From assembly GCA_037974965.1 (NCBI GenBank), contig JBBPFI010000001.1, positions 310,001 to 374,000 on the forward strand: DNA of 64,000 nucleotides, written 5' to 3'. Both the position numbers and the translations under genes were made by a program. The stretch comes from Dacryopinax spathularia (Eukaryota; Basidiomycota; Dacrymycetes; Dacrymycetales; Dacrymycetaceae). The notes under the pieces were generated by a model that saw nothing but the letters and a program-made list of their open reading frames with translations, had not been told where the DNA came from and ran no database searches. Positions 1 to 64,000 of the stretch are shown here, piece by piece (within the stretch, counting starts at the first letter, position 1; each line of letters opens with the position of its first letter).

Positions 1-501
1 TCCGTAAGCGGGGGCTCTAGACATGATGCAACCCCAGAAATCGAATGCAAAGTTCTGCGAGCATTGGCTGATCCGATCGTGATGTGTGACCAAAACTACT
101 GGCGCGAAGGTGTGATCCCGGCGACAACAACCTCGCGCAGGTATTTCGAAGAAATTCCCCGACATCTGATTCCATCGACGGAGATCGTCAAGATATTCGC
201 TCGATCTAGTATGCTGGGCATTTCACACCCCGCGCCACATCACAGAAGCGACGGTGGTGCAGCCCCTCTGCTTAATTTGGAAAGTAAGGCGCTCGACGCC
301 TGCCGCAGAAGGTTCACGCGCGCGCACAATGTCTCAAGTCACACGGTGAGACAACAAGACATTTGATTCTCTACAGCTAGACAGACAGGATGACGACGGA
401 TAGGGAGAGTACGGAGATCCGGAGGGCGGGGCGGGGCGGGGCGGGCCTAGTCCACGCTAGTCCAGACTCGTTTAAAGTTTCACCCTGTTGTGCGCGAATA
501 G
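1..501. other. left edge, non-coding, 3' flank of TCTP
   Basis: No coding region can be supported here. A short open frame at 64-366 has no recognisable domain. The stretch next to position 502 is presumably the 3' untranslated region of the minus-strand TCTP gene and contains a short GGGGC-repeat run near 425-445. Confidence 0.4.
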
Positions 502-1680
502 TCAGCGATTGGTCCGGCACGGGTTTTGGGGCGCAAGATAGACGTACTCCTTGACGCCATCCTTCCAGACGATGAAATAGGGCTGTACGACCATACGTCA
601 GCTTGGCTGTTCTAGAGCTCTTCACAACAAAGGGAAGCGGCCACGCGTCGAAAAATAGGGGGACCAATGCCCGAGGAAAGCGCGGAAGCGCGCATGCCGA
701 AGCGAAGATGTGGCACGGCGGAAATGAAGACTGTTGACTCACCGTGACGCCGTCCTCGCGGTAGTTCAGCAGCAGGACCATCCCGTCCGGGTTCATCGAC
801 TCCCCGGTATAGAACTCGTAGTCCTTGAAGTTAGCCACGACCTTCTTAGCGTACGCCTGGGCACCCTTCTCGAACGCCTCCACGCGCTCGGGGGCGTGCT
901 CCGCAAGGTAGGCCTTGATGGACTTCATGTAGCCCTAGAGATTAGAATAGACGCCGGGTCAGTTTCGCGTCCGACAAGAAGATAGGATAAATGTGATAGA
1001 TCGGGTAGGTGCGTGTAGGAGATGCTGGGAGGACCGCGGAGGTCGGGAAGGGGCAGCATCAATGCCACAACGGTGGAGCAGTCGCCGTGGATCGCCCTTG
1101 GGCACGCAGATCGACGGTAACGACGTCTCTTGCTTCTAGCGCCGGCGCCTCCTATCCGTCAAGCGCCCCAGTCCGCCGTACGCCGCCGTGGCGTCCCAAG
1201 GGAGCACCCCAAAACTTCCCAACGCCGAAAGAAGCCAAAATCCGACCACAAAGCCGAAATGGGAATGAATGCAACCGAACGCACCTTCAGATACGTCAAA
1301 TAGCTCTTCTTGTCGAAGCTCGTCTGCTGGAGACGGAAGGAGTAGACGACATTGTTGACCTGCTGAACGCCATCCTCGACCTGCTCCTCCTGCTCCTCCG
1401 CGCTCGCGTTCGCGCCAATGTCGACATCGCCCTCCTTGACGGTGATCAGCTTTGAGTCGATCTCGTAGACGATGTCGTCGACGAGCTTGGGGTCGAAGGC
1501 GTCGGAGAAGATCTCGTCGCCGGTGATACTATGGCCGAGGGGTTAGCATACAGTTGGTGCGGGAGCCGAGTAGGGGCGCAGGGGCGTAAGGGGTGATACG
1601 CACACATCAGTGTAGAGCAACACTGCAACGCAACGAGTCAGCCCGCCGCCACCAAACCCCTTGTAAGACGAATACGCACT
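502..1680 (-). CDS. TMA19: translationally controlled tumour protein (TCTP/TMA19)
   Basis: TCTP is a small cytosolic, ribosome-associated protein involved in growth and stress signalling. Five exons fit: 1680, 1622-1604, 1528-1285, 934-743 and 582-502, giving 178 aa (family about 167-172). The start reads [18 protein letters not shown], and the TCTP signature around IGANAS follows; the fourth exon carries the conserved YMKSIKAYL and NPDGMVLLL-type stretches, and the last exon has [14 protein letters not shown]. The initiation codon is split by an intron: A at 1680, TG at 1622-1621, with a consensus GTGCGT donor and CAG acceptor (57 nt). No in-frame unsplit ATG is present nearby. The last nine or so residues after KEYV are not typical of the family, so a small 3' exon difference is possible. 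Confidence 0.9.
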
Positions 1681-2579
1681 GGTTGGTTAGACGAAGTGGT
1701 TGACAGTACAAATGCACAGATGCAGACAACGAGCAAGAGAAAAGAGAGATGCAAAGAAGATGCAAAGCTGAAGACTTTGGTGTCAGGTCGTCCCGCAGGG
1801 GTCTATAGCCGTCCTCGAGGCACCCCACCGCCCACAGAGAGCCAGCGCGCCAATTTTCGCAACGGGTCTTTTTTGGCACGTGCTCGGCTACCCGCGCACA
1901 AAATCTCCCCAACTGGCACCAGGCAGCGACTCCCTCCTAAGCTCAAGGTCTGACAATACCAATGCTCTACAGCCTGCTCTTGTCTATCTATTTGACGGGG
2001 CAGTAGACTACCTGTGGGGCTATGGCGATGACCGAGAGGAAGCGCTAGGGAGGGATATAATGCTTGTCTCTGCTTTTTTTGCGGTGCGAGAGGAGCTTCG
2101 CTTTCCTCCGACAGCTGGTTCACTAATGGAGTGACTCTGTTTCACTTTCGATCTTTGCAAGGCGGTTGGGCGGTGGTTGCTGGACGGTGCGATATGGGTG
2201 GACTAGTACTGTTTGGGATTGGTTGGGGCGAAGCTAATAAGTTTGTCGGGATATTTACCGAATTTAACAAGTCGCCTGCGGCGATACAGTGAGCAATGGC
2301 GCACACCAATTCTCATTAACGTACATAGTGCTTTCGTTCCAAGAGAGCAGTTTGCGAGATGGTGATCGGAGTATCTTATGTCTAGCGAGGACATGCTTTG
2401 ATCGACTCCGGTTTGTTATGATCCACCTGGGAAATGCATTCGTAAGACACCTCTTCTCGCAAAGATTGTCGATCACGGCCATAGCACAGGATCTCGATTA
2501 TCCGGTACTGGTACATTCCAATGAGGGCATATAGCAACACTTGTTATTACACTAGACGCACATCCCCTCAGACAAGACA
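1681..2579. other. intergenic, probable TCTP promoter and 5' UTR
   Basis: About 900 bases lie between the TCTP start and the stop of the next minus-strand gene. The part nearest 1681 should hold the TCTP promoter and leader. I see only short scattered open frames with no domain signal, and no repeat or RNA gene. Confidence 0.4.
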
Positions 2580-3224
2580 TCACAGAAACACGCCCCCATC
2601 CTCCTCTTCTCCCCCTCCGTCGCCCAGCCCCGGCTCAACATGCCCATCCCCATTCCCATTCTGTCTCGCAGCTCGATCGCCTGGCGGCTCAGCCCCGTTG
2701 GTATGAGGTGCCGTCGTCGTCGGTGAGACCCGGGGAACGGGTCGACCGTTCATCGTTAGCACCGCTGGGTCGTAGTGCCCACTTGAGAGGGCGCCGCCTT
2801 TCCTCTCTATGGCGGTTTGGAGGATAGTGATACGTTCTTCTTGTGCTGCTCTGTGGAGAAATCAGCACGCTGTCTGCCTACCACACTATACTTCACAGAG
2901 AAGCGGGGGCGACAGCGACGGTGGGTGCAAGCAAGCAAGAGGGAGGAGGGGACGTACATCGCACCCTCATTCTCCTCTACCGCACCTTCGACCTCCAAAT
3001 CCCGCTCCTCGCTCTCCCTGATATGTTCCCTCAGCGCTTCCTGGGACGACCGTAGATGCCTGATAGAGTTCTGCAGCCGAGCGATCTCTGATACTCGTCA
3101 GCTTTCCTGAGAGCATGATGAGTGATGCAGAGGGTCACGGACCTTGGGTGAGGGTGGTGAAGGGAAGGAGGACCGCTTCGTCTAGCGTGAAGGGGTGGGA
3201 GTGCTTGGGTGTTGGGTCGGCCAT
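2580..3224 (-). CDS. small coiled-coil protein, unrecognised
   Basis: Three exons (3224-3143, 3087-2958, 2850-2580) give a 160-aa protein. It begins MADPTPKHSHPFTLDEAVLL and continues into a charged helical segment (about residues 28-90) rich in E, R, L and Q with heptad-like spacing, e.g. EIARLQNSIRHLRSSQEAL and then ENEGAIAAQEERITILQ. This suggests a coiled coil. The C-terminal 60 residues are low-complexity (P, T, G, E) and probably disordered. Both introns have good GT/AG ends and the frame joins exactly. I do not recognise the family; a small adaptor or complex subunit is possible but not shown. Confidence 0.6.
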
Positions 3225-3639
3225 GCTGTCCTTCCGTCCAGATTGCTAGAGGACTACGTTCAAAGCCGGACAACGCGCTCGAGAGGGTATGTATGCTCTT
3301 CGCTGACCCACGACTCACAAACGACGCGTCATCTCCGGCCGGAGCCGAGGTTCATCCACTACGTTCCAAGCCAGAGCTGTCGATCGCCCGATCACGAGAA
3401 GGGCGCACGTGCATGACGTCTTAACCCCAACCTCCCGCCCAGAGACAGAGACGTGGGGAAACGCCCACCCGCTGACGCCGGCCGATGGGTCGTCAGCCGT
3501 CCGCACAACGTTCCGTTCCGCCCTCTCCCTTCCACCGATCAAACGAGCTCGTCGTCTCTGTCCTCCTCTCTCACACGAGCCATTAACTACCTCTCTTGTG
3601 AACGCTTGCTAGGATCTTGTTCTGCCTAATTGGAGAAGC

Positions 3640-4832
3640 ATGCCGCCCATCGCCCTCCCTCCGTTCTTGATCGACGTGCCGCGCAACCCGGTCCTCGCGG
3701 TTGGGATCCCCATCGCGCTCGGATGCCTGAGCGGGTTCCCGACGTTCAACGTCGTCAATTCAAGCTGGTATAACGTGCGTCTCTTCCCTTTCCATGTATT
3801 CCAGTCGCGCATATAGCACGCGTCGCAGTCCGGCTACCTTACCTATCGCTCGTCTTTCCACGCGGTGGCAGAGCAGCGGTGTCTGGATTGGGCTTGATGG
3901 GTCGGCGAGGTGCATATATGCTCATTCTTGTCTGCAGGGCCTGAAGTTCCCCCCCGGACGTCCGCCCCGCCAAGTATTCCCCATCGTCTGGCCAGTCCTA
4001 TACGCCGGTATGTCCCCCTCTCCCCCCTCAACCCCCATTACTACCACTGCATAGCGCATACATGAACTAATCTCGCTTACTAGCAATGGGCTGGGCCTCC
4101 CACCTTGCTGTCCGGGCTCTGGATACTTCCCTTTCCCCTTCTACCGCGACGGACGCGCAGGACGGGCTGGCGCTCTATTGGTCTCAGCTGGCTTTGAACT
4201 TGGCTTGGACGCCGATTTTCTTCGGGTTCAAGAACGTGCGTTATTCCCTCGCTCCCCTACTTTATCGCACACTCGCAGTGGCCGCTACCTGCTGGTAGCA
4301 GCCGCTGCGAAGTGAAGAGAAAGAAGGGGCGATTGAGGAGTCGGAGTTCTGACATGTATCGCAGAGACTTGTGGGACTGCTTGACCTTACGGCGCTTACC
4401 GGGACGGCGTACTATTTGACTGTACGTCCTTTCCTGCCAACCTTTCCCTTATAACTCTGCTTTCTCTACCATCTCAAGTTCCTCGCATTTTGATCTCCCT
4501 CCTTGGGCACCTCTCCTTTCTCGTCCACCTTCTGAAAACTCTGCTTCTGTTTCTCCCCATCGCCTTCCTCTCTCCTTCTTCTCCCTTGCTCCCGCCGCAC
4601 ATGCTGACGTCTTCTTGCGCGACAGTACAAACTCCATGGCCCCACGAACGGCCAGTCAACCTACTTCCTCGCACCCTACTGCGCCTGGCTCACCTACGCA
4701 ACCTACCTGAACGGCGGTGTTTGGTACCTCAACCGCGTAAGTCTCGCTATTTTGCATTTCCTGCCGTAGAACAGTGGGCTAACGCGTGCGGTTCAGAACT
4801 ACGAGCTCAAGGGCAAAGCCAAGGACATCTGA
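3640..4832 (+). CDS. TspO/MBR family membrane protein
   Basis: TspO/peripheral benzodiazepine receptor proteins are five-helix membrane proteins that bind tetrapyrroles and sterols; eukaryotic members are often in the outer mitochondrial membrane. Six exons (3640-3774, 3938-4007, 4084-4235, 4365-4421, 4626-4736, 4797-4832) give 186 aa, close to the family length. Visible family marks: an early hydrophobic helix, then KFPPGRPPRQVFPIVWPVLY followed by AMGWASHLA, ALNLAWTPIFFGFKN, and a last Trp/Tyr-rich helix. It ends KGKAKDI. Intron 1 (3775-3937) contains a perfect GCATATATGC 16 nt before the acceptor. Confidence 0.85.
3912..3921. repeat. GCATATATGC palindrome, TspO intron 1
   Basis: Perfect copy, 16 nt upstream of the acceptor. 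Confidence 0.7.
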
Positions 4833-5792
4833 GCGAGTTGTGGCAGGATGACCGCGATCCGCTTGCTGACGCATGTAGGTGGCGGAAGACTCAAAATGTT
4901 ATTTGCATGTATTTGCATGAAGTGAATACTAATCGATATTCTTTTTGTTGCTGTGCAAACCTGGCCGTCGAGAAAGGGCGCTGCAGTCTGAGGTGAGGGT
5001 GGGTACTAAGGAACCTGCAGAGAAGCCGGAGCATGCAAGGATGACAGAGAGTTGATGAGCGTGTTGAGGAGGGATGACCGCGCCGTGTTGGCTGTATCCG
5101 CCGTGTGTCTGATCGGGAGACAATCTCCCTCGATGAGGGCTCCTGTCCAATCGCCTCTACCCACGTGGTTCAACTCTACTCTCCAAGATCGTACATTCCG
5201 CAGGCGGTAGGAGGATTGCTGAGTTACTAGAAGCGCGGAGCGAGCAGTGAATGTGCATGTCTTGACAGATTCTCTGTGTATGGTGATCGGGAAAGAGACC
5301 GCAGAGCTCCGATGGTTGCAGTACTTATCATATCCCTCCCACGTGGTTCAACTCTACCGTACAGTATCTAATCATACACTGGCATTCCAGATGATGTCGA
5401 AAGTCAGCTGCAGCGATCGAGACGAAATTTACATTGTCTGATCGAGACATGATCGTAGATCGGCAACCAGGGTTAATATTGGGTTATCACATATCTTCAG
5501 GAGAAAGTCAACTCTACTGTCTTGAATTGCGCATTCCAAGGCCTTAAAATGCCAAAGTATCCTGCTAGTAGTGAAGTACAGTCGTGAGGAAGTGAGACTC
5601 GGCCGCACACGGCTCGGAGGGCGGGTGTGCGGCCGATCGGGGCGTCTCCTAAAATAGCAACCCCGCATAAGGCTGTTGAGGGTGGCGATCCCTTCCCAGC
5701 ACATCCTCCCCTCACCGTCTCACATCTCTTCCTCACAACACCCCTCCCTCTCCTCCCTCCGTCACCTCCTTGCCCTTTTGGGCCAACGAGCG
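4833..5792. other. intergenic, with a 19-bp direct repeat
   Basis: This holds the TspO 3' flank and the FEX promoter. The only structure seen is a 19-bp direct repeat starting with the palindrome CCACGTGG (5161-5179 and 5339-5357). From about 5690 the sequence is a pyrimidine-rich C/T tract typical of a fungal 5' leader. Confidence 0.45.
5161..5357. promoter_or_regulatory. pair of CCACGTGG-containing repeats
   Basis: CCACGTGGTTCAACTCTAC occurs exactly at 5161-5179 and again at 5339-5357. The first eight bases are a palindromic E-box, a known bHLH-factor type of site. Placement 430-630 bp upstream of the FEX start fits a promoter element; the function is inferred. Confidence 0.35.
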
Positions 5793-7758
5793 ATGGCTCC
5801 TGGCAGCTCCCCCTCCCGCTCCTCCCACCCAACCCTCCCTTCACCAGTACTAACAGAAGCTCACGACCCCCCTCACTCCTCCGCAACAGACACAGTCTCC
5901 CCCACTCACCTCCTCGCTCGTCGTCTGAGCACCCGGCTCTTCCCGCCGCAAGAGGGGATCTCCACATCCACATCCGCCACGCCCACGCCTCCGACCAACA
6001 ACGATGACTCGAGGGACGAACAACCAGCGGAGGAGGAACATGAGCTCGTACCGCCTCTACGGTTAGAGAGGATGCTGACGAGTTTGTCGGCGACGAGGGC
6101 GGCGGAGGAGTTGATGGCCGAGAACGAGGAGGCGGTCGAGGATAGTCCGGACGACGAGTTCCCGCCTCAAGCCGCTATTGAGCCTCCTTCCACATCGGAC
6201 CCGTCCTCTGGCTCTGGAGGGTCGGACGGGACAGCAGTGTCGGACTCTGCTGCTCCGCCTAGGAGAAGAGAGTCGCTCTCCTCGCGCGTCTTTAGGCGGT
6301 TCTCGACTACCAGCCGACCAGGAGAAGGAGAAAGCGAACTGGACGCCCTGGGCCGACCAAGGATGAGACGAAAATCCCTAAGTGAGAAATTCGTCGAAGC
6401 GCAACAGGGCAACCAAGGCATCCCCGTCCCGTCCCCTCCTTCGCCCACCTCCCACCCCGTACCCCTTGCCGCCGCCGAACGCGCAGCTGGGTGGACACAC
6501 GAGCGACCCGAGTCTCCAAGTCCGAGCGAGGCGATCGAGCCTCCTCCTGCGCGGGTGAGGAGCTACCACCCGCTCGCGCTGGAGATGCTGGTGCTGCTTA
6601 TGCCGGGGAGCGTGTTTGGTGTGCTGGCGCGGCTGGGGCTGACGGCGCTGGATACGTATGATGGGCAGGGGGTGTTTGCGCTGGCGTGGGTGCAGGGGGT
6701 GGGGTGTCTTGTGATGGGGGCTTGTGTGGGTTGGAGGGATCAGATTACGGCTTTGTGAGTCGAATACTTCTCTGCTGTTCTCTCGCGAGAGTCCAATGTA
6801 TGCGGCATAGTCATCCACCGCTGTATACGGCGATCGCGACTGGCTTCTGTGGTAGTTTGACAACGTTCTCGAGCTGGATGTTGGACGTTTTTCTGGCTTT
6901 CTCGAATGGGTATGGGTATGATCGGATATGGATATATGATGTGCGTCACTCCTTCCTCACCCTTCGTTCCTACGTTCCTATCCTCGTGCTCTTGCTGCTG
7001 CCACAAAATTCTTACTTCTTACTGGATTTTGCTTGATTATCTTTGGGGTTGGTGGCTCCGCTGAAGTGTATGCTAACCCCCGCTCGCAGATAATGGACGG
7101 CCTCACCCGAACATTCATAACATTCGCCGTCTCGCTCTGCGGCCTCTCCCTGGGCCTGCACATCGCATCGTACGACCTAACACACAACCACCTCCTCCGC
7201 CGTCTGGGGAAAATCCACATCTCCCTCCCTCTGCGGCTCTTCCTCGTCTCCGCTTCCCTAGTGATCTACCTGCTCTGCATACCGATGTACTTTGTCCTCT
7301 CGCCCCGCTTTCGCCCACTCGCGACGTCCGCGCTGCTGTACTCGTTTCCGGGGACGCTGATGCGGCATATTCTGGGCACGCAGCTGAACGGGAGACATCC
7401 GTATTACCCGCTAGGGACGTTCCTGGCCAACGCGCTCGGTACGGCGTTCCTGGCGATCTTTCATGCCATCCAGCGCTTGCCGCCTTCCTCGTCCTCGGCG
7501 GGCGCAGGTCCGATAGGAGCGACGTCCTGCGTTGTGCTGCAGGGGCTGATTGATGGACTGTGTGGGTGTCTGAGCACGGTTAGCACTTTTGCGGTTGAAG
7601 TGCGTGGGATGCAGGGACGGGGGAAGGCGGGTAGGAGGGCGTGGATGTATGCTGTTGGGAGTTGGGTGACGGGGCAGCTGTTGATGGTTGCTATTTTGGG
7701 AGGGAGTACGTGGGGTGGAGGGGCGAGGGAGGGATATTGGTGCGTTAATAGGCTGTAG
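5793..7758 (+). CDS. FEX1: fluoride exporter FEX (dual CrcB domain)
   Basis: FEX proteins export fluoride across the plasma membrane and are fused tandem CrcB/Fluc domains. Three exons (5793-6754, 6811-6940, 7090-7758) give 586 aa. The first CrcB half starts near residue 259 (YHPLALEMLVLLMPGSVFGV) and carries GFCGSLTTFSSW across exon 2. The second half carries GRHPYYPLGTFLANALGTAF and GLCGCLSTVSTFAVE. These two G-x-C-G-x-x-(S/T)-T motifs are the family hallmark. Hydrophobic segments fit about eight to nine helices. The first about 258 residues are an S/P/E-rich, probably disordered extension, which makes the protein longer than the roughly 375 aa of yeast FEX. The start is the first ATG of the frame. 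Confidence 0.9.
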
Positions 7759-8019
7759 ATGATGTGAGCGACGGATAGACGTGCGGAAGGTCCTTAAGGT
7801 GACAGTAAGTGCCGGATTTTATCTTGGGTGGATGGAAGCTGTATCGATATCAAGGAGAATGATACCATTAATGTCACGTCAGGAGTAATCAGTCATCGTC
7901 AATGTCGTACAGGTATCCGCCATCAAGCCATGTGCATCTTCAAGCCCAAAGTACTGTATCGTATCGTCCCATACACAAACACCACAGCGTGGGCATCATG
8001 TCATCCCAAGCACGGGGAC

Positions 8020-9458
8020 CTACAGCACGTCCTCCTGCCAGTCCCAGTCATCTTCATCTTCACTATTCCATTGCACGGCGAGTCTATTGTTCTTCGTCTC
8101 GTTGTCCGCTGTCGTGGGGTATGTCGTGGTGGGAACGGCAGGGGCAATCTTGTCCGGCCAACGGACTTCGCGTTGTTTGTCGAGCGGTTCCCCGGATGCC
8201 ATGGAGATGAGCGCTTCGAGCGTCCACTATAATTATATCAGCTAGTGCGCTCGTTAGAAGAGAGTAGACATACATGGGCGTCGTTTCCCGCATTATGCCA
8301 ACCACCAATCTTGTTCACATCCGCCAAGCGCATAAGCTGGCACATCCGCTCCAGCTGTCTCGAGATACGATGATTCCCTTCAAGCGCCTTGAACAGCTCC
8401 TGCGTATCGATCGTAAACAGATTTGGGAGCTCGGCTTCCTTTAGCGGCTCGGCGTTCTTGGGCCGTGGGGTGGGGACCGTCGCAGGCAGGTCGTGGGCAA
8501 TCGTGGTGATTGGGACACCGCACATGTTCAGGTAGGTCCGATCGCCCGCGCCGCCGTGAAGAACGAGGTAGAGGGGGCCAGGCATACCATTGGTGTAGAC
8601 GAAGTCGTGTACCCGCTTGCGGAACTCGGCATCCTTGATGATTTCGGAAGTGCCGAACTTGTAACCCTGCATATATGCGCTTAAGTTGAGTACGGAACGA
8701 GTCACGAGTAGGTAGATGAGCTTACACGGCGATTCTCTTTAACGAATTGCCCGTTGAGCAGATTCATGTTCTCCTCAACACACCAGTGGCCATCCTCGCG
8801 GACTTCCTTACCCTTCTTGTCCCACGTCAAGAGCGAGTAGCCAAATTCGGTGAGCGCATGATGGTCGTATTCGAAGCTCTCGAAGTCGATGGCAGCCCAG
8901 ACACCTTTCTTCGCCTGGAAGGCAGCGCGCACGCGCTCGAACATGGTGCGGAGGTCCGTGAGTCCTCCCGGAGAAGTCTTAAGGCGCTTGCTGTGATAAA
9001 TTAAATGAGCATATATGCGGCGAAACGAGCGCATACACGTACTTGAACTTGGACAGATCGCGTATCGCGTGCTTCAGTTCCTTGCCCGTGAGATACACGA
9101 CTGGAGAGACGCTCTTGACTTGGCCCTCGAGGATCAAGTACTCAGTCGAAGGAAGAGGGATGTCCCCCAACGATTCGATCACCTTGGCCGCATGAAGCCA
9201 GTAGCGCATATACTCAAGTTGCTTGCTGGAATAGCAGAGTCTCTGTTCGCCGTTGGGGATAGTGAGAAGGTAGAGCTCGACGCCCTTGGATCCGGGGTGC
9301 CAGGGGTGATCGGGGTGCACCATCGCGTCGGCGTTGAGGAAGGCCTTCATCGCGTTGCGACCGCGTTCGGAAGGGATAGCCTTGGACCACTCCCACTGGA
9401 CGTCGGTATAGCGGTAGTAGCCATGCACGGCGATCTTATCACAATCGGGCGCGACCAT
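8020..9458 (-). CDS. Gfd2/YDR514C-like protein with RNase H-like exonuclease fold
   Basis: Four exons (9458-9043, 8990-8726, 8666-8274, 8226-8020) give 426 aa. The C-terminal two thirds resembles the Gfd2/YDR514C family: GVWAAIDFESFEYDHHALTE looks like the Exo I motif of a DEDD nuclease (D-x-E), and GGWHNAGNDAHWTLEAL resembles Exo III (H-N-A-x-N-D). Between them lies GPLYLVLHGGAGDRTYL. The N-terminal domain (MVAPDCDKIAVHGYYRYTD) is not recognised. The tail is acidic and Trp-rich. Two introns contain a perfect GCATATATGC; in the second it lies directly at the 3' splice site. The family is linked to mRNA export in yeast (Gfd2) and to an uncharacterised nuclease fold; the activity here is inferred. 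Confidence 0.75.
8669..8678. repeat. GCATATATGC palindrome at a 3' splice site
   Basis: Perfect copy in intron 2 of the Gfd2-like gene; on the coding strand it reads straight into the AG acceptor (GCATATATGCAG). Confidence 0.7.
9009..9018. repeat. GCATATATGC palindrome, intron 1 of the Gfd2-like gene
   Basis: Perfect copy, about 18 nt upstream of the 3' splice site on the minus strand. Confidence 0.7.
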
Positions 9459-9695
9459 GATATCAGAAGTATAGCTGGTGGGTATGTTTGTGGGTATGAA
9501 GGTGATGGTTATAAGGAGAGAAGCGATGAACGAGAAGTGTGGCGAAGTCCCAGTCTCAGGCGGCGTTCGGGCGGCAATAAACGCGTCTAAGTCACCGCGG
9601 AGGCATTCATTATCGATCGCGATTACTCCTAGGGTCTCGCCTTCTTCTCCTGTCTTGCCTCCCCAGAGGGACAGCGCTCTCCGCGCTGAACCACC

Positions 9696-11579
9696 ATGTT
9701 CAAACCGCTGGGACTGTTCTCAGACATACAATGTCCGGAGAAACTGTCTTGTCACCGAAATCCATGCCCCTTTTCACACAAGGATCCGATCGTTGGGCAG
9801 TCTCGCGCATCGCCCTCTCGCGCGTCACCGTCTCCTGTGCCACCATCGCCGTCAACGCCAACCCGCGAACGTGTGATTCAGAGGAAGGGGTCTCCGATTC
9901 CGGCACCTCAGACCGACAAGGTCATTCCCGCCAAGAGACATTCCGATATCAAAGCGGCGGAGCAAGGACCGCCGAGGAAGCTCAAGGCTGTTGCTGCTTC
10001 GTCTGTCCCGGAATCCCCAGCATCGACTGTACCGCCTCGACGACCAGTCCCAGTCCCGGTCCCTGCGGCGGTAGCTGGATCTCCTGTACGTCCCTCTCGC
10101 CACATATGAGTTCGCTTACTTGAGCTTGCTATAGACAGGGCCGCCTGTCCTCGCCATCAATGCTGCCAACTCCAAGATACCCATGAAGGATAGGCAGACG
10201 ATGGTGTCGAGGCTGTGGGAAGAGTTCAGCAAGCTGTATGCTAGTATCAAGCCCGATCCTGGGCCTGATCTTGCGAGGGATCATGCGCTTAAGCAGGAAG
10301 CTGAGGTGTATGACAAGACGAATAAGATGACCTACCGGAATGTGCGCATATATCTGCAGTCCCGTGCTGGTCATGTATACTAACCCAGTACATAGGCTGT
10401 AATCACGACGATTGCCGGGCTCAAGAAACGAATACCGCCTACATCTGTAGCGCATCCATCTGTCGGAACAGAGTCACAAGTCGCAGCCAAACTACGAGAA
10501 TCCCAATCCCTCGCTGCTCTAGTCGTCACCGCCGCCGACCTCGAACCCGCCGTTATGACGAAAGAAGAGATGGCCAAATGGGAGTACGTCGTGGATGCAC
10601 CCGAAGGACCCGGCGGTACCCGAATACATGACGAAGGCCTTGCTCGGACGTGCGAGCGCTGCAAGACCGAGTTCATCGTGAAAGGCGAAGGGTTCGACAC
10701 GACCGAATGCCGCTTTCACTGGGCACGGCCGAGGACGCAGAAGGTCGCGGGCGGGAAAAGGGAGAAGTTCTACGCATGTTGTCAGTCGACGGACTCGAAC
10801 GAAGGGTGTCAGCTTGGGGCACATGTCTTTCGTGAGACGTCGGCGGAGGACTTGCATGCGAGGCATCCGTTTACGCCTACTGCGCCGTTCGCTGCTGATA
10901 AAGCTCATGGGAGCATGCTCGATGTTGTCGCGCTCGATTGCGAGATGATCTATACCACGCAAGGGATGAGCTGTGCGCGGGTTACGGTGGTTGATGGGAA
11001 GGGCGATGAGGTGCTTGATGAGCTTGTACGGTTGGACGAGGGTGTTAAACCATTGTGAGTGTTCGTTGTAGGCTATATGCTCGAGGTTCGCTAACTCGCG
11101 GCGTTTGCAGAGACTATAATACAAGGTTCTCTGGTATCAAGAGCCTTGACGACGCCGTCCTAGACCTCGAAGGCGTCCGCTCCGCCCTCTCGCACTTCAT
11201 CGGCCCATCAACAATAATCATCGGCCACGCACTCGAAAACGACCTCAAGACGATGCGTATGCTGCACTACCGAGTCGTCGACACAGCCGTAATCTTCCCT
11301 CATCACCAGGGTGCTCCGATCCGGCATGCGCTGAGAGAGCTCGTGAAGGTGCATTTGGGACAGCTGATCCAGACTGCGGGGGCGGAGGGACATTCGAGTT
11401 TGGAGGACGCGAGGGCGTCGTTGAATTTGGTCAAGTTTTGGGTGAAGAGGGAGAGGGAGAAGCGGGCTGCTGGTGTTGGGACTGGGTCGACTTCTGCTTC
11501 TGCTTCTGCTTCTGCTTCTGCGGCGAACAAGGCGGGAGAGAGCCAAGCCGTGGATGGGAAGGAGACTAAGACGGCTTGA
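9696..11579 (+). CDS. REX3: RNA exonuclease, REX3/REX1-type (DEDDh)
   Basis: Four exons (9696-10085, 10135-10341, 10396-11054, 11111-11579) give 574 aa. The N-terminus has a CCCH-like finger (CPEKLSCHRNPCPFSH), as in Rex3-type proteins. A central CxxC...C/H segment follows (CERCKTEF ... CCQSTDSNEGCQLGAHVF). The nuclease domain shows Exo I (VALDCEMIYT), Exo II (GHALENDLKTMRMLH) and Exo III (GHSSLEDARASLNLV), the DEDDh catalytic set. Yeast homologues trim the 3' ends of MRP RNA, U5 snRNA and rRNA. The C-terminus is a low-complexity (SA)n tail. Intron 2 begins GTGCGCATATATCTG, a one-mismatch relative of the intron palindrome. REX3 rather than REX1 is favoured by the N-terminal finger. Confidence 0.85.
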
Positions 11580-11803
11580 ACAATAGGAAGGAAGGAATGC
11601 ATATGGAATGTTGGGTCAATGATACCAGAGATATCCTGCAATACCACACATGTATAGTAGCAATGTATCACCATCACTCATGACACTCATGTCCAGCGAT
11701 AAATCCGATGGATTTTGGTAAAAGCATAGCACGCATAGCCCATACACCATATGCAGTACTACATGGAACCGGCACCAGCCAGCAGCAATGCAGAAGACAC
11801 GAT

Positions 11804-12793
11804 CTACTCGTCGTCCTCCTCTTCCTCCTCCTCCTCCTCGACGGCCTGAGCACCCGACTGGAAAGCCTTGATCTTCTCCTGGATGCGGGCCTGCCTCTGC
11901 TCGTGCGTCAGGCGGGGCACCTTGTACTTGAGCGACTCTGCCTTCCAGTCCTTGTCCTTCTCCGTCGGCTCGAACGTCGGGTTCTCGCGGATGGCCGCGT
12001 ACGCGTTCTGGTAGATCTCCTCCAGGTCGTCAGAGCCAATGTCGTCCGCCAGGTAGGTCGCGAACTGCTTCTTGAACCGCTCGTCGTCCTCCTCCTCGAG
12101 GGACTCCATGTACTCTGCGACGTGGCCGCCGAAGATATACTTCTTCAGGACCTCAGCGTCAAGCGTCTTCGACTCGATGTCGTACCCCGGGAAACGTTTT
12201 TCCGAATGGGGGATGTACAGCCCGCCGTCGGAGGCACCCTTCATAGCGCCAAACACGCGGGAGCCCGTCGACGTCCGCTTCAGACCGGCATCGAGGTAGC
12301 ACTTGAACGGCCGGGGCGCATCCTCGTCCTCCAGCGCCTCAGTAAGCTTCATCTCGCCATCGGGCTCCACCTGACCCTCGTACTTGTCCGCCAGGCCGAG
12401 CTTGGTCAGTGCGCGCCGTGCGCAGAGCAGTCCAGTGGCGTAGGCAGCAGTCCAGTTCGTCAGACCGTGCTCGATGCCGTATTTCGGCAGCTCGCGGGAC
12501 TGCGCGGCGCACAGGATGAAGTCGCCCTGCAGCCGAGCATATGCGATCTGGACGATGATGTTCTTGTTCGTGAACCGGACAACGAGGCGGTACTTGGGCG
12601 CGTTGTACTTGTTCTTCGCCTGCGAGATCAGGCGCTTGCGGGCGTAGTCTACCCACACACATCGTCAGCCTCCGCAACAGTACTCGATGAACGAGCAGGG
12701 CGTACAGTCCGTCTTGCCCTCTCTGCGCCGGCGGTACTTGACCTGATACCGGGAGAAATAAGCGTTAGACTTGACGGTCTTGACGAACGGCAT
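11804..12793 (-). CDS. RPL5: 60S ribosomal protein L5 (uL18)
   Basis: RPL5 binds 5S rRNA and joins the large ribosomal subunit. Two exons (12793-12706 and 12648-11804) give about 310 aa, near the family norm of about 297. The start [20 protein letters not shown] and the following [20 protein letters not shown] are classic; later [34 protein letters not shown] and [16 protein letters not shown]-type sequence also match (here [10 protein letters not shown]). It ends in a run of Glu/Asp. The 57-nt intron interrupts the Tyr codon of DYYARKR. Confidence 0.97.
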
Positions 12794-13400
12794 CTACGAC
12801 CAACAATCAGCATCCATCCCTTGACTCGTTCATCCATCCCATCCTTCGTCTCCCTCGCACGCCCGGCACCTCCATCAGGTCGGAACAGTGCTTAGGGGAC
12901 GAGAATGGGGGGTTGGATGGGGGGGTTCGGGGACGTACCTTGGCGAGGGGGACGTCGGGGTCGGTGAGGAGGACGATGAGGGAGCTAAGGAAATTATGAG
13001 AGGGGCGGACGACGCGGCAGGAAATGATTCCGTTGCTTCTGATAATCCGCCTCCGAGGGCAGATGGGCTCTCTTGCCTCGTTGACAAGTATGGTCCGCAT
13101 TCCGGACACTATGTAGATCATAAATACAATCTGGTAAATGGATTTGATACGCCAGGATGTGAAATGAGTCGACTGGGCCGTCCAACAGTTGTGCTGAGAG
13201 ACTACATGAATTCCGAAAAATCGTACAATGCTACTGTACAGATACGGGGAATGCAGAGAGTCACAAGAAGCTGGAGGGAAGCCGTCTTTCAAGCCTGAAG
13301 CCTGGCCGCCAAAGACAGTCCCAAAATTCCCAAATATCCCTTCCCAACAAAAATCGACCACGACGACCCCAGTCGACGAAAACCAAGCGCCCAACTACGC
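12794..13400. other. intergenic, RPL5 promoter and leader
   Basis: Between two minus-strand genes. The RPL5 promoter and leader should be here. Open frames crossing it on both strands are compositionally biased and have no domain; I call no gene. Confidence 0.45.
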
Positions 13401-14177
13401 TCAAAAACCGTCCAAAAATCCCAACAACCCACCCCTCTCCCTCTCCTCCAGCTTCTTCCGCTTCTCGAGCCTGTTCCGCTCCAGCATCTCTTGCAGAGAA
13501 GATTTCTTTTTCTTCCTGGCTGCACTCGTTTTCGGAGTCGCGGTGTTAGTTGTTGATGAGGAAGGAGCGGGAGAGGGGGAAGTGATTGGGGTGGTGGGAA
13601 GCGAGTGGGGCGAGTGGGTGGAGGTTGGGGGAACTTGGACGGATGGGGAGCGGCTATGAGGCGGCGGGTGCGGCGTTAGAGCTGTGGATCCGGGCTCCTG
13701 GTCGGGCTGGATGCCCCGAGCTAGCGGAGTAGACGGAGTCGAAGACGCCTCCCTGGACGACACAGCGGAGCTCGCAACATCAGCAACAGCGCGAACATCA
13801 CCGCTAATCGCAATCGCAGCGCTCCTCCGTCGGCCGACAGTCCTCGCCGGTTCAAAAACCGCTCTCCCCTCCCCACTCCCCGGCAAAGGTCTGAAGTCCG
13901 TCAAGCCGCAAACATGGCAGTCTATCCTTATTCGCGCCGGCGCTGGGGTTGATGTGCTGGCCGTTCTTCTAGTTCGGGATCGACGCGTCTTCCGTTGCAG
14001 TCTTATGGACCCTTGGCCCGGGACGAGGAACGTGCCGCATCGAACGCACGTTAGTGTCGCTGTAGCCGTATCTCTCTCCTTCAGTCTAGCATTATGGAGA
14101 GCAGCGAGGTTGGGAGAAATGGACTGGAGAGCCGCAGCGAGCGTTTGCTGGTACGCCGACGTGACGGAGGATGCCAT
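13401..14177 (-). CDS. Rpr2/SNM1-type RNase P/MRP subunit (probable)
   Basis: A single exon of 258 aa. The N-terminal helix (SAYQQTLAAALQSISPNLAALHNARLKE, cited in part) is followed by LTCVRCGTFLVPG and then IRIDCHVCG about 45 residues later. This CxxC...CxxC zinc ribbon with a preceding helix is the Rpr2/Rpp21/Snm1 layout of RNase P and RNase MRP proteins. The middle is S/T/P-rich and disordered. The C-terminus (SLQEMLERNRLEKRKKLEE) is a basic helix. The start is the in-frame ATG at 14177; an upstream extension lacks an ATG. Family assignment rests on the ribbon and layout only. Confidence 0.65.
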   Translation of the reverse strand: MASSVTSAYQQTLAAALQSISPNLAALHNARLKERDTATATLTCVRCGTFLVPGQGSIRLQRKTRRSRTRRTASTSTPAPARIRIDCHVCGLTDFRPLPGSGEGRAVFEPARTVGRRRSAAIAISGDVRAVADVASSAVSSREASSTPSTPLARGIQPDQEPGSTALTPHPPPHSRSPSVQVPPTSTHSPHSLPTTPITSPSPAPSSSTTNTATPKTSAARKKKKSSLQEMLERNRLEKRKKLEERERGGLLGFLDGF

Positions 14178-14702
14178 GTTCCGGCGGCAAGTGATGGTGG
14201 TGGTGGTGGTGGCACCAACAAGGAGCGACAAAGGCCGGATGCGATTCGCCGCGGATTGATTCCCCCAAACCGCACAGCCACCGGAAACTAGCCAGTGTGC
14301 TTCGCTGCTTCTGACCGCATGCTATCCAATCACAAGCTGTCATCGTCGTTGTTTTTGTTCGTCCCCCGCGAAGCACCACAACGGATACTCAGAATGTTCA
14401 CCCGTATGGGACGTTCCACCCCCCGCAAAGGGCACAAAAGACGGTGGTTGTCCTCCAGCAGTGGTGGGCATTAGTGGCTTTATCCCCTGGCGTCTCCCTT
14501 ATATCCATCCCTACAGGGCCACTAGAGCGTACCAGCATTGTCAGGCCCATTGTCTCCAGAACCATCAAACCCTCTGAACCCTCTGTGGCGCACCGTGGCG
14601 CATACTCTTAACCATCGCACCCTCTTTGTCCTCCTCGAACAATCATCCCCACCTCGCCCTTACCCCTCACTCTAACCTTCTACATCGAACGTTATATCAA
14701 CA
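14178..14702. promoter_or_regulatory. divergent intergenic region
   Basis: About 525 bases between divergently oriented genes (the SNM1-like gene on minus, the BTB-like gene on plus), so it probably carries both promoters. A C/T-rich leader precedes 14703. No other element seen. Confidence 0.4.
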
Positions 14703-16703
14703 ATGCCCGACCTGCGTACACGCAGAGGGAGAAAGGACTCCACCGCCGCACAGTCAATAACAAGCACGAGCGACTATTCTCTCTCGACAGACGATACCTC
14801 TCCTCGTTCTCCTTCGGCCTCTCGGCCCCGCTCGGCCCTGTTCTCAACGTTTGGCGAAGCGATGGCCTGGCTCTCCCGCACCCCCACCACCCCCACCACT
14901 CCCACCAGGCCGGGCTCGCCAACTCACTCCGCGTCGACGTCAAACGGTCGGTCGCCGAAGTCTCCGAGAGCTAAACCTCGGCTCGCGGTCGGTACGCCGC
15001 CGCCTTCGCCGCCTAAGGCTCGGGCGCCGGGGTTGCCGATGATGTCGCCGTCGCCTAAATCGAGCGGCGGCAGGGATGAGGCGAGGAAAGCGGCGGCGAT
15101 AAAGACGAGGGAATATGAACAGTCGTTGATGGACCCGGAGATCTATACTGTGGGACGAGCGAAACTTGTCAACCTGCGTGCTGTCGATGGCTCCTCTGCC
15201 TCGGTGGTCCGGAAAGCCAATGCGGCGAGCAATGGACCTGCCCCTCCGGCGCTCCAGATCCGTCCTCCGCCTAAGACGGCCACCCCGCGTCGGTCATCCA
15301 TGAAACGTACCACTACATCACACGACGCCGTCCCCCCCTCTCCTTCCTTCCCACCCAGCTCGATCGCCCCCTTCAACCGGCTCGTCGTAGAGCAGAGCGC
15401 TCTCCCGCCCTTCGAGCCGCAGCTCCTCGCCGGCCCTCCCCCTCCCGGGAGTTATAGTAAGAACAGCCTCGTCACGCTCGAGACGTCAAGCATGACCCTC
15501 CGCACAACGATCGACACGCTCACCTCTCGCCCCTCCCAGCTCGCAGCGTACATCCTCTCCATCTGCCCCGACCCGCCGAACGGACCTCCGAAAGTGCCAA
15601 GCGAGCAGATCCATATCTTTTTGGATAGACCGTCTCAGCCATATCATATTATCCTCTCTTACCTCCGTCTTCCCCGGTCGAGGGATAACGCCCTGCCCGC
15701 CCTCCCGCGCGCTGTCCAGCTCCCCTCGCACGCGCAGACGACCTCGATGGTAGGTGTCTCCAAACTGGAAGCCCTCCTGGACCTGAGGGACGAAGCCCGC
15801 TGGCTGGGCCTAGAAGAGCTGGAAGCGATGTGCGAGGCCGAGCTCCGTACTGCTGGGCTTGTCAAGCCGCTTGTCGGTTTGAAGCAAGCGACGATCGCGG
15901 AGGAGGTGGAGGCTGAGCCGGGGAAGGAGTCGGAGAGCGACCTCCCGCCGACTACAGCCTCGTCCGTGGCGAGCGTGGCGCCCTCTTTCAGCTCGGTGCG
16001 AGAGGAGGCGCTGAAGGTAGGGTCGGCGGGGAGGAACATGCCGACGCCGCCCGCGTCGGAGGATAGCGATAATACCCCTTCGGCGAGGATGAAGAGCGGG
16101 TCGACGCCGCCTGCTCTGACGGTTGTGAGGCCGCTGGCGGTGCCACGGACCGGGACGACGAGGACGGCCGGTCAGCCAAGGACGCCGACGAATGCGAATG
16201 CGAGTGGGAAGATGGAGTCCAGGCCGTTGCCCTCTATTCCTCCTGCTTCTGCGGGCAATACGTCAGCAGCAATCAAGCAACCCCGCGCAGGCTCAGCACC
16301 AACCCCACTCTTACCTCCCGCTACCATCCTCCCCCAAACAACAACAATCCCAACCTCACCTCAACCTCGCCCCGCCCTCCCTCCTGCATCCAAGCCCGTC
16401 CCGTCAGCCTCGCCATCCCCGGCCACAGCGGCAGCAGCAGCAGCAGAAGAAGAAGAAGAGAAAGCCCGCCGCGCCCGGGAAAAGTTGAGCGAGGCGCTCG
16501 CTCTTCGTGCGCGGGTGCGGCAACAGAGCACGTTCACCTCCCCTCCCACTACCATATCCATTGCCAGCTGCATCTCAGGCGCCAGCGCCAGCTCGACCTC
16601 GAGCTCGGGTTTGGTCAGAGAGTTCGGACTGATGACACCCCCAAGAGGATCGATAATGAGCGCTAGGAGTCTAAGCCCTTCACCTGCGGGGAGGTATATC
16701 TGA
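14703..16703 (+). CDS. BTB/POZ-like domain protein with disordered flanks
   Basis: A single-exon gene of 666 aa. Residues 1-250 are S/P/R-rich and disordered. Residues about 250-380 look like a BTB/T1-type fold: NSLVTLETSSMTLRTTIDTL, HIFLDRPSQPYHIILSYLRL, then LLDLRDEARWLGLEELEAMC, which matches the strand-helix pattern ending in the conserved 'A-x-x-L-x-x-x-x-L' helix of KCTD/BTB proteins. The rest is P/T/S/A-rich with a short Ala/Glu helix (AAAAAAEEEEEKARRAREKL). BTB domains mediate oligomerisation, often with Cullin-3; nothing here shows a partner. Confidence 0.6.
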   Translation: MPDLRTRRGRKDSTAAQSITSTSDYSLSTDDTSPRSPSASRPRSALFSTFGEAMAWLSRTPTTPTTPTRPGSPTHSASTSNGRSPKSPRAKPRLAVGTPPPSPPKARAPGLPMMSPSPKSSGGRDEARKAAAIKTREYEQSLMDPEIYTVGRAKLVNLRAVDGSSASVVRKANAASNGPAPPALQIRPPPKTATPRRSSMKRTTTSHDAVPPSPSFPPSSIAPFNRLVVEQSALPPFEPQLLAGPPPPGSYSKNSLVTLETSSMTLRTTIDTLTSRPSQLAAYILSICPDPPNGPPKVPSEQIHIFLDRPSQPYHIILSYLRLPRSRDNALPALPRAVQLPSHAQTTSMVGVSKLEALLDLRDEARWLGLEELEAMCEAELRTAGLVKPLVGLKQATIAEEVEAEPGKESESDLPPTTASSVASVAPSFSSVREEALKVGSAGRNMPTPPASEDSDNTPSARMKSGSTPPALTVVRPLAVPRTGTTRTAGQPRTPTNANASGKMESRPLPSIPPASAGNTSAAIKQPRAGSAPTPLLPPATILPQTTTIPTSPQPRPALPPASKPVPSASPSPATAAAAAAEEEEEKARRAREKLSEALALRARVRQQSTFTSPPTTISIASCISGASASSTSSSGLVREFGLMTPPRGSIMSARSLSPSPAGRYI

Positions 16704-17248
16704 TCTGACCCTTGAACCCCCCGATCCCATGGGGGAAGAGATCAACTCAACTCTACGCATTCCATGGACCAACTCTACGCATTGCTTTGATCGAGTTCCT
16801 GCCTCTCTTTCGTTGCTGTTTGATGTTCGATATTTTGGGAAGTCCTAGTCTTAGGTTTTGGTGGTCTTGGGGTTTTTGTTTCATTGTTTCATTGTGGCAT
16901 GTTCAGGTTGTACGCTGTGCTGTGCTGTGCTGTGCGCGCCTCGCTCATTCCTTCGATGTTGGAGTCAGTTGGTGTTGTATATCTTTTTAGATCGGTTCGC
17001 GGTTCGCGGTTCGTTGTTGTCTTAGGTACAGGAAGAGACAAATTGCATATAGTTTTCGATGATCATCTCACGATGAGCACAAATCGACCAAATTGACGAT
17101 CGTGGATATGTTAAATGCGCATCGGAGTCTCAGACATTACACGGGCACGCCGCCGGCGCTCCCCTAACAGCGCGCATTTGGCTCCGACGCATTCCAGCCC
17201 TCTCCCCTCTCCCCTCCCTCTTCCTCACACGACGACCACACCACACCA
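16704..17248. other. intergenic, 3' flank and AP-1 sigma promoter
   Basis: T/G-rich 3' region of the upstream gene and a C/T-rich leader before 17249. No gene or repeat seen. Confidence 0.4.
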
Positions 17249-18073
17249 ATGATCGAGTACATCCTCCTCGTTTCCCGGCAAGGTACCCCTTCACCCTGCA
17301 TATATGCGCTTATACTGACCGCTCGCGGGGCAGGGAAAGTCCGGCTAGCAAAATGGTTCACCACCCTCCCCACGAAGACAAAGTCCAAGATCGTCAAGGA
17401 CGTCACTCAGCTCGTCCTTGCCCGCCGAACGCGGATGTCAAACTTTCTCGAGTACCGGGGTGCGCCTTCCACCTCTCTCTCTCAAATGAGTGGCCAGTGG
17501 GTGCTGATGCGTGGCTGGGACAGATACGAAAGTCGTTTATAGGAGATATGCCTCGCTCTTCTTCGTATGCGGCATCAGCGCGGGCGACAACGAGCTGATC
17601 ACGCTCGAGATCATACATCGTTATGTCGAAGTCCTGGACAGGTATTTCGGGAATGTGCGTCCTTTCCTCCCTTCTACTCTCCTTCCACAGCTAACAGGGT
17701 GATAGGTATGCGAGCTGGACCTGTGAGTATCGTTACTGAGCGGGATGGGCTGGACGGGAGCTGATGTGGGGGGGGGGGGTTGTAGGATCTTTAACTTCCA
17801 GAAGGCTTATGCGGTGCGTTTTGGCTTCGTAGATGCGCATATATCTGGCTTATTTGTGCGCGTTAGATATTGGACGAGCTTATCATTGCAGGGGAGATCC
17901 AGGAGTCGTCGAAGAAGTCGGTTCTACGAGTGGTGCGCCCTAGGAGTTGCATTGGTTGGCAAGGGTGCGCTGATCAATGAGAGCAGGTCGCGCAGGCAGA
18001 CACGATTGAAGATGCTGAGAACAGTGAGGACACGCTCGCGCGTCTCGGCTCCCTCGGTTCGCGCGGCAATTGA
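17249..18073 (+). CDS. APS1: AP-1 complex sigma subunit (clathrin adaptor small chain)
   Basis: The small subunit of the AP-1 adaptor, acting at the trans-Golgi and endosomes. Seven exons (17249-17282, 17334-17459, 17524-17654, 17706-17722, 17786-17813, 17867-17932, 17987-18073) give 162 aa (family about 156-160). Sequence follows the sigma-1 pattern throughout: [110 protein letters not shown] and CELDLIFNF separate it from AP-2 and AP-3 sigma. The exons are tiny and every phase joins. Introns 1 and 5 carry the GCATATATGC-type motif, and intron 4 has a run of twelve G before its acceptor. Confidence 0.92.
17298..17307. repeat. GCATATATGC palindrome, AP-1 sigma intron 1
   Basis: Perfect copy followed within about 7 nt by a CTGAC branch-site-like sequence. 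Confidence 0.7.
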
Positions 18074-18417
18074 TGCGGAACATGACAGTTTCGAAGAACA
18101 TGGACGACATGGGCTTCGTCTGATCGAGCACGAGCACCATACCATATGCAAACCACACTGTACGCTGTACGCTGCAAGCAGAAGCGGGGCAAGCACCGTT
18201 GTTTAGTAGAGGACTGCGCACAGGCAGATCCAGGAGTGTATATTATTTTGATACGGGTATACGCCTCGTCGGCTTTGTATCTATGAAGCCGCCGGGTGTA
18301 CGGGAAACGAGAGCGGTAACGAGCAGTTATGCGATCCAAGCAACGCGAACGACAAGATGGTCTGCATATAGACTGTCCGCTTTGCCGACCATGCGCTGCT
18401 ATGATTGGGGCCCATGC
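18074..18417. other. short 3'-3' intergenic region
   Basis: 344 bases between convergent genes (AP-1 sigma and LAG1), presumably both 3' UTRs. Nothing else seen. Confidence 0.4.
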
Positions 18418-20116
18418 TCACTCTTCTTTGGAGAGCTTCTCGGCGATCGGCGACTCTTCGGGCTCGTCTTCGTCGTCTGAGCGTTCATCTGCAACAACAG
18501 AGCCGAAGACGGCACTACGAGCACGAGTTAGCACAAGGTCATTTCTGATGTGTAGTATGGACATACCGATAAAGCACACGCCAAGCCAGCAGGGACCAGA
18601 ACATATTCAACAGCTGAATGAGCGCGATAGGGAAGAAGATCAAGTACTTCATCCACCAGACCATCCACACGCCCCTCGAGAACGGCTGGAGGAACTGGTT
18701 TTCCGCCGGGATGAGCGGGAATTCGAACCAGACGGACCAGAGCATCTTGAGGTTTAGCCAGTGGCGGGTGTATGTCCACCAGACGATGAACCAGAGGAAG
18801 GAGACGACGGACGTCTTTTCGAGGCCGGTGTAGTTGATCGCCTTTGACAGCTGGACTCCTTCCGTCAGTACATGTTCTAGGAAATCGATTAGGGTAGGAG
18901 GAACGCACTCCGAGCCAGATATCGCTAGAGTCCATGGTGAAGAACACGGCGTTCCCGATGTACGTCAGGTTGATCAGGTAGCTCCAGAAGATAAGCCAGA
19001 GCGTGACGATATGGTGCGCTACGAGCTCTTTGAAGTCCTTGCGCGGCTTCTCGATCCGAAGGACGAGGACAAGGAACTGTTGCAGCCAGTAGGCGGACTG
19101 GAGGAGGTAGTAGGTCTTCATCTTTGGGGTCATTTGCCAGTGCGGGTAGTCTATATGCGCCTTAATCAGACTGCAAGAATAGTTGTTTGCGTAGAGTGCG
19201 AACCGATCCAGAAGTACTTGGTGTCGTACCACCATGTAGGCAGCTCGCGCATAACGCTCTGTGTATGCACATCAATCACACGAAGAGTATGCAGCTCGCG
19301 AAACGTACCAGTCCGAAGGCGGAGAAGATGCCGAAGTAGATAACAGCATAGCACTGCTCCGCGAACCGCTCAATCTTGCCCTCCTTCCGGATGCCACATC
19401 GTCGAGCCAGAGGTCGCAGCACATAGACGAAGAGTGATTGGCGAACGAATGACCAGACGATGATGTAGTACGCGACGAAGAGGAGGTCCTGTAAGACAAG
19501 TTAGTCGTAGTCCCTGAAAACGTGGAAGAATAGCGGCGCACCCAGTACGTCTTGCGATATTTGGGATCATCGTCTGGCGTCTCCGGTATCCGACCCGAGA
19601 TGAGCAGCACACGCGAGAACGGGTTTGGCTGGTTTGGTGCGAGGAAGTGCCAGTTGAGCCAGAGCAGGATGGGCACAGCGAGGAGTTTGAGGGACGAGGC
19701 TGAATTCAGGGATCAGCGATCCCGAGCTACCTTCCATGTCTTAAGACCAATTCACCTGGAACACGCATCCAGCGCATCGTCCGCAAGTCCTCCATCAGCC
19801 CTGCGGACCGCGAGTTCTCATCGACGGCAAATGCGACTTTTTGCTTTGGTTTCGCATGTTTAACCCGCCCAGTAGGGTCCTGTGGAGGGTGCGCAGGGAC
19901 CGATGGGCTGCAGGGGACGCGATCTTAGCCTGCTGTACCGGGTAAGGCGATGGCCATTATCGACTCACGTGTCGTGCACAAATGGCCCGACCAGATGGTG
20001 GTTGGGATCGTGCCTGCGTGTCCGGGTAAGATGGCTGAGCAGTGCGGCGGCCGCATTAGAGGAACGCACTCTATCTTGTCCAGAGTGTCCGCGATCGAAC
20101 TTGCGCGTGCCCGCAT
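18418..20116 (-). CDS. LAG1: ceramide synthase (LAG1/TLC domain)
   Basis: LAG1 acylates sphingoid bases in the ER membrane. Eight exons fit (20116-19969, 19923-19756, 19699-19542, 19488-19309, 19258-19204, 19150-18909, 18850-18567, 18514-18418), giving about 443 aa. Marks: RTMRWMRVP, VPILLWLNWHFLAPNQPNPF, the TLC-domain WWYDTKYFWIDYPHW, then the double-His Lag1p motif ELVAHHIVTLWLIFWSYLIN, and TMDSSDIWLG. Several hydrophobic helices follow, and the acidic C-terminus (RSDDEDEPEESPIAEKLSKEE) resembles the CK2-target tails of fungal ceramide synthases. The first exon and the 45-nt first intron are less certain; the frame is open well upstream of the first conserved residues but lacks an ATG without this exon. 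Confidence 0.88.
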
Positions 20117-21378
20117 TTTTGCGTCAATTTCCCAATTCTCAGACAGCTAAGGTTAATTGGCCCGGGGTGAATCGGCTGCCCTTAGCCTAGCCTGGGTCGT
20201 TGCTCGTCGTTGGGTCGGTGAAAGGAGTGCGGTAATTGACGAAGGGAAAGAGAGAGTTTGGAGGACGATGAGCGATGATATAGCTCGTCTGTTGGGCGAG
20301 GATGAGAACCCTGATTTGATGCGCCCAAAAGTGAAACCTTGGGCTGGGGTCTGCTTCCGGATTCGGACACCCTTTACGCTCGTCTATCTACACTACACCT
20401 CGACGCCCATGGTGCATCCATCCACGTCGGTGCATGTCTAGCGCTCGTAGGGCCACATACACGGACGAGCGGCCGTTGGATAATATCCTCGGCTTGGTAG
20501 ACGCGCTACGCTCGATGATGCTGGTTAATTACCGATCCGAGGGAAAGGGGCGACTTCTAACTGCATCTTCTCCGTTTACGGCAGTAATTATCATCTTGCC
20601 AAGCTATTCGGGCCAATTTCGCATTATCGGACGCGAGACCGGGCGTTAACCGCGAGCAAGCGCCCACGTTGTGCACAGGCTACAAAGCGAGGAATGACGA
20701 CGATGGCGACCCGTTCGAACTCTGGAAATAGGGTTTCATTGCATTCCTCCGTGCCTCGCCATGCTCTCGACTCGCGACTCTTTGGCCTATTGCTTTCTAG
20801 TCTGAGTTATGCTGCCCTGGATATGATATGACATGCACCTGACATGGCTCTGTTTACCGTTGGACGGTGTCGGTCGCAATTCCTCTCATACCTTTGCCCC
20901 TGGAGTCTATTGCCCTCGCAGCCGCATCTATGCTGACACGGCCACTCGTGCCGATATGCTCGCCGGCGGCCCATGCCGTTCCTTTCCTGGCGTTCTTTCT
21001 GATATGCTGTTTCCCTGGTCTCCCTCGTAATCTCCGGCACGCATTACCGACCCGAATTCCTATGGCGGCCTAGCATTCCTCGCGTTCATTATGACAACGC
21101 AATGTAGCTTTCATTAGCCTTGGCAAAGCGCTCTCGTTGCCCTCGTCGTCATGTATAAGAACACGCACCAAGAACGTCCCACTATTCTCCCATCCCAACA
21201 GCTCTCCCTCAACTTTCTCCGGCTCTTCCCCACCTTCGCTGCTTCGGCTCGTCCTTCCTTACCCGCTCTCCCAAAAAACTCGACTCTCTCTCCGAGACCC
21301 ACTCTCTTTCAAAAACACCGCTCGTTTAGCGACTCTCTCCCCACGCAGCAACAACACCAGTTCTCAAGCGTATCAAAA
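20117..21378. other. intergenic, divergent promoters of LAG1 and the CPL1-like gene
   Basis: About 1.26 kb between divergent genes. Short open frames have no domain signal. The 230 bases before 21379 are C/T-rich and open in frame with the CPL1-like gene from an ATG at 21151, but the signal peptide begins at 21379, so this is read as leader. Confidence 0.4.
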
Positions 21379-22251
21379 ATGGTCTCCTTCCGCAAGTTCA
21401 TCTCTGTCGTCTCTGTCGCCATGCTCGGCGCAACTGGTGCGATGGGCGCTGCCCTCCACCCCAAAATGGTCGGCACCTCGGTTCAGCCGCGCGTGCTCGA
21501 GAAAAAGGCCACGGACATCTGCGCCGAGGTCAACCTGTCCGCTGCGGTCAACGTGCTCAGCATCCTCACCCTCGATCTCTCGCCCCTCAAGATCTGCCTT
21601 TGCCTCAGCGGCCTCGATCTCTTCCTCCAGGCCGACGCCACCGTCGCCGCGCTCGTCCAAGTCCTCGGCTCCCTCGCACAGGTTGAGGCAGTCATTAAGG
21701 CCCAGGTACGTTGTGTATTCCGCGCTATCCAAACAACCACTGACCAGCTGCCCGCAGATCAACAGCAACGGCCAGCAGTGCGCATACCCCGTCGGTGCTA
21801 CGCCCCACTGCTCCGCCTCCGAGCCGTGCGGCTTCACCTGCCCGCCAGGCTACTTCAAGCAGAACGGCAACTGCATTCTCGCTGCCTCCAAGCGCGCCGC
21901 TCGTCGGGATATCGGTCGCTGCTCTGCCGGCTTCACCAAGTGCGGCGCTCCTTCCGGCGCAACCGCCTACGAGTGCATCGACACCCGCTCGTCCCTCGAG
22001 AGCTGTACGTTACCTCTTGCTACGTAATGCCTACCGATAGCTGACACGAATCCACAGGCGGAGGCTGCGTTATGCCCTTCCCTGGTATGCGCCCCACCGG
22101 CCAAGACTGCACACAGATCGCCGGCGTCTCCGACGTTGCCTGCATCCAGGGCACATGCCGAGTCTCCCGCTGCGTCGAAGGCTACACACTGAGCGAGGAC
22201 GGCACGTCCTGCGTGGCGCTGCCGGGCAACTCACAAGTCGTGCTTGCATGA
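21379..22251 (+). CDS. CPL1/priA-like secreted cysteine-rich protein, copy A
   Basis: Three exons (21379-21705, 21758-22004, 22058-22251) give 255 aa. A signal peptide (MVSFRKFISVVSVAMLGATG) is followed by a hydrophobic helical region, a Cys-rich segment (CAYPVGATPHC...CGFTCPPGYF), then a dibasic KR site (SKRAARRD), and a CPL1-like domain: CSAGFTKCG, YECIDTRSSLESCGGC, GQDCTQIAGVSDVACIQG, CRVSRCVEGYTLSEDG. This domain is shared by Cryptococcus Cpl1 and Lentinula PriA; these are secreted or cell-surface proteins linked to capsule or fruiting. Function in this organism is not shown. A paralogue lies at 35473-36446. Confidence 0.85.
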
Positions 22252-23720
22252 TCGTGGCGCTCACCTCCGACTTTTCGTGTTCTCCCTTGGTCTCCTGCAT
22301 CCCTTCGCATCGCATCGCCTACCGCCCTCGAGCGCGTTGTACCACCACCGCTTCGCTTCGTTCCGCCCGTCTTGTCTTCTCCCGCCGCCTGCCCCAGCGC
22401 ACGCCGCACCGTATCCCCAGCCCCGGTCCTGGACAATTCTCTTCTTCTCTTCCCTTCTTTCCCTTCGCTTTCAGCTTCTTCTTCCCACCAACCCCGGGGG
22501 AAAAGACCCTGCCGCCGCGCGTGCTCGTGCTCCCTTCCCCTCCCCCGGCACAAGCGCCAAGCATATATGCTATCATACCAAGGCCACCGCTCAGCCGGAA
22601 CGCCTTATCTTACCTTACACCTTCGCACACGTTGACTGATGTTGACGGAACTTGCACCCTCGCCTTAGTCGAGACCTTGATTTTTGACCCGTTCGCTGGC
22701 TTAGAACTACTTTACTGCTTTTGCTTTCTAGTTTTGGCTTGATCGCTTGATACGCTCTTGTCGTACTGTGTACTGCTGCTCTTTACCCAACCAAAAAAAA
22801 ATAGGACGATGCCGAACCACATTTGTGCTGTGTGTGCGAGTTGTGCCCAACAAATGACTCGTCTGTGAGAGCCTCCTATCTCCCCTGGCACTTGCGGTCG
22901 CATCACCAGGGACCCCGACCATGGAAGGCGTCCTTGTTTCCGAACGTCAACATCCACCATGCACGCAAATACAAGTCTTGGCGACAATCATCCCCCAACT
23001 CCGTACAACCCTCAAAGTCAACAATACTCTCTATAGCAATCACACACACAAGATCGCCCGTTCCCACTAAGTAAAGAAGCTGACTCGCCACCGCGAGCAC
23101 CCATCAAATACCGGCAGCTTCCGAATTCGCGTGGTTCCCGCTGATCTTGAATGATCCGCCCCGAACTACCACCTCATCGGCGGGCCCGATCCCTCGGCGC
23201 TTCCTGATGACTTCCGCCGGTTCTGGGGTGGATGCGTCTAGCCCCGGAAGTTGAGGCTGGATGGGCGGCGAGGGAAGACGAATACTGCCCTTCTTGGACT
23301 GACGCGTCTATCCCTTGGTTGATCAGACGCGTCCTTCCTTCCCTCGTCTTCCAGGCTGGTTCTCCCTTCTTCCTGGTTGGCAGAAGCTGCTCCTCGACCT
23401 GCAGCAAGGATCAGCGGTACACGGGCGTCGAGATGAAAGGCGTCGTTCAGGTTAATGGAGGAGGTGTTTCAGGGTTATTGTCAAGCTGATCTCAGGGTTG
23501 CCGCCAGGCCTTATCAGGCGAAAGGGCACAGCGGATCGTCCTGGATTCAGCATCGGCTTGAACCGGCTTTTCGTACGCGGCTTTTCAGTACCTTTCTCAC
23601 AGCTGTTTGCAGAACCGTTCTCAGACTATATTATAGCGCTGGCAATAGGCATCGTATTTATGATAATGACATGGACATTCCATATACATATTGAGGAGAG
23701 TCGTACCGCGCGGCTTGACT
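22252..23720. other. intergenic between CPL1-like copy A and the repeat cluster
   Basis: About 1.47 kb. The first 500 bases are a C/T-rich 3' flank with a perfect GCATATATGC at 22561-22570. No gene supported. The transition to the repeat/transposon cluster is near 23700; I could not see terminal inverted repeats or a target-site duplication. Confidence 0.4.
22561..22570. repeat. GCATATATGC palindrome, intergenic
   Basis: Perfect copy about 310 bp downstream of the CPL1-like copy A stop; one of three copies outside introns. Confidence 0.7.
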
Positions 23721-23923
23721 ATCACCTCCTTCTCAAGACACCTCCCGCCCGCCTCTGCAGACGGACAATCACCTCCTTCTCAAGACACCTCCCGCCCGCC
23801 TCTGCAGACGGACAATCACCTCCTTCTCAAGACACCTCCCGCCCGCCTCTGCAGACGGACAATCACCTCCTTCTCAAGACACCTCCCGCCCACCTCTGCA
23901 GACGGACAATCACCTCCTTCTCA
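23721..23923 (+). repeat. tandem array A, 47-bp unit, 5 copies
   Basis: Core starts at 23721, 23768, 23815, 23862 and 23909, exactly 47 bp apart. Each unit is the 18-nt core CAATCACCTCCTTCTCAA plus a locus-specific GACACCTCCCGCCCGCCTCT-type spacer. It lies directly 3' of the second transposon gene, whose stop codon is inside the last core copy. Confidence 0.9.
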
Positions 23924-25768
23924 ATCCTCATCCTCATCACCATCGCCCTCATCATCTCCTCCATCGTCCTCATCTTCATCCCCGTCTCCGCCCCAGCCGG
24001 GAAGAGTATCGTCCTCCAGGTTTCGACCTCCTGACAATCCCACTGTCGTTGTCTCCGCCTGCCACTCGAAGTCCTCCCCGGCCGCTTCCTCCACCGCCTC
24101 CTCGTCCTTGCCCTCTGGGAAAGCTTTCCTCTCTGCTTTCCAGATGCGCCGTATCCACCTGAATTGCTGGTATGTTAGCGCCCTGGGACCTTCTAACAGC
24201 CTTCTACTTACTCGGAAATCTGGTCTGCATCCTGGGCGCAGTGCTCTTCGATGCCGCGCAGGCTCGAGTCGACGTACTTCCAGTAGCTCGTAAGAGGGGG
24301 CACGCTCTCCGACTTGTGCGTGAACGGGTTGAGCACCGTCTGCTTCTCTTTGTCCATCTGGAATCGGAGGATTGACCGCTGAACGTGCAGGTCAGCGACC
24401 TGCCTTTCTTCAGCCAGAGGACTCACGAGCACTGCAATACGAGCCCAGTTTGCAGGTTCAAAACGAAAAGGCGCCGATTCCAGGACCAGTGCTTTGCGAG
24501 TGGCCGTGAGGCTCATTGCGAGCGTAGCTATGAGCTAGGTTCTTGGTCAGCAGCGGCGTAGACGTATCACTGACCGCCCACCTTGCCCTTGACCCATGAC
24601 TTCCGGTTGGAAAGCCGCTCGCTGAGGAAGGAAGAGAGCGCGTTGCGCTGCGCTTCTATCTGATATGTCGAGTCCGGGATCTTCAGTCGGTCCTTGTGCT
24701 TCTGGCAGTGTCGCTGAACCCTCGTCAGTATCTTGTCGATCACCAGGAGACAGGGTGTTGAGAAGGAGGTGATTGTCGATGCGAAGGGGGGCACGAGTTG
24801 AGGAGACAGGGTGTTGAGAAGGAGGTGAATGTCGATGCGGAGGGGGGCGCGAGTTGAGGAGACAGGGTGTTGAGAAGGAGGTGAATGTCGATGCGGAGGG
24901 GGGCGCAAGTTGAGGAGAGGGTGTTGAGAAGGAGGTGATTGTCGATGCGGAGGGGGGCGCGAGTTGCTTACCATGAGGGAGCGCATCATCGCTCTCGCGG
25001 AGTACTTGCCGACGCCTGGGTTCATGACAAAGCAGTAGATCTCTTTGGTGATCTCCTTCTAATGCAGTTGTCAGCGCCAGTCGCCTCGTATGAGTATCAC
25101 TTACTTGGCACGCTACCGTCAGCTTCCATGCCTCTTCATCTCGTTTCTTCATGGATGCGACCGTCTCCTGCAGCGTCGCGAGCTGGCACATCAGGTTCAA
25201 GTACGCTACCGTTGGGTCTGCCAGCCCCTCCCTCGCAACCTCCATGATCGCAGCCTCCTTGTCTTTCGGTACCTTCCACCGCGCTACAGCCCTCTGCGCA
25301 ACATCGCTCAGGTCTTTCTTTTTGGGGGCGCGGCTGCCCACGATCTCTCCCACCCCACGACGGGGGGCTCGCACGACCAGCGCTGCCTGCGCGAGGGAGG
25401 GTAGATCTCTGTACTCAATGAGACTGTCAGCAATGTTCCGCACAGTTGAGAAGGAAAGCACGCAACTCTTCATCGGAGAGCAGTCCTTCCCTGGCGTCCT
25501 GCTCTGGAGCGTGGATCCTCGGTCTCTTCTTAGCCACGACTCCCGGCCCCACAGATCCACCCTCCTCCATCTCTCTCCGCTCTCCCCTCGACCCGTTACC
25601 TCTCCTTTTCGCCCCTCCTCCCCCCCCAGCACTGTTCAGCGCAGCGCGGCCGTGAATTTGACTCGACGCCAAGTTGCTCGAGCTGCTATCTGCTGACGGA
25701 GTAGCGCGACCATCCTCGGTAGCAGCGGCAGACTCACCAATTAGGACAGTGTTGAGAAAGGCAGCCAT
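23921..25768 (-). CDS. transposon-associated protein, unrecognised (element gene 2)
   Basis: Seven exons (25768-25467, 25423-25105, 25058-24972, 24713-24582, 24534-24427, 24378-24212, 24158-23921) give 450 aa with every phase matching. The N-terminus is low-complexity with a basic nuclear-signal-like stretch (KKRPRIHAPEQ). The middle is helical (DLPSLAQAALVV, KDLSDVAQRAVARWKVPKDK, YLNLMCQLATLQETVASMKK), then GVGKYSARAMMRSLM, QRNALSSFLSERLSNRKSWV and NPFTHKSESVPPLTSYWKYV. The tail is highly acidic (DGDEDEDDGGDDEGDGDEDED). No nuclease motif seen. Five introns are 43-53 nt; the intron 24971-24714 is 258 nt because it holds array B. The stop codon TGA is formed by the TTGAGAAGG part of the adjacent repeat core. 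Confidence 0.55.
24758..24945 (+). repeat. tandem array B, 56-bp unit, 4 copies, inside an intron
   Basis: Core (complement orientation TTGAGAAGGAGGTGA) starts at 24758, 24814, 24870 and 24924; spacing 56, 56 and 54 bp. The spacer (CGATGCGGAGGGGGGCGCGA-type) differs from the other arrays. It sits in the 258-nt intron of element gene 2. Confidence 0.9.
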
Positions 25769-25962
25769 TCATAGAGCAGCAAAAGGGGGGTCAGCGTGCA
25801 AAAGGATAAAAGAGGATAAGGCAAAAACTCTATCGCCAGCAAAGCCCGTTCAACCTTTCCTGCCGGGACCTATTCCCTTGATGACACGTGGACATCCTTG
25901 ATGCTCACCTTCGCGCATCCTCTTACCGTTCGCATCGCCACTAGAAGTTCTCCGAGCTGGTC

Positions 25963-26220
25963 AACAATCACCTCCTTCTCAAGAGGCGATTGCGGTCAAG
26001 GGCCCAGATCGACAATCACCTCCTTCTCAAGAGGCGATTGAGGTCCAGCGCCCAGACCGACAATCACCTCCTTCTCAAGAGGCGATTGAGGTCCAGCACC
26101 CAGACCGACAATCACCTCCTTCTCAAGAGGCGATTGAGGTCCAGCGCCCAGACCGACAATCACCTCCTTCTCAAGAGGCGATTGAGGTCCAGCACCCAGA
26201 CCGACAGTCACCTCCTCAAC
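25963..26220 (+). repeat. tandem array C, 48-bp unit, 6 copies
   Basis: Core starts at 25963, 26011, 26059, 26107, 26155 and 26203, exactly 48 bp apart. Each unit holds the core followed by GAGGCGATTG, which nearly complements the core's start (CAATCACCTC), so each unit can fold into a hairpin with a 10-bp stem and 8-nt loop. It lies between the stop of element gene 1 and the start of gene 2. Confidence 0.9.
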
Positions 26221-26247
26221 ACCAACTCGTCCCATTAGCCGATCTTC

Positions 26248-29200
26248 CTAGAATACATAGCCATGGTTGTCCCACTCGTCTCCTACGGACTCGGCGGCAT
26301 TGTCGACCTGTTCTTCCCATGCCTGGCTCTCGTTCTCTGCGACTGGGTCCTTGGTCTGCCGGTTCTTGTCGAGCTTGAGCCTGGTCGCGAGCTGCAGTCT
26401 TGCCGCTTTGGACACCTTGTCGAACATCGCCGTCTTCAGCTTGTACGGGACCAGAGAGCGGATTAGGCCACCGTTATGGAAGCTGAACACGTTTAGCAAG
26501 AATGCTGAGTCGGACCGGTGAGAGATGAGCGTCTCCGTCGCTGATGTGATTTCTCCTTCTTGCCGCTTGCGCTTCGTAACTCGACCGGCGCAACCGTTGC
26601 CCAGAGAGCAGTCGTGTTGCACATTAACACAAGCAATGATATCCTGTTCGTCCCGTTCAGCTGTCTTGCGGTGATACGATCACTGCGGCATGGCGAACCT
26701 TGGGCTGAAGCAACATCTGCGCACCAGTGGGTATGAGCTGGGGGCAGGCCAGCTTGTCTTTCGCTTCTCCGACCCGGAACGGCTCTATCAGCACATGCCG
26801 ACGGCGGAACTGCTTGTCTGAGCGGGCGTTGTCCTGTTCGTCTACCAGTATCTCCCGAACTCTTCCGATGTGATTCTGCATCGCGATTAGCGCCAGCAAA
26901 CGATCAGACTGCAGAACTCACCGCCTCGTTCTTGAGATAGACCACAAAGGCGGATAAAGGGGCTCTATCTCCGTTTGTGGCCGTCACGGATAGCGCACGG
27001 CGTAGTTTCTTCGTCGAGGGATACTTCGCCGGGTAGTACCTTCCACACAGGCTGTCCGCCCAAGCCACATACTTGGTCGCAGAGAAGTCCAGAACAACAT
27101 CTAGCAATTGTTAGCTTGTTGTCTAAGAATGTGAGCATGGCGACCGACAATCACCTCCTTCTCAAGAGGAGATTGGGCGACTTACCTTTAACAGGCTGTT
27201 CGTCCTCAGATCGCAAGCCCAGGTGCTTCGCCCAATGTGGGTGATCTTCTAGGTGTCTGATAATGCCGGGAGACGCACAGACCCATTGTTGGACGGAGGA
27301 GTCGTACCAGTACCCGCCCTCGACCGTATGCCGTAGTCTGTCCGCGTTGGCAAAGGCACGACCGATATCGCGACTGGGTGCTTGGTGATTGCTGAACACC
27401 GAGAAGGTCCGAAAGACCTTGTTGAAAGACTCCCATCTCTCCACGCTGAAACCAAGCGCCGGCCCAAACGCTTCTATGTTGTCGGGCAGGTGTAGCAGGA
27501 TATGCGGTTTCGCCTTGTTGATGACGATGCTCGGTTCAACCGTAGCCATCGCTTGCAGGAGAGCATCTATCGCCAGTCCGAGCTCTTTCCGATAGCAGGC
27601 CCGGTCAGGAATGTCGTGCATCCACGCCAGAGAGAAGACCAGTCCAAGGATCACCCAGCACTCGAGAATCTCCGGCGTAGCGAGGTCGTAGAGGACGAAG
27701 ACCATAAGCTGCACCAGGTCCCGGAAGTGCTTGCCGTTCAAAGCACCTCGATACTGAAACACATAGCCCCAGTCGTACTCGGAGCGGGTCAGGCCGTCGG
27801 TGCTGAGCGACCGCAAGCGCATTTCGACCTGGGCCATCGGAGTGCCGGCTAATGGGCGGGATACGCCGTCATGCCTCGTTGCAGCGGGCATCAGCGATCT
27901 CCACGTCATCGTCCACATATACTTGATGACGCCGAGAGGACCCGTATGAAGTACCTCCACGGGCGTTTGCCGATGAATGTCGAGATCTGAATTAGCGTCA
28001 GCTCCTCGCGTCTAACCAGCGCGGATCATCACTCACAGTCCAGCTTAAGCAGCGGGTTGATACAACCCAGTCCTCCTCGAGAGTCGAAGTGCTCCATCAG
28101 GGCTGCCTCTTTCTCCCTCTTCGACCCCTCCGTCTTCCTGGCGATCTCTGCTAGCTCGTCCAACAGCGACTCAGCGACCTGGTCTTTAACGCCGTGCTGG
28201 GAGCGCATCTTCTCTATCTGAGCCAGCTTGCCGTGGCTCGTGCTGAGCTTCAGAAGGTTCTGCACGTGGTTGCGAGTCACCACGGCGCAGCGGGACGGTG
28301 CTATCTCGAAGAGAGCCGCATATCCCGTTGGTGAATGCTTGTAGGCCTTCGTGCCGCCCACGCTGCACATCCGGCAGAAGTGATTTGCTTTCAGCCCGCG
28401 GTGGCTGCATAGCTCGGCTTGTGCCGGGTTGTCCCCCGCGAAGAAAGCCGGCCAGGCGGTGAAGAGAAGCTCCGCATGCGTGTGAGGGTCGTAGGCGAGG
28501 GCGCCTTCTTCGGAAAGGAACCTGGAGCAGAGGTCAGCGGGTGTTGAGAAGGAGGAGATTGTCGGTCAGGGCACTCGACCGCAATCGCCTCTTGAGAAGG
28601 AGGTGATTGCCGGTCTGGGTGCTGGACCTCAATCGCCTCTTGAGAAGGAGGTGATTGTCGGTCTGGGCCCTTGACCGCAATCGCCTCTTGAGAAGGAGGT
28701 GATTGTCGATCTGGGCCCTTGACCGCAATCGCCTCTTGAGAAGGAGGTGATTGCCGATCCCTCCGCAGGCACTCACCTCAAGCGCTCGACCACCCCGCCA
28801 TACATGTCGACCGCAGACACTGACTTCGAACAGCTGACAAAGTGAATGTTGCGCTGTTTGTCGAGTTCTCTCCTGGGTCGAGCTAGGTTGGACATGCAGA
28901 TGATATTGTGTTTGCTCCACTTGCGAGATATGTTTCCCGAAACGTCATCAGCCCAGAGAGCGATGGGGACCGCTACGACTCTGCGACCTGCAGCTTTGAC
29001 ACGCATCGGGTGTGGCATCGCCTGTCGGATCCAAGCCTGCTCGTCCGGGAAGAACAGCTGGCCGCTTCGCAGATCGTGCAGAAGATCGAGATATGTGCTC
29101 TCTATGTCCTTGATGTTCTTCAGTATTCGGTTGTCCGTTCTGACCGTCAGCTTGCCCTGCAGCAGAGGTCAGCGTGCAGACAACAAGCCTCATAAACAAG

Positions 29201-30453
29201 CGTACCGTGCTGGAATCATGCTCCACTGCCCAGCCCCATGCGGCAATGTCGGCATCGTGTCCTGCTTGCGGCTCGCCCAGCTGAACCAACCGCTTCGGGA
29301 CGAAGTAACCCCCCGCGTGGAGTTGAACGAGCTCGTCCACAAAGATGTGCCGGCCGTTGTGGATGACCATCGGGGTCAGACAGCGGTCGGGCATGTCCCA
29401 TCCCCAGAATGAACCGTGCCACGCCTCGCGCATGAATCGGGTATTGACGACAGGATAGAATTGCATATGGCGACTCTTGACCGGATTTGACAGCTCCTGT
29501 GGCACAGGTCAGTCACTGTGCAGTACGACGACCCAATGCTTACCCGTCGCAGCAGATGGACCGGGTCATTAATGTAGTAGACGGTACCTTGAGGGGTTTG
29601 ATACCGTAGCTGCGGGTTGCCCATGGCCTCCAACGCCTCCTCCTGGAACTTGGCCAGGCGAGTGGGTTTAGGTACGCAGCTCCCGCCCGCTTCCTCCGCA
29701 TATCGCAGTATGCTCCTTGCTTGGCCCGCCGAGAACTGTTGATGGAGAGCGCCGAACTGCAGGTCAGCAAGGTGCACCTGACTGGTTGTCAGCGTGTTGA
29801 GAAGGAGGTGATTGTTGATAGAGATGTACCCCCTCGTCGGGATACGGGAACGTGTCCAGCTCCTCTGCTCGACCGAATAGACGATTCATACGCTCCTGAA
29901 CGCTCCAGGAACCGGTCTGCGATATCGCCGGCTCCTGCGGCGGAGCCCCCGTTGGCAAGAGGAGAGCACCAGCAGAGCGGTTTGGGTAGAGGTCGCAAAA
30001 CTCGCCTTGCAGGAACAGCTCGTCCTGCAAGGCGCTCGCCGAAGCAAGCTTATCCACCCCAGTACGCAGCCAACAGTCGTCGTTATCGGATAAGACAGGT
30101 TCGTCCCACTCGTACTCCCCCGATTGGGGCGGGGCTTGGTGGTCGGTGTAGCTGAAATCGCGATCGGAGGAGTCCTGGTCCTCGCTGCCCTCCCAAGCTG
30201 TGTTGCCCCCTGCCATTGCATCCTCGACCGGATATGTGGTAGCAGAAGCCTGCGGAGAATCGGCACCATGATCGTCATGCCAGCGCGCATGCATGATATG
30301 CTTCTCTGTAGCCGAATGCTTTGAGAGCTTGCTGCTCGGCGACATCTTCGGCTTGATGCACCAGTCGGGGCATACCAAGCAACGACCCTGAGTACCTCGA
30401 GCGTTTAGAGAGAAATGGGCTTCATTTAGACCAAGCAACTCATACACAGACAT
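26248..30453 (-). CDS. transposase-like protein of a family expanded in mushroom-forming fungi (element gene 1)
   Basis: Nine exons (30453-29830, 29756-29544, 29496-29206, 29156-28777, 28521-28037, 27986-27186, 27100-26922, 26875-26699, 26643-26248) give an intact 1181-aa protein. The N-terminus has a finger-like CLVCPDWC...KHSATEKHIMH (C-x2-C-x...H-x5-H). Later segments are typical of this family: TRFMREAWHGSFWGWDMPD, NGRHIFVDELVQL, VPIALWADDVSGNISRKWSK, FFAGDNPAQAELCSHRGLKA, DIHRQTPVEVLHTGPLGVIK, FGPALGFSVERWESFNKVFR and SNHQAPSRDIGRAFANADRL. Catalytic residues cannot be assigned by eye. Introns without the repeat core are 46-55 nt; those with it are 73, 85 and 255 nt. An alternative view is a domesticated or cargo gene. 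Confidence 0.6.
27150..27177 (+). repeat. single core copy with hairpin, intron 6 of element gene 1
   Basis: One core followed by GAGGAGATTG, forming the same kind of inverted repeat as arrays C and D. It lies within the 85-nt intron 27185-27101. Confidence 0.8.
28544..28757 (+). repeat. tandem array D, 48-bp unit, 5 copies, inside an intron
   Basis: Complement-orientation core at 28544, 28592, 28640, 28688 and 28736, 48 bp apart. The unit is the same as in array C but inverted relative to it. It fills intron 4 (28776-28522) of element gene 1. Confidence 0.9.
29797..29814 (+). repeat. single core copy, intron 1 of element gene 1
   Basis: TTGAGAAGGAGGTGATTG in the 73-nt intron 29829-29757, without tandem amplification. 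Confidence 0.85.
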
Positions 30454-30672
30454 TATCAAGTAAGCAGTTCCACGAAAGCAGGTTGGCGTCAGAATAGCAG
30501 TCCGATCAGAAGGCCGAGATAGAAGTTCCTGGTGAAGGCGTGTCCGAGAAGACCACGCGCCAGGACAACAAACAATGGCAGTGCGTCTGCACGGGCCCTG
30601 AACATCCTTTGCTCCTCGACGTCACCTCGACACGACCAGTTATCCGATCTCTACAAACCGCCGACAACCGCA

Positions 30673-31134
30673 ATGTTGCTCACAAGCTCGGTGCAGAGGA
30701 CTCTGGAGGGTGTTAGGATTCGGGTGGACGTGACAGCCGACGATGGAACAACGGACGAGCACTTTGTGAGTCTGGTCATCATCTCCTCGAGCTACGTGCT
30801 GACCATCAGCCAGGAAGTCCTCGTAAAGGTGCCGAAGGACAATTCGGGCGATGTGCTTGTGATCACCGAAGATGGCACGCTCCGGATCGTGCACGACACC
30901 AAACGATCGAAGTCGGCGAGCAACGGCACACAGGCGTGGCTGGCGCCCTATCAGTCCATCTCAGTATCGAAGAAGAGTGAGAGACATGCCGGGACGATGA
31001 GCGCGGTGGATGGGCAGCTGGGCAAGCGGAAGAGAGGTGGAGAGCATGCTGGGGATATGGGGAATGTACAGTTGACGGAGACGGCGGACCATACAGTGTA
31101 CTATACCGCCGAGGCGGAGAGGATGAACGCTTGA
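30673..31134 (+). CDS. small protein, unrecognised
   Basis: A single exon of 154 aa starting MLLTSSVQRTLEGVRIRVDV. The first 80 residues alternate hydrophobic and polar residues in a beta-rich pattern (VSLVIISSSYVLTISQEVLV, then DVLVITEDGTLRIVHDTKRS). A basic patch (GKRKRGGEH) could be a nuclear signal. It lies about 220 bp from, and divergent to, the transposon-like gene. The frame is open 141 bases upstream of this ATG from GTG and CTG triplets only, so the ATG at 30673 is preferred. No family recognised. Confidence 0.45.
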   Translation: MLLTSSVQRTLEGVRIRVDVTADDGTTDEHFVSLVIISSSYVLTISQEVLVKVPKDNSGDVLVITEDGTLRIVHDTKRSKSASNGTQAWLAPYQSISVSKKSERHAGTMSAVDGQLGKRKRGGEHAGDMGNVQLTETADHTVYYTAEAERMNA

Positions 31135-31350
31135 GTCTGTTGCCCTATGTCATTGATCTCATGACGGTGTCATATTTGTTCTAATCTCACGGAAGGAACG
31201 GAAGGATGTAACAAATGCTGCGCGCGGTTCAGGATAACGCATGGATACACAGTACTACTACGGAGCGAGCATTTGGGATCTACTAGCTAGACAAGACACG
31301 GTCTGACGACAGGGGCGCGATTCTCCGATTTACCACCACCTCGGTACAAC

Positions 31351-32652
31351 CTACACACCGCACAAATACGCGGTGCCGGCGCGATTGGCCCGATTCTTTC
31401 CCATCATGTTTGCCGCGATGTTCTCCACCACGTCGCAGGGAGCTGTCGCGACGCGGTAGAGCCACTGAGTTAGCTGAGCGCCGGTGTCGAAGCAGCTCTG
31501 GCGGATAAGCTCCGTGCGATCGGTCGCTGTGTTCTTGAGAAGGAGGTGATTGTCGATCTTGGCAGACTGGCCAGAGTGCTCATCCAGCCTGTTGAGAAGG
31601 AGGTGATTGTCGATCTTGGCAGACTGGTTGGAGTGCTCATCCAGCCTGTTGAGAAGGAGGTGATTGTCGATCTTGGCAGACTGGCCGGAGTGCTCATCCA
31701 GCCTGTTGAGAAGGAGGTGATTGTCGATCTTGGCAGACTGGTTGGAGTGCTCATCCAGCCTGTTGAGAAGGAGGTGATTGTCGATCTTGGCAGACTGGCC
31801 GGAGTGCTCATCCAGCCTGTTGAGAAGGAGGTGATTGTCGATCTTGGCAGACTGGCCGGAGTGCTCATCCAGCCTGTTGAGAAGGAGGTGATTGTCGATC
31901 TTGGCAGACTGGTTGGAGTGCTCATCCAGCCTGTTGAGAAGGAGGTGATTGTCGATCTTGGCAGACTGGTTGGAGTGCTCATCCAGCCTGTTGAGAAGGA
32001 GGTGATTGTCGATCTTGGCAGACTGGTTGGAGTGCTCATCCAGCCTGTTGAGAAGGAGGTGATTGTCGATCTTGGCAGACTGGTTGGAGTGCTCATCCAG
32101 CCTGTTGAGAAGGAGGTGATTGTCGATCTTGGCAGACTGGTTGGAGTGCTCATCCAGCCTGTTGAGAAGGAGGTGATTGTCGATCTTGGCAGACTGGCCA
32201 GAGTGCTCATCCAGCCTGTTGAGAAGGAGGTGATTGTCGATCTTGGCAGACTGGCCAGAGGGCTCATCCAGCCTGTTGAGAAGGAGGTGATTGTCGATCT
32301 TGGCAGACTGGTTGGAGCGCTCGTCGTGGTGCGCATCGAGGAACTCGATGATTGCCTCCACGAGAGCCTCGTCATTCTCCTTCCCGCACCCGATCCCCCT
32401 CACAAGCCCGATGACACGATCAACCAGCTCTTCAGCAATGTTGAGAGGGGCCGTAGCAGCAGCATAGGCCTTCTGAGAGAGATCGACGCCGATCGCATAG
32501 CACGCCTCGCGGCGATCCACCGGAGAAGAGAGGGACGTGCTGTCGGTGATGCGAACCTTGTCGCCAAGGACACGGATGGTAAAATCCGGCAAGACCTCTA
32601 CGAACATCTTCTCGTTGCTGTTGGTGATGTCGATGTACAGAGGCTTCGACAT
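31351..32652 (-). CDS. repeat-containing protein with a translated 19-aa tandem array
   Basis: A single frame of 433 aa. Residues 1-115 (MSKPLYIDITNSNEKMFVEV ... EALVEAIIEFLDAHHDE) are non-repetitive. Then come 14 copies of a 19-residue unit, NQSAKIDNHLLLNRLDEHS with N/G variants, encoded by array E (57 bp, so in frame). The last 65 residues are non-repetitive and resemble part of the N-terminal domain: AAATAPLNIAEELVDRVIG against YRVATAPCDVVENIAANMMG. This suggests a duplicated domain split by the array. No family recognised. The array could instead be spliced out, but I see no clear donor or acceptor at its edges. Confidence 0.5.
   Translation of the reverse strand: MSKPLYIDITNSNEKMFVEVLPDFTIRVLGDKVRITDSTSLSSPVDRREACYAIGVDLSQKAYAAATAPLNIAEELVDRVIGLVRGIGCGKENDEALVEAIIEFLDAHHDERSNQSAKIDNHLLLNRLDEPSGQSAKIDNHLLLNRLDEHSGQSAKIDNHLLLNRLDEHSNQSAKIDNHLLLNRLDEHSNQSAKIDNHLLLNRLDEHSNQSAKIDNHLLLNRLDEHSNQSAKIDNHLLLNRLDEHSNQSAKIDNHLLLNRLDEHSGQSAKIDNHLLLNRLDEHSGQSAKIDNHLLLNRLDEHSNQSAKIDNHLLLNRLDEHSGQSAKIDNHLLLNRLDEHSNQSAKIDNHLLLNRLDEHSGQSAKIDNHLLLKNTATDRTELIRQSCFDTGAQLTQWLYRVATAPCDVVENIAANMMGKNRANRAGTAYLCGV
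31535..32310 (+). repeat. tandem array E, 57-bp unit, 14 copies
   Basis: TTGAGAAGGAGGTGATTGTC recurs every 57 bp from 31535 to 32276 with near-perfect conservation; variation is mostly GGCC/GGTT and a single base near the unit end. Three reading frames across it are open because 57 is a multiple of three and the unit lacks stops in them. Confidence 0.95.
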
Positions 32653-33278
32653 AATGTGAACCTGTGGATTCAAGAGCGGAGAGTGGCTAAGAGGAGGTTC
32701 TGTTATCGCGGTCAGCCACCTTAACGCCCACGCCCTCCGACGGGCACGCACCAAGTCGAATCGATGAGATTGTCTGTATGCCAGGAGTGAGTAGGGTAAT
32801 ATACAATATGAGCTGAGCATACTCACAGACTTTGGGATAGTGCTTAGGTATACTCAGAATAGTTGCTTCGAGGTAGACGTCGATTGCGAAGTCGAGGACT
32901 TCGAGCTGGACACGGGTGAAGGCCCGGCAGCGCCATCTGAGTCCGTGCTCCGCGTGATACGCCAAACCCCTGACACCATTGATATCAACAATGCTCGACA
33001 ATGTAATTAAAGCTTCAATTTTGCTTGTATTTACTAGTCCTTTTGGGTGCATAAATTACAGGTTATTGACTGCTCAAATGTGCAATAATCTGGAGAGTTA
33101 TGAAGTAAAGTGGCGAGGAATGGGCGAGCTTAACCCTCACGTGAGACAGGGGTCCCGAACAAGCGAAGACCCTACATGCGTGTGCCTCGAGGCCGCCGCT
33201 CGACTCTTTAACATCAACCACCACCTCCCGCTCTGCCCCGCTCTCTTATAACCCTTTTGAAGACATCGACGACCGAAA
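32653..33278. other. intergenic, with a possible upstream exon
   Basis: Probable shared promoter of divergent genes. A minus-strand open frame from an ATG at 33052 (MHPKGLVNTSKIEALITLSS) reads to about 32830, where a GTGAGT donor follows; it could be a first exon joined to the repeat gene or a gene remnant. Support is weak and I do not call it. Confidence 0.3.
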
Positions 33279-34218
33279 ATGGATACGCCCACTGCCGCTG
33301 CGAACGACGACTCGGCGAACGTCGCGAACGACGAGGCGGCGAACGTCGCGAAGCCGTTGAAGCTCAAGGTGCTGGTCGACTGGCTCGCGAGGAGGGACGG
33401 GGAGTCGAGCTCCCAACCCGCGAACGAAGCCGAGGGAGCTGCCAACGAGGCGGCTTCCGACGACAGCGACTGGGGCGACGAAGGACAGGATCTGGGCGTC
33501 GAGGAGCAGGAGGAAGACGAGCTCGAGCTCATGCTCGATGAGGAGGCCGCCCTGCAGGGGATCGCGCTGCAGGTGGTGAGTCCGATCTGGCCAGTCTGCC
33601 AAGATCGACAATCACCATCATATGCGAGGTGTATGCTAATGTTCTCAGTAGCTGTCGGCGACCGTGGATGGTGTCTCGGGCACCACGGTCGCTCAACCTT
33701 CCGAGGTCGTGCCCATGGTGCGCACAAGCCGTACGCGCGAGCAGCGGGACGCCGAAGAGCGCCTGTACGACCAGCTCCGCCGCCGGCACATGCAGAGGCG
33801 TGGCGCCAAGACCTTTCGCAGCTGGGTCTTGTGCGTCTTTGGCTGCGCTGACCCCGCCGTCACTGGATGCGGGCATTGTCTCGAGGACGCCCGCTCCTGC
33901 GGCTGGATCTGCAAAGGGGGCTACCTCTTCTCCCTCAAGAAGGCGAGCCCGAAGGACATCTTGCGCGCGCTGGCCGGCGTGCTCATCTGGGCGGTGATCG
34001 CCATCCTGGCGGTCTACGGGTTCAAGGGTGAGTAGTTTCCATTATTCTACCTTCCTACCTGCAGCTGACAATGTTTGTACGTAGGCGGCAAGTGGCTTTG
34101 GACCCACATCGACATCACCTTCGTGCACGGCTCGCTCACGATCGGCTGGGTGGCTCCCGAAAACACCACGACGATAGACAACGCCTTGACGAACTCGACG
34201 ATGAAGCTCCTGGCGTAG
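33279..34218 (+). CDS. single-pass membrane protein, unrecognised
   Basis: Three exons (33279-33575, 33652-34027, 34085-34218) give 268 aa. The N-terminal half is acidic and Ala/Asn-rich (DSDWGDEGQDLGVEEQEEDE). A basic stretch follows (RTREQRDAEERLYDQLRRRH), then a Cys-rich loop (CVFGCADPAVTGCGHCLEDA...CGWIC) and one clear transmembrane helix (ILRALAGVLIWAVIAILAVY). The last exon encodes KWLWTHIDITFVHGSLTIGW. Intron 1 (33576-33651, 76 nt) carries a partial copy of array E's unit. No family recognised. The intron boundary is fixed by an in-frame TAG just before exon 2. Confidence 0.5.
33578..33611 (+). repeat. partial core copy in intron 1 of the membrane-protein gene
   Basis: CTGGCCAGTCTGCCAAGATC followed by GACAATCACC matches 30 bases of the array E unit (complement strand), ending inside the core. 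Confidence 0.8.
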
Positions 34219-34330
34219 GTTCTGCGATAACCCCTCCACGCGATACCTTTCTCTTTCTCTGCAATGTATTCCCGGTAGCGCTGCACGATGAATCAAATGC
34301 TTGTTGAGTCTTGACTATACGCGGCTGACG

Positions 34331-34352
34331 GGTGAGAAGGCGGTGATTGTCG
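34331..34352 (+). repeat. degenerate core copy downstream of the membrane-protein gene
   Basis: GTGAGAAGGCGGTGATTGTC differs from the core complement by two or three bases. It lies about 115 bp after the stop at 34218. Confidence 0.6.
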
Positions 34353-34804
34353 ATCGCGCATTTGGTATTATACTTTAACAATAATGACATTGATAACCCT
34401 ACCTAATGCTAAACTAAGCCTGAACAGCGGGCGAGCAACGTCTTATCTGTGCCTTGACGACTAAAGCTGAACGAGGCCTGAACAACGCCTGATCTCAGAC
34501 ACCGGAGCCGACAACCTTGTCCGCGCCTGATCCTCCTTTACCCGTGTACTCTGTCGGCATGCGCTTTCGTAGCCCGCTTCGAAGCTATTTCGAGGCTGCT
34601 GCTGACGTCGGATCGGCCATTAGCGCCTGAGCGCACTTTTCACGCTACGTTGTCGTCTCGTACGACTCACGGCTTGTCCTCTTGCCGTCCATCTAGCGTC
34701 GTCGGCGAAGATCATCCGACACCGGTCTACGAGCTCTACGGCGCTTTTTGAAGACGATTATCTGCCGTTTCTTAGCGGCTGACGTCGGATCGGCCGCTTG
34801 AAGC

Positions 34805-34814
34805 GCATATATGC
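34805..34814. repeat. GCATATATGC palindrome, intergenic
   Basis: Perfect copy about 660 bp upstream of CPL1-like copy B, 10 bp after the second CRE-like repeat. Confidence 0.7.
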
Positions 34815-35472
34815 TGCTTCAGGACCCTATCCTGCCCACAGGTTGGTGATCACCTACATCATCATCTCGTACGGCTCACGCCTCAAGCAGCTTCCAAAGA
34901 CTTCACATCCGGTTCCTCGGTACATGCCTGGTTCCTTTGAGGGTACTGGACCGCCGGTCTGGTCGGACGAGGCCCTCATTCTTATACCCTCTTCTGGCGC
35001 GCTCCGCTGTGCTGGACGGTCTCGGCATCCCTGCAAGTGGAAATTGCTCGTCTCGATCGGGACAGCGTATCTTCCACGTCCAACACGACACTCAACCCTC
35101 GTCCTTCTTGCCAAGTCACCCCTTCGGAGCAAGACGCACCCTCAGCTCGTATGCTGTCCCCGGCCGTATACGGTGCCGGTTTCCAAGCGCGCCAATTTTC
35201 CAGTGTCGTTCGGTTCCACCGACCGTAACGACGGGGCGTCACCGTCGTGTTTCTCGTCATCGGTGATCCGTCTTCCCGGACGGTGTGGTCGATAAGGCAG
35301 AGGAGTATAAGAATGTGCACACACCCCTTCGCCTGCCTCGCACAGGGTGTCCCCTCTCTGCGCCTTCCCCATCCCCTCCTTGAACCGCCCTCTGCGCTCT
35401 CTCGGCCTCTTCGCCCTCGCGCACCCACTGTATCGCTAGCTCCGGCAAAACATAGACAACTCGAAACCCAAA

Positions 35473-36446
35473 ATGCTGTTCGGACTTCTTGCCCTCTCCT
35501 TCCTTCTCCCCTTTGCCAGCTCCAGCACACTCAAGCGCAACATCGACGTCTGCGCGTTCGTGGATGCGGAGCTCATCATTAACGGCATCGACTTTGGTAT
35601 TGTGAGGGAGTGCGTGTGCTTGGACATCATCGATGGTGAGCGGTACTTCACCTCCTCACGATGGACTGGATGCTGATGTGCATACACAGCGGTGATACAG
35701 TCTAACCCGGTGGCAAAACATGCGGCGGATAAGACGTCGACGTCGAAAGTCAGGAATGCCCTAGCGGAGAAGGTAAACCTCGTCATTTCGAGCGCATATA
35801 TCTGGTGTACTGACTTCCCACTTCTAGGTCAACAACTCCGCCGGCGCGTCGCAGTGCGTCTACCCGCCTCACTCCGACCCGGTCTGCACAGCGACGGATC
35901 CTTGCGCATATAACTGCGAGGTTCGTGTTATTTCTTTGCATTTTTAAGTGCGAGTTGACTTACAAGCTCGTATAGGCACCCTACGTAAAACGCGGCGGCA
36001 ATTGCGTCCTCCCCGGCTCGAAACGTGCAGCCAAGCGAGATGTCTCCCCTTGCTCGTTCGGCCTAACCCGATGCGGTGTCTGGTCCCACTGGGGCTCAAG
36101 GTCGTACGAATGCCTCGACACCTCCGTCGAGCTCGAGTCCTGCGGCGGATGCGCGATCCCCTACGGGCTAGGCGAGCAGCCAACGGGGATGGACTGTACC
36201 CAGATCCAGGGGGTGAGCGACGTCGAGTGCCAGCAGGGCAAATGCGTTGTGAACCGCTGCAGGCCTGGGTGGATCGTGAGCGAAAATGGCGCGGGGTGCG
36301 ATCGGGCAGCACCTATGTCAGCTGGGCACACGCAGACGCTTGGAGCTGCCGCTGTAGAGGTGAACGAGTCTGTTCCGGCTGGGACCTCGCCAGCGGCCGC
36401 CGCGGGGATGCACATCGCCGGCAACCTCCTGCAACAAGCCTTCTAA
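35473..36446 (+). CDS. CPL1/priA-like secreted cysteine-rich protein, copy B
   Basis: Four exons (35473-35635, 35690-35772, 35828-35920, 35976-36446) give 269 aa. The signal peptide is MLFGLLALSFLLPFASSS; then a helical domain (CAFVDAELIINGIDFGIV), a Cys-rich segment (QCVYPPHSDPVCTATDPC), dibasic GSKRAAKRD, and the CPL1-like domain: CSFGLTRCG, YECLDTSVELESCGGC, GMDCTQIQGVSDVECQQG, CVVNRCRPGWIVSENG. The layout is the same as copy A at 21379-22251, so the two are paralogues on the same strand. The C-terminal 60 residues are A/S/G-rich. Intron 2 contains GCGCATATATCTG before a CTGAC branch site. Confidence 0.85.
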
Positions 36447-37812
36447 TCACTTTCTGCCCCGTCGCTCGCTCCTGAACTCTACAACCTAGACCTTCCTTCA
36501 ACCTTCCTGTTCAGGAACCAGCATCCTCTCATCCTCTCTTTGTCTGAAAAGGGGCAAGCTGAAGACGCTCAAAGTGTCGCTGCCCCTGCCCGCTTTCCTA
36601 TCAACCCTTCTTTTCATTCGCTAATAGCTTTCTTCGCGCTCTTCCCAGGACAAGCTAAAGACGCCCCCAGGTGTCGCTGTCCAACTCCCAGCGCATCCAC
36701 TCCCTGCTCCAACGCTTTCGTTCTTTCCCTTTCTTTCGTTAACCCCCCTCTTTTTTCTAGTAGATAGTTTTAGACCGAGACCGTCCTTACGTAGAACGAG
36801 GTAGATTACGCCCGTTTGAAGGGTCGAAGTTCTGTCTTTTCCTTCCTTTTTTCTTTTCTTTTTCCATGATGCGCTTTTGATGGTGCCTTTTACCTCCTTC
36901 CTGTGTGTGCGCCAGTGTGTGGGGCGTTATCTATGCTTAGAGAAATATCATTTGTCGTTGTAGACGTAACCTACCAGTCTCCCCGAACTAATCAATCCAG
37001 CGAAATGCGCCAAGGCAAAGTACCCTTCCACGTAGAAAATAACGCGCAGTAGAGCCCAGACCGTCCCGATAGTGCGGAATTAGTGGATTGATTGTATGTA
37101 AAGAATCAATGGACTAGCGAGTGTGCGCATACGATCAGGTCATGATAATGCGAGAGTGAGACGAGACGGAGTGAGAGAGCGGGTTTTTGGCATGCTATGT
37201 GATGTGATGGTGTGATGATAGGATGAAAGGGTGAAAAGACAGAAGGAAGAGAGTGAGTGCATATCAAGATACAGGATGAAGCGTGCGCGGAATGAGGGCA
37301 GGAAAAGGGAATCACGTGCCGAACAGGAGGCAGACAAATACGGAAGAGTAAACAAGAGCGAATCCGAGTATGCGGAAATTGCGTGTCCGTGCAATAAACG
37401 TGGGTATCAAAGTGGAAAAGGCAAACGTCCGAGCAAAATCCATAAACACGAATAAGTTGTGACAAAAGAAGAGAAGAAGAGGAGGCAGGGCGATCATCAA
37501 ACTTTGGCTCGATCGAGAGCTAGATAGAAGGTAGGCTGAGCGGGGTTGAGCGTTGATGTGCTGGATATTGCAGAATGTGAAAAGCAGGAAGAAATGAAGA
37601 CGAGGCCATCCTTCCATCCTTCCCTCGTGTCCTCCAAGTGGGGTTGGAGGATTCCAGTTCCGGTAGAAGGGTTCCGAGCTGGCACGTATCCGCTTGCAGT
37701 CTTCCAGTAACGTATATCCAGTCGTGTGATTGAGGCGTTGTGTCCTGGTGTCCTTCCATATTCCGCCTTCCAGCGCCGGCCAGCTACAGGCAAGAGATCA
37801 CCTCACCTCATC
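36447..37812. other. intergenic, 3'-3' region
   Basis: Between convergent genes. The first 330 bases are a pyrimidine-rich 3' flank with an imperfect 96-bp direct duplication (CAAGCTGAAGACGC at 36555 and CAAGCTAAAGACGC at 36651). The rest has only purine-rich low-complexity stretches. No gene supported. Confidence 0.4.
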
Positions 37813-40800
37813 TCAGCCCAGCAAAGCGAAATCAACCGTCTGTCTCCTGCTCCTCCTCCCCTGCGTACCTCCCGTACCCGTACTAGGCAGAACGACGCTC
37901 TGCCTCTTCCCCACTCCACCACCCGCACCCATACCCGCGCCAGGAGAAGCTGCGGACATCTGAGCCATCTGCGCCTGCATCTGCTGCTGCATCTGCATCT
38001 GCTGATATTGGAGTTGGAGATGGGCCATACTCTGGCTCGCTGCGATTTGCGCTTGGGCCTGGGCTTGCATCTGCATCTGCATCTGGAGCTGTATATGGGC
38101 TAGAGACTGGGATGCTGCAAGTTGAGGGATGTGCATCGGCATTGATGGGATTGACGGGATAGTCGGGAGCGGGGAGGGGGAGGGTGCGTATAGGGGCATC
38201 CCGGGCATGCCCGCGAAACTGGGGGAGGGCGAGAAAGCCTGAGGCTGGGCTTGGGCTTGGGAGGGGAAAGTAGGGAGGACGAGCATGCTCAACGGTCTTT
38301 CCATCGCACCTCTCCTCCCAGCAGAGTTGGTTCGCGCCCTGTCCCTGCCCGAAAGGGATGGCTGAGTGCTTTCCGGTCTTGGGCGACTGGAAAGGGATGC
38401 CTGGGTGCTCTCCGGTCTTGGGCGACTGGACGAGCGAGCACGTGAGGCGTGGGCGTCGGGCTTGGAAGGAGAGGAAGAATGACTCGTCGCCGGGGTGATC
38501 GTTTCCCCCGCTTCGGTCCGCGAGTCTTTCTCAGTGCGGGAGGAGACAGAAGCGGGCGCAGTAGCAGTTCTGCTCCTGGCGGGCCTCGAGGAGATCGACC
38601 CACTCGCTGTCGGCGGAGGCACAGTGCTGGAGGTCTGCGGCACCGGCCTGCCAACACCGCCTGGAGGAGCAGCAGGAGGGGAAGGGGAAGAAAGCAGCAT
38701 CGCGCTCCTCGGCCTGGCCAGCCCCTGCCCATCCCTCTCCCTCGCCCGTTGCTGATCTTGCTGTTGGCGGAAAGAGAGGCGGTTATTAACGTCCCAACCC
38801 TCTCCTTCCCCAATCGGGGAATCATCTTCCCTCCCGCCTCTCCTAAGTCTCTCACTGCGCTCCCTGGCACGGCGCACCTCAGCTCTGTACTTCTCCTTTT
38901 CCCTCTCCCTTTCCCTCTCCCTTTCCTCCGCATCTGCTCGCTCGACCCCCAAAAGTCGCTCGCGCTCCCGCTCAGCGCGTTGCACAGCCCGCCGCTTCCT
39001 CTCCTCCGCCTCAAGCCACTCCGCTTCCTTCCTATACCCCGGAGGCAACAAGTGCAGCCCTGCACTAGCAGGTACGAGCGGCATAGCCGGGTTCCCGGGG
39101 GTGCCGTATTCCGCTAAGGGGGAGAAGACCTTCGCTTTCTTTGGCGCTGCTTGCGGGCTGGGGGTTTGGGGAGAGGGAGGGGAGTGGTGTAGGGAGGGGG
39201 CGTGGGAGGCGTGGGGGTAGGGGTGGTCGAGTTTGGGTAGGTCGGAGCTGTTGGCGGCTGAGGGCAACGTGACTGAAGTGGCGGAGGTGGGCGAGATGAC
39301 TGAAGTGGGCGAAGTGGCCGAATTCGGAGAAGTCGGAGAAGTGGGCGAAGTGGGAGATTCGGGGATATTCAACAACCCCGGAGTTGACTTCCTCCTTTCC
39401 CTGGCCGTATCCTTCTCCCTCTCCCTCGATCGCTCCCTCGTCCCTCCGCCGCCGCCAATACCACCAGCAGCAGAATAAACAGACATCACACTCCCCGCCC
39501 TCCCAACACCCCCACCCCGCGCAGGCACCTGCCCCTGCGTATACGCAGGTGCAGGTGCAGGAGCAGCATCCTTCCCACTGGAGCTGGTAATAACAGCCGC
39601 CGGCGCGAGAGGCGCCAACACCCTCTCAGCCAGCAAACTCGCCCTCCTGGGCGCAGGCCTGCTCAGCATCCTCCCCAGCTCGTTCACACCGCTCCCATTA
39701 CTCCCCTCACTCGCTTCACTCTTGCTCGCTTCGCTGTCCGAGCTCTCCCCATCAGTGCTCTCGCTGCTGGTCTCTTCCTGCTCCTCCTCCTCAGAAGAAG
39801 AACCAAGACCGCGCGCAAGCGCTCTCACCGCCTCCGACTGACCCTGCACCACCCCACTCCCACACCCCCTCGCCGGCCCAGCCCCAGCCCGCGCCCTCGC
39901 AGGTCTCACAGAATCGCGTACCACCTCGTCCCGCGCAGGATCATACACCCACACAGCGCACCGACTCTCATACCCCTCCCTCTTCACCCATTTCCCGAGC
40001 ATAGGCGGCCGCGGGAGGGTCTTGATCCTCCTGTACTCTACTGAACTGGGACTGAGCGGGCGCGCAGGAGCGGGAGGGGGCGGGAGGGGGCGGTAGGAGA
40101 GGTGGGCGAGTTCGGCCAGCTCGGGGGGGGTGAGGGAGTGGGGTGCGTATGACGTTGGGGAGGGGGTGTTGGGGGAGTGTGGGTGGGGGTGAGGATGAGG
40201 ATGAGGAGCGAGACGCGAGAGGATCCGATATTTGTGTAGCCTGCGCTGGGTGGGGGAGGCGCTGGCGTGCGACGGGGGTTGGGGGATCTGGGGGCCTACC
40301 GCTTGCTGGTGCCGGTGCTGACCCTGCTGACTATGCTGGTGGGGGTGGTGCGAGTGCTGCTGGTGCGAGTGCTGCTGGTGGTGCGCCTGGAGTTGAGCAG
40401 GGTGACCATACGAATGCACCAGGTGAGCCTTGGGCCTATAAACCCTCGTCGAGCTCGGAAAAAGCGGCGTCCCCTCCGGATGGACCAACAACGGATGAGG
40501 ACTGACATGCGGCGGGAGTGACATGCGGGTTATAGTCGACAATAATACCGGTATATGTCTGGGGTGGGGGTACGGGACTCTTTTTCTCTCCTTCTCCCTT
40601 TCCGTGTCTCTTGCTCTTTCCCTGTCGGAGGAGGGAGGAGCACCGGAGGAGGAAGGAGCACCGGAGGAGGAAGGAGCACCGGAGGAGGGAGGTCGTTCGT
40701 AGATGTATGAAGGAGGGTCGGAGCCGTGCGCTGGAGGAGTTTGGAGCGGTTTGTCCCTTTTCCCCACAGGCGGCGGGGGGGTCAAGGCCCGGAGGTGCAA

Positions 40801-41763
40801 GCGATGTTGTTGGAGCGCTTCCGGCAAAGGAGGCACGGGGGGCAGCTCCTCCTCATCCCCTCCTCCGTCCCCTCTTCCGGGGTGGATGGAGTGCACAGAC
40901 CCAGGCGCAGAGGTGGTCCGTTTCCCACCTCCTTGCCCCGAGCGAGTCGAGCTGCCCGACTTGGTAGAAAGCCATGAAGACATGCGCTTGAGCGTCTTCA
41001 GCCCACTCGACGGAGTCCTCTTATGCTCCCTCTCCCTCTCCCTCTCCCTCCCGCTGCTCTCCCTATCTCCCCGCCCCTGCAGGCCGACCCCGAGGGGCAG
41101 CCCCTCCCCACCCCCCACAAGCTCGACCCTCCCGCCCAGAAGAGTTGCGTCCGGCAGCCTAAGGCCCGCAAGGCCCGCAAGCGACGAAAGGGACTTGGCA
41201 CTCTCCTCGGGGAGCTCGTCGGTCGGGGTGTTGAGGCTGCTGGCGTCGCTCCCGCAGTTACTGCTTCCGGCTGAGAGAGGAGGTGGGGGCTCGAGGAAGG
41301 CTGGTCTTTTGACTTGTCCGATTGGGGGGGCGGAGGTGGGGCTGGGGGGTGAGCTTGCTGAGCTTGAGTTGGAGTGGGAGGCGGAGTTGGAGTTGGAGTG
41401 GGGGGTTGAGGTTGGGCCTGGAGTTGGGGTTGGAGCGGGGGAAGGGGAGGGTTTGGGGCGGAAAAAGGAGCGAAGGGGGTTGTACGAGGTTTGCTTTGTC
41501 TTGCTGTTGCTCGTGCTGCTCCTTATCTCCTGTTGAGCGGGAGAAGGAGGGTCAGGCAGCGAGAGCGGGGAAGGTTTGGACGCTCGGGGGAGTGTGTGTC
41601 CGTGTGGATGGTGGGATGAGTGGGAGGTCGCGCTGCTCGACGACGAAGCGGGCTGGGTAGGCGTCGATGGGTGCGAGGAGGAGGTTGACGAGGATGCTGC
41701 TGATGCCGACGAGGACGGAGCTGGGGTAGGGAGTGGAGTGGAGGAGCGGGAGAGGAGGCGCAT
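37813..41763 (-). CDS. very large low-complexity protein, unrecognised
   Basis: A single uninterrupted frame of 1316 aa starting MRLLSRSSTPLPTPAPSSSA. Most of it is S/P/T/H/G-rich and predicted disordered. Two parts look ordered: EYRRIKTLPRPPMLGKWVKR followed by EGYESRCAVWVYDPARDEVV (about residues 590-640), and a long charged helix (YRKEAEWLEAEERKRRAVQR ... EREREREKEKYRAEVRRARE) that would form a coiled coil or single alpha-helix. The C-terminus is Q/M/A-rich (LQMQMQMQAQAQAQ, QQMQMQQQMQAQM), prion-like in composition, and ends RRSRRQTVDFALLG. An open frame of nearly 4 kb in GC-rich repeats is not proof of coding, but codon-level variation of the repeats and the ordered blocks support it. No family recognised. 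Confidence 0.6.
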   Translation of the reverse strand: MRLLSRSSTPLPTPAPSSSASAASSSTSSSHPSTPTQPASSSSSATSHSSHHPHGHTLPRASKPSPLSLPDPPSPAQQEIRSSTSNSKTKQTSYNPLRSFFRPKPSPSPAPTPTPGPTSTPHSNSNSASHSNSSSASSPPSPTSAPPIGQVKRPAFLEPPPPLSAGSSNCGSDASSLNTPTDELPEESAKSLSSLAGLAGLRLPDATLLGGRVELVGGGEGLPLGVGLQGRGDRESSGREREREREHKRTPSSGLKTLKRMSSWLSTKSGSSTRSGQGGGKRTTSAPGSVHSIHPGRGDGGGDEEELPPVPPLPEALQQHRLHLRALTPPPPVGKRDKPLQTPPAHGSDPPSYIYERPPSSGAPSSSGAPSSSGAPPSSDRERARDTEREKERKRVPYPHPRHIPVLLSTITRMSLPPHVSPHPLLVHPEGTPLFPSSTRVYRPKAHLVHSYGHPAQLQAHHQQHSHQQHSHHPHQHSQQGQHRHQQAVGPQIPQPPSHASASPTQRRLHKYRILSRLAPHPHPHPHPHSPNTPSPTSYAPHSLTPPELAELAHLSYRPLPPPPAPARPLSPSSVEYRRIKTLPRPPMLGKWVKREGYESRCAVWVYDPARDEVVRDSVRPARARAGAGPARGCGSGVVQGQSEAVRALARGLGSSSEEEEQEETSSESTDGESSDSEASKSEASEGSNGSGVNELGRMLSRPAPRRASLLAERVLAPLAPAAVITSSSGKDAAPAPAPAYTQGQVPARGGGVGRAGSVMSVYSAAGGIGGGGGTRERSREREKDTARERRKSTPGLLNIPESPTSPTSPTSPNSATSPTSVISPTSATSVTLPSAANSSDLPKLDHPYPHASHAPSLHHSPPSPQTPSPQAAPKKAKVFSPLAEYGTPGNPAMPLVPASAGLHLLPPGYRKEAEWLEAEERKRRAVQRAERERERLLGVERADAEEREREREREKEKYRAEVRRARERSERLRRGGREDDSPIGEGEGWDVNNRLSFRQQQDQQRARERDGQGLARPRSAMLLSSPSPPAAPPGGVGRPVPQTSSTVPPPTASGSISSRPARSRTATAPASVSSRTEKDSRTEAGETITPATSHSSSPSKPDAHASRARSSSRPRPESTQASLSSRPRPESTQPSLSGRDRARTNSAGRRGAMERPLSMLVLPTFPSQAQAQPQAFSPSPSFAGMPGMPLYAPSPSPLPTIPSIPSMPMHIPQLAASQSLAHIQLQMQMQMQAQAQAQIAASQSMAHLQLQYQQMQMQQQMQAQMAQMSAASPGAGMGAGGGVGKRQSVVLPSTGTGGTQGRRSRRQTVDFALLG

Positions 41764-43334
41764 CGTTTTTGGCCTTCGTGTGTGCGGTTGGGTCGACTCT
41801 GCCGCTGATAGCAACCGATGGAGGGGTGGGGAGGGGAGGAAGAGGAGGTCGCAGTGCACGACTACGACTCAGTTGAGGAGGAGGATGACGAGGAGGAAGA
41901 GAAGGGGAAGAGGGAGTGATCAACGAGTGTAACACGGCATTTGAGCCGTAAGCATAAATCTCAGGGGCGCACTAAAGGGGAATTCAAGAATAGTAATCGT
42001 ACAAAGCCACCTGACAGCTTCAGCCAAAGGAAAGAATAGGAAACGGAAAGCGAAAGCGAAAGCGAAAGGAAAGGGAGAAGCACGGAGGAGGCAGGCGAAA
42101 GGGCGGGCGGCTGCGTCAGCCGCGCTTTGCCCATGCAGGGTTCATGCACCACTAGTGAACAAGGCGCAACTTGGAAGTGCGACAGCGTCCGCTCAGCTCG
42201 GCACGTCCCTACCGCTCAGGTGTCCGAGGATGAAGGAGCGAGGGGTTGGCTTGTCTTAGTACCCCTTCATACAACCCAGCGGGAGGCGAGGGTTGGGCGA
42301 TACGCTATGCTAGAAGGGGGCGGGAGCAACAAACATCTCCCCACCTCCTCGTCTCTCGTTGATGAAGCTCGATCGGCCCGATCGATCGTCCCCTCGCCTT
42401 CTAACAAGTCGATGATAATATAACGATTGTATGCAATAAGCAGACGCGGTAAGACGCGCTGCGCTGACTTACCCCGCCTTGATCGGCGAATGGCGCGCCT
42501 CGAGCTACATACTGCTACTACTGTAACATTCCAGCTGAGGAGGCCGGTCTGCCGATCAGTGCGATATCTCACTCCCAGCGTCATCCTCGCCCTTGCTGTG
42601 CATGCCCAATGCAGGAAAGCAACAACAACGAGATCAACGACCGATCTTCCAACGAAGTTCGTGTGTGGGCGATGCCAGCGCACAAGCCGTCTTTCTTTCC
42701 ACTCTTCCTTTTCCTTTCCTTGCCTTTCCTTTCCTTTCTATGACGACCCCCCTTCTACGAGGAACGCCGGTTGCGGTGTGGCGCTCCCCATCTCGCGCGC
42801 AACGTGTTGGACCCTATGTGTCTCACGTGCACTTTCACGTGCGCTTTCACGTGCTTGGAGAGAGTGCGCGTGACGCCACACCCGTGAGCTTGGCGCGGCG
42901 CGTCGCTCTTCCGGCTGAGTGCGGGGTTCCGTATGGCCGACCGCTCTGGCTCGAGGTTGTTGACTCCAGGCTTGGGCTTCTAGCTTGGGCTGGTCCAAGA
43001 AGGCGTTGCAATGCAGTATTATGCTCGACGAAGCTAGAAGCTGAAGTACTTTCTCGGGCTGCGCGCTAGAGGGATACGAGGTTCCAGCCATCGTCCGAGT
43101 GAATTGAAGGCGAGGCCTCAGGGTATGTATCTCCCTCTCACGGCTCAGCGGCAGCTAGAGGTCCAACATCATGTCGTCCGAAGCCGACTGAGCCGGACGT
43201 CCAGTCGACGACTCTGTCAAGACATGATCGACAATATTAATGGTAATACTCTTGTCGAGGGCTCGGCGCGCTGTTTGTCGTAAGCGGCTACTCGGCCTAA
43301 GTCAGTCAGTGTCATCATTATCTACCATAACTCG
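41764..43334. other. intergenic, promoter of the large gene and left edge of the duplicated region
   Basis: About 1.57 kb. Contains a GCGAAA hexamer run near 42045-42075, C/T-rich tracts near 42690-42740, and three evenly spaced CACGTG sites (42824-42853). No gene supported. Confidence 0.4.
42824..42853. promoter_or_regulatory. three CACGTG boxes at exact 12-bp spacing
   Basis: CACGTG at 42824, 42836 and 42848, each followed by C and a CTTT-containing spacer. CACGTG is the classic bHLH/Cbf1-type E-box. The 12-bp period is seen directly; a regulatory role is inferred. Confidence 0.4.
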
Positions 43335-44060
43335 CAGCCAGACCAACCAAAGAACACCTCCTACATTAATAGGACTCAAAGCGCCCCAAAAACGCAGACG
43401 GAGCCCTCGCCTGGCCCAGCTGGATAAAACAGCGGGCTCGACACAGACGTGATCATAAGCAAAGTGCGCGAGACAAGTAGGAAGCCAGATGAGGCATATG
43501 CATATGGGCTGATTGAGCGGATGTACTAACGTGTCCCGGGAGTCGTCGGAAGATTGCCGGTACTGTACGTTCCCCTCTTCCGCGAGCTCTGCGGCGCTCA
43601 ACCATCTCGCCACTGAGCGTTCTGCCATTGATTATATTGAGTAACTACTGTAATTGAGCATGGCTGATCTGTATGTCATACAGAGATATTTGGGAGGAAC
43701 GGCTGATGCCCGACGGCAGGGTGGATCACTCTCGGAAACCAGCTAAGAGGGGACCAGATCCACTCGAGCCCGACTTACAAGAACGGATGCGTGCGAGGCA
43801 CGCTCATTTCCTCCTTTTTCCTGTCTACCTCTCGCTTGAAGAAATGCATACTGATACTGCGTACAGATATCCGGAATGGTACGTTCAGTCGGGCTGGGCT
43901 GGGCAAGGCGGTACGGTATGCACTCTTCCCAAGGAGGGCAGGGCGGTGTACCCGGTATGCAGAGCATGCAGGGGATGCAGGGCGGTATTGGGTTGGGATG
44001 GGGATGGTGCGGCGCTCGTGGATCTTTGTTATGATGGTGGGTTGATGGACATTGGACGAT
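43335..44060 (+). pseudogene. fragment of the IME4 3' end
   Basis: Duplicate of the last three exons of the intact IME4 gene (49654-50295). Near 43347 the sequence AAAGAACACCTCCTACATTA matches the KEHLL region, and 43373 onward matches LKAPQ. 43690-43800 matches the EIFGR...ERMRAR exon and 43866-44040 matches the Gly/Met-rich tail, but the frame is broken in several places and the catalytic domain is absent. It stands directly upstream of a copy of the small 93-aa gene, as the intact 3' end does at 51143. Confidence 0.75.
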
Positions 44061-44862
44061 TGGGTATGGACGTTGTCTCACACGCTCGTACATGACCATC
44101 TCCCCATTATCTGATAAACAGCTGTACTCCTAGATCGTAGCAACCGCACTTACATCCTCACGTACCGCGCGGATGGTCTAGGTGCTCAAGAACGCAGGGC
44201 GTCGACGTCCTTTATCAAAGTCCCCCGACCTCCGCAAAATAGGCCGCTTGACAAAGGGATCCAGTTTCCGGAACGGTGCAAGCTGCAGGTGTGGCACTCG
44301 AACGGCCGCACACCAATACAGCACCGGTAGTCTGTCGAGCCGGTCTCCGAACCGGCACTGAGAGGGAATTCCACGCCGTCCTGCTGAAGAATCGAAGAGT
44401 CGGTATGTATGAACAGAACTTCCCACGGCGATATAGTAGTACAAAGGCACTATTGAGCCAATCGGACCAGGTTCTGAGCAGCGGCTTTCCGAGAAGCACG
44501 AATGTAGTTCCGACGGCCGCATACCCATCGGCAGGGGTTTGTGCTCTGCTCTCGGGACCGCAGAGCATAGACATGCCGCATCCGGGATGGGCAGAATCAC
44601 CGCTGGAGACTGTAGAGGTGCTCCGTACTGGACGCGAAGCCGGCGCGCGTAAATAGGTATAAATAGGTCTGGTTAACGTAGTGCCTCACGAACACGCAGC
44701 TCTTTGACACCTCCCGTACGGTGACGGCCTAGCATCCTCAGGTGCGTGTCCGCCTTCTTTCCGTTTCAAGCCATACCCACAGACTAACATCTTCCGCTGG
44801 GCAGATCATAGATCGATATCCTCCCACCAGAATCCCAGACCAACAAGCCCAGTACTACCCAA
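44061..44862. other. duplicated spacer between the IME4 fragment and the small gene
   Basis: Closely similar to 50330-51142, including GGACATTGGACGATTGG at its start and the shared segment beginning GATCCAGTTTCCGGAACGGT. It probably carries the promoter of the small gene. Minus-strand open frames run across both copies, but several frames are open, so I do not call a gene. Confidence 0.5.
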
Positions 44863-45219
44863 ATGGCTCAAGTGATAACGCTCGAAGACTGCATCGTCTC
44901 CGTCGACCTCACCGGCAAATGGGACAGCGTCCTCTTCATCAAGTCGGACAACACGACCATCGCCTGCTCGCCCGGCTCGCCGGTCCAACTCGTGGGAGTA
45001 CAGATCAAGGCTACGCAGGTGTTGGAGGGGCATCAGATTGGGCCGATGTTTCCGGTCACGGCGAATCATACTTATTTGAAGGGGGCTAGGGTGGTTTGTT
45101 CTGGTCCGTCGCTGTCGGCGTTGACTTGCTCGAGGTGGACACGCGCTCACGCTTATGCGGAGCTCGGGACACTGGCAGGTCCGGAGTATGGCACGATGAC
45201 TTGGGCGCTCGAGGAGTAG
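44863..45219 (+). CDS. small 93-aa protein, family copy 1, unrecognised
   Basis: Two exons (44863-45103, 45179-45219) give MAQVITLEDCIVSVDLTGKW ... VVCSGPEYGTMTWALEE. The beta-rich pattern (CIVSVDLTGKWDSVLFIKSD, then GVQIKATQVLEG) and three Cys suggest a small beta-sandwich; no signal peptide is present. Copy 2 at 51143-51508 has the same exon structure, which supports the splice sites. No family recognised. Confidence 0.6.
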   Translation: MAQVITLEDCIVSVDLTGKWDSVLFIKSDNTTIACSPGSPVQLVGVQIKATQVLEGHQIGPMFPVTANHTYLKGARVVCSGPSLSALTCSRWTRAHAYAELGTLAGPEYGTMTWALEE

Positions 45220-45640
45220 AGCTGTGAGGACCGCCAGTGGATGGGAGGATCATCCTGGCTCTGTCTATGTGCAAGTTGAAGTTGATAAGGGCGGACCCTC
45301 GTGGCCTAGCCGTCTATAACCTGCCGATATTCCCCGCACATCACAGTATGTAGCAGACAGATCTTGATCTGGTCCTGGGAGATCCCTCGCCAGAGGAATT
45401 CCTATGGGTTAACAATCCTGGCTTCCCACGCATGGGGCCCGACATCCACGAGGGCGTTATTAGTAAGTTACTGTATGAGAATGAGACAGAACAAGCAAGT
45501 CTGATAATCAGCCTATGACGAACGGACCAGAGTAGGATATTGTTATGGATCGATGCGTACGAGTCTTGACATCTTGACATCGTCAACTGGACATTGGACG
45601 ATTGGTACGGACATTGTATCGCACTCACGTTATTCACGCC

Positions 45641-45963
45641 TCATGGGTCATCCCTGCCACTACGCAAGCCTCGGTTCGTATGCTCCCAAACCATCGTCTT
45701 ATTGTCCGTCGGACCTAGTACAATCAACCACCAACACCTCTCAGCACCCATCCGCCTTCATCAAACCCAACGACGACAACGTACCAGAGCACAGCACCTC
45801 AGCCCCCTTGAAATATGTAACATTCGCCGTCACCGGCCCGGGAAACGTTGGCCCCACCTGCAGCCCATCAGACAATTGCGCAGCCTTGATCTGGACTTTG
45901 ACCAGCCTGACCGCGTTACCGGCCGAACAGGCGATGGAGGGTTGCCGGCTTGCCCCTGAGATT
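45641..45963 (-). pseudogene. 5'-truncated third copy of the 93-aa gene family
   Basis: The minus strand encodes IACSAGNAVRLVKVQIKAAQ, then GPVTANVTYFKGAEVLCSG, an intron 45784-45715 at the same place as in the other copies, and PTDNKTMVWEHTNRGL to a stop at 45641. The expected first 30 residues (MAQVITLEDC-like) are not found next to it, so it looks truncated; a distant 5' exon is not excluded. Confidence 0.55.
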
Positions 45964-46262
45964 AATCACGCTTGCGCTGACTGGAAGGCTCAAAATGCCG
46001 CGTTACACTCGTTGCTCACTCCTTCCCTCTTCCTCCTCCTGCTCGCTCAAGCGGACGGTCATCTTCCCGCGCTCCTTCCCCCACTCCTCGTCGGCCACCT
46101 TCGCTGACGTGCATCGGCATCAAGTGAGGACGATGCAACGCCTCTCCCGCTCCTCTGCGCCTCTCCCTTCTCCTCTGTCCTAATCGGCATCAGCATCATC
46201 CTCTCCCTGCTCCTCTCACCAGTACCCTTCAACACTTGCTCTGATGAGCCGTGGATTGCGAT

Positions 46263-47396
46263 TTAGACACTCTTGGCGAATGTCACCGAGGACTGAGAAA
46301 TTCCGATTAATTTGCATATATCGGCAACTTCCTCATCACTGAGATTTCTCGGCCTCTGATTTTCACCCCTAGCGCGCAACGACAGAAATAGGCCCAGACC
46401 TCCGTGGCGTTTTATGCCATAGAAGGCGTCAATGCAATTGTTCTTCGTCTGGCTTCTGATTCTCTCCACAAGCTCATCAAGCTGTCCTTCCTTGTAGTCC
46501 TGTCCTTCCGTACCCAAATACCTCTTGATATCGTCCGGGGTAATCTCGGCCGCTTTGACTTTGACGTGGTTGCCGCCAGTCCGAACACAATCGACGATCG
46601 GCCGATCGCGGGCGATCGTCTCGTCGCTCTGCAGTGTGGGCCGGTTTAGCACCTGCGCACGCTCGGAAGAGGGGACGGAAGCGAGGTAGGAACGCACCTG
46701 GATCGTCGCATCTTCGGTTTGTGGCTGCTTCTCCTGAGGGAGGGCGTTGGTAGGTGCGTCTGTTGTGCCGTTGCTCTTTGCCGCCACTGGCTGGGTTTGA
46801 GGGTAGGCGGTCACGAGGGTCGGGATGAGGCCGTCCGGGCGGTCAGAGATGAGGGGAGCGAGGAATGCATCGGCGATATTGAGTTTTGTTGAGCTTGTGT
46901 CGGAGGTCGTGAGCTGGCTGAGGGGGATGATAAACGGTACGCCGAGGGAAGCGGCGGAGCGAATCGTTTCCTCCGTTGGGGGTTGGTCGCAGAGCACTAG
47001 AAGGTCGCCTTTGAATGATTGTTGGAATGACTCGATCGCTGGATTTTCCAAGGCTTCGTTGAAGTGCAGGAGGACAGCGGCTGCGTCGGAGCGGTTGGAG
47101 TCTTTCCCCAGCGTGAAACGCTGTACGAGCCTATGACTAGGCAAGCCAGCAGAGAGAGCCTCGTCATACGCCGGCGAAGGGAGGATCACCCGATCCGCAC
47201 CTCCGTCGAGCCAAGTAATGACCTGGTCGACCGAAGGCTGCTCGTCGGCAGAACAGAGGATAGTGTAGTTGCATGATGTTGGTACGCTGCTTGTGTCGGC
47301 AGAGGAAGGGAAGAGGACATGACCCAGCCGGTATGCAGGTTGGATAGCGTCAGAGGAGAGGTCGTCAATATAGGGCAGAATAATCGGAGGCGCCAT
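46263..47396 (-). CDS. chimeric, internally deleted HIS4 paralogue
   Basis: An intact 377-aa frame. Residues 1-200 match the N-terminal domain of the full HIS4 at 53507 ([20 protein letters not shown] and on to TLVTAYPQ). Then the cyclohydrolase and pyrophosphatase domains are missing, and the frame resumes in the linker (KSNGTTDAPTNALPQEKQPQ) and the first 40 residues of histidinol dehydrogenase (RAQVLNRPTLQSDETIARDR). The last about 100 residues (EITPDDIKRYLGTEGQDYKE ... NLSDEEVADICKLIGISQSS) are unrelated to HIS4. All catalytic regions of HIS4 are absent. It may be a degenerating copy or a new protein; the open frame and absence of stops are notable. Confidence 0.6.
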   Translation of the reverse strand: MAPPIILPYIDDLSSDAIQPAYRLGHVLFPSSADTSSVPTSCNYTILCSADEQPSVDQVITWLDGGADRVILPSPAYDEALSAGLPSHRLVQRFTLGKDSNRSDAAAVLLHFNEALENPAIESFQQSFKGDLLVLCDQPPTEETIRSAASLGVPFIIPLSQLTTSDTSSTKLNIADAFLAPLISDRPDGLIPTLVTAYPQTQPVAAKSNGTTDAPTNALPQEKQPQTEDATIQVRSYLASVPSSERAQVLNRPTLQSDETIARDRPIVDCVRTGGNHVKVKAAEITPDDIKRYLGTEGQDYKEGQLDELVERIRSQTKNNCIDAFYGIKRHGGLGLFLSLRARGENQRPRNLSDEEVADICKLIGISQSSVTFAKSV

Positions 47397-47910
47397 AGTT
47401 CCTTTCCCTTTCTCAAACTAGTAGTAGCAGTGGTGGTGGTTGTAGTGAGAGGAGAAGTGGGGAGACGAGGATGATATCGTCGAGTCAGCCAAAGTACTCC
47501 GCCGCTCCAATCCTCTTCAAGCGACGGGCAATAGTAATGATGAAGTGTGTCAGGGAGTCTGGGAAGGAGTCACCTCAGTACTATGATCGGATGATGAACC
47601 GATCATCAGCACTGCCACTGAGGTGGAAGATGGGCTTGGCGCTGGATTGATGGACTGAGTGAGTCGCTGGAGTTGCATACCGGTCATAGCATCGAGCTCG
47701 GATATTACGATTCTTGAGCGCCGAGATCTAAGGTAGAAAAGCGATATCTTATTCATCGATCTAAAAACGTCGATCATCTCTCCCATCCCAACAACGAGAG
47801 ACAACCCCCTCCGCTGACAACCACCGATCCACACCACCCATCTCACCTACAGCACATACCAGGCAGCACCGATCGCATTCCACCTTCAACATCACAAGAC
47901 AAAACCCAAA
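47397..47910. promoter_or_regulatory. divergent HIS4-like/IME4 promoter region
   Basis: 514 bases between divergent starts. It is related to 52990-53506, which separates the other IME4/HIS4 pair; for example, a CCACTGAGGTGGAA-type block near 47610 corresponds to CCACCTCAGTGG near 53297 on the opposite strand. Probably a shared bidirectional promoter. Confidence 0.5.
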
Positions 47911-50295
47911 ATGCCCCCACCTCAACACGCTGTCACGGACCTGCTCGAGTCCTTCCTCCTCTCCCAACCACCACTCGCTTTGCCGCAGAAGTCGAAGGAC
48001 CTTATTAGGCAGTACGTTCTCCTACTCCTCATCTCACCCTCTCTTTCCCTGGTCCTGCTGACTAGTGACCATGCAGGCTTGTGCTTGCCCGCTCGGCGGA
48101 TTGTAGAGAACTGGGGCTGAAGTTGTCCGATTGGAGACTCATCGATCAGGCGCTGCGAGAACTCGAGCAAGGGTGGGAGAAAGGCCGGGTCAGGCTTGAG
48201 GAGAGAAGCGGTGAGGTGATACTCGCTGAGGCTAGCGTGGGCAGGAAACGGAAACGCTCTGATGACGGAATGGACGAAGGTGCGTCTTCCCCTCCGCCTA
48301 TATGCGGCATATATGCACTCAATATATGCATGCCTGCGTGTCCAGATCTCACCTCCCTCTATATAGACACCCCTCCGAACGGCGCCTCCGAGCTAACATC
48401 CCTCGACGCTCTCCGCTCCCTCCTCCAAAGCGGTACCGCCCGCTCCCGTCTCCTCGCCGAGCGCTTCCACTCCCCCAAAGGATGGGCATTCGAGCCCCTC
48501 TGCCCCCACATCACAAAACTCGCCTGTGCCAAGTCCCGCCAAGCTCTCACCGGCACCTTCAGTGCCTGCTCGCTCGTCCATTTCCGCCCCATTTTGAGGC
48601 CGCATACGGACCCTTCGTTGGGTCATTGTTCGTATCTCAACACGTGCTACTCGGAGCCGTCCTACGCGCTGTCGCCTAGTATCGGGCCTCCACCGGCGAG
48701 GCCGAGCGGGAGCGTCTACCTCCCTAGTGGGCTAGGAGCGGGAGGAAGGGGGAAGGAGAAGGCTCCGTGCAGGTATCTGCACTTCGAGGTGGACTATGAC
48801 GGTGAAGATGGGCCGGACGGGACGGCTATCACGCCTTCCGCCGAGGAAGCCGAGAGAAGGGAAAAGGAGAAAAAAGAACGAAGGCTTCGGTTGCCCGAAG
48901 ATCAGCGCTTACCTATTGGGAGCGGCCCGGAGGGGACGTACAGCGCTAACTTGGTTCGTTCTCCTACGAGTATGGTGATCGGTTATGATTGATGTGTTTG
49001 TCGGGCAGTTTCCGCCTCAGTGGATAAATTGCGATTTGAGGAAGTTCGATTATTCTGTGTTGGGAAAGTTTCATGTTATTATGGCTGATCCGCCTTGGGA
49101 TATACATATGAGTGTGCGTCTCGTTCCATGCGTCTTTCCTGCTTGTGCCTGCCTCTTTTCTCTGTCCTTTCACTACCGCCTGCTTTACTGCACTCACTGG
49201 CACAGGTTGAATGCCATGTCAAGTTGAGCATACGCTGACGGTCCCTCCAGCTCCCGTACGGCACGATGACCGACGACGAAATGCGCAACATGCCCATGTC
49301 AACCCTGCAAGACGAAGGGCTCCTCTTTCTCTGGGTAACAGGCCGAGCCATGGAAGTAGGACGAGAGTGTTTGAGGGTGTGGGGGTATACGCGTGTGGAC
49401 GAGATCGTGTGGGTGAAGACGAATCAGTTGCAGAGAGTTATCAGGACGGGGAGGACGGGGCATTGGTTGAAGTGCGTCGACTGTGCTTTTTTTACTCCTC
49501 CTCCCCCGCTTCTCCCATCACGCCTGCCTTCTCACCGTTGAGTGGACCGACTCGGCAAATGACTTGCCCCGAACTCCTCTCAGTCCTGCCGGCTCCAAGC
49601 CCTGCCTACTTCCCACCACCGTTCCAATGCATAAAAGCTGACACACTTCGCAGCCACACGAAAGAACACCTCCTAGTAGGGCTCAAAGCGCCCCAAAACG
49701 CAGACGGCACCCTCGCCTGGCCCAGCTGGATAAACAGAGGGCTCGACACCGACGTAATAGTGAGCGAAGTCCGAGAGACGAGTCGGAAACCAGACGAGGC
49801 CTACGGGCTGATTGAGCGGATGTGTCCCGGTGGTCGGAAGATCGGTGCGTCCGGGATCCCCACGTTCATTCCGCCGTCGAACGTCCTGGCATGGAGGGAT
49901 TGAGCACCGCTGATGCGCGACGCAGAGATATTTGGAAGGAAACATAATGCCCGGCCGGGATGGATCACACTCGGGAACCAATTGGGAGGGGACCAGATCC
50001 ACGAGCCCGACTTACAAGAACGGATGCGTGCGAGGTACGTCTCTTTCCTCCTTTTTCACTCTACCTCCGCTCGGAAGAAACATGCGCTGATGGGAGGTAA
50101 AGGTATCCAGAACGCTACGCCCAGCAAGGCCAGCCAGGTCAGGTACCAACCGGCCAAAGCGGTATGCACGCCTCGCACGGACCGCACGGCGGTGTACCCG
50201 GTATGCAGAGCATGCAGGGGATGCAAGGCGGGATCGGGTTGGTTATGCAGGGGATCAGGAGTCCTATGGGGATGGGGATGGTGCCGGGCTCATAG
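47911..50295 (+). CDS. IME4: mRNA N6-adenosine methyltransferase, IME4/METTL3 type
   Basis: The catalytic subunit of the m6A writer. Eight exons (47911-48011, 48077-48279, 48346-48953, 49009-49113, 49251-49471, 49654-49844, 49926-50034, 50103-50295) give 576 aa. The catalytic DPPW lies near residue 331 ([13 protein letters not shown]). METTL3-type marks: the zinc-finger-like CSYLNTCY...[67 protein letters not shown], and [17 protein letters not shown]. The DPPW (not EPPL) points to METTL3 rather than METTL14. The C-terminus is a Met/Gly/Gln-rich tail ([17 protein letters not shown]). Intron 2 has a perfect GCATATATGC. Divergent from the chimeric HIS4 copy, with which it shares a promoter region. 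Confidence 0.92.
48307..48316. repeat. GCATATATGC palindrome, IME4 intron 2
   Basis: Perfect copy, followed 15 nt later by a related ATATATGCATGC. Confidence 0.7.
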
Positions 50296-51142
50296 AGCTG
50301 TGTTTTGATTGTGGGTTGCAGGACATTGGACGATTGGTATGGACATTGTCTCGCGCTCGCACATGACGATATCCCGAATTATTCGATAACCAGCTGGACT
50401 CCCTAGCATGCAGAAGTTCGTAGCAACTGTACTTACAAGCTCACGTACGGCGCGGATGGTGTGGGTGCGCAAGGGGGCAGGCGATGGATGTCTGTTATCG
50501 AAGCCCCCGACCTTCGCAGAATAGCACGCTCTGGAAAAGGAATCCAGTTTCCGGAACGGTGCAAGCCGCAGGTATGGCACTCCAACGGCCGCACACCACT
50601 CCAGCACCGGTAGTCTGTCGAGCCGGTCTCTGAACCGGTACTGACAGGGAATTCTACGGCGTCCTCCTGAAGAATCGAAGAGTCGGTATGTATGAACAGA
50701 ACTCCACACGGCGATACAGTAGTACAAAGGCACCATCGGGCCAATATTCGAACCAGGTTCCGAGCAGCGGCTTTCCGAGAAGCACGAATGGGGGGCTCCG
50801 ACGGCCGCATACCCATCGGCGGGGTTTTGTGCTCTGCTCTCGGGACCGCAGAGCATAGACATGCCGGATCCGGTACGCGCAGAATCGCCGCTGGAGACTG
50901 TAGAGGGGCTCCGTACTGGACGCAAAGCCGGTACGCGTAAATATGTATAAATAGGTCTGGTTAACGTACAGTAGTGCCTCACGACCACGCAGCTCCTTTG
51001 ACACCTCCCGTACGACGGTGTAGCATCCTGAGGTGCGTGTCCGCCTTCTTTCCGTTTACAGCCATACCCACACACTAACATCGTCCGCTGGGCAGATCAT
51101 ATCCCACCAGAATCCCAGACCAACAAGCCCAGTACTACCCAA
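50296..51142. other. spacer between IME4 and the small gene, duplicated copy
   Basis: Counterpart of 44061-44862. Holds the IME4 3' flank and the probable promoter of the 93-aa gene, with TATAAATA near 50948. A long minus-strand open frame crosses it but is not preferred over simple homology. Confidence 0.45.
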
Positions 51143-51508
51143 ATGGCTCAAGTGATAACGCTCGAAGACTGCATCGTCTCCGTCGAGCTCACCGGGAAAT
51201 GGGATAGCGTCCTCTTCTTCAAGTCGGACAACACGACCATCGCCTGTTCCCCCGGCTTCCCGGTCCGACTCGCGGGCGTGCAGATCAAGGCTACGCAGGT
51301 GGTTGAGGGGTTGCAGCTCGGGCCTTTGTTTCCTGTGATGGCGAATCATACGTATATGAAGGGGGCAAGAGTGGTCTGTTCTGGTGCGTCTGCGTTTGAG
51401 TTTGCGTTTGACTCTGGCCGTGATGGTTCAAGGAGAGGGAATGAGAGCTGATGAGTCCCTTGTGTAGGGCCGGAGAATAAGAGGATGACGTGGGCGCTCG
51501 AGAAGTAG
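51143..51508 (+). CDS. small 93-aa protein, family copy 2, unrecognised
   Basis: Two exons (51143-51383, 51468-51508). The sequence MAQVITLEDCIVSVELTGKW ... VVCSGPENKRMTWALEK is close to copy 1, with changes spread across the protein and no frame damage. The conserved intron position and phase support both models. Function unknown. Confidence 0.6.
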
Positions 51509-51927
51509 AGCGGGTGTGTGCATGTGGGAATGGTCACTTCTGGCTGTACGACGCGTTGTACAATATATCGAGGACGAGTAGTCGTTTCCCGGCATAACAT
51601 TCTGGAGTGTGAAACATGAGCGACGTTGTCTTCCGGTAATGATGAAAGTGTCCTGGACGGGTTCGAGGTTCCCTGGTATGCGCTCGCTTGCACCCAAACA
51701 TGGCAGTCGCTCCGTACCCAACTAGACGGCCGAGGGTTCTTGGGCTTGTATGGTGCTTCGACAGCCCGCGCAGGAGTCCACTAGATCAGGTCTAGTCTTA
51801 CAAATACAGCCCAGCCTAAGGAGCGATGATAGTCGGCTTTCCTGCCAAGCGACGGGTCCAGTTTTCTCCCAGGACGAGGATTCCGCGACTTGCTCAGGAA
51901 AGGGATAACAACGGGTCGACCGAGCTT
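51509..51927. other. intergenic junction between inverted copies
   Basis: About 420 bases between the 93-aa gene and the truncated IME4 copy, near the axis of the inverted duplication. No gene or repeat seen. Confidence 0.35.
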
Positions 51928-52989
51928 CTATAGTTTTGAAACGGTCAACCGAAGAAGGAAGGGCGCGAGGCCAGCAGGACTGACGGGAGTTCGGGGCTTG
52001 TCATGTGCCGAGTTGAACCAGTGGATAATGGAGAGGCAGACGAATGCGAGAAGAGCGGAAGAGAGATTAAGAAAAGAGCAGACAACGCACTTCAGCCAAT
52101 GCCCCGTCCTCCCAGTCCTAATAACCCTCTGCAACTGATTCGTCTTCACCCACACGATCTCATCCACCCTCGTATACCCCCACACCCTCAAACACTCCCG
52201 GCCGTGCAGGGGAGGGCCAATACTAGGCGACAGCGCATACGAAGGCTCCGAGTAGCACGTATTGAGGTACGAACAATGACCCAACGACGGGTCCGTATGC
52301 GGCCTCAGAATAGGTCGGAAATGGACGAGCGAGCAGGCACTGAAGGTCCCGGTGAGAGCTTGGCGGGACTTGGCACAGGCGAGTTTTGTGATGTGGGGGC
52401 AGAGGGGCTCGAATGCCCATCCTTTGGGGGAGTGGAAGCGTTCTGCGAGGAGACGGGAGCGGGCGGTGCCGCGTTGGAGGAGGGAGCAGAGGGCGTCGAG
52501 GGATGTTAGCTCGGAGGCGCCGTTCGGTGGGGTGTCTATACAGAGGGAGGTGAGAACTGAACACGTAGAGAGGCATATGCAGTGCATATATGCGCATGGA
52601 TGGGCAGCGGAGACGCACCTTCGTCCATCCCATCATCCGAGCGCTTCCGTTTCCTCCCCACGCTAACCTCAGCAAGTATCACCTCGCCGCTATTCTCTTC
52701 CAGCCTCACCCGGCCTTTCTCCCACCCTTGTTCGAGTTCTCGCAGCGCCTGGTCAATGGGTTTCCAGTCGGACAACTTCAATCCCAGTTCTCTGCACTCG
52801 GCCGAGCGAGCTAATACGAGCCTGCATATGCCTTAGTCAGACTCCTGTGTGATGGAACGGGAAAGAGAGGAGTAGTAGGTAAACGTACTGCCTAATCAAA
52901 TCCTTCGACTTCTGCGGCAAAGCGAGTGGTGGTTGAGGTAGGAGGAAGGACTCCACCAAGTCGGTGACGGCTTGTTGAGATGGGGGCAT
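51928..52989 (-). pseudogene. truncated, internally deleted IME4 copy
   Basis: Starts with MPPP... at 52989 and keeps exons 1, 2 and the first part of exon 3 ([60 protein letters not shown]). It then jumps from GPP directly to [20 protein letters not shown] in exon 5. About 190 residues containing the second half of the zinc finger and the DPPW catalytic motif are gone. After GHWLK the sequence diverges, and the last three exons are not found downstream. Exon boundaries and a GCATATATGC in intron 2 (52583-52592) are preserved. Confidence 0.8.
52583..52592. repeat. GCATATATGC palindrome, intron of the truncated IME4 copy
   Basis: Perfect copy in the equivalent intron to 48307-48316, so inherited with the duplication. 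Confidence 0.7.
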
Positions 52990-53506
52990 TTTGGGTTATT
53001 GTCTTGTGGTGTTGAAGCTGGGATGCGATCGGTGGGGCGTTGGTATGTGCTATAGGTGAGATGGGTGGTGTGGATCGGTGGCTGTTGGCGAGGTGGGTTG
53101 TCTTGCGCTGTTGGAATGGGACGTTCGTTATCCGGCCTTCAGTCGATCATAACAAGTTCGCGATTGCTGCTCCTGTCTCTTCACGTCTCAGCGCTCCAAT
53201 CATAGTAAAACAAAGGTTCGAAGCTGACCGGAATGCAACTCCAGCGACTCAGTCAGTCCACAGTCCAGCGCCAAGCCCATCTTCGCCCATTCCACCTCAG
53301 TGGCAGTGCCGTGATCGGCCCCTCCCCCGATCACTGAGGTGAAGCAAATTCCTTCTCCATTTGAGAACCCTGACCCGCTTCATTGCCCATCGCTTGGAGG
53401 GGATTGGAGCGGAGTGCTTTGGCTGACTCGACGATATCATCCTCTCCTCCCACTTCTCCTCCAGCTACAACCACCACCACTTCTGCTACTACTTTGGAAA
53501 GGAACT
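52990..53506. promoter_or_regulatory. divergent promoter region, HIS4 side
   Basis: 517 bases between the truncated IME4 copy and intact HIS4; inverted counterpart of 47397-47910. A C/T-rich leader (CTCCTCCCACTTCTCCTCCA) precedes the HIS4 start. In-frame open sequence upstream of 53507 contains no better start. Confidence 0.5.
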
Positions 53507-56235
53507 ATGGCACCCCCGATCATTCTGCCGTATATCGACGACCCCTCCGCCGACGCCCTCGAAGCTGCGTACAGGCTTGGGCATGTCCTCCTCCCTTCCT
53601 CTGCCGACCCGAGCAGCATCCCAGCGTCCTGCAACTACTCAATCCTCTGCTCTGCCGACGAGCAGCCCTCAGTTGACGAAGTCACTGCTTGGCTTGATGG
53701 GGGTGCAGATCGAGTCATCCTCCCTTCGCCGGCGTACGACGATGCTCTCTCTGCTGGCTTGCCGAGTCAGAGACTGGTGCAGCGTTTCACGCTAGGGAAG
53801 GACTCCAACCGCTCCGACGCAGCTGCTGTCCTCCTTCACTCCAAAGAAGGCCTGGGAGGTCAAGCGATCAAGTCGTTCCAACAGTCTTTCAAGGGCGACC
53901 TTCTGGTGCTCTACGACCAACCCCCAACGGAGGAAATGATCCGCTCCGCCGCCTCGCTCGGCGTACCCTCTATCATCCCACTCAGCCAGCTCACCGCCTC
54001 CGACACAAGCTCAACAAAACTCAATATCGCCGAAGCGTTCCTAGCGCCTATCATCTCCGACCGCCCGGACGGCCTCATCCCGACAATCGTCACTGCCTAC
54101 CCTCAATCCGGGCGTTCACTCGGTCTCGTCTACTCTTCTCGCGAGAGCGTCCGCTATGCCTTGTTGTCGGGCAAGGGCACCTATTTCTCCCGGAAACACG
54201 GGCTCTGGAAGAAGGGCGAAACCAGTGGAGCGACGCAGGACTTGGTCAGGTTGAGCGCGGACTGTGATGCCGACTGTCTGGAATTCGAAGTTGTGCAACA
54301 CGGCGCTGGGTTCTGTCACCTCAACACCGCCTCCTGTTTCGGCCCCTACTCCGGTCTCGCGGCGCTCGAACAAACTCTGCAAGCGAGGAAAGCGAGTGCG
54401 CCGGAGGGGAGTTATACGGCGAGACTGTTTGGAGATGAGGAGTTGTTGAGGAGCAAGATTATGGAAGAGGCGGATGAGCTCTGTCGTGCGCGGACGAAGG
54501 AAGAGGTCGCTTTTGAGGCGGCTGATCTGGTTTATTTCGCACTGGCGAAATGTGTCAGTATGGGCGTTGGGGTGGTGGATATTGAACGGAACTTGGATAA
54601 GAAGGCGAGGAAAGTGACGCGGAGAAAGGGGGATGCGAAGCCTCAGTGGAGCCAGTCCAAGACGAATGGCTCTGCTTCCTCCTCCCAGGCGGGGAAGAGC
54701 AACGGCACAGCAGACGCGCCGACCAACCCCCTCCCCGAGGAAAAGCAGCCCAAAACGGAAAGCGCACCGATCCAAATGCGTTCCTACGACCTCGCTTCCG
54801 TTCCACTTTCCGAGCGGGCGCAGATGCTCAAGCGCCCTACACTCAAGAGCGAGGAGATGATCGCCCGCGTTAGGCCGATCGTCGATTCTGTCCGGAGTGG
54901 CGGCGACCAGGCTCTGAAGGAGCTGACGGAGAAGTTCGACAAGGCCAAGCTGGACGAGGTCGTCATTCGCCCGCCATTTTCGCCCGAGTCGATGAAGTTG
55001 CCTGAAGAGGTGAAGAAAGCGATTGATCAGGCGTATAAGAACGTCTATGCGTTTCATGCTGCTCAGGCCGACCGTGGCCCCCTAGAAGTCGAGACCATGC
55101 CCGGCGTCGTCTGCTCTCGCTTCGCCCGCCCGATCGCCCGCGTGGGGCTGTACGTGCCCGGCGGCACCGCTGTCTTGCCCAGTACAGCACTCATGCTCGG
55201 CATCCCCGCCCAGGTCGCAGGGTGCAAAGAGATCGTCCTCGCCACCCCACCCAGGCCAGACGGGTCCATCGTCCCAGAAGTGATGTACGTTGCCTCCCTC
55301 GTCGGCGCCACTTGTATCCTCAAAGCCGGCGGGGCGCAAGCTGTAGCTGCTATGGCCTACGGCACAGCGAGTGTGCCCAAAGTGGACAAGATCTTTGGGC
55401 CGGGGAATCAGTGGGTCACGGCTGCTAAGATGTTGGTGCAGAATGATACGGATGCGCTGGTGGCTATTGATATGCCTGCTGGACCGAGTGAGGTGTTGGT
55501 TGTGGCGGATCATACTGCCGATCCGGAGTTTGTGGCCGCCGATCTGCTGAGTCAAGCAGAGCACGGCGTGGACTCGCAGGTCGTGCTCGTTGCCGTCGAC
55601 CTCACCGCCGACCACCTGCGCGCCATTGAAGAGGCCGTGGATCGCCAGGCCAAGGCGTTACCGAGAGTGGAGATTATGAGGGTGTCGGTAGGAAAGAGCT
55701 TGATTGTGAAAGTGAAGGATGTGAGGGAGGCGATGAACTTCTCGAATGAGTATGCGCCGGAGCATTTGATCTTGCATTTGGAGGATGCGCCCGCTGCGGT
55801 GGGGTTGGTGCAGAATGCGGGAAGCGTGTTTGTGGGCGCTTATTCGCCTGAGAGGTGCGTCTATTCCATCTCCCTTTTTCTCCCTTCCAGTCCCTTTCTC
55901 TCCCTTCCATATCGTTTCTGTCCATGCTTTCGATGTCTATGTGGTATGGGTTTTGTTATGGAATGGTTGATGCTTACTTTCATGGCAGCTGCGGCGACTA
56001 CGCCTCCGGCACGAACCACACCCTCCCAACAAACGGCTTCGCCCGCCAATTCAGCGGAGTAAACACCCAAAGTTTCCAAAAGCATATTACTTCACAGCGC
56101 GTGACGAAGGAGGGGTTGGGCGTGTTGGGCCCGGTAGTCGTGACGCTGGCGGAATGTGAGGGGTTGGGGGCGCATGCGAATGCTGTTAGGGTTAGGTTGG
56201 AGGCGTTAGAGCGGGCGAGGAAGAGCGCTGTTTGA
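53507..56235 (+). CDS. HIS4: trifunctional histidine biosynthesis enzyme HIS4
   Basis: Catalyses steps 2, 3, 9 and 10 of histidine synthesis. Two exons (53507-55854, 55989-56235) give 864 aa. Residues 1-200 are the fungal N-terminal domain. Phosphoribosyl-AMP cyclohydrolase is near 201-282 ([41 protein letters not shown] cited in part). Phosphoribosyl-ATP pyrophosphohydrolase is near 282-385 ([33 protein letters not shown]). Histidinol dehydrogenase is near 441-864 ([69 protein letters not shown], then [20 protein letters not shown]). All three domains look complete. The start at [12 protein letters not shown] is shared with the paralogue at 47396. Confidence 0.95.
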
Positions 56236-56681
56236 AGGTTGAGGTTCAGACCAAATGAAAGGGAAAGACGGGATGGGGGTTGTTGTATGATCTTGGATAG
56301 GTGAAGAGTGCTTGTTCGCTGAAAAATGCGCATATATGCAGCCAAAAGTATCGCGTTGATGTAATTGATTGTCTTACACTTATTATCCCGCCTTGAAAGG
56401 CGGACATGCTCTAGCTTTGATTTGTACTCAGCGACGTGAGCCGCGTTCTCGCCTCCGGCCATAGCTGGCGCCGGGCAGCGCCGAATGCAGTTCGACGAGC
56501 AGAACGATCACCGAATGCAGTGGAATTGAATGTGCAAGACGTCTATAAGGAATAGAGCGCTTTCTGCCACAAAAGAACAGAGTATGAGCCGGATAATCGA
56601 GCAAGGTCACGATGAGGATTACTGCCAACTCGACCAGTGAGTGCCTACTTATATGTTACTTTCTGCACGCAAAGTAATGCC
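56236..56681. other. HIS4 3' flank
   Basis: Holds a perfect GCATATATGC at 56330-56339, about 95 bp after the HIS4 stop. No gene seen. Confidence 0.4.
56330..56339. repeat. GCATATATGC palindrome, HIS4 3' flank
   Basis: Perfect copy within the probable 3' UTR. Confidence 0.7.
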
Positions 56682-56812
56682 GCCCCGTTAGCCTAGCGGT
56701 AACAGCGGCAGAGGGCTACTATATCGTGAGCCTGCGGTGGCTATATCGCGCACCCTTTTGTCCGATGGAGAGGTGTTCGATTCCCTTTTCTCCCTACATA
56801 AAAAACTTTTTA
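56682..56812 (+). tRNA. tRNA-like sequence, possibly a tRNA pseudogene or tRNA-derived element
   Basis: Contains an A-box-like TTAGCCTAGCGGT, a B-box-like TGTTCGATTCC about 78 bp later, and a T5 run (56809-56813) that could end Pol III transcription. A D-arm (GCC/GGC stem) and a stem AGAGGG/CCCTTT around a long intron-like loop can be drawn. The 5' GCCCCGT does not pair with the sequence after the T-arm, so the acceptor stem is missing. No anticodon can be assigned with confidence. Confidence 0.3.
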
Positions 56813-58015
56813 CTGGCTGATTCGTCACTCGGAGACGCGGTTCGGAGAGTGAGGGGAGCATGAGGGGAGCGGGAAGATGTTGGAAGATGGTCGGAGGCAA
56901 TTAATGTCTTACGTCCGATAGGGAGTTGGCTGTTAACTAAAGTCTTTCGTAACGCGAGGTTTCGTGCTGGTTTTACTGCCAGAGGTTGAGAAATGTACCT
57001 ACATGTCTCGCTGTATGGAGGTGCATTTGAGATCTCAGATACATGGGATAGCATCAACAGGACGCGACAAGACACGGATGGAGGCCATGTCTTGGCTGGA
57101 ACGAAATGTACAGCAACAACTTCTAAGTAAATTCATGAGTTGAGACAGAAGCATGTCGATCAGCTTGTTACTCGCTCTGTCGCTCTTGTCGTAGATCGAA
57201 TGAGACCGAATTCTTCGTGTGACGCAAAATTCGTTTTTCTGCCTTTGTCGCATCGTCGAACTTTCCAACCCGAAACCCGTAACAACCGCCCCCAGGAGAA
57301 GACCGATCGTGCTTGCCGAGTCCTATCGCCGTGTGTGGCTGTGTTTTCATTGGTCGCGATCGAGCTGTGTTCGGTAGAGTGCGCGCTGGGGCGTCCCTTC
57401 CTTCCGCGGGAGACCCATTCATTCCATCACCCGCACACACTGCGCTTTTACCCTAACCACCAACTCCCCCTCCTCCTCCTCCCTTCTCCTCCTCATCGTC
57501 CTCCCTACCCAGCGTGATCATCGTCATCCTCCTCCTATCAAACCCAGAGAAGAAAAACCATCCCTTGATCCCACACGCCTTGTCAGGCAGCACCGTACTC
57601 CCGCTCAGCCTCTCCCTTCATCCAAAGACCAACACCCGTCCCTTGCCCCACAAGGAGCGGACAGACGACGTTCATCATCCGAACCGGCTCGAACGACCGA
57701 CCTTGCACACACGCAGGTCGACTATTCGCAGCGGCCGCACGCATTCCCATATCATATTGTAACTTGATCATCACAAAACGAAACGTCATAACGTGAGTTC
57801 TGCGTCCCCTCTTGTCTTGTCGCGTGCTGTTCCCCGCACCCGGAAGCAAGTGCTGACGAGGTGTATGCGCAGCTTTCGTTAGGTTGTTGACTGCTCATTT
57901 GCCTGTACTCGAAAGAAAAGAAGAAACACCCGAGGCCACCACCGTCTCAACCAAAAAAACACTCAAAAGCCAAAACACCAAAAAGAACTGAAGATCCTCT
58001 CATACGACTTGCGTG
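56813..58015. promoter_or_regulatory. SSD1 promoter and leader, with a probable 5'-UTR intron
   Basis: About 1.2 kb upstream of SSD1. From 57420 it is C/T-rich. A likely leader intron runs from a GTGAGT donor at 57793 to a GCAG acceptor at 57872 with a CTGAC branch site. No coding region supported. Confidence 0.45.
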
Positions 58016-61000
58016 ATGACAGACGTCGCTGCTCAGACGCCTCCGCCCGCTCCTGCGGCTCCGGCTGGTGGAGAGAAGAAGACTGAGGGAAAGGCAAATG
58101 GAGGAAAAGGCGGTTCTGGAAAGAAGAACACGCCTGCTCGCTCCAACTCTACCAGCGAGAGGGATCGCGAGGGCAAGTCCACTTCACGCCCGACATCTCG
58201 CGGTAGCCAGAAGAAGAACAACAGCGGTGCCAACAACAGCGGCAACGCTAGCGCGGCCGAGGGAGAAAAGAAAGGCGAAGGCAGGCCACGGCGTGAGAAC
58301 AGCCAGCGTTCGGCTGGACGACGCGGAGGTCAGAACCAGGGTCAGGCACGTAACGCCTCCGGCAACAAGGACGCCTCTGCCTCTGCGGCTAGCGGGGCGC
58401 CCGCCCAGCCTGATGCGGCGCTCTCGTCCCTTCAGAAGATGATCAACGACATGAAGGGCCTGCAGCCTCCATCCGCTGCTGCTGCTGCGACCTCTCCCCC
58501 AACTTCGCAACCTGCTCAACCGTTCCACTCCAATCTCGCGCCCGACGCACCCGTCTTCCAACCTGGTGTCATCTACCCTCCGCCTCAGGAGAGGCAGAAA
58601 GAAGCCGAGGTTCCTCCTCGCCACCGCAAGGCCGCAAGCATGAGCGCCGCTCCTCCGTCTTTTAGCGGCTACTCCCTTGCTCAAAGCAACTCTGGTTCTG
58701 GGTTCTCTTCCCAGCTCGGAGCTATGGCAGAAGACGTCGAGGACAACAGTGCCGTCTACGAAGAAGGCGAGATCCCCGAGCAACAGCAGCCGATCTACTC
58801 CAGTGGTGTGCAGCAACAATCTCAGCCAGCTTTCACCGCTCCTCGCTTCGCTGCCTTGGCTGCACAGCGCCAGCAGCAAGCTGCTCAGGCTCAAGAGCCC
58901 GCCATTGGCCCCAGCGGCCGTCCCCAGCTCGCTCCTTCCTTCGTCTTTGGTGCTCGCAAGCGTGGTGCCTCCGCTGCCGGTGGAGTGCAAAGCCTCGGTC
59001 CTGCTATCGGCGAGGAAGATGGCGAGTACAAGCCACAAGGCGACTTCGGCGAGGGCATGCAGATGCCTATGCCTGTCCCCACTGGTATCGGGCTTGGCCA
59101 CGGTCGCACGCAGAGCGAGCTGCCCGGAATGACAGGTTTGATGGCCGAGCAGGTGCGTCACCAAACCTTCATATATGCGCATATATTAATCCATTTTCTT
59201 AGATTGCGCTGCAGAATCAGATTGAGGCGCTGCAGCAACAGCAACAGCAGCTCTTGCAGCAGCAACTCGCCGCTGGCACCGTCATCCCTGGCTTCCCCGG
59301 TATCAGCCCCTCCCAACTTCCTGCCGCCGCGGCTCGTAGCGCCGCTCACCGTCGTATTCAAAGCCAGCAAGTCCCGATGGGCAGCCTTGGCATGATGGGC
59401 GGATTTGCGCCCACCGAGTTCTCCCAGCCGGGCTTGCCCGCCATGGGCCCCATGGGTATCCCAGGTCTGCCTTTCGGCATGCCTGGTATCAACCCTCAGG
59501 CTACGCCGCCTATGCCTATCCCTCAACCTACTCCGCCTCAGCCTGCTGGCCGCGGTGGTGCCCATGGGCGCAGGCACAGTGTCAACGTGCTAGCTAAGGG
59601 ACATCAGCCGCAGCCTAGCATGGGATATAACTTCTACAACGAAGGCTTCGATGAAGGCTTCTCGCCGCCTAATGCTCATTCCCGTCAGACGTCCAGGGCG
59701 GCGGAGAGCTGGAGGATCAGTAAGTCGCAGGAGTAATGGAGCTTATCGTCCTTTTCTAATATATTTTGTAGATGGCGGCGCCAATGCTGTTCAGAACGAA
59801 ACGCCTTTCTCTGCCGACCTCGCGCAGGCCCAGGCGCAGCTGCAGAGCTTGCAGCAGTTCCGTGCTGCCTCCGGTGGTCATCACCAGAAGATGGCCTCGT
59901 TCAGTTTCCCCAACATGCTGCCCAACTTCATGGCCGCCAACGCGCTCGGTATGCCCGGGTTCAACCTCTTCCAGCAGCAGCAACAGCAGTTCCAGATGCA
60001 GCTCCAGCAGCAGTCTAACCAGCCGCAGCGCAAGTCGCTCTTTGCGCCTTACCTCCCTCAGGCGTCGCTGCCGCCTTTGCTCGCCGCTGGGAAGCTCGTC
60101 GTCGGTATTCTGCGTGTGAACAAGCGCAACCGCTCGGACGCCTACGTTTCCACTGAGGTGCTCGACGCCGATATCTATATCTGCGGATCGAAGGATCGTA
60201 ATCGTGCTCTCGAAGGCGATATCGTCGCTGTCGAACTGCTTGACGTCGACGAGGTCTGGGGAACTAAGAAGGAGAAGGAGGAGAAGAAGAGGAAGAAGGA
60301 AGAGAATGCCGCGTATGATATTGTCAAGCTCAATGCGGGCAAGAAAAACGATAAGAAGAAGGATGACGTCGAGGTCGAGGGGCAGGGCCTCATGTTGTTC
60401 GAGGATGAGGAGTACGCCGATTTCTTTTCCTCCTGTTGTGCTCATGCTAACAATTCACACAGGGTGACTGATGAAGTCAAGCCTCAGTTCGCTGGCCATG
60501 TCGTTGCCGTCGTTGAACGCATGCCCGGACAGCTCTTCTCCGGCACTCTTGGTCTGCTCCGCCCCTCTTCTGCCGCCACCAAAGAGAAGCAGGAAGCTGA
60601 GCGCCGTGAGCGCGAGGGCGACAAGGGCGAACCCGAGGAAAAGCGTGGCGTCACGGAGCGCCCCAAGATTGTCTGGTTCAAGCCGACCGACAAGCGTGTG
60701 CCGCTCATCGCCATCCCGACTGAACAGGCTCCGCCCGACTTCGTGGAGAACTCCGAAGCGTACGCCAACCGCCTGTTTGTGGCGTGCATCAAACGCCACC
60801 CTATTTCCTCGCTGCATCCTTTCGGTACCCTCGTTGAGGAACTCGGCACCATCGGCGAGTTGGAGGTCGAGACCAGCGCGTTGTTGAAGGACTGCAACTT
60901 CCCAACGGAAGACTTCTCGGACAACGTCCTGAAGTGTCTCCCTCCCCTGCCGTGGACTATCCCGGATCGCGAGTACGAGACTCGCCGCGATCTCCGGAGC

Positions 61001-62910
61001 GACCGCGTCTTTACCATTGATCCCAAGAGCGCGAAGGATATGGACGATGCCGTCTCCGTAAGGAAGAACGAGGATGGGACATACGACGTTTCTGTACACA
61101 TCGCCGATGTGTCTTACTTCGTCAAGCCTGGCACGGCTCTCGACCGCGATGCGAAGAAGAAGGCTACCAGTGTCTACCTCGTTCAGCGTGCTGTGCCCAT
61201 GTTGCCTCCTGCGCTTAGCGAGGAACTGTGCAGTCTTGTCCCTGGAGTCGACAGGCTGGCTTTCACTGCCATCTTCAACATGTCGCCTCAAGGCAAGGTT
61301 ATCGGCAGCTGGTTCGGCCGTACGATTATTCGCTCGGCCGCCAAGCTCTCGTACGAGAATGCCCAGAATGTTATCGAGGGGCGCCCTCTCGGCGATGTTC
61401 AGATCGCTGCCGAGCACAAGGCTAGCGAGATCGAGGAGGATATCAAGATTCTCTATGTACGTTTGCCGTATTTCCCCATGATTGTCCCAGTCTGACGTTT
61501 TGGTAGGATCTCGCACGCAAGCTTCGCGAAGCCCGCTGGGAAGCTGGTGGTCTGCGCATCCACTCGTTGAAGTTGCATTTCGACTTGGATGAAAACAACA
61601 TGCCGCTCGATTGCGCCCCTCAGGACCGCAATGAGGCCACTTCCTTGATCGAGGAGTTCATGCTTCTGACCAACATGAGCGTCGCGAAGATGATTGCTGC
61701 AGCTCTTCCTGAGCAGGCGATGCTGAGGCGTCATGAGGAGCCGATCCCTCGTCGTCTCGAGCGGTTCGCCGAACAGGCCAAGCGTCTCGGTGTCCCGATG
61801 GACATTTCCAGCGCCGGTGCTTTGCAGAAGTCGTTCAACGCCATCGAGAACAAGGAGCTCCGCAGGCAGCTGGAAGTCCTGGCTACGAAGGCGATGCATC
61901 GTGCTAAGTACTTCTGCTCTGGCATGCTCGATATTGCGAAGTATCAGCATTATGCGCTCAACGCTCCGCTGTACACTCATTTCACCTCGCCGATCCGTCG
62001 CTATGCGGATGTTATCGTCCACAGGCAGCTGGATTGCGTGCTTCAAAATCGTACGTGCTTCCGTTAACTCCTACCAAATTACATCTGACCCTTGAACAGC
62101 TCAAGATGCGGAGAGCAGGTTCAACATGGACCGCGATGCCGTTGCTAAGGTTGCTCAGCATTGTAATGTGTACGTATTCCCTCTTCCCCAGTGAGAGTAT
62201 CAGCCTCATCCTCGATACAGGAAGCGCGACTCGGCCAAGCTGGCCCAGGAACAGTCTGCGCATTTGTACCTGTGCTTGCTGCTCTCGGATCTCTCCCAAC
62301 GATATGGTCCTGTCATTCGCCAGGCTCGTGTTGTTGGTATTTTGGATGCGGCCTTCGACGTCTTCGTGCCCGAGTTTGGAATCGAGAAGCGCGTCCATGT
62401 TGATCAGATGCCTATTGAGGTATGTCCTAGACATGCTCTCGAGAACGACAATGACTCACCAGGTCTTGACAGAACCACGTTTATGACGAACACTCGCATA
62501 CCCTGCAAATCTACTGGACGACCAAGGATGTCATCTCCTGGTTGGCCGAGACGAGCAGCGACGATCCTCATCTTCAGAAGATGCGTCGTACGGCCGAGAT
62601 GCATGCTCGCAATCAGGAGAACATGGAGTTGACGTCTCGTCAACCGACTGACGAGAGCGCTCTCTTCGAGGAGCCGGAGGACGACGAGCCGGCCGACACC
62701 ACCTCGCCTCAGATCAGTGCCTCGAAGCAGCATGCTATCTCCCGCAAGAAGGAGATTCCGCCTTTCGAGGGTCTCAAAGATACGGGCGGGCACAAGATCC
62801 AGGAAATCAAGGAATCCATGCTCGTCCCCGTCATCGTCACCTCGGACATGACCAAGAGCCCGCCCGTCATCAAGGTCTACAGCGTCAACCCGTACGCCGA
62901 GAAGAAATGA
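58016..62910 (+). CDS. SSD1: SSD1/DIS3L2-type RNB-domain RNA-binding protein
   Basis: Ssd1 is a cytoplasmic mRNA-binding relative of Dis3L2 that controls cell-wall mRNAs and works with the RAM/Cbk1 pathway. Eight exons (58016-59152, 59203-59719, 59772-60411, 60463-61456, 61507-62050, 62100-62169, 62221-62419, 62473-62910) give 1512 aa. The first 650 residues are disordered and Q/A/P/G-rich, with PQRKSLFAPYLPQASLPPLL before the cold-shock domains (GILRVNKRNRSDAYVSTEVL, ALEGDIVAVELLDVDEVWG). The RNB domain shows VFTIDPKSAKDMDDAVSV near residue 950, SVYLVQRAVPMLPPALSEEL, and HFTSPIRRYADVIVHRQL. All four acidic residues of the RNB pattern D-x5-D-x-D-D are present. The 51-nt intron 3 keeps the frame open if unspliced. 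Intron 1 has the ATATATGCGCATATAT motif. Confidence 0.93.
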
Positions 62911-63219
62911 ACGAGGCATACTCAGGTACCGCCTCGCTTGCCTTCTTCATCCATCCTTCCCGTGTCATGATTTTACGTTTGCTTCTCTTCCTCACTTGCT
63001 CGTACCCCTTCATCCCGGAAACCCTTGCACTCGAAACGATTGTCTTCCTCATTTGGGGACATCCGCCAGCGCGTCACATTCCCCTTTGTGTTTGAGGCGC
63101 AGTCACCGCAGTTACGTTCATGTCCTGTACAATACGCTTGAAATGATCATTTATGCCGTTAAAGTCGTGTCCCTCAACCCCAATATCTAAACACAGTCTA
63201 ATCGCGGTACCGTCCAGGT
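62911..63219. other. 3'-3' intergenic region
   Basis: 309 bases between convergent SSD1 and PNC1; presumably both 3' UTRs. Nothing else seen. Confidence 0.4.
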
Positions 63220-63887
63220 CTACAATACATCCTGGATGCTGACAATCTCGCAACCCCACTTCCGCAGCTCATCAAACACCTTCTCCGTGGCCGCGGCGTC
63301 TACGCCTCGGACGGCTTCCCTGACCACCAGCGTCCTGAACCCAAACTTGCACGCATCTATGGCAGTAAACCGTACGCAGTAATCAGTCGCTAATCCACAT
63401 ATGACGACAGTCTCGATATCCGCCTTATGGAGGGCTTTTATGAGGGGCGTGAAGAATGTGTACTGGTTCTGGATACTCCCAATCAGCCAGTCTCCGAGTA
63501 ATTCAAAGGGGTAGGAAGGAGACGTACATCAGCGAAGGCAGAGTAGGCATCAACGGCGGGATTGGTTCCCTAGTCACATCGTCAGATGCTGGTTCACGAC
63601 CGCCAAGCCGTCGCACCTTTTGGATAACTACAACCTCCTTCCCAAGCTTCGCTCCCAACTCAGCGTCGAACTCGCACCCCTGCCCTGACCTCAGCCTTCC
63701 CCACCCTCAGAGGGCAGAAACGCGCAAGCTTACATGCGTGCCCTGCACACAATGATCCGGCCATAACATCTGCTGCACTGTCTCCCCCTCTGGGGCATTC
63801 AGCTTTGGCACGGGGATGCTCGTGAACGGCTGTTTGCCATGCGTCGAGGCGAACGAGACATGGCCGTGCGGATGGTCTGTCTTCGTG
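63220..63887 (-). CDS. PNC1: nicotinamidase/pyrazinamidase, 3' part (runs off the window)
   Basis: Converts nicotinamide to nicotinate in NAD+ salvage. At least four exons are visible, starting at 63887 after an acceptor, with the first exon(s) beyond the window. Family marks: metal-binding HPHGHVSFASTHG, MLWPDHCVQGTH, the catalytic Lys region VVIQK|GTNPAVDAYSAFAD, and the catalytic Cys in VVICGLATDYCVRFTAIDA. It ends WGCEIVSIQDVL at 63220. The N-terminal catalytic Asp is expected in the missing part. Confidence 0.88.
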
Positions 63888-64000
63888 CTCAGCAATGCTT
63901 CATAAACTCAACAGCATAGTCATATACAGTCCTATACAATACATGAGGACTATAAATACATTATCTGAAAGGGCGAGCAAGCACCGCGCACTTGGCTAGC
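63888..64000. other. right edge, probable PNC1 intron
   Basis: Sequence upstream of the acceptor at 63889-63888 on the minus strand; no exon recognisable before the window ends. Confidence 0.35.

What the first reader, a model, noticed from the sequence alone, without database searches (positions are those of the whole stretch)
23721..34352. An 18-nt core dispersed through 10.6 kb and amplified with different local flanks
CAATCACCTCCTTCTCAA or its complement occurs about 38 times, all between 23.7 and 34.4 kb and nowhere else I can see in the window. It exists as single copies (27150, 29797), degenerate copies (33600, 34331) and five tandem arrays with units of 47, 56, 48, 48 and 57 bp. The core is constant, while the rest of each unit is mostly locus-specific. 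This suggests a short sequence that first lands at a site and then drives tandem duplication together with its neighbour DNA. I know of no named element with this behaviour. Calling it a mobile or recombinogenic sequence is inference.
Basis: partly seen in the sequence, partly recalled or inferred. Interest (0 to 1): 0.9.

Follow-up and report, generated by a model that had tools for sequence, protein, structure and literature searches.

The report
Local family of core-sharing fungal minisatellites
In one 10-kilobase stretch of what looks like a fungal chromosome, a DNA sequence of about 24 letters has been copied, whole or in part, into at least nine nearby places, more than half of them in predicted introns, and at five of them it has grown into a tandem-repeat array, so several likely stages in the birth of repeat arrays stand side by side.

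Summary
In detail: 31 exact copies, 36 within three mismatches (shuffles: 0.07), plus two damaged ones, at nine sites in 10.6 kb of apparently fungal DNA, none elsewhere in the window. Five sites are arrays (units 47, 56, 48, 48, 57 bp). The shared tract is really 23-24 bp, (G)ATCGACAATCACCTCCTTCTCAA, with fairly sharp ends. Spacers are unrelated between arrays, except that the two 48-bp arrays share their unit, inverted, but not their outer flanks. Four of five arrays stop at the 3' end of a core. Five sites lie in predicted introns of 52/73, 76, 85, 255 and 258 bp, against 46-57 bp for seven core-free ones; taking repeats out on paper gives 45-55 bp in four of five on the favourable reading. 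Two sites are 31- and 34-nt fragments of array units. Best explanation: short local repair-type insertions seed sites, arrays grow core to core, and array sequence is exchanged through cores. This resembles minisatellites with a shared core and published array-birth models; introner and transposon tests were not met. Evidence that the core is better conserved than spacers is weak (p 0.02-0.2). No genome or sister strain was available, so genome-wide spread and true empty sites are untested.

The parts
23717..23924 (+). Array A1: 5 cores, 4 spacers of 29 bp (unit 47), apparently intergenic; begins within 2 bp of a core and ends at one
24745..24966 (-). Array A2: 4 cores, unit 56 bp (one unit 54), sense orientation in a predicted 258-bp intron (24714-24971) of gene A; edges not at the core
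25965..26219 (+). Array A3: 6 cores (last with a 3-bp deletion), 5 spacers of 30 bp (unit 48), between genes A and B; same unit as A4
27142..27175 (+). Single core with flanks of the 48-bp unit (34 nt, 1 mismatch), antisense in a predicted 85-bp intron (27101-27185) of gene B; GGCGAC on both sides of about 31 bp
28544..28753 (-). Array A4: 5 cores, 4 spacers (unit 48), sense in a predicted 255-bp intron (28522-28776) of gene B; begins and ends at a core
29797..29819 (-). Single core plus the 5-nt extension (here ATCAA), sense in the first predicted intron of gene B (29778-29829, 52 bp, or 29757-29829, 73 bp; both keep the frame open)
31535..32322 (-). Array A5: 14 identical cores, unit 57 bp, in frame in an ORF (gene C, ATG to stop 31351-32652); on its 3' side it ends at a core
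33586..33616 (+). 31-nt exact fragment of a 57-bp unit, from mid-spacer to mid-core, in a predicted 76-bp intron of gene D (33576-33651)
34332..34354 (-). Degenerate single core (2 mismatches) with the ATCGA extension, downstream of gene D

Best explanation
This is a local minisatellite family. Short pieces (about 24-34 bp) of one sequence were copied into nearby DNA, in either orientation, by repair-type template copying or capture at breaks (inferred), and kept mainly in introns and between genes. Where two cores lay close together, or where core homology let an array be copied in from another site, slippage and unequal exchange built tandem arrays of core plus spacer. Because the core is the only stretch shared by all sites, exchange between sites may keep it uniform while spacers drift, which would explain near-identical cores with sharp edges next to unrelated spacers. 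Shown here: the copies and their places, the array edges, the related array pair, the unit fragments and the longer predicted introns. Inferred: the repair mechanism, the order of events and the homogenisation.
For: All sites lie within 10.6 kb; for 9 sites spread evenly over 64 kb the chance is about 5e-6, which points to local copying. Outside the region, of 92 exact repeat pairs of at least 15 nt, 60 lie in the duplicated 43-54.5 kb stretch; the other 32 are at most 20 nt long, include two self-palindromes, and only 5 exceed 16 nt or are such palindromes listed among the longest. Arrays A3 and A4, 2.4 kb apart and inverted, match at 96% over 210 nt and have an identical first spacer, but not the same outer flanks. 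4 of 5 arrays show 0 bp of unit homology beyond the 3' edge of the last core and 3 of 5 at most 2 bp beyond the 5' edge of the first; an incomplete terminal unit is what the noncontiguous-repeat model of array birth predicts (PMC3389668, passages). 33609 is a 31-nt exact piece of a 57-bp unit with ends in mid-spacer and mid-core, and 27148 a 34-nt piece of the 48-bp unit, so fragments without element-like ends occur at new places. Core-bearing introns are longer than seven core-free ones (52/73, 76, 85, 255, 258 against 46, 46, 47, 48, 49, 50, 57 bp), and gene B stays open over 1058 (or 1051) residues with these introns removed. Short templated insertions (most 5-34 bp for local inverted ones), and insertions from repetitive DNA, are documented in yeast (PMC11724301, abstract and passages).
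Against: Repair insertions should have ragged ends, yet the shared tract stops at the same places at 8 sites; homogenisation was added to explain this, and its own support is weak: variable columns in cores are 3 of 90 against 20 of 166 in spacers (p 0.02) only if the damaged last core of A3 and gap columns are left out; with that core's substitution counted p is 0.07, with gap columns too 0.22. No donor for the first core is identified. A2 departs from the edge rule on both sides and A5 on one. A2's intron does not reduce to the usual length (74 bp without the stretch from first to last core, 36 bp without the whole array), and the shorter form of 29797's intron would leave 34 bp. Introns are predicted, not confirmed by RNA.
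Confidence: 0.45

Rival explanations
1. A genuine mobile micro-element of 23-24 bp (or a 28-31-bp hairpin form) with defined ends that inserts as a unit and then seeds arrays.
For: Common ends at 8 sites with mostly unrelated flanks. At 27148 a 6-bp direct repeat GGCGAC flanks about 31 bp, and removing insert plus one repeat gives a 48-bp intron. 27148 and the 48-bp unit fold as a hairpin at the core, z -2.6 and -2.0.
Against: The other 7 of 8 sites have flanking repeats of 0-4 bp; a 6-bp one occurs at 4% of random places, so one in eight is unremarkable. A TCAACA repeat at 29797 that overlaps the core itself, seen by eye, was not part of that test. The hairpin is at the core only in the two 48-bp-type sequences of the five folded. 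33609 is a fragment with other ends. No candidate enzyme: 0 Pfam families for most of gene B, both ends of gene C and exon 1 of gene D; gene A was scanned only as an ORF.
Confidence: 0.2
2. One ancestral array that was broken up and inverted by rearrangements, the present sites being its remains.
For: All sites are local; A3 and A4 are clearly related arrays.
Against: Sites sit inside separate introns of a gene whose exons read through open over 1058 residues, and spacers of A1, A2, A3/A4 and A5 are not significantly alike; rearrangement does not easily place remnants in introns of a collinear gene.
Confidence: 0.1
3. The core is a functional motif (protein-binding or splicing-related) kept by selection, and arrays grew around it.
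For: Core columns may vary less than spacer columns (3 of 90 against 20 of 166, p 0.02; but 0.07-0.22 with the damaged A3 core counted). 4 of 5 intronic sites carry the CAATCACC strand in sense.
Against: It occurs in both orientations, in introns, between genes and in an ORF; identical 18-mers with unrelated flanks need copying rather than convergence; 4 of 7 predicted introns of gene B lack it.
Confidence: 0.08
4. Introner-like elements: the repeats spread as introns or by reverse splicing.
For: 5 of 9 sites are in predicted introns although introns are, by a rough estimate of mine, about 9% of the region (binomial 5e-4 on that estimate; sites are not fully independent).
Against: Host introns share no splice-site-bearing sequence; one core is antisense, three sites lie outside predicted genes and one is in an ORF. 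Without the core most are of normal length, so the intron was probably there first.
Confidence: 0.04

Closest known systems
Animal minisatellites sharing a core of about 16 bp (Jeffreys; described in PMC3909909, passages)
   Same: Several arrays whose units share a short conserved core; the core recurs at different loci.
   Different: Here the core is exact over 18 bp and bounded, the loci found lie within 10.6 kb, and single-copy and fragment stages are visible. The sequence differs (comparison from memory).
Minisatellite birth by slippage at noncontiguous repeats (Taylor and Breden 2000) and by short flanking direct repeats (Haber and Louis 1998); known here only as described in PMC3389668 and PMC6947457 (passages); the first paper itself is not held
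   Same: Arrays ending in an incomplete unit that equals the short repeat: on the 3' side in 4 of 5 arrays.
   Different: The founding repeat here is itself present at many sites and is longer (23-24 bp) than the 5-10 bp of the Haber-Louis model.
Templated insertions at double-strand breaks in yeast (PMC11724301, abstract and passages)
   Same: Short inserts, local or distant, often inverted, also from repetitive DNA.
   Different: There they are separate repair products; here one sequence recurs at nine sites with common ends.
Megasatellites of Candida glabrata (PMC4556013, passages)
   Same: A fungal tandem-repeat class whose formation and propagation is unexplained.
   Different: Motifs of about 100-400 bp in genes; here 47-57 bp and mostly outside coding sequence.
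Introners / introner-like elements (PMC9860276, passages; PMC4457414, search listing only)
   Same: Repeated sequence found in several introns.
   Different: No near-identical introns, no splice sites carried, also found outside introns.

Membership tests
Minisatellite (tandem array, unit about 10-100 bp) | Head-to-tail repeats of a unit in that size range | tested here: met
   Five arrays, 4.0-13.8 copies, unit 47-57 bp
Minisatellite family with shared core | Same short core in units of otherwise different arrays | tested here: met
   35 copies with at most 1 mismatch; spacers of A1, A2, A3/A4 and A5 not significantly alike
Minisatellite family with shared core | Length polymorphism between individuals | not testable with these tools
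   No whole genome held and no other strain in the collections used
Noncontiguous-repeat birth model | Terminal unit incomplete and equal to the founding short repeat | tested here: inconclusive
   3' side: 4 of 5 arrays end at the core edge; 5' side: 3 of 5 within 2 bp; A2 on neither side
DNA transposon / MITE | Target site duplications of constant length | tested here: not met
   1 of 8 sites with 6 bp (4% of random places); the others 0-4 bp
DNA transposon / MITE | Terminal inverted repeats | tested here: not met
   A hairpin at the core in 2 of 5 folded sequences, both of the 48-bp type
Introner | Near-identical introns in several genes | tested here: not met
   Introns differ outside the core, and 4 of 9 sites are not in predicted introns
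Known RNA family | Rfam match | tested here: not met
   0 matches at gathering score in the window

The most novel reading that the evidence does not exclude
A 23-24-bp sequence with fixed ends and no genes spreads by itself over short distances (for example as circles or small single strands released from its own arrays), goes preferentially into introns, and each landing can nucleate a new minisatellite that then exchanges whole arrays with its siblings through the core: it would be among the smallest self-propagating DNA units described.
Probability: 0.12. Interest if true: 0.8.

Novelty: new variant of a known kind. Interest (0 to 1): 0.45.

Why it matters
How a minisatellite is born and how related arrays come to lie at different places is poorly understood: one paper says that postulated mechanisms explain only 6% of transposon-derived tandem repeats in human (PMC3389668, abstract passage), another that formation and propagation of yeast megasatellites have no clear explanation (PMC4556013, passage). 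This locus shows single copies, unit fragments, small arrays, a larger in-frame array and a related array pair within 10.6 kb, with intron lengths as a possible record of insertion. With a few sister strains the order of events would be directly testable.

Tried and rejected
Bacterial or viral origin of the core: one exact 18-mer in viral contigs (L001) lies in AT-rich sequence without the ATCGA extension and looks like chance; the 20-mer GACAATCACCTCCTTCTCAA gave 0 matches in genome contigs, which holds bacteria and archaea only. The inner ATCACCTCCTT resembles the tail of bacterial 16S rRNA (recalled); Rfam found nothing at gathering score and I take it as coincidence.

One ancestral unit for all arrays: a first flank test (23 pairs x 2 sides, 200 shuffles each; 8 of 46 comparisons at 0 of 200) seemed to link A1-A2, A1-A3 and A3-A5, but its 38-nt flanks took in the 5-nt extension and, for the shorter spacers, the next core. 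With these removed only the two variants of the 48-bp spacer match, so I withdrew that idea.

Stronger conservation of the core than of the spacers: p 0.02, but 0.07 or 0.22 when the damaged A3 core is counted without or with gap columns, so I no longer lean on it; for this I lowered the best explanation from 0.48 to 0.45 and the functional-motif rival from 0.10 to 0.08. Target site duplications as proof of transposition and a hairpin as a general feature were not supported. A relative of part of gene B in viral contigs: none. Pfam on nine ORFs gave two hits above their curated cut-offs, both on gene C (Lock_Gag1-like, 9.1e-16; a CUB model, 1.3e-6); neither has a single stretch passing and both fall in the repeat array, so I take them as artefacts; one search gave none for gene B, the two ends of gene C and exon 1 of gene D.

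Literature: 10 searches. 13 papers hold the 12-mer CCTCCTTCTCAA and none the 16-mer of the complement; by their titles they concern other matters and were not read. No fungal minisatellite family of this behaviour showed up in the parts of the listings shown (several listings were longer than shown); subscription papers are mostly not in the library.
Full report
WHAT IS THERE. The window (64 kb, 57% G+C from the base counts) looks like nuclear DNA of a fungus, probably a basidiomycete; this is my reading. It carries an L5 ribosomal protein gene of eukaryotic type, ORFs that I recognise from memory as HIS4-like and other fungal genes, and genes split by introns of about 50 bp. No whole genome is held. 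The 18-mer CAATCACCTCCTTCTCAA occurs 31 times exactly and 36 times with up to three mismatches, all between 23719 and 34349; shuffles give 0.07 on average and never more than 2. Two damaged copies bring the total to 38. They fall into nine sites: arrays A1 (23.7 kb), A2 (24.8), A3 (26.0), A4 (28.6) and A5 (31.5-32.3), single copies at 27148 and 29797, a cut copy at 33609 and a degenerate one at 34332. Orientation is mixed.

THE SHARED TRACT. Aligning the outer flanks of the first or only core at eight sites (33609 left out) shows the five preceding bases ATCGA conserved as well (6-7 of 8 in each column), a G before them more weakly (6 of 8, p 0.05); on the other side the second base after the core is A in 6 of 8 (p 0.003). 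The remaining columns of the 28 tested show nothing consistent, only scattered values at p 0.02-0.05. The founding unit is therefore about 23-24 bp with fairly sharp ends. With it removed, spacers of the A1, A2, 48-bp and 57-bp types are not significantly alike; only the two variants of the 48-bp spacer match. An earlier, laxer test had suggested more and is withdrawn.

RELATIONS BETWEEN SITES. A3 and A4 are inverted relatives, 96% over 210 nt, with an identical first spacer and a shared type of variant further in, but with different outer flanks. 27148 carries 34 nt of the 48-bp unit with one mismatch, and 33609 carries 31 nt of a 57-bp unit exactly, from mid-spacer to mid-core. Two kinds of copying are thus suggested: arrays with edges at cores, and short fragments with other ends.

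ARRAY EDGES. Unit homology continues 0 bp beyond the last core in A1, A3 (allowing for its 3-bp deletion), A4 and A5, and 0-2 bp before the first core in A1, A3 and A4. A2 continues 25 bp and 13 bp, and A5 29 bp on its 5' side. Arrays bounded by the short repeat are what the noncontiguous-repeat model predicts (as described in PMC3389668).

INTRONS AS A POSSIBLE RECORD OF INSERTION. With seven predicted introns removed, gene B (minus strand, from 30459) stays open over 1058 residues, or 1051 with the longer first intron, as far as 26700. Four of its introns have no core (46, 47, 49 and 50 bp); three have one (52 or 73, 255 and 85 bp). Two core-free introns of gene A are 46 and 48 bp, one of gene D 57 bp. 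Gene A's A2 intron is 258 bp, and gene D's intron with the fragment is 76 bp, the only one of two acceptors that keeps the frame. By arithmetic removal leaves 45 bp in A4, 45 bp in gene D, 48 bp at 27148 (54 bp if GGCGAC is not counted), 55 bp in the longer form at 29797 (34 bp in the shorter), and 74 or 36 bp for A2. Intron lengths favour insertion into introns that already existed, without proving it; no RNA evidence was available.

CORE AGAINST SPACER. Inside arrays, 3 of 90 core columns and 20 of 166 spacer columns vary (counted with the 2-bp indel of A2 realigned by hand, gap columns and the damaged last core of A3 left out; p 0.02). Counting that core's substitution gives p 0.07, and counting gap columns too 0.22. 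So better conservation of the core inside arrays is not established; it is also partly circular, since the core was chosen for being shared. What stands is that cores at sites with unrelated flanks are almost identical.

BACKGROUND. Outside the region the window holds 92 pairs of exact repeats of at least 15 nt; 60 lie within the duplicated stretch 43-54.5 kb, and the other 32 are 15-20 nt long, several of simple sequence. Inside the region 527 pairs were found, all but one containing a piece of the core by the script's test, the exception being A2 unit sequence.

MECHANISM. The best reading is local copy-paste of short pieces, then array growth between cores and core-guided exchange. Locality (about 5e-6 for nine sites by chance), mixed orientation, and fragments of 31-34 nt resemble templated insertions at breaks, mostly 5-34 bp for local inverted ones in yeast, with others drawn from repetitive DNA (PMC11724301, abstract and passages). 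The repair step is inferred. The strongest rival is a micro-element with defined ends; it explains the borders but lacks constant target duplications (1 of 8 sites), general inverted repeats and an identified enzyme. Break-up of one array, a functional motif, and introners are less likely for the reasons given under the rivals. The intron share of sites (5 of 9) is higher than my rough 9% estimate of intron content would give and is not fully explained by any reading.

WHAT IT IS CALLED. It meets the tests made here for minisatellites and for a minisatellite family with a shared core, and not those for transposons and introners. I call it a new variant of a known kind because the core is nearly exact and bounded, the family in this window is confined to 10.6 kb, and single copies, fragments, arrays and a related array pair stand next to each other. 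Whether it extends beyond the window is unknown.

Noticed in passing
43-54.5 kb: Segmental duplications: about 43.4-45.3 kb repeated directly at 49.7-51.3 kb, and about 46.8-49.5 kb repeated inverted at 52.1-54.1 kb; two HIS4-like ORFs lie there, 46263-47396 (shorter) and 53339-56062 (gene name recalled).
   Followed up: no
3912, 8664, 9004, 17293, about 34803, 52583, 56326, 59171: A second dispersed short motif, the palindrome GCATATATGC with varying neighbours; 8664 and 17293 share a 20-mer.
   Followed up: no
5160 and 5338: An exact 20-mer CCCACGTGGTTCAACTCTAC occurs twice 178 bp apart.
   Followed up: no
34601 and 34778: An exact 18-mer GCTGACGTCGGATCGGCC occurs twice 177 bp apart, just outside the core region.
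   Followed up: no
31351-32652 (-): The 57-bp array is in frame in an ORF (14 cores, 19-residue repeat); openness is weak evidence of coding because other frames over the array are open too.
   Followed up: partly
about 26.2-30.5 kb (-): Gene B stays open over more than 1000 residues with its predicted introns removed but has no Pfam match; from memory it resembles a multicopy gene type of mushroom-forming fungi, which no call tested.
   Followed up: partly
25965-26219 and 27142-27175: The 48-bp unit and its fragment can form a hairpin at the core as single-stranded DNA (z -2.0 and -2.6).
   Followed up: partly
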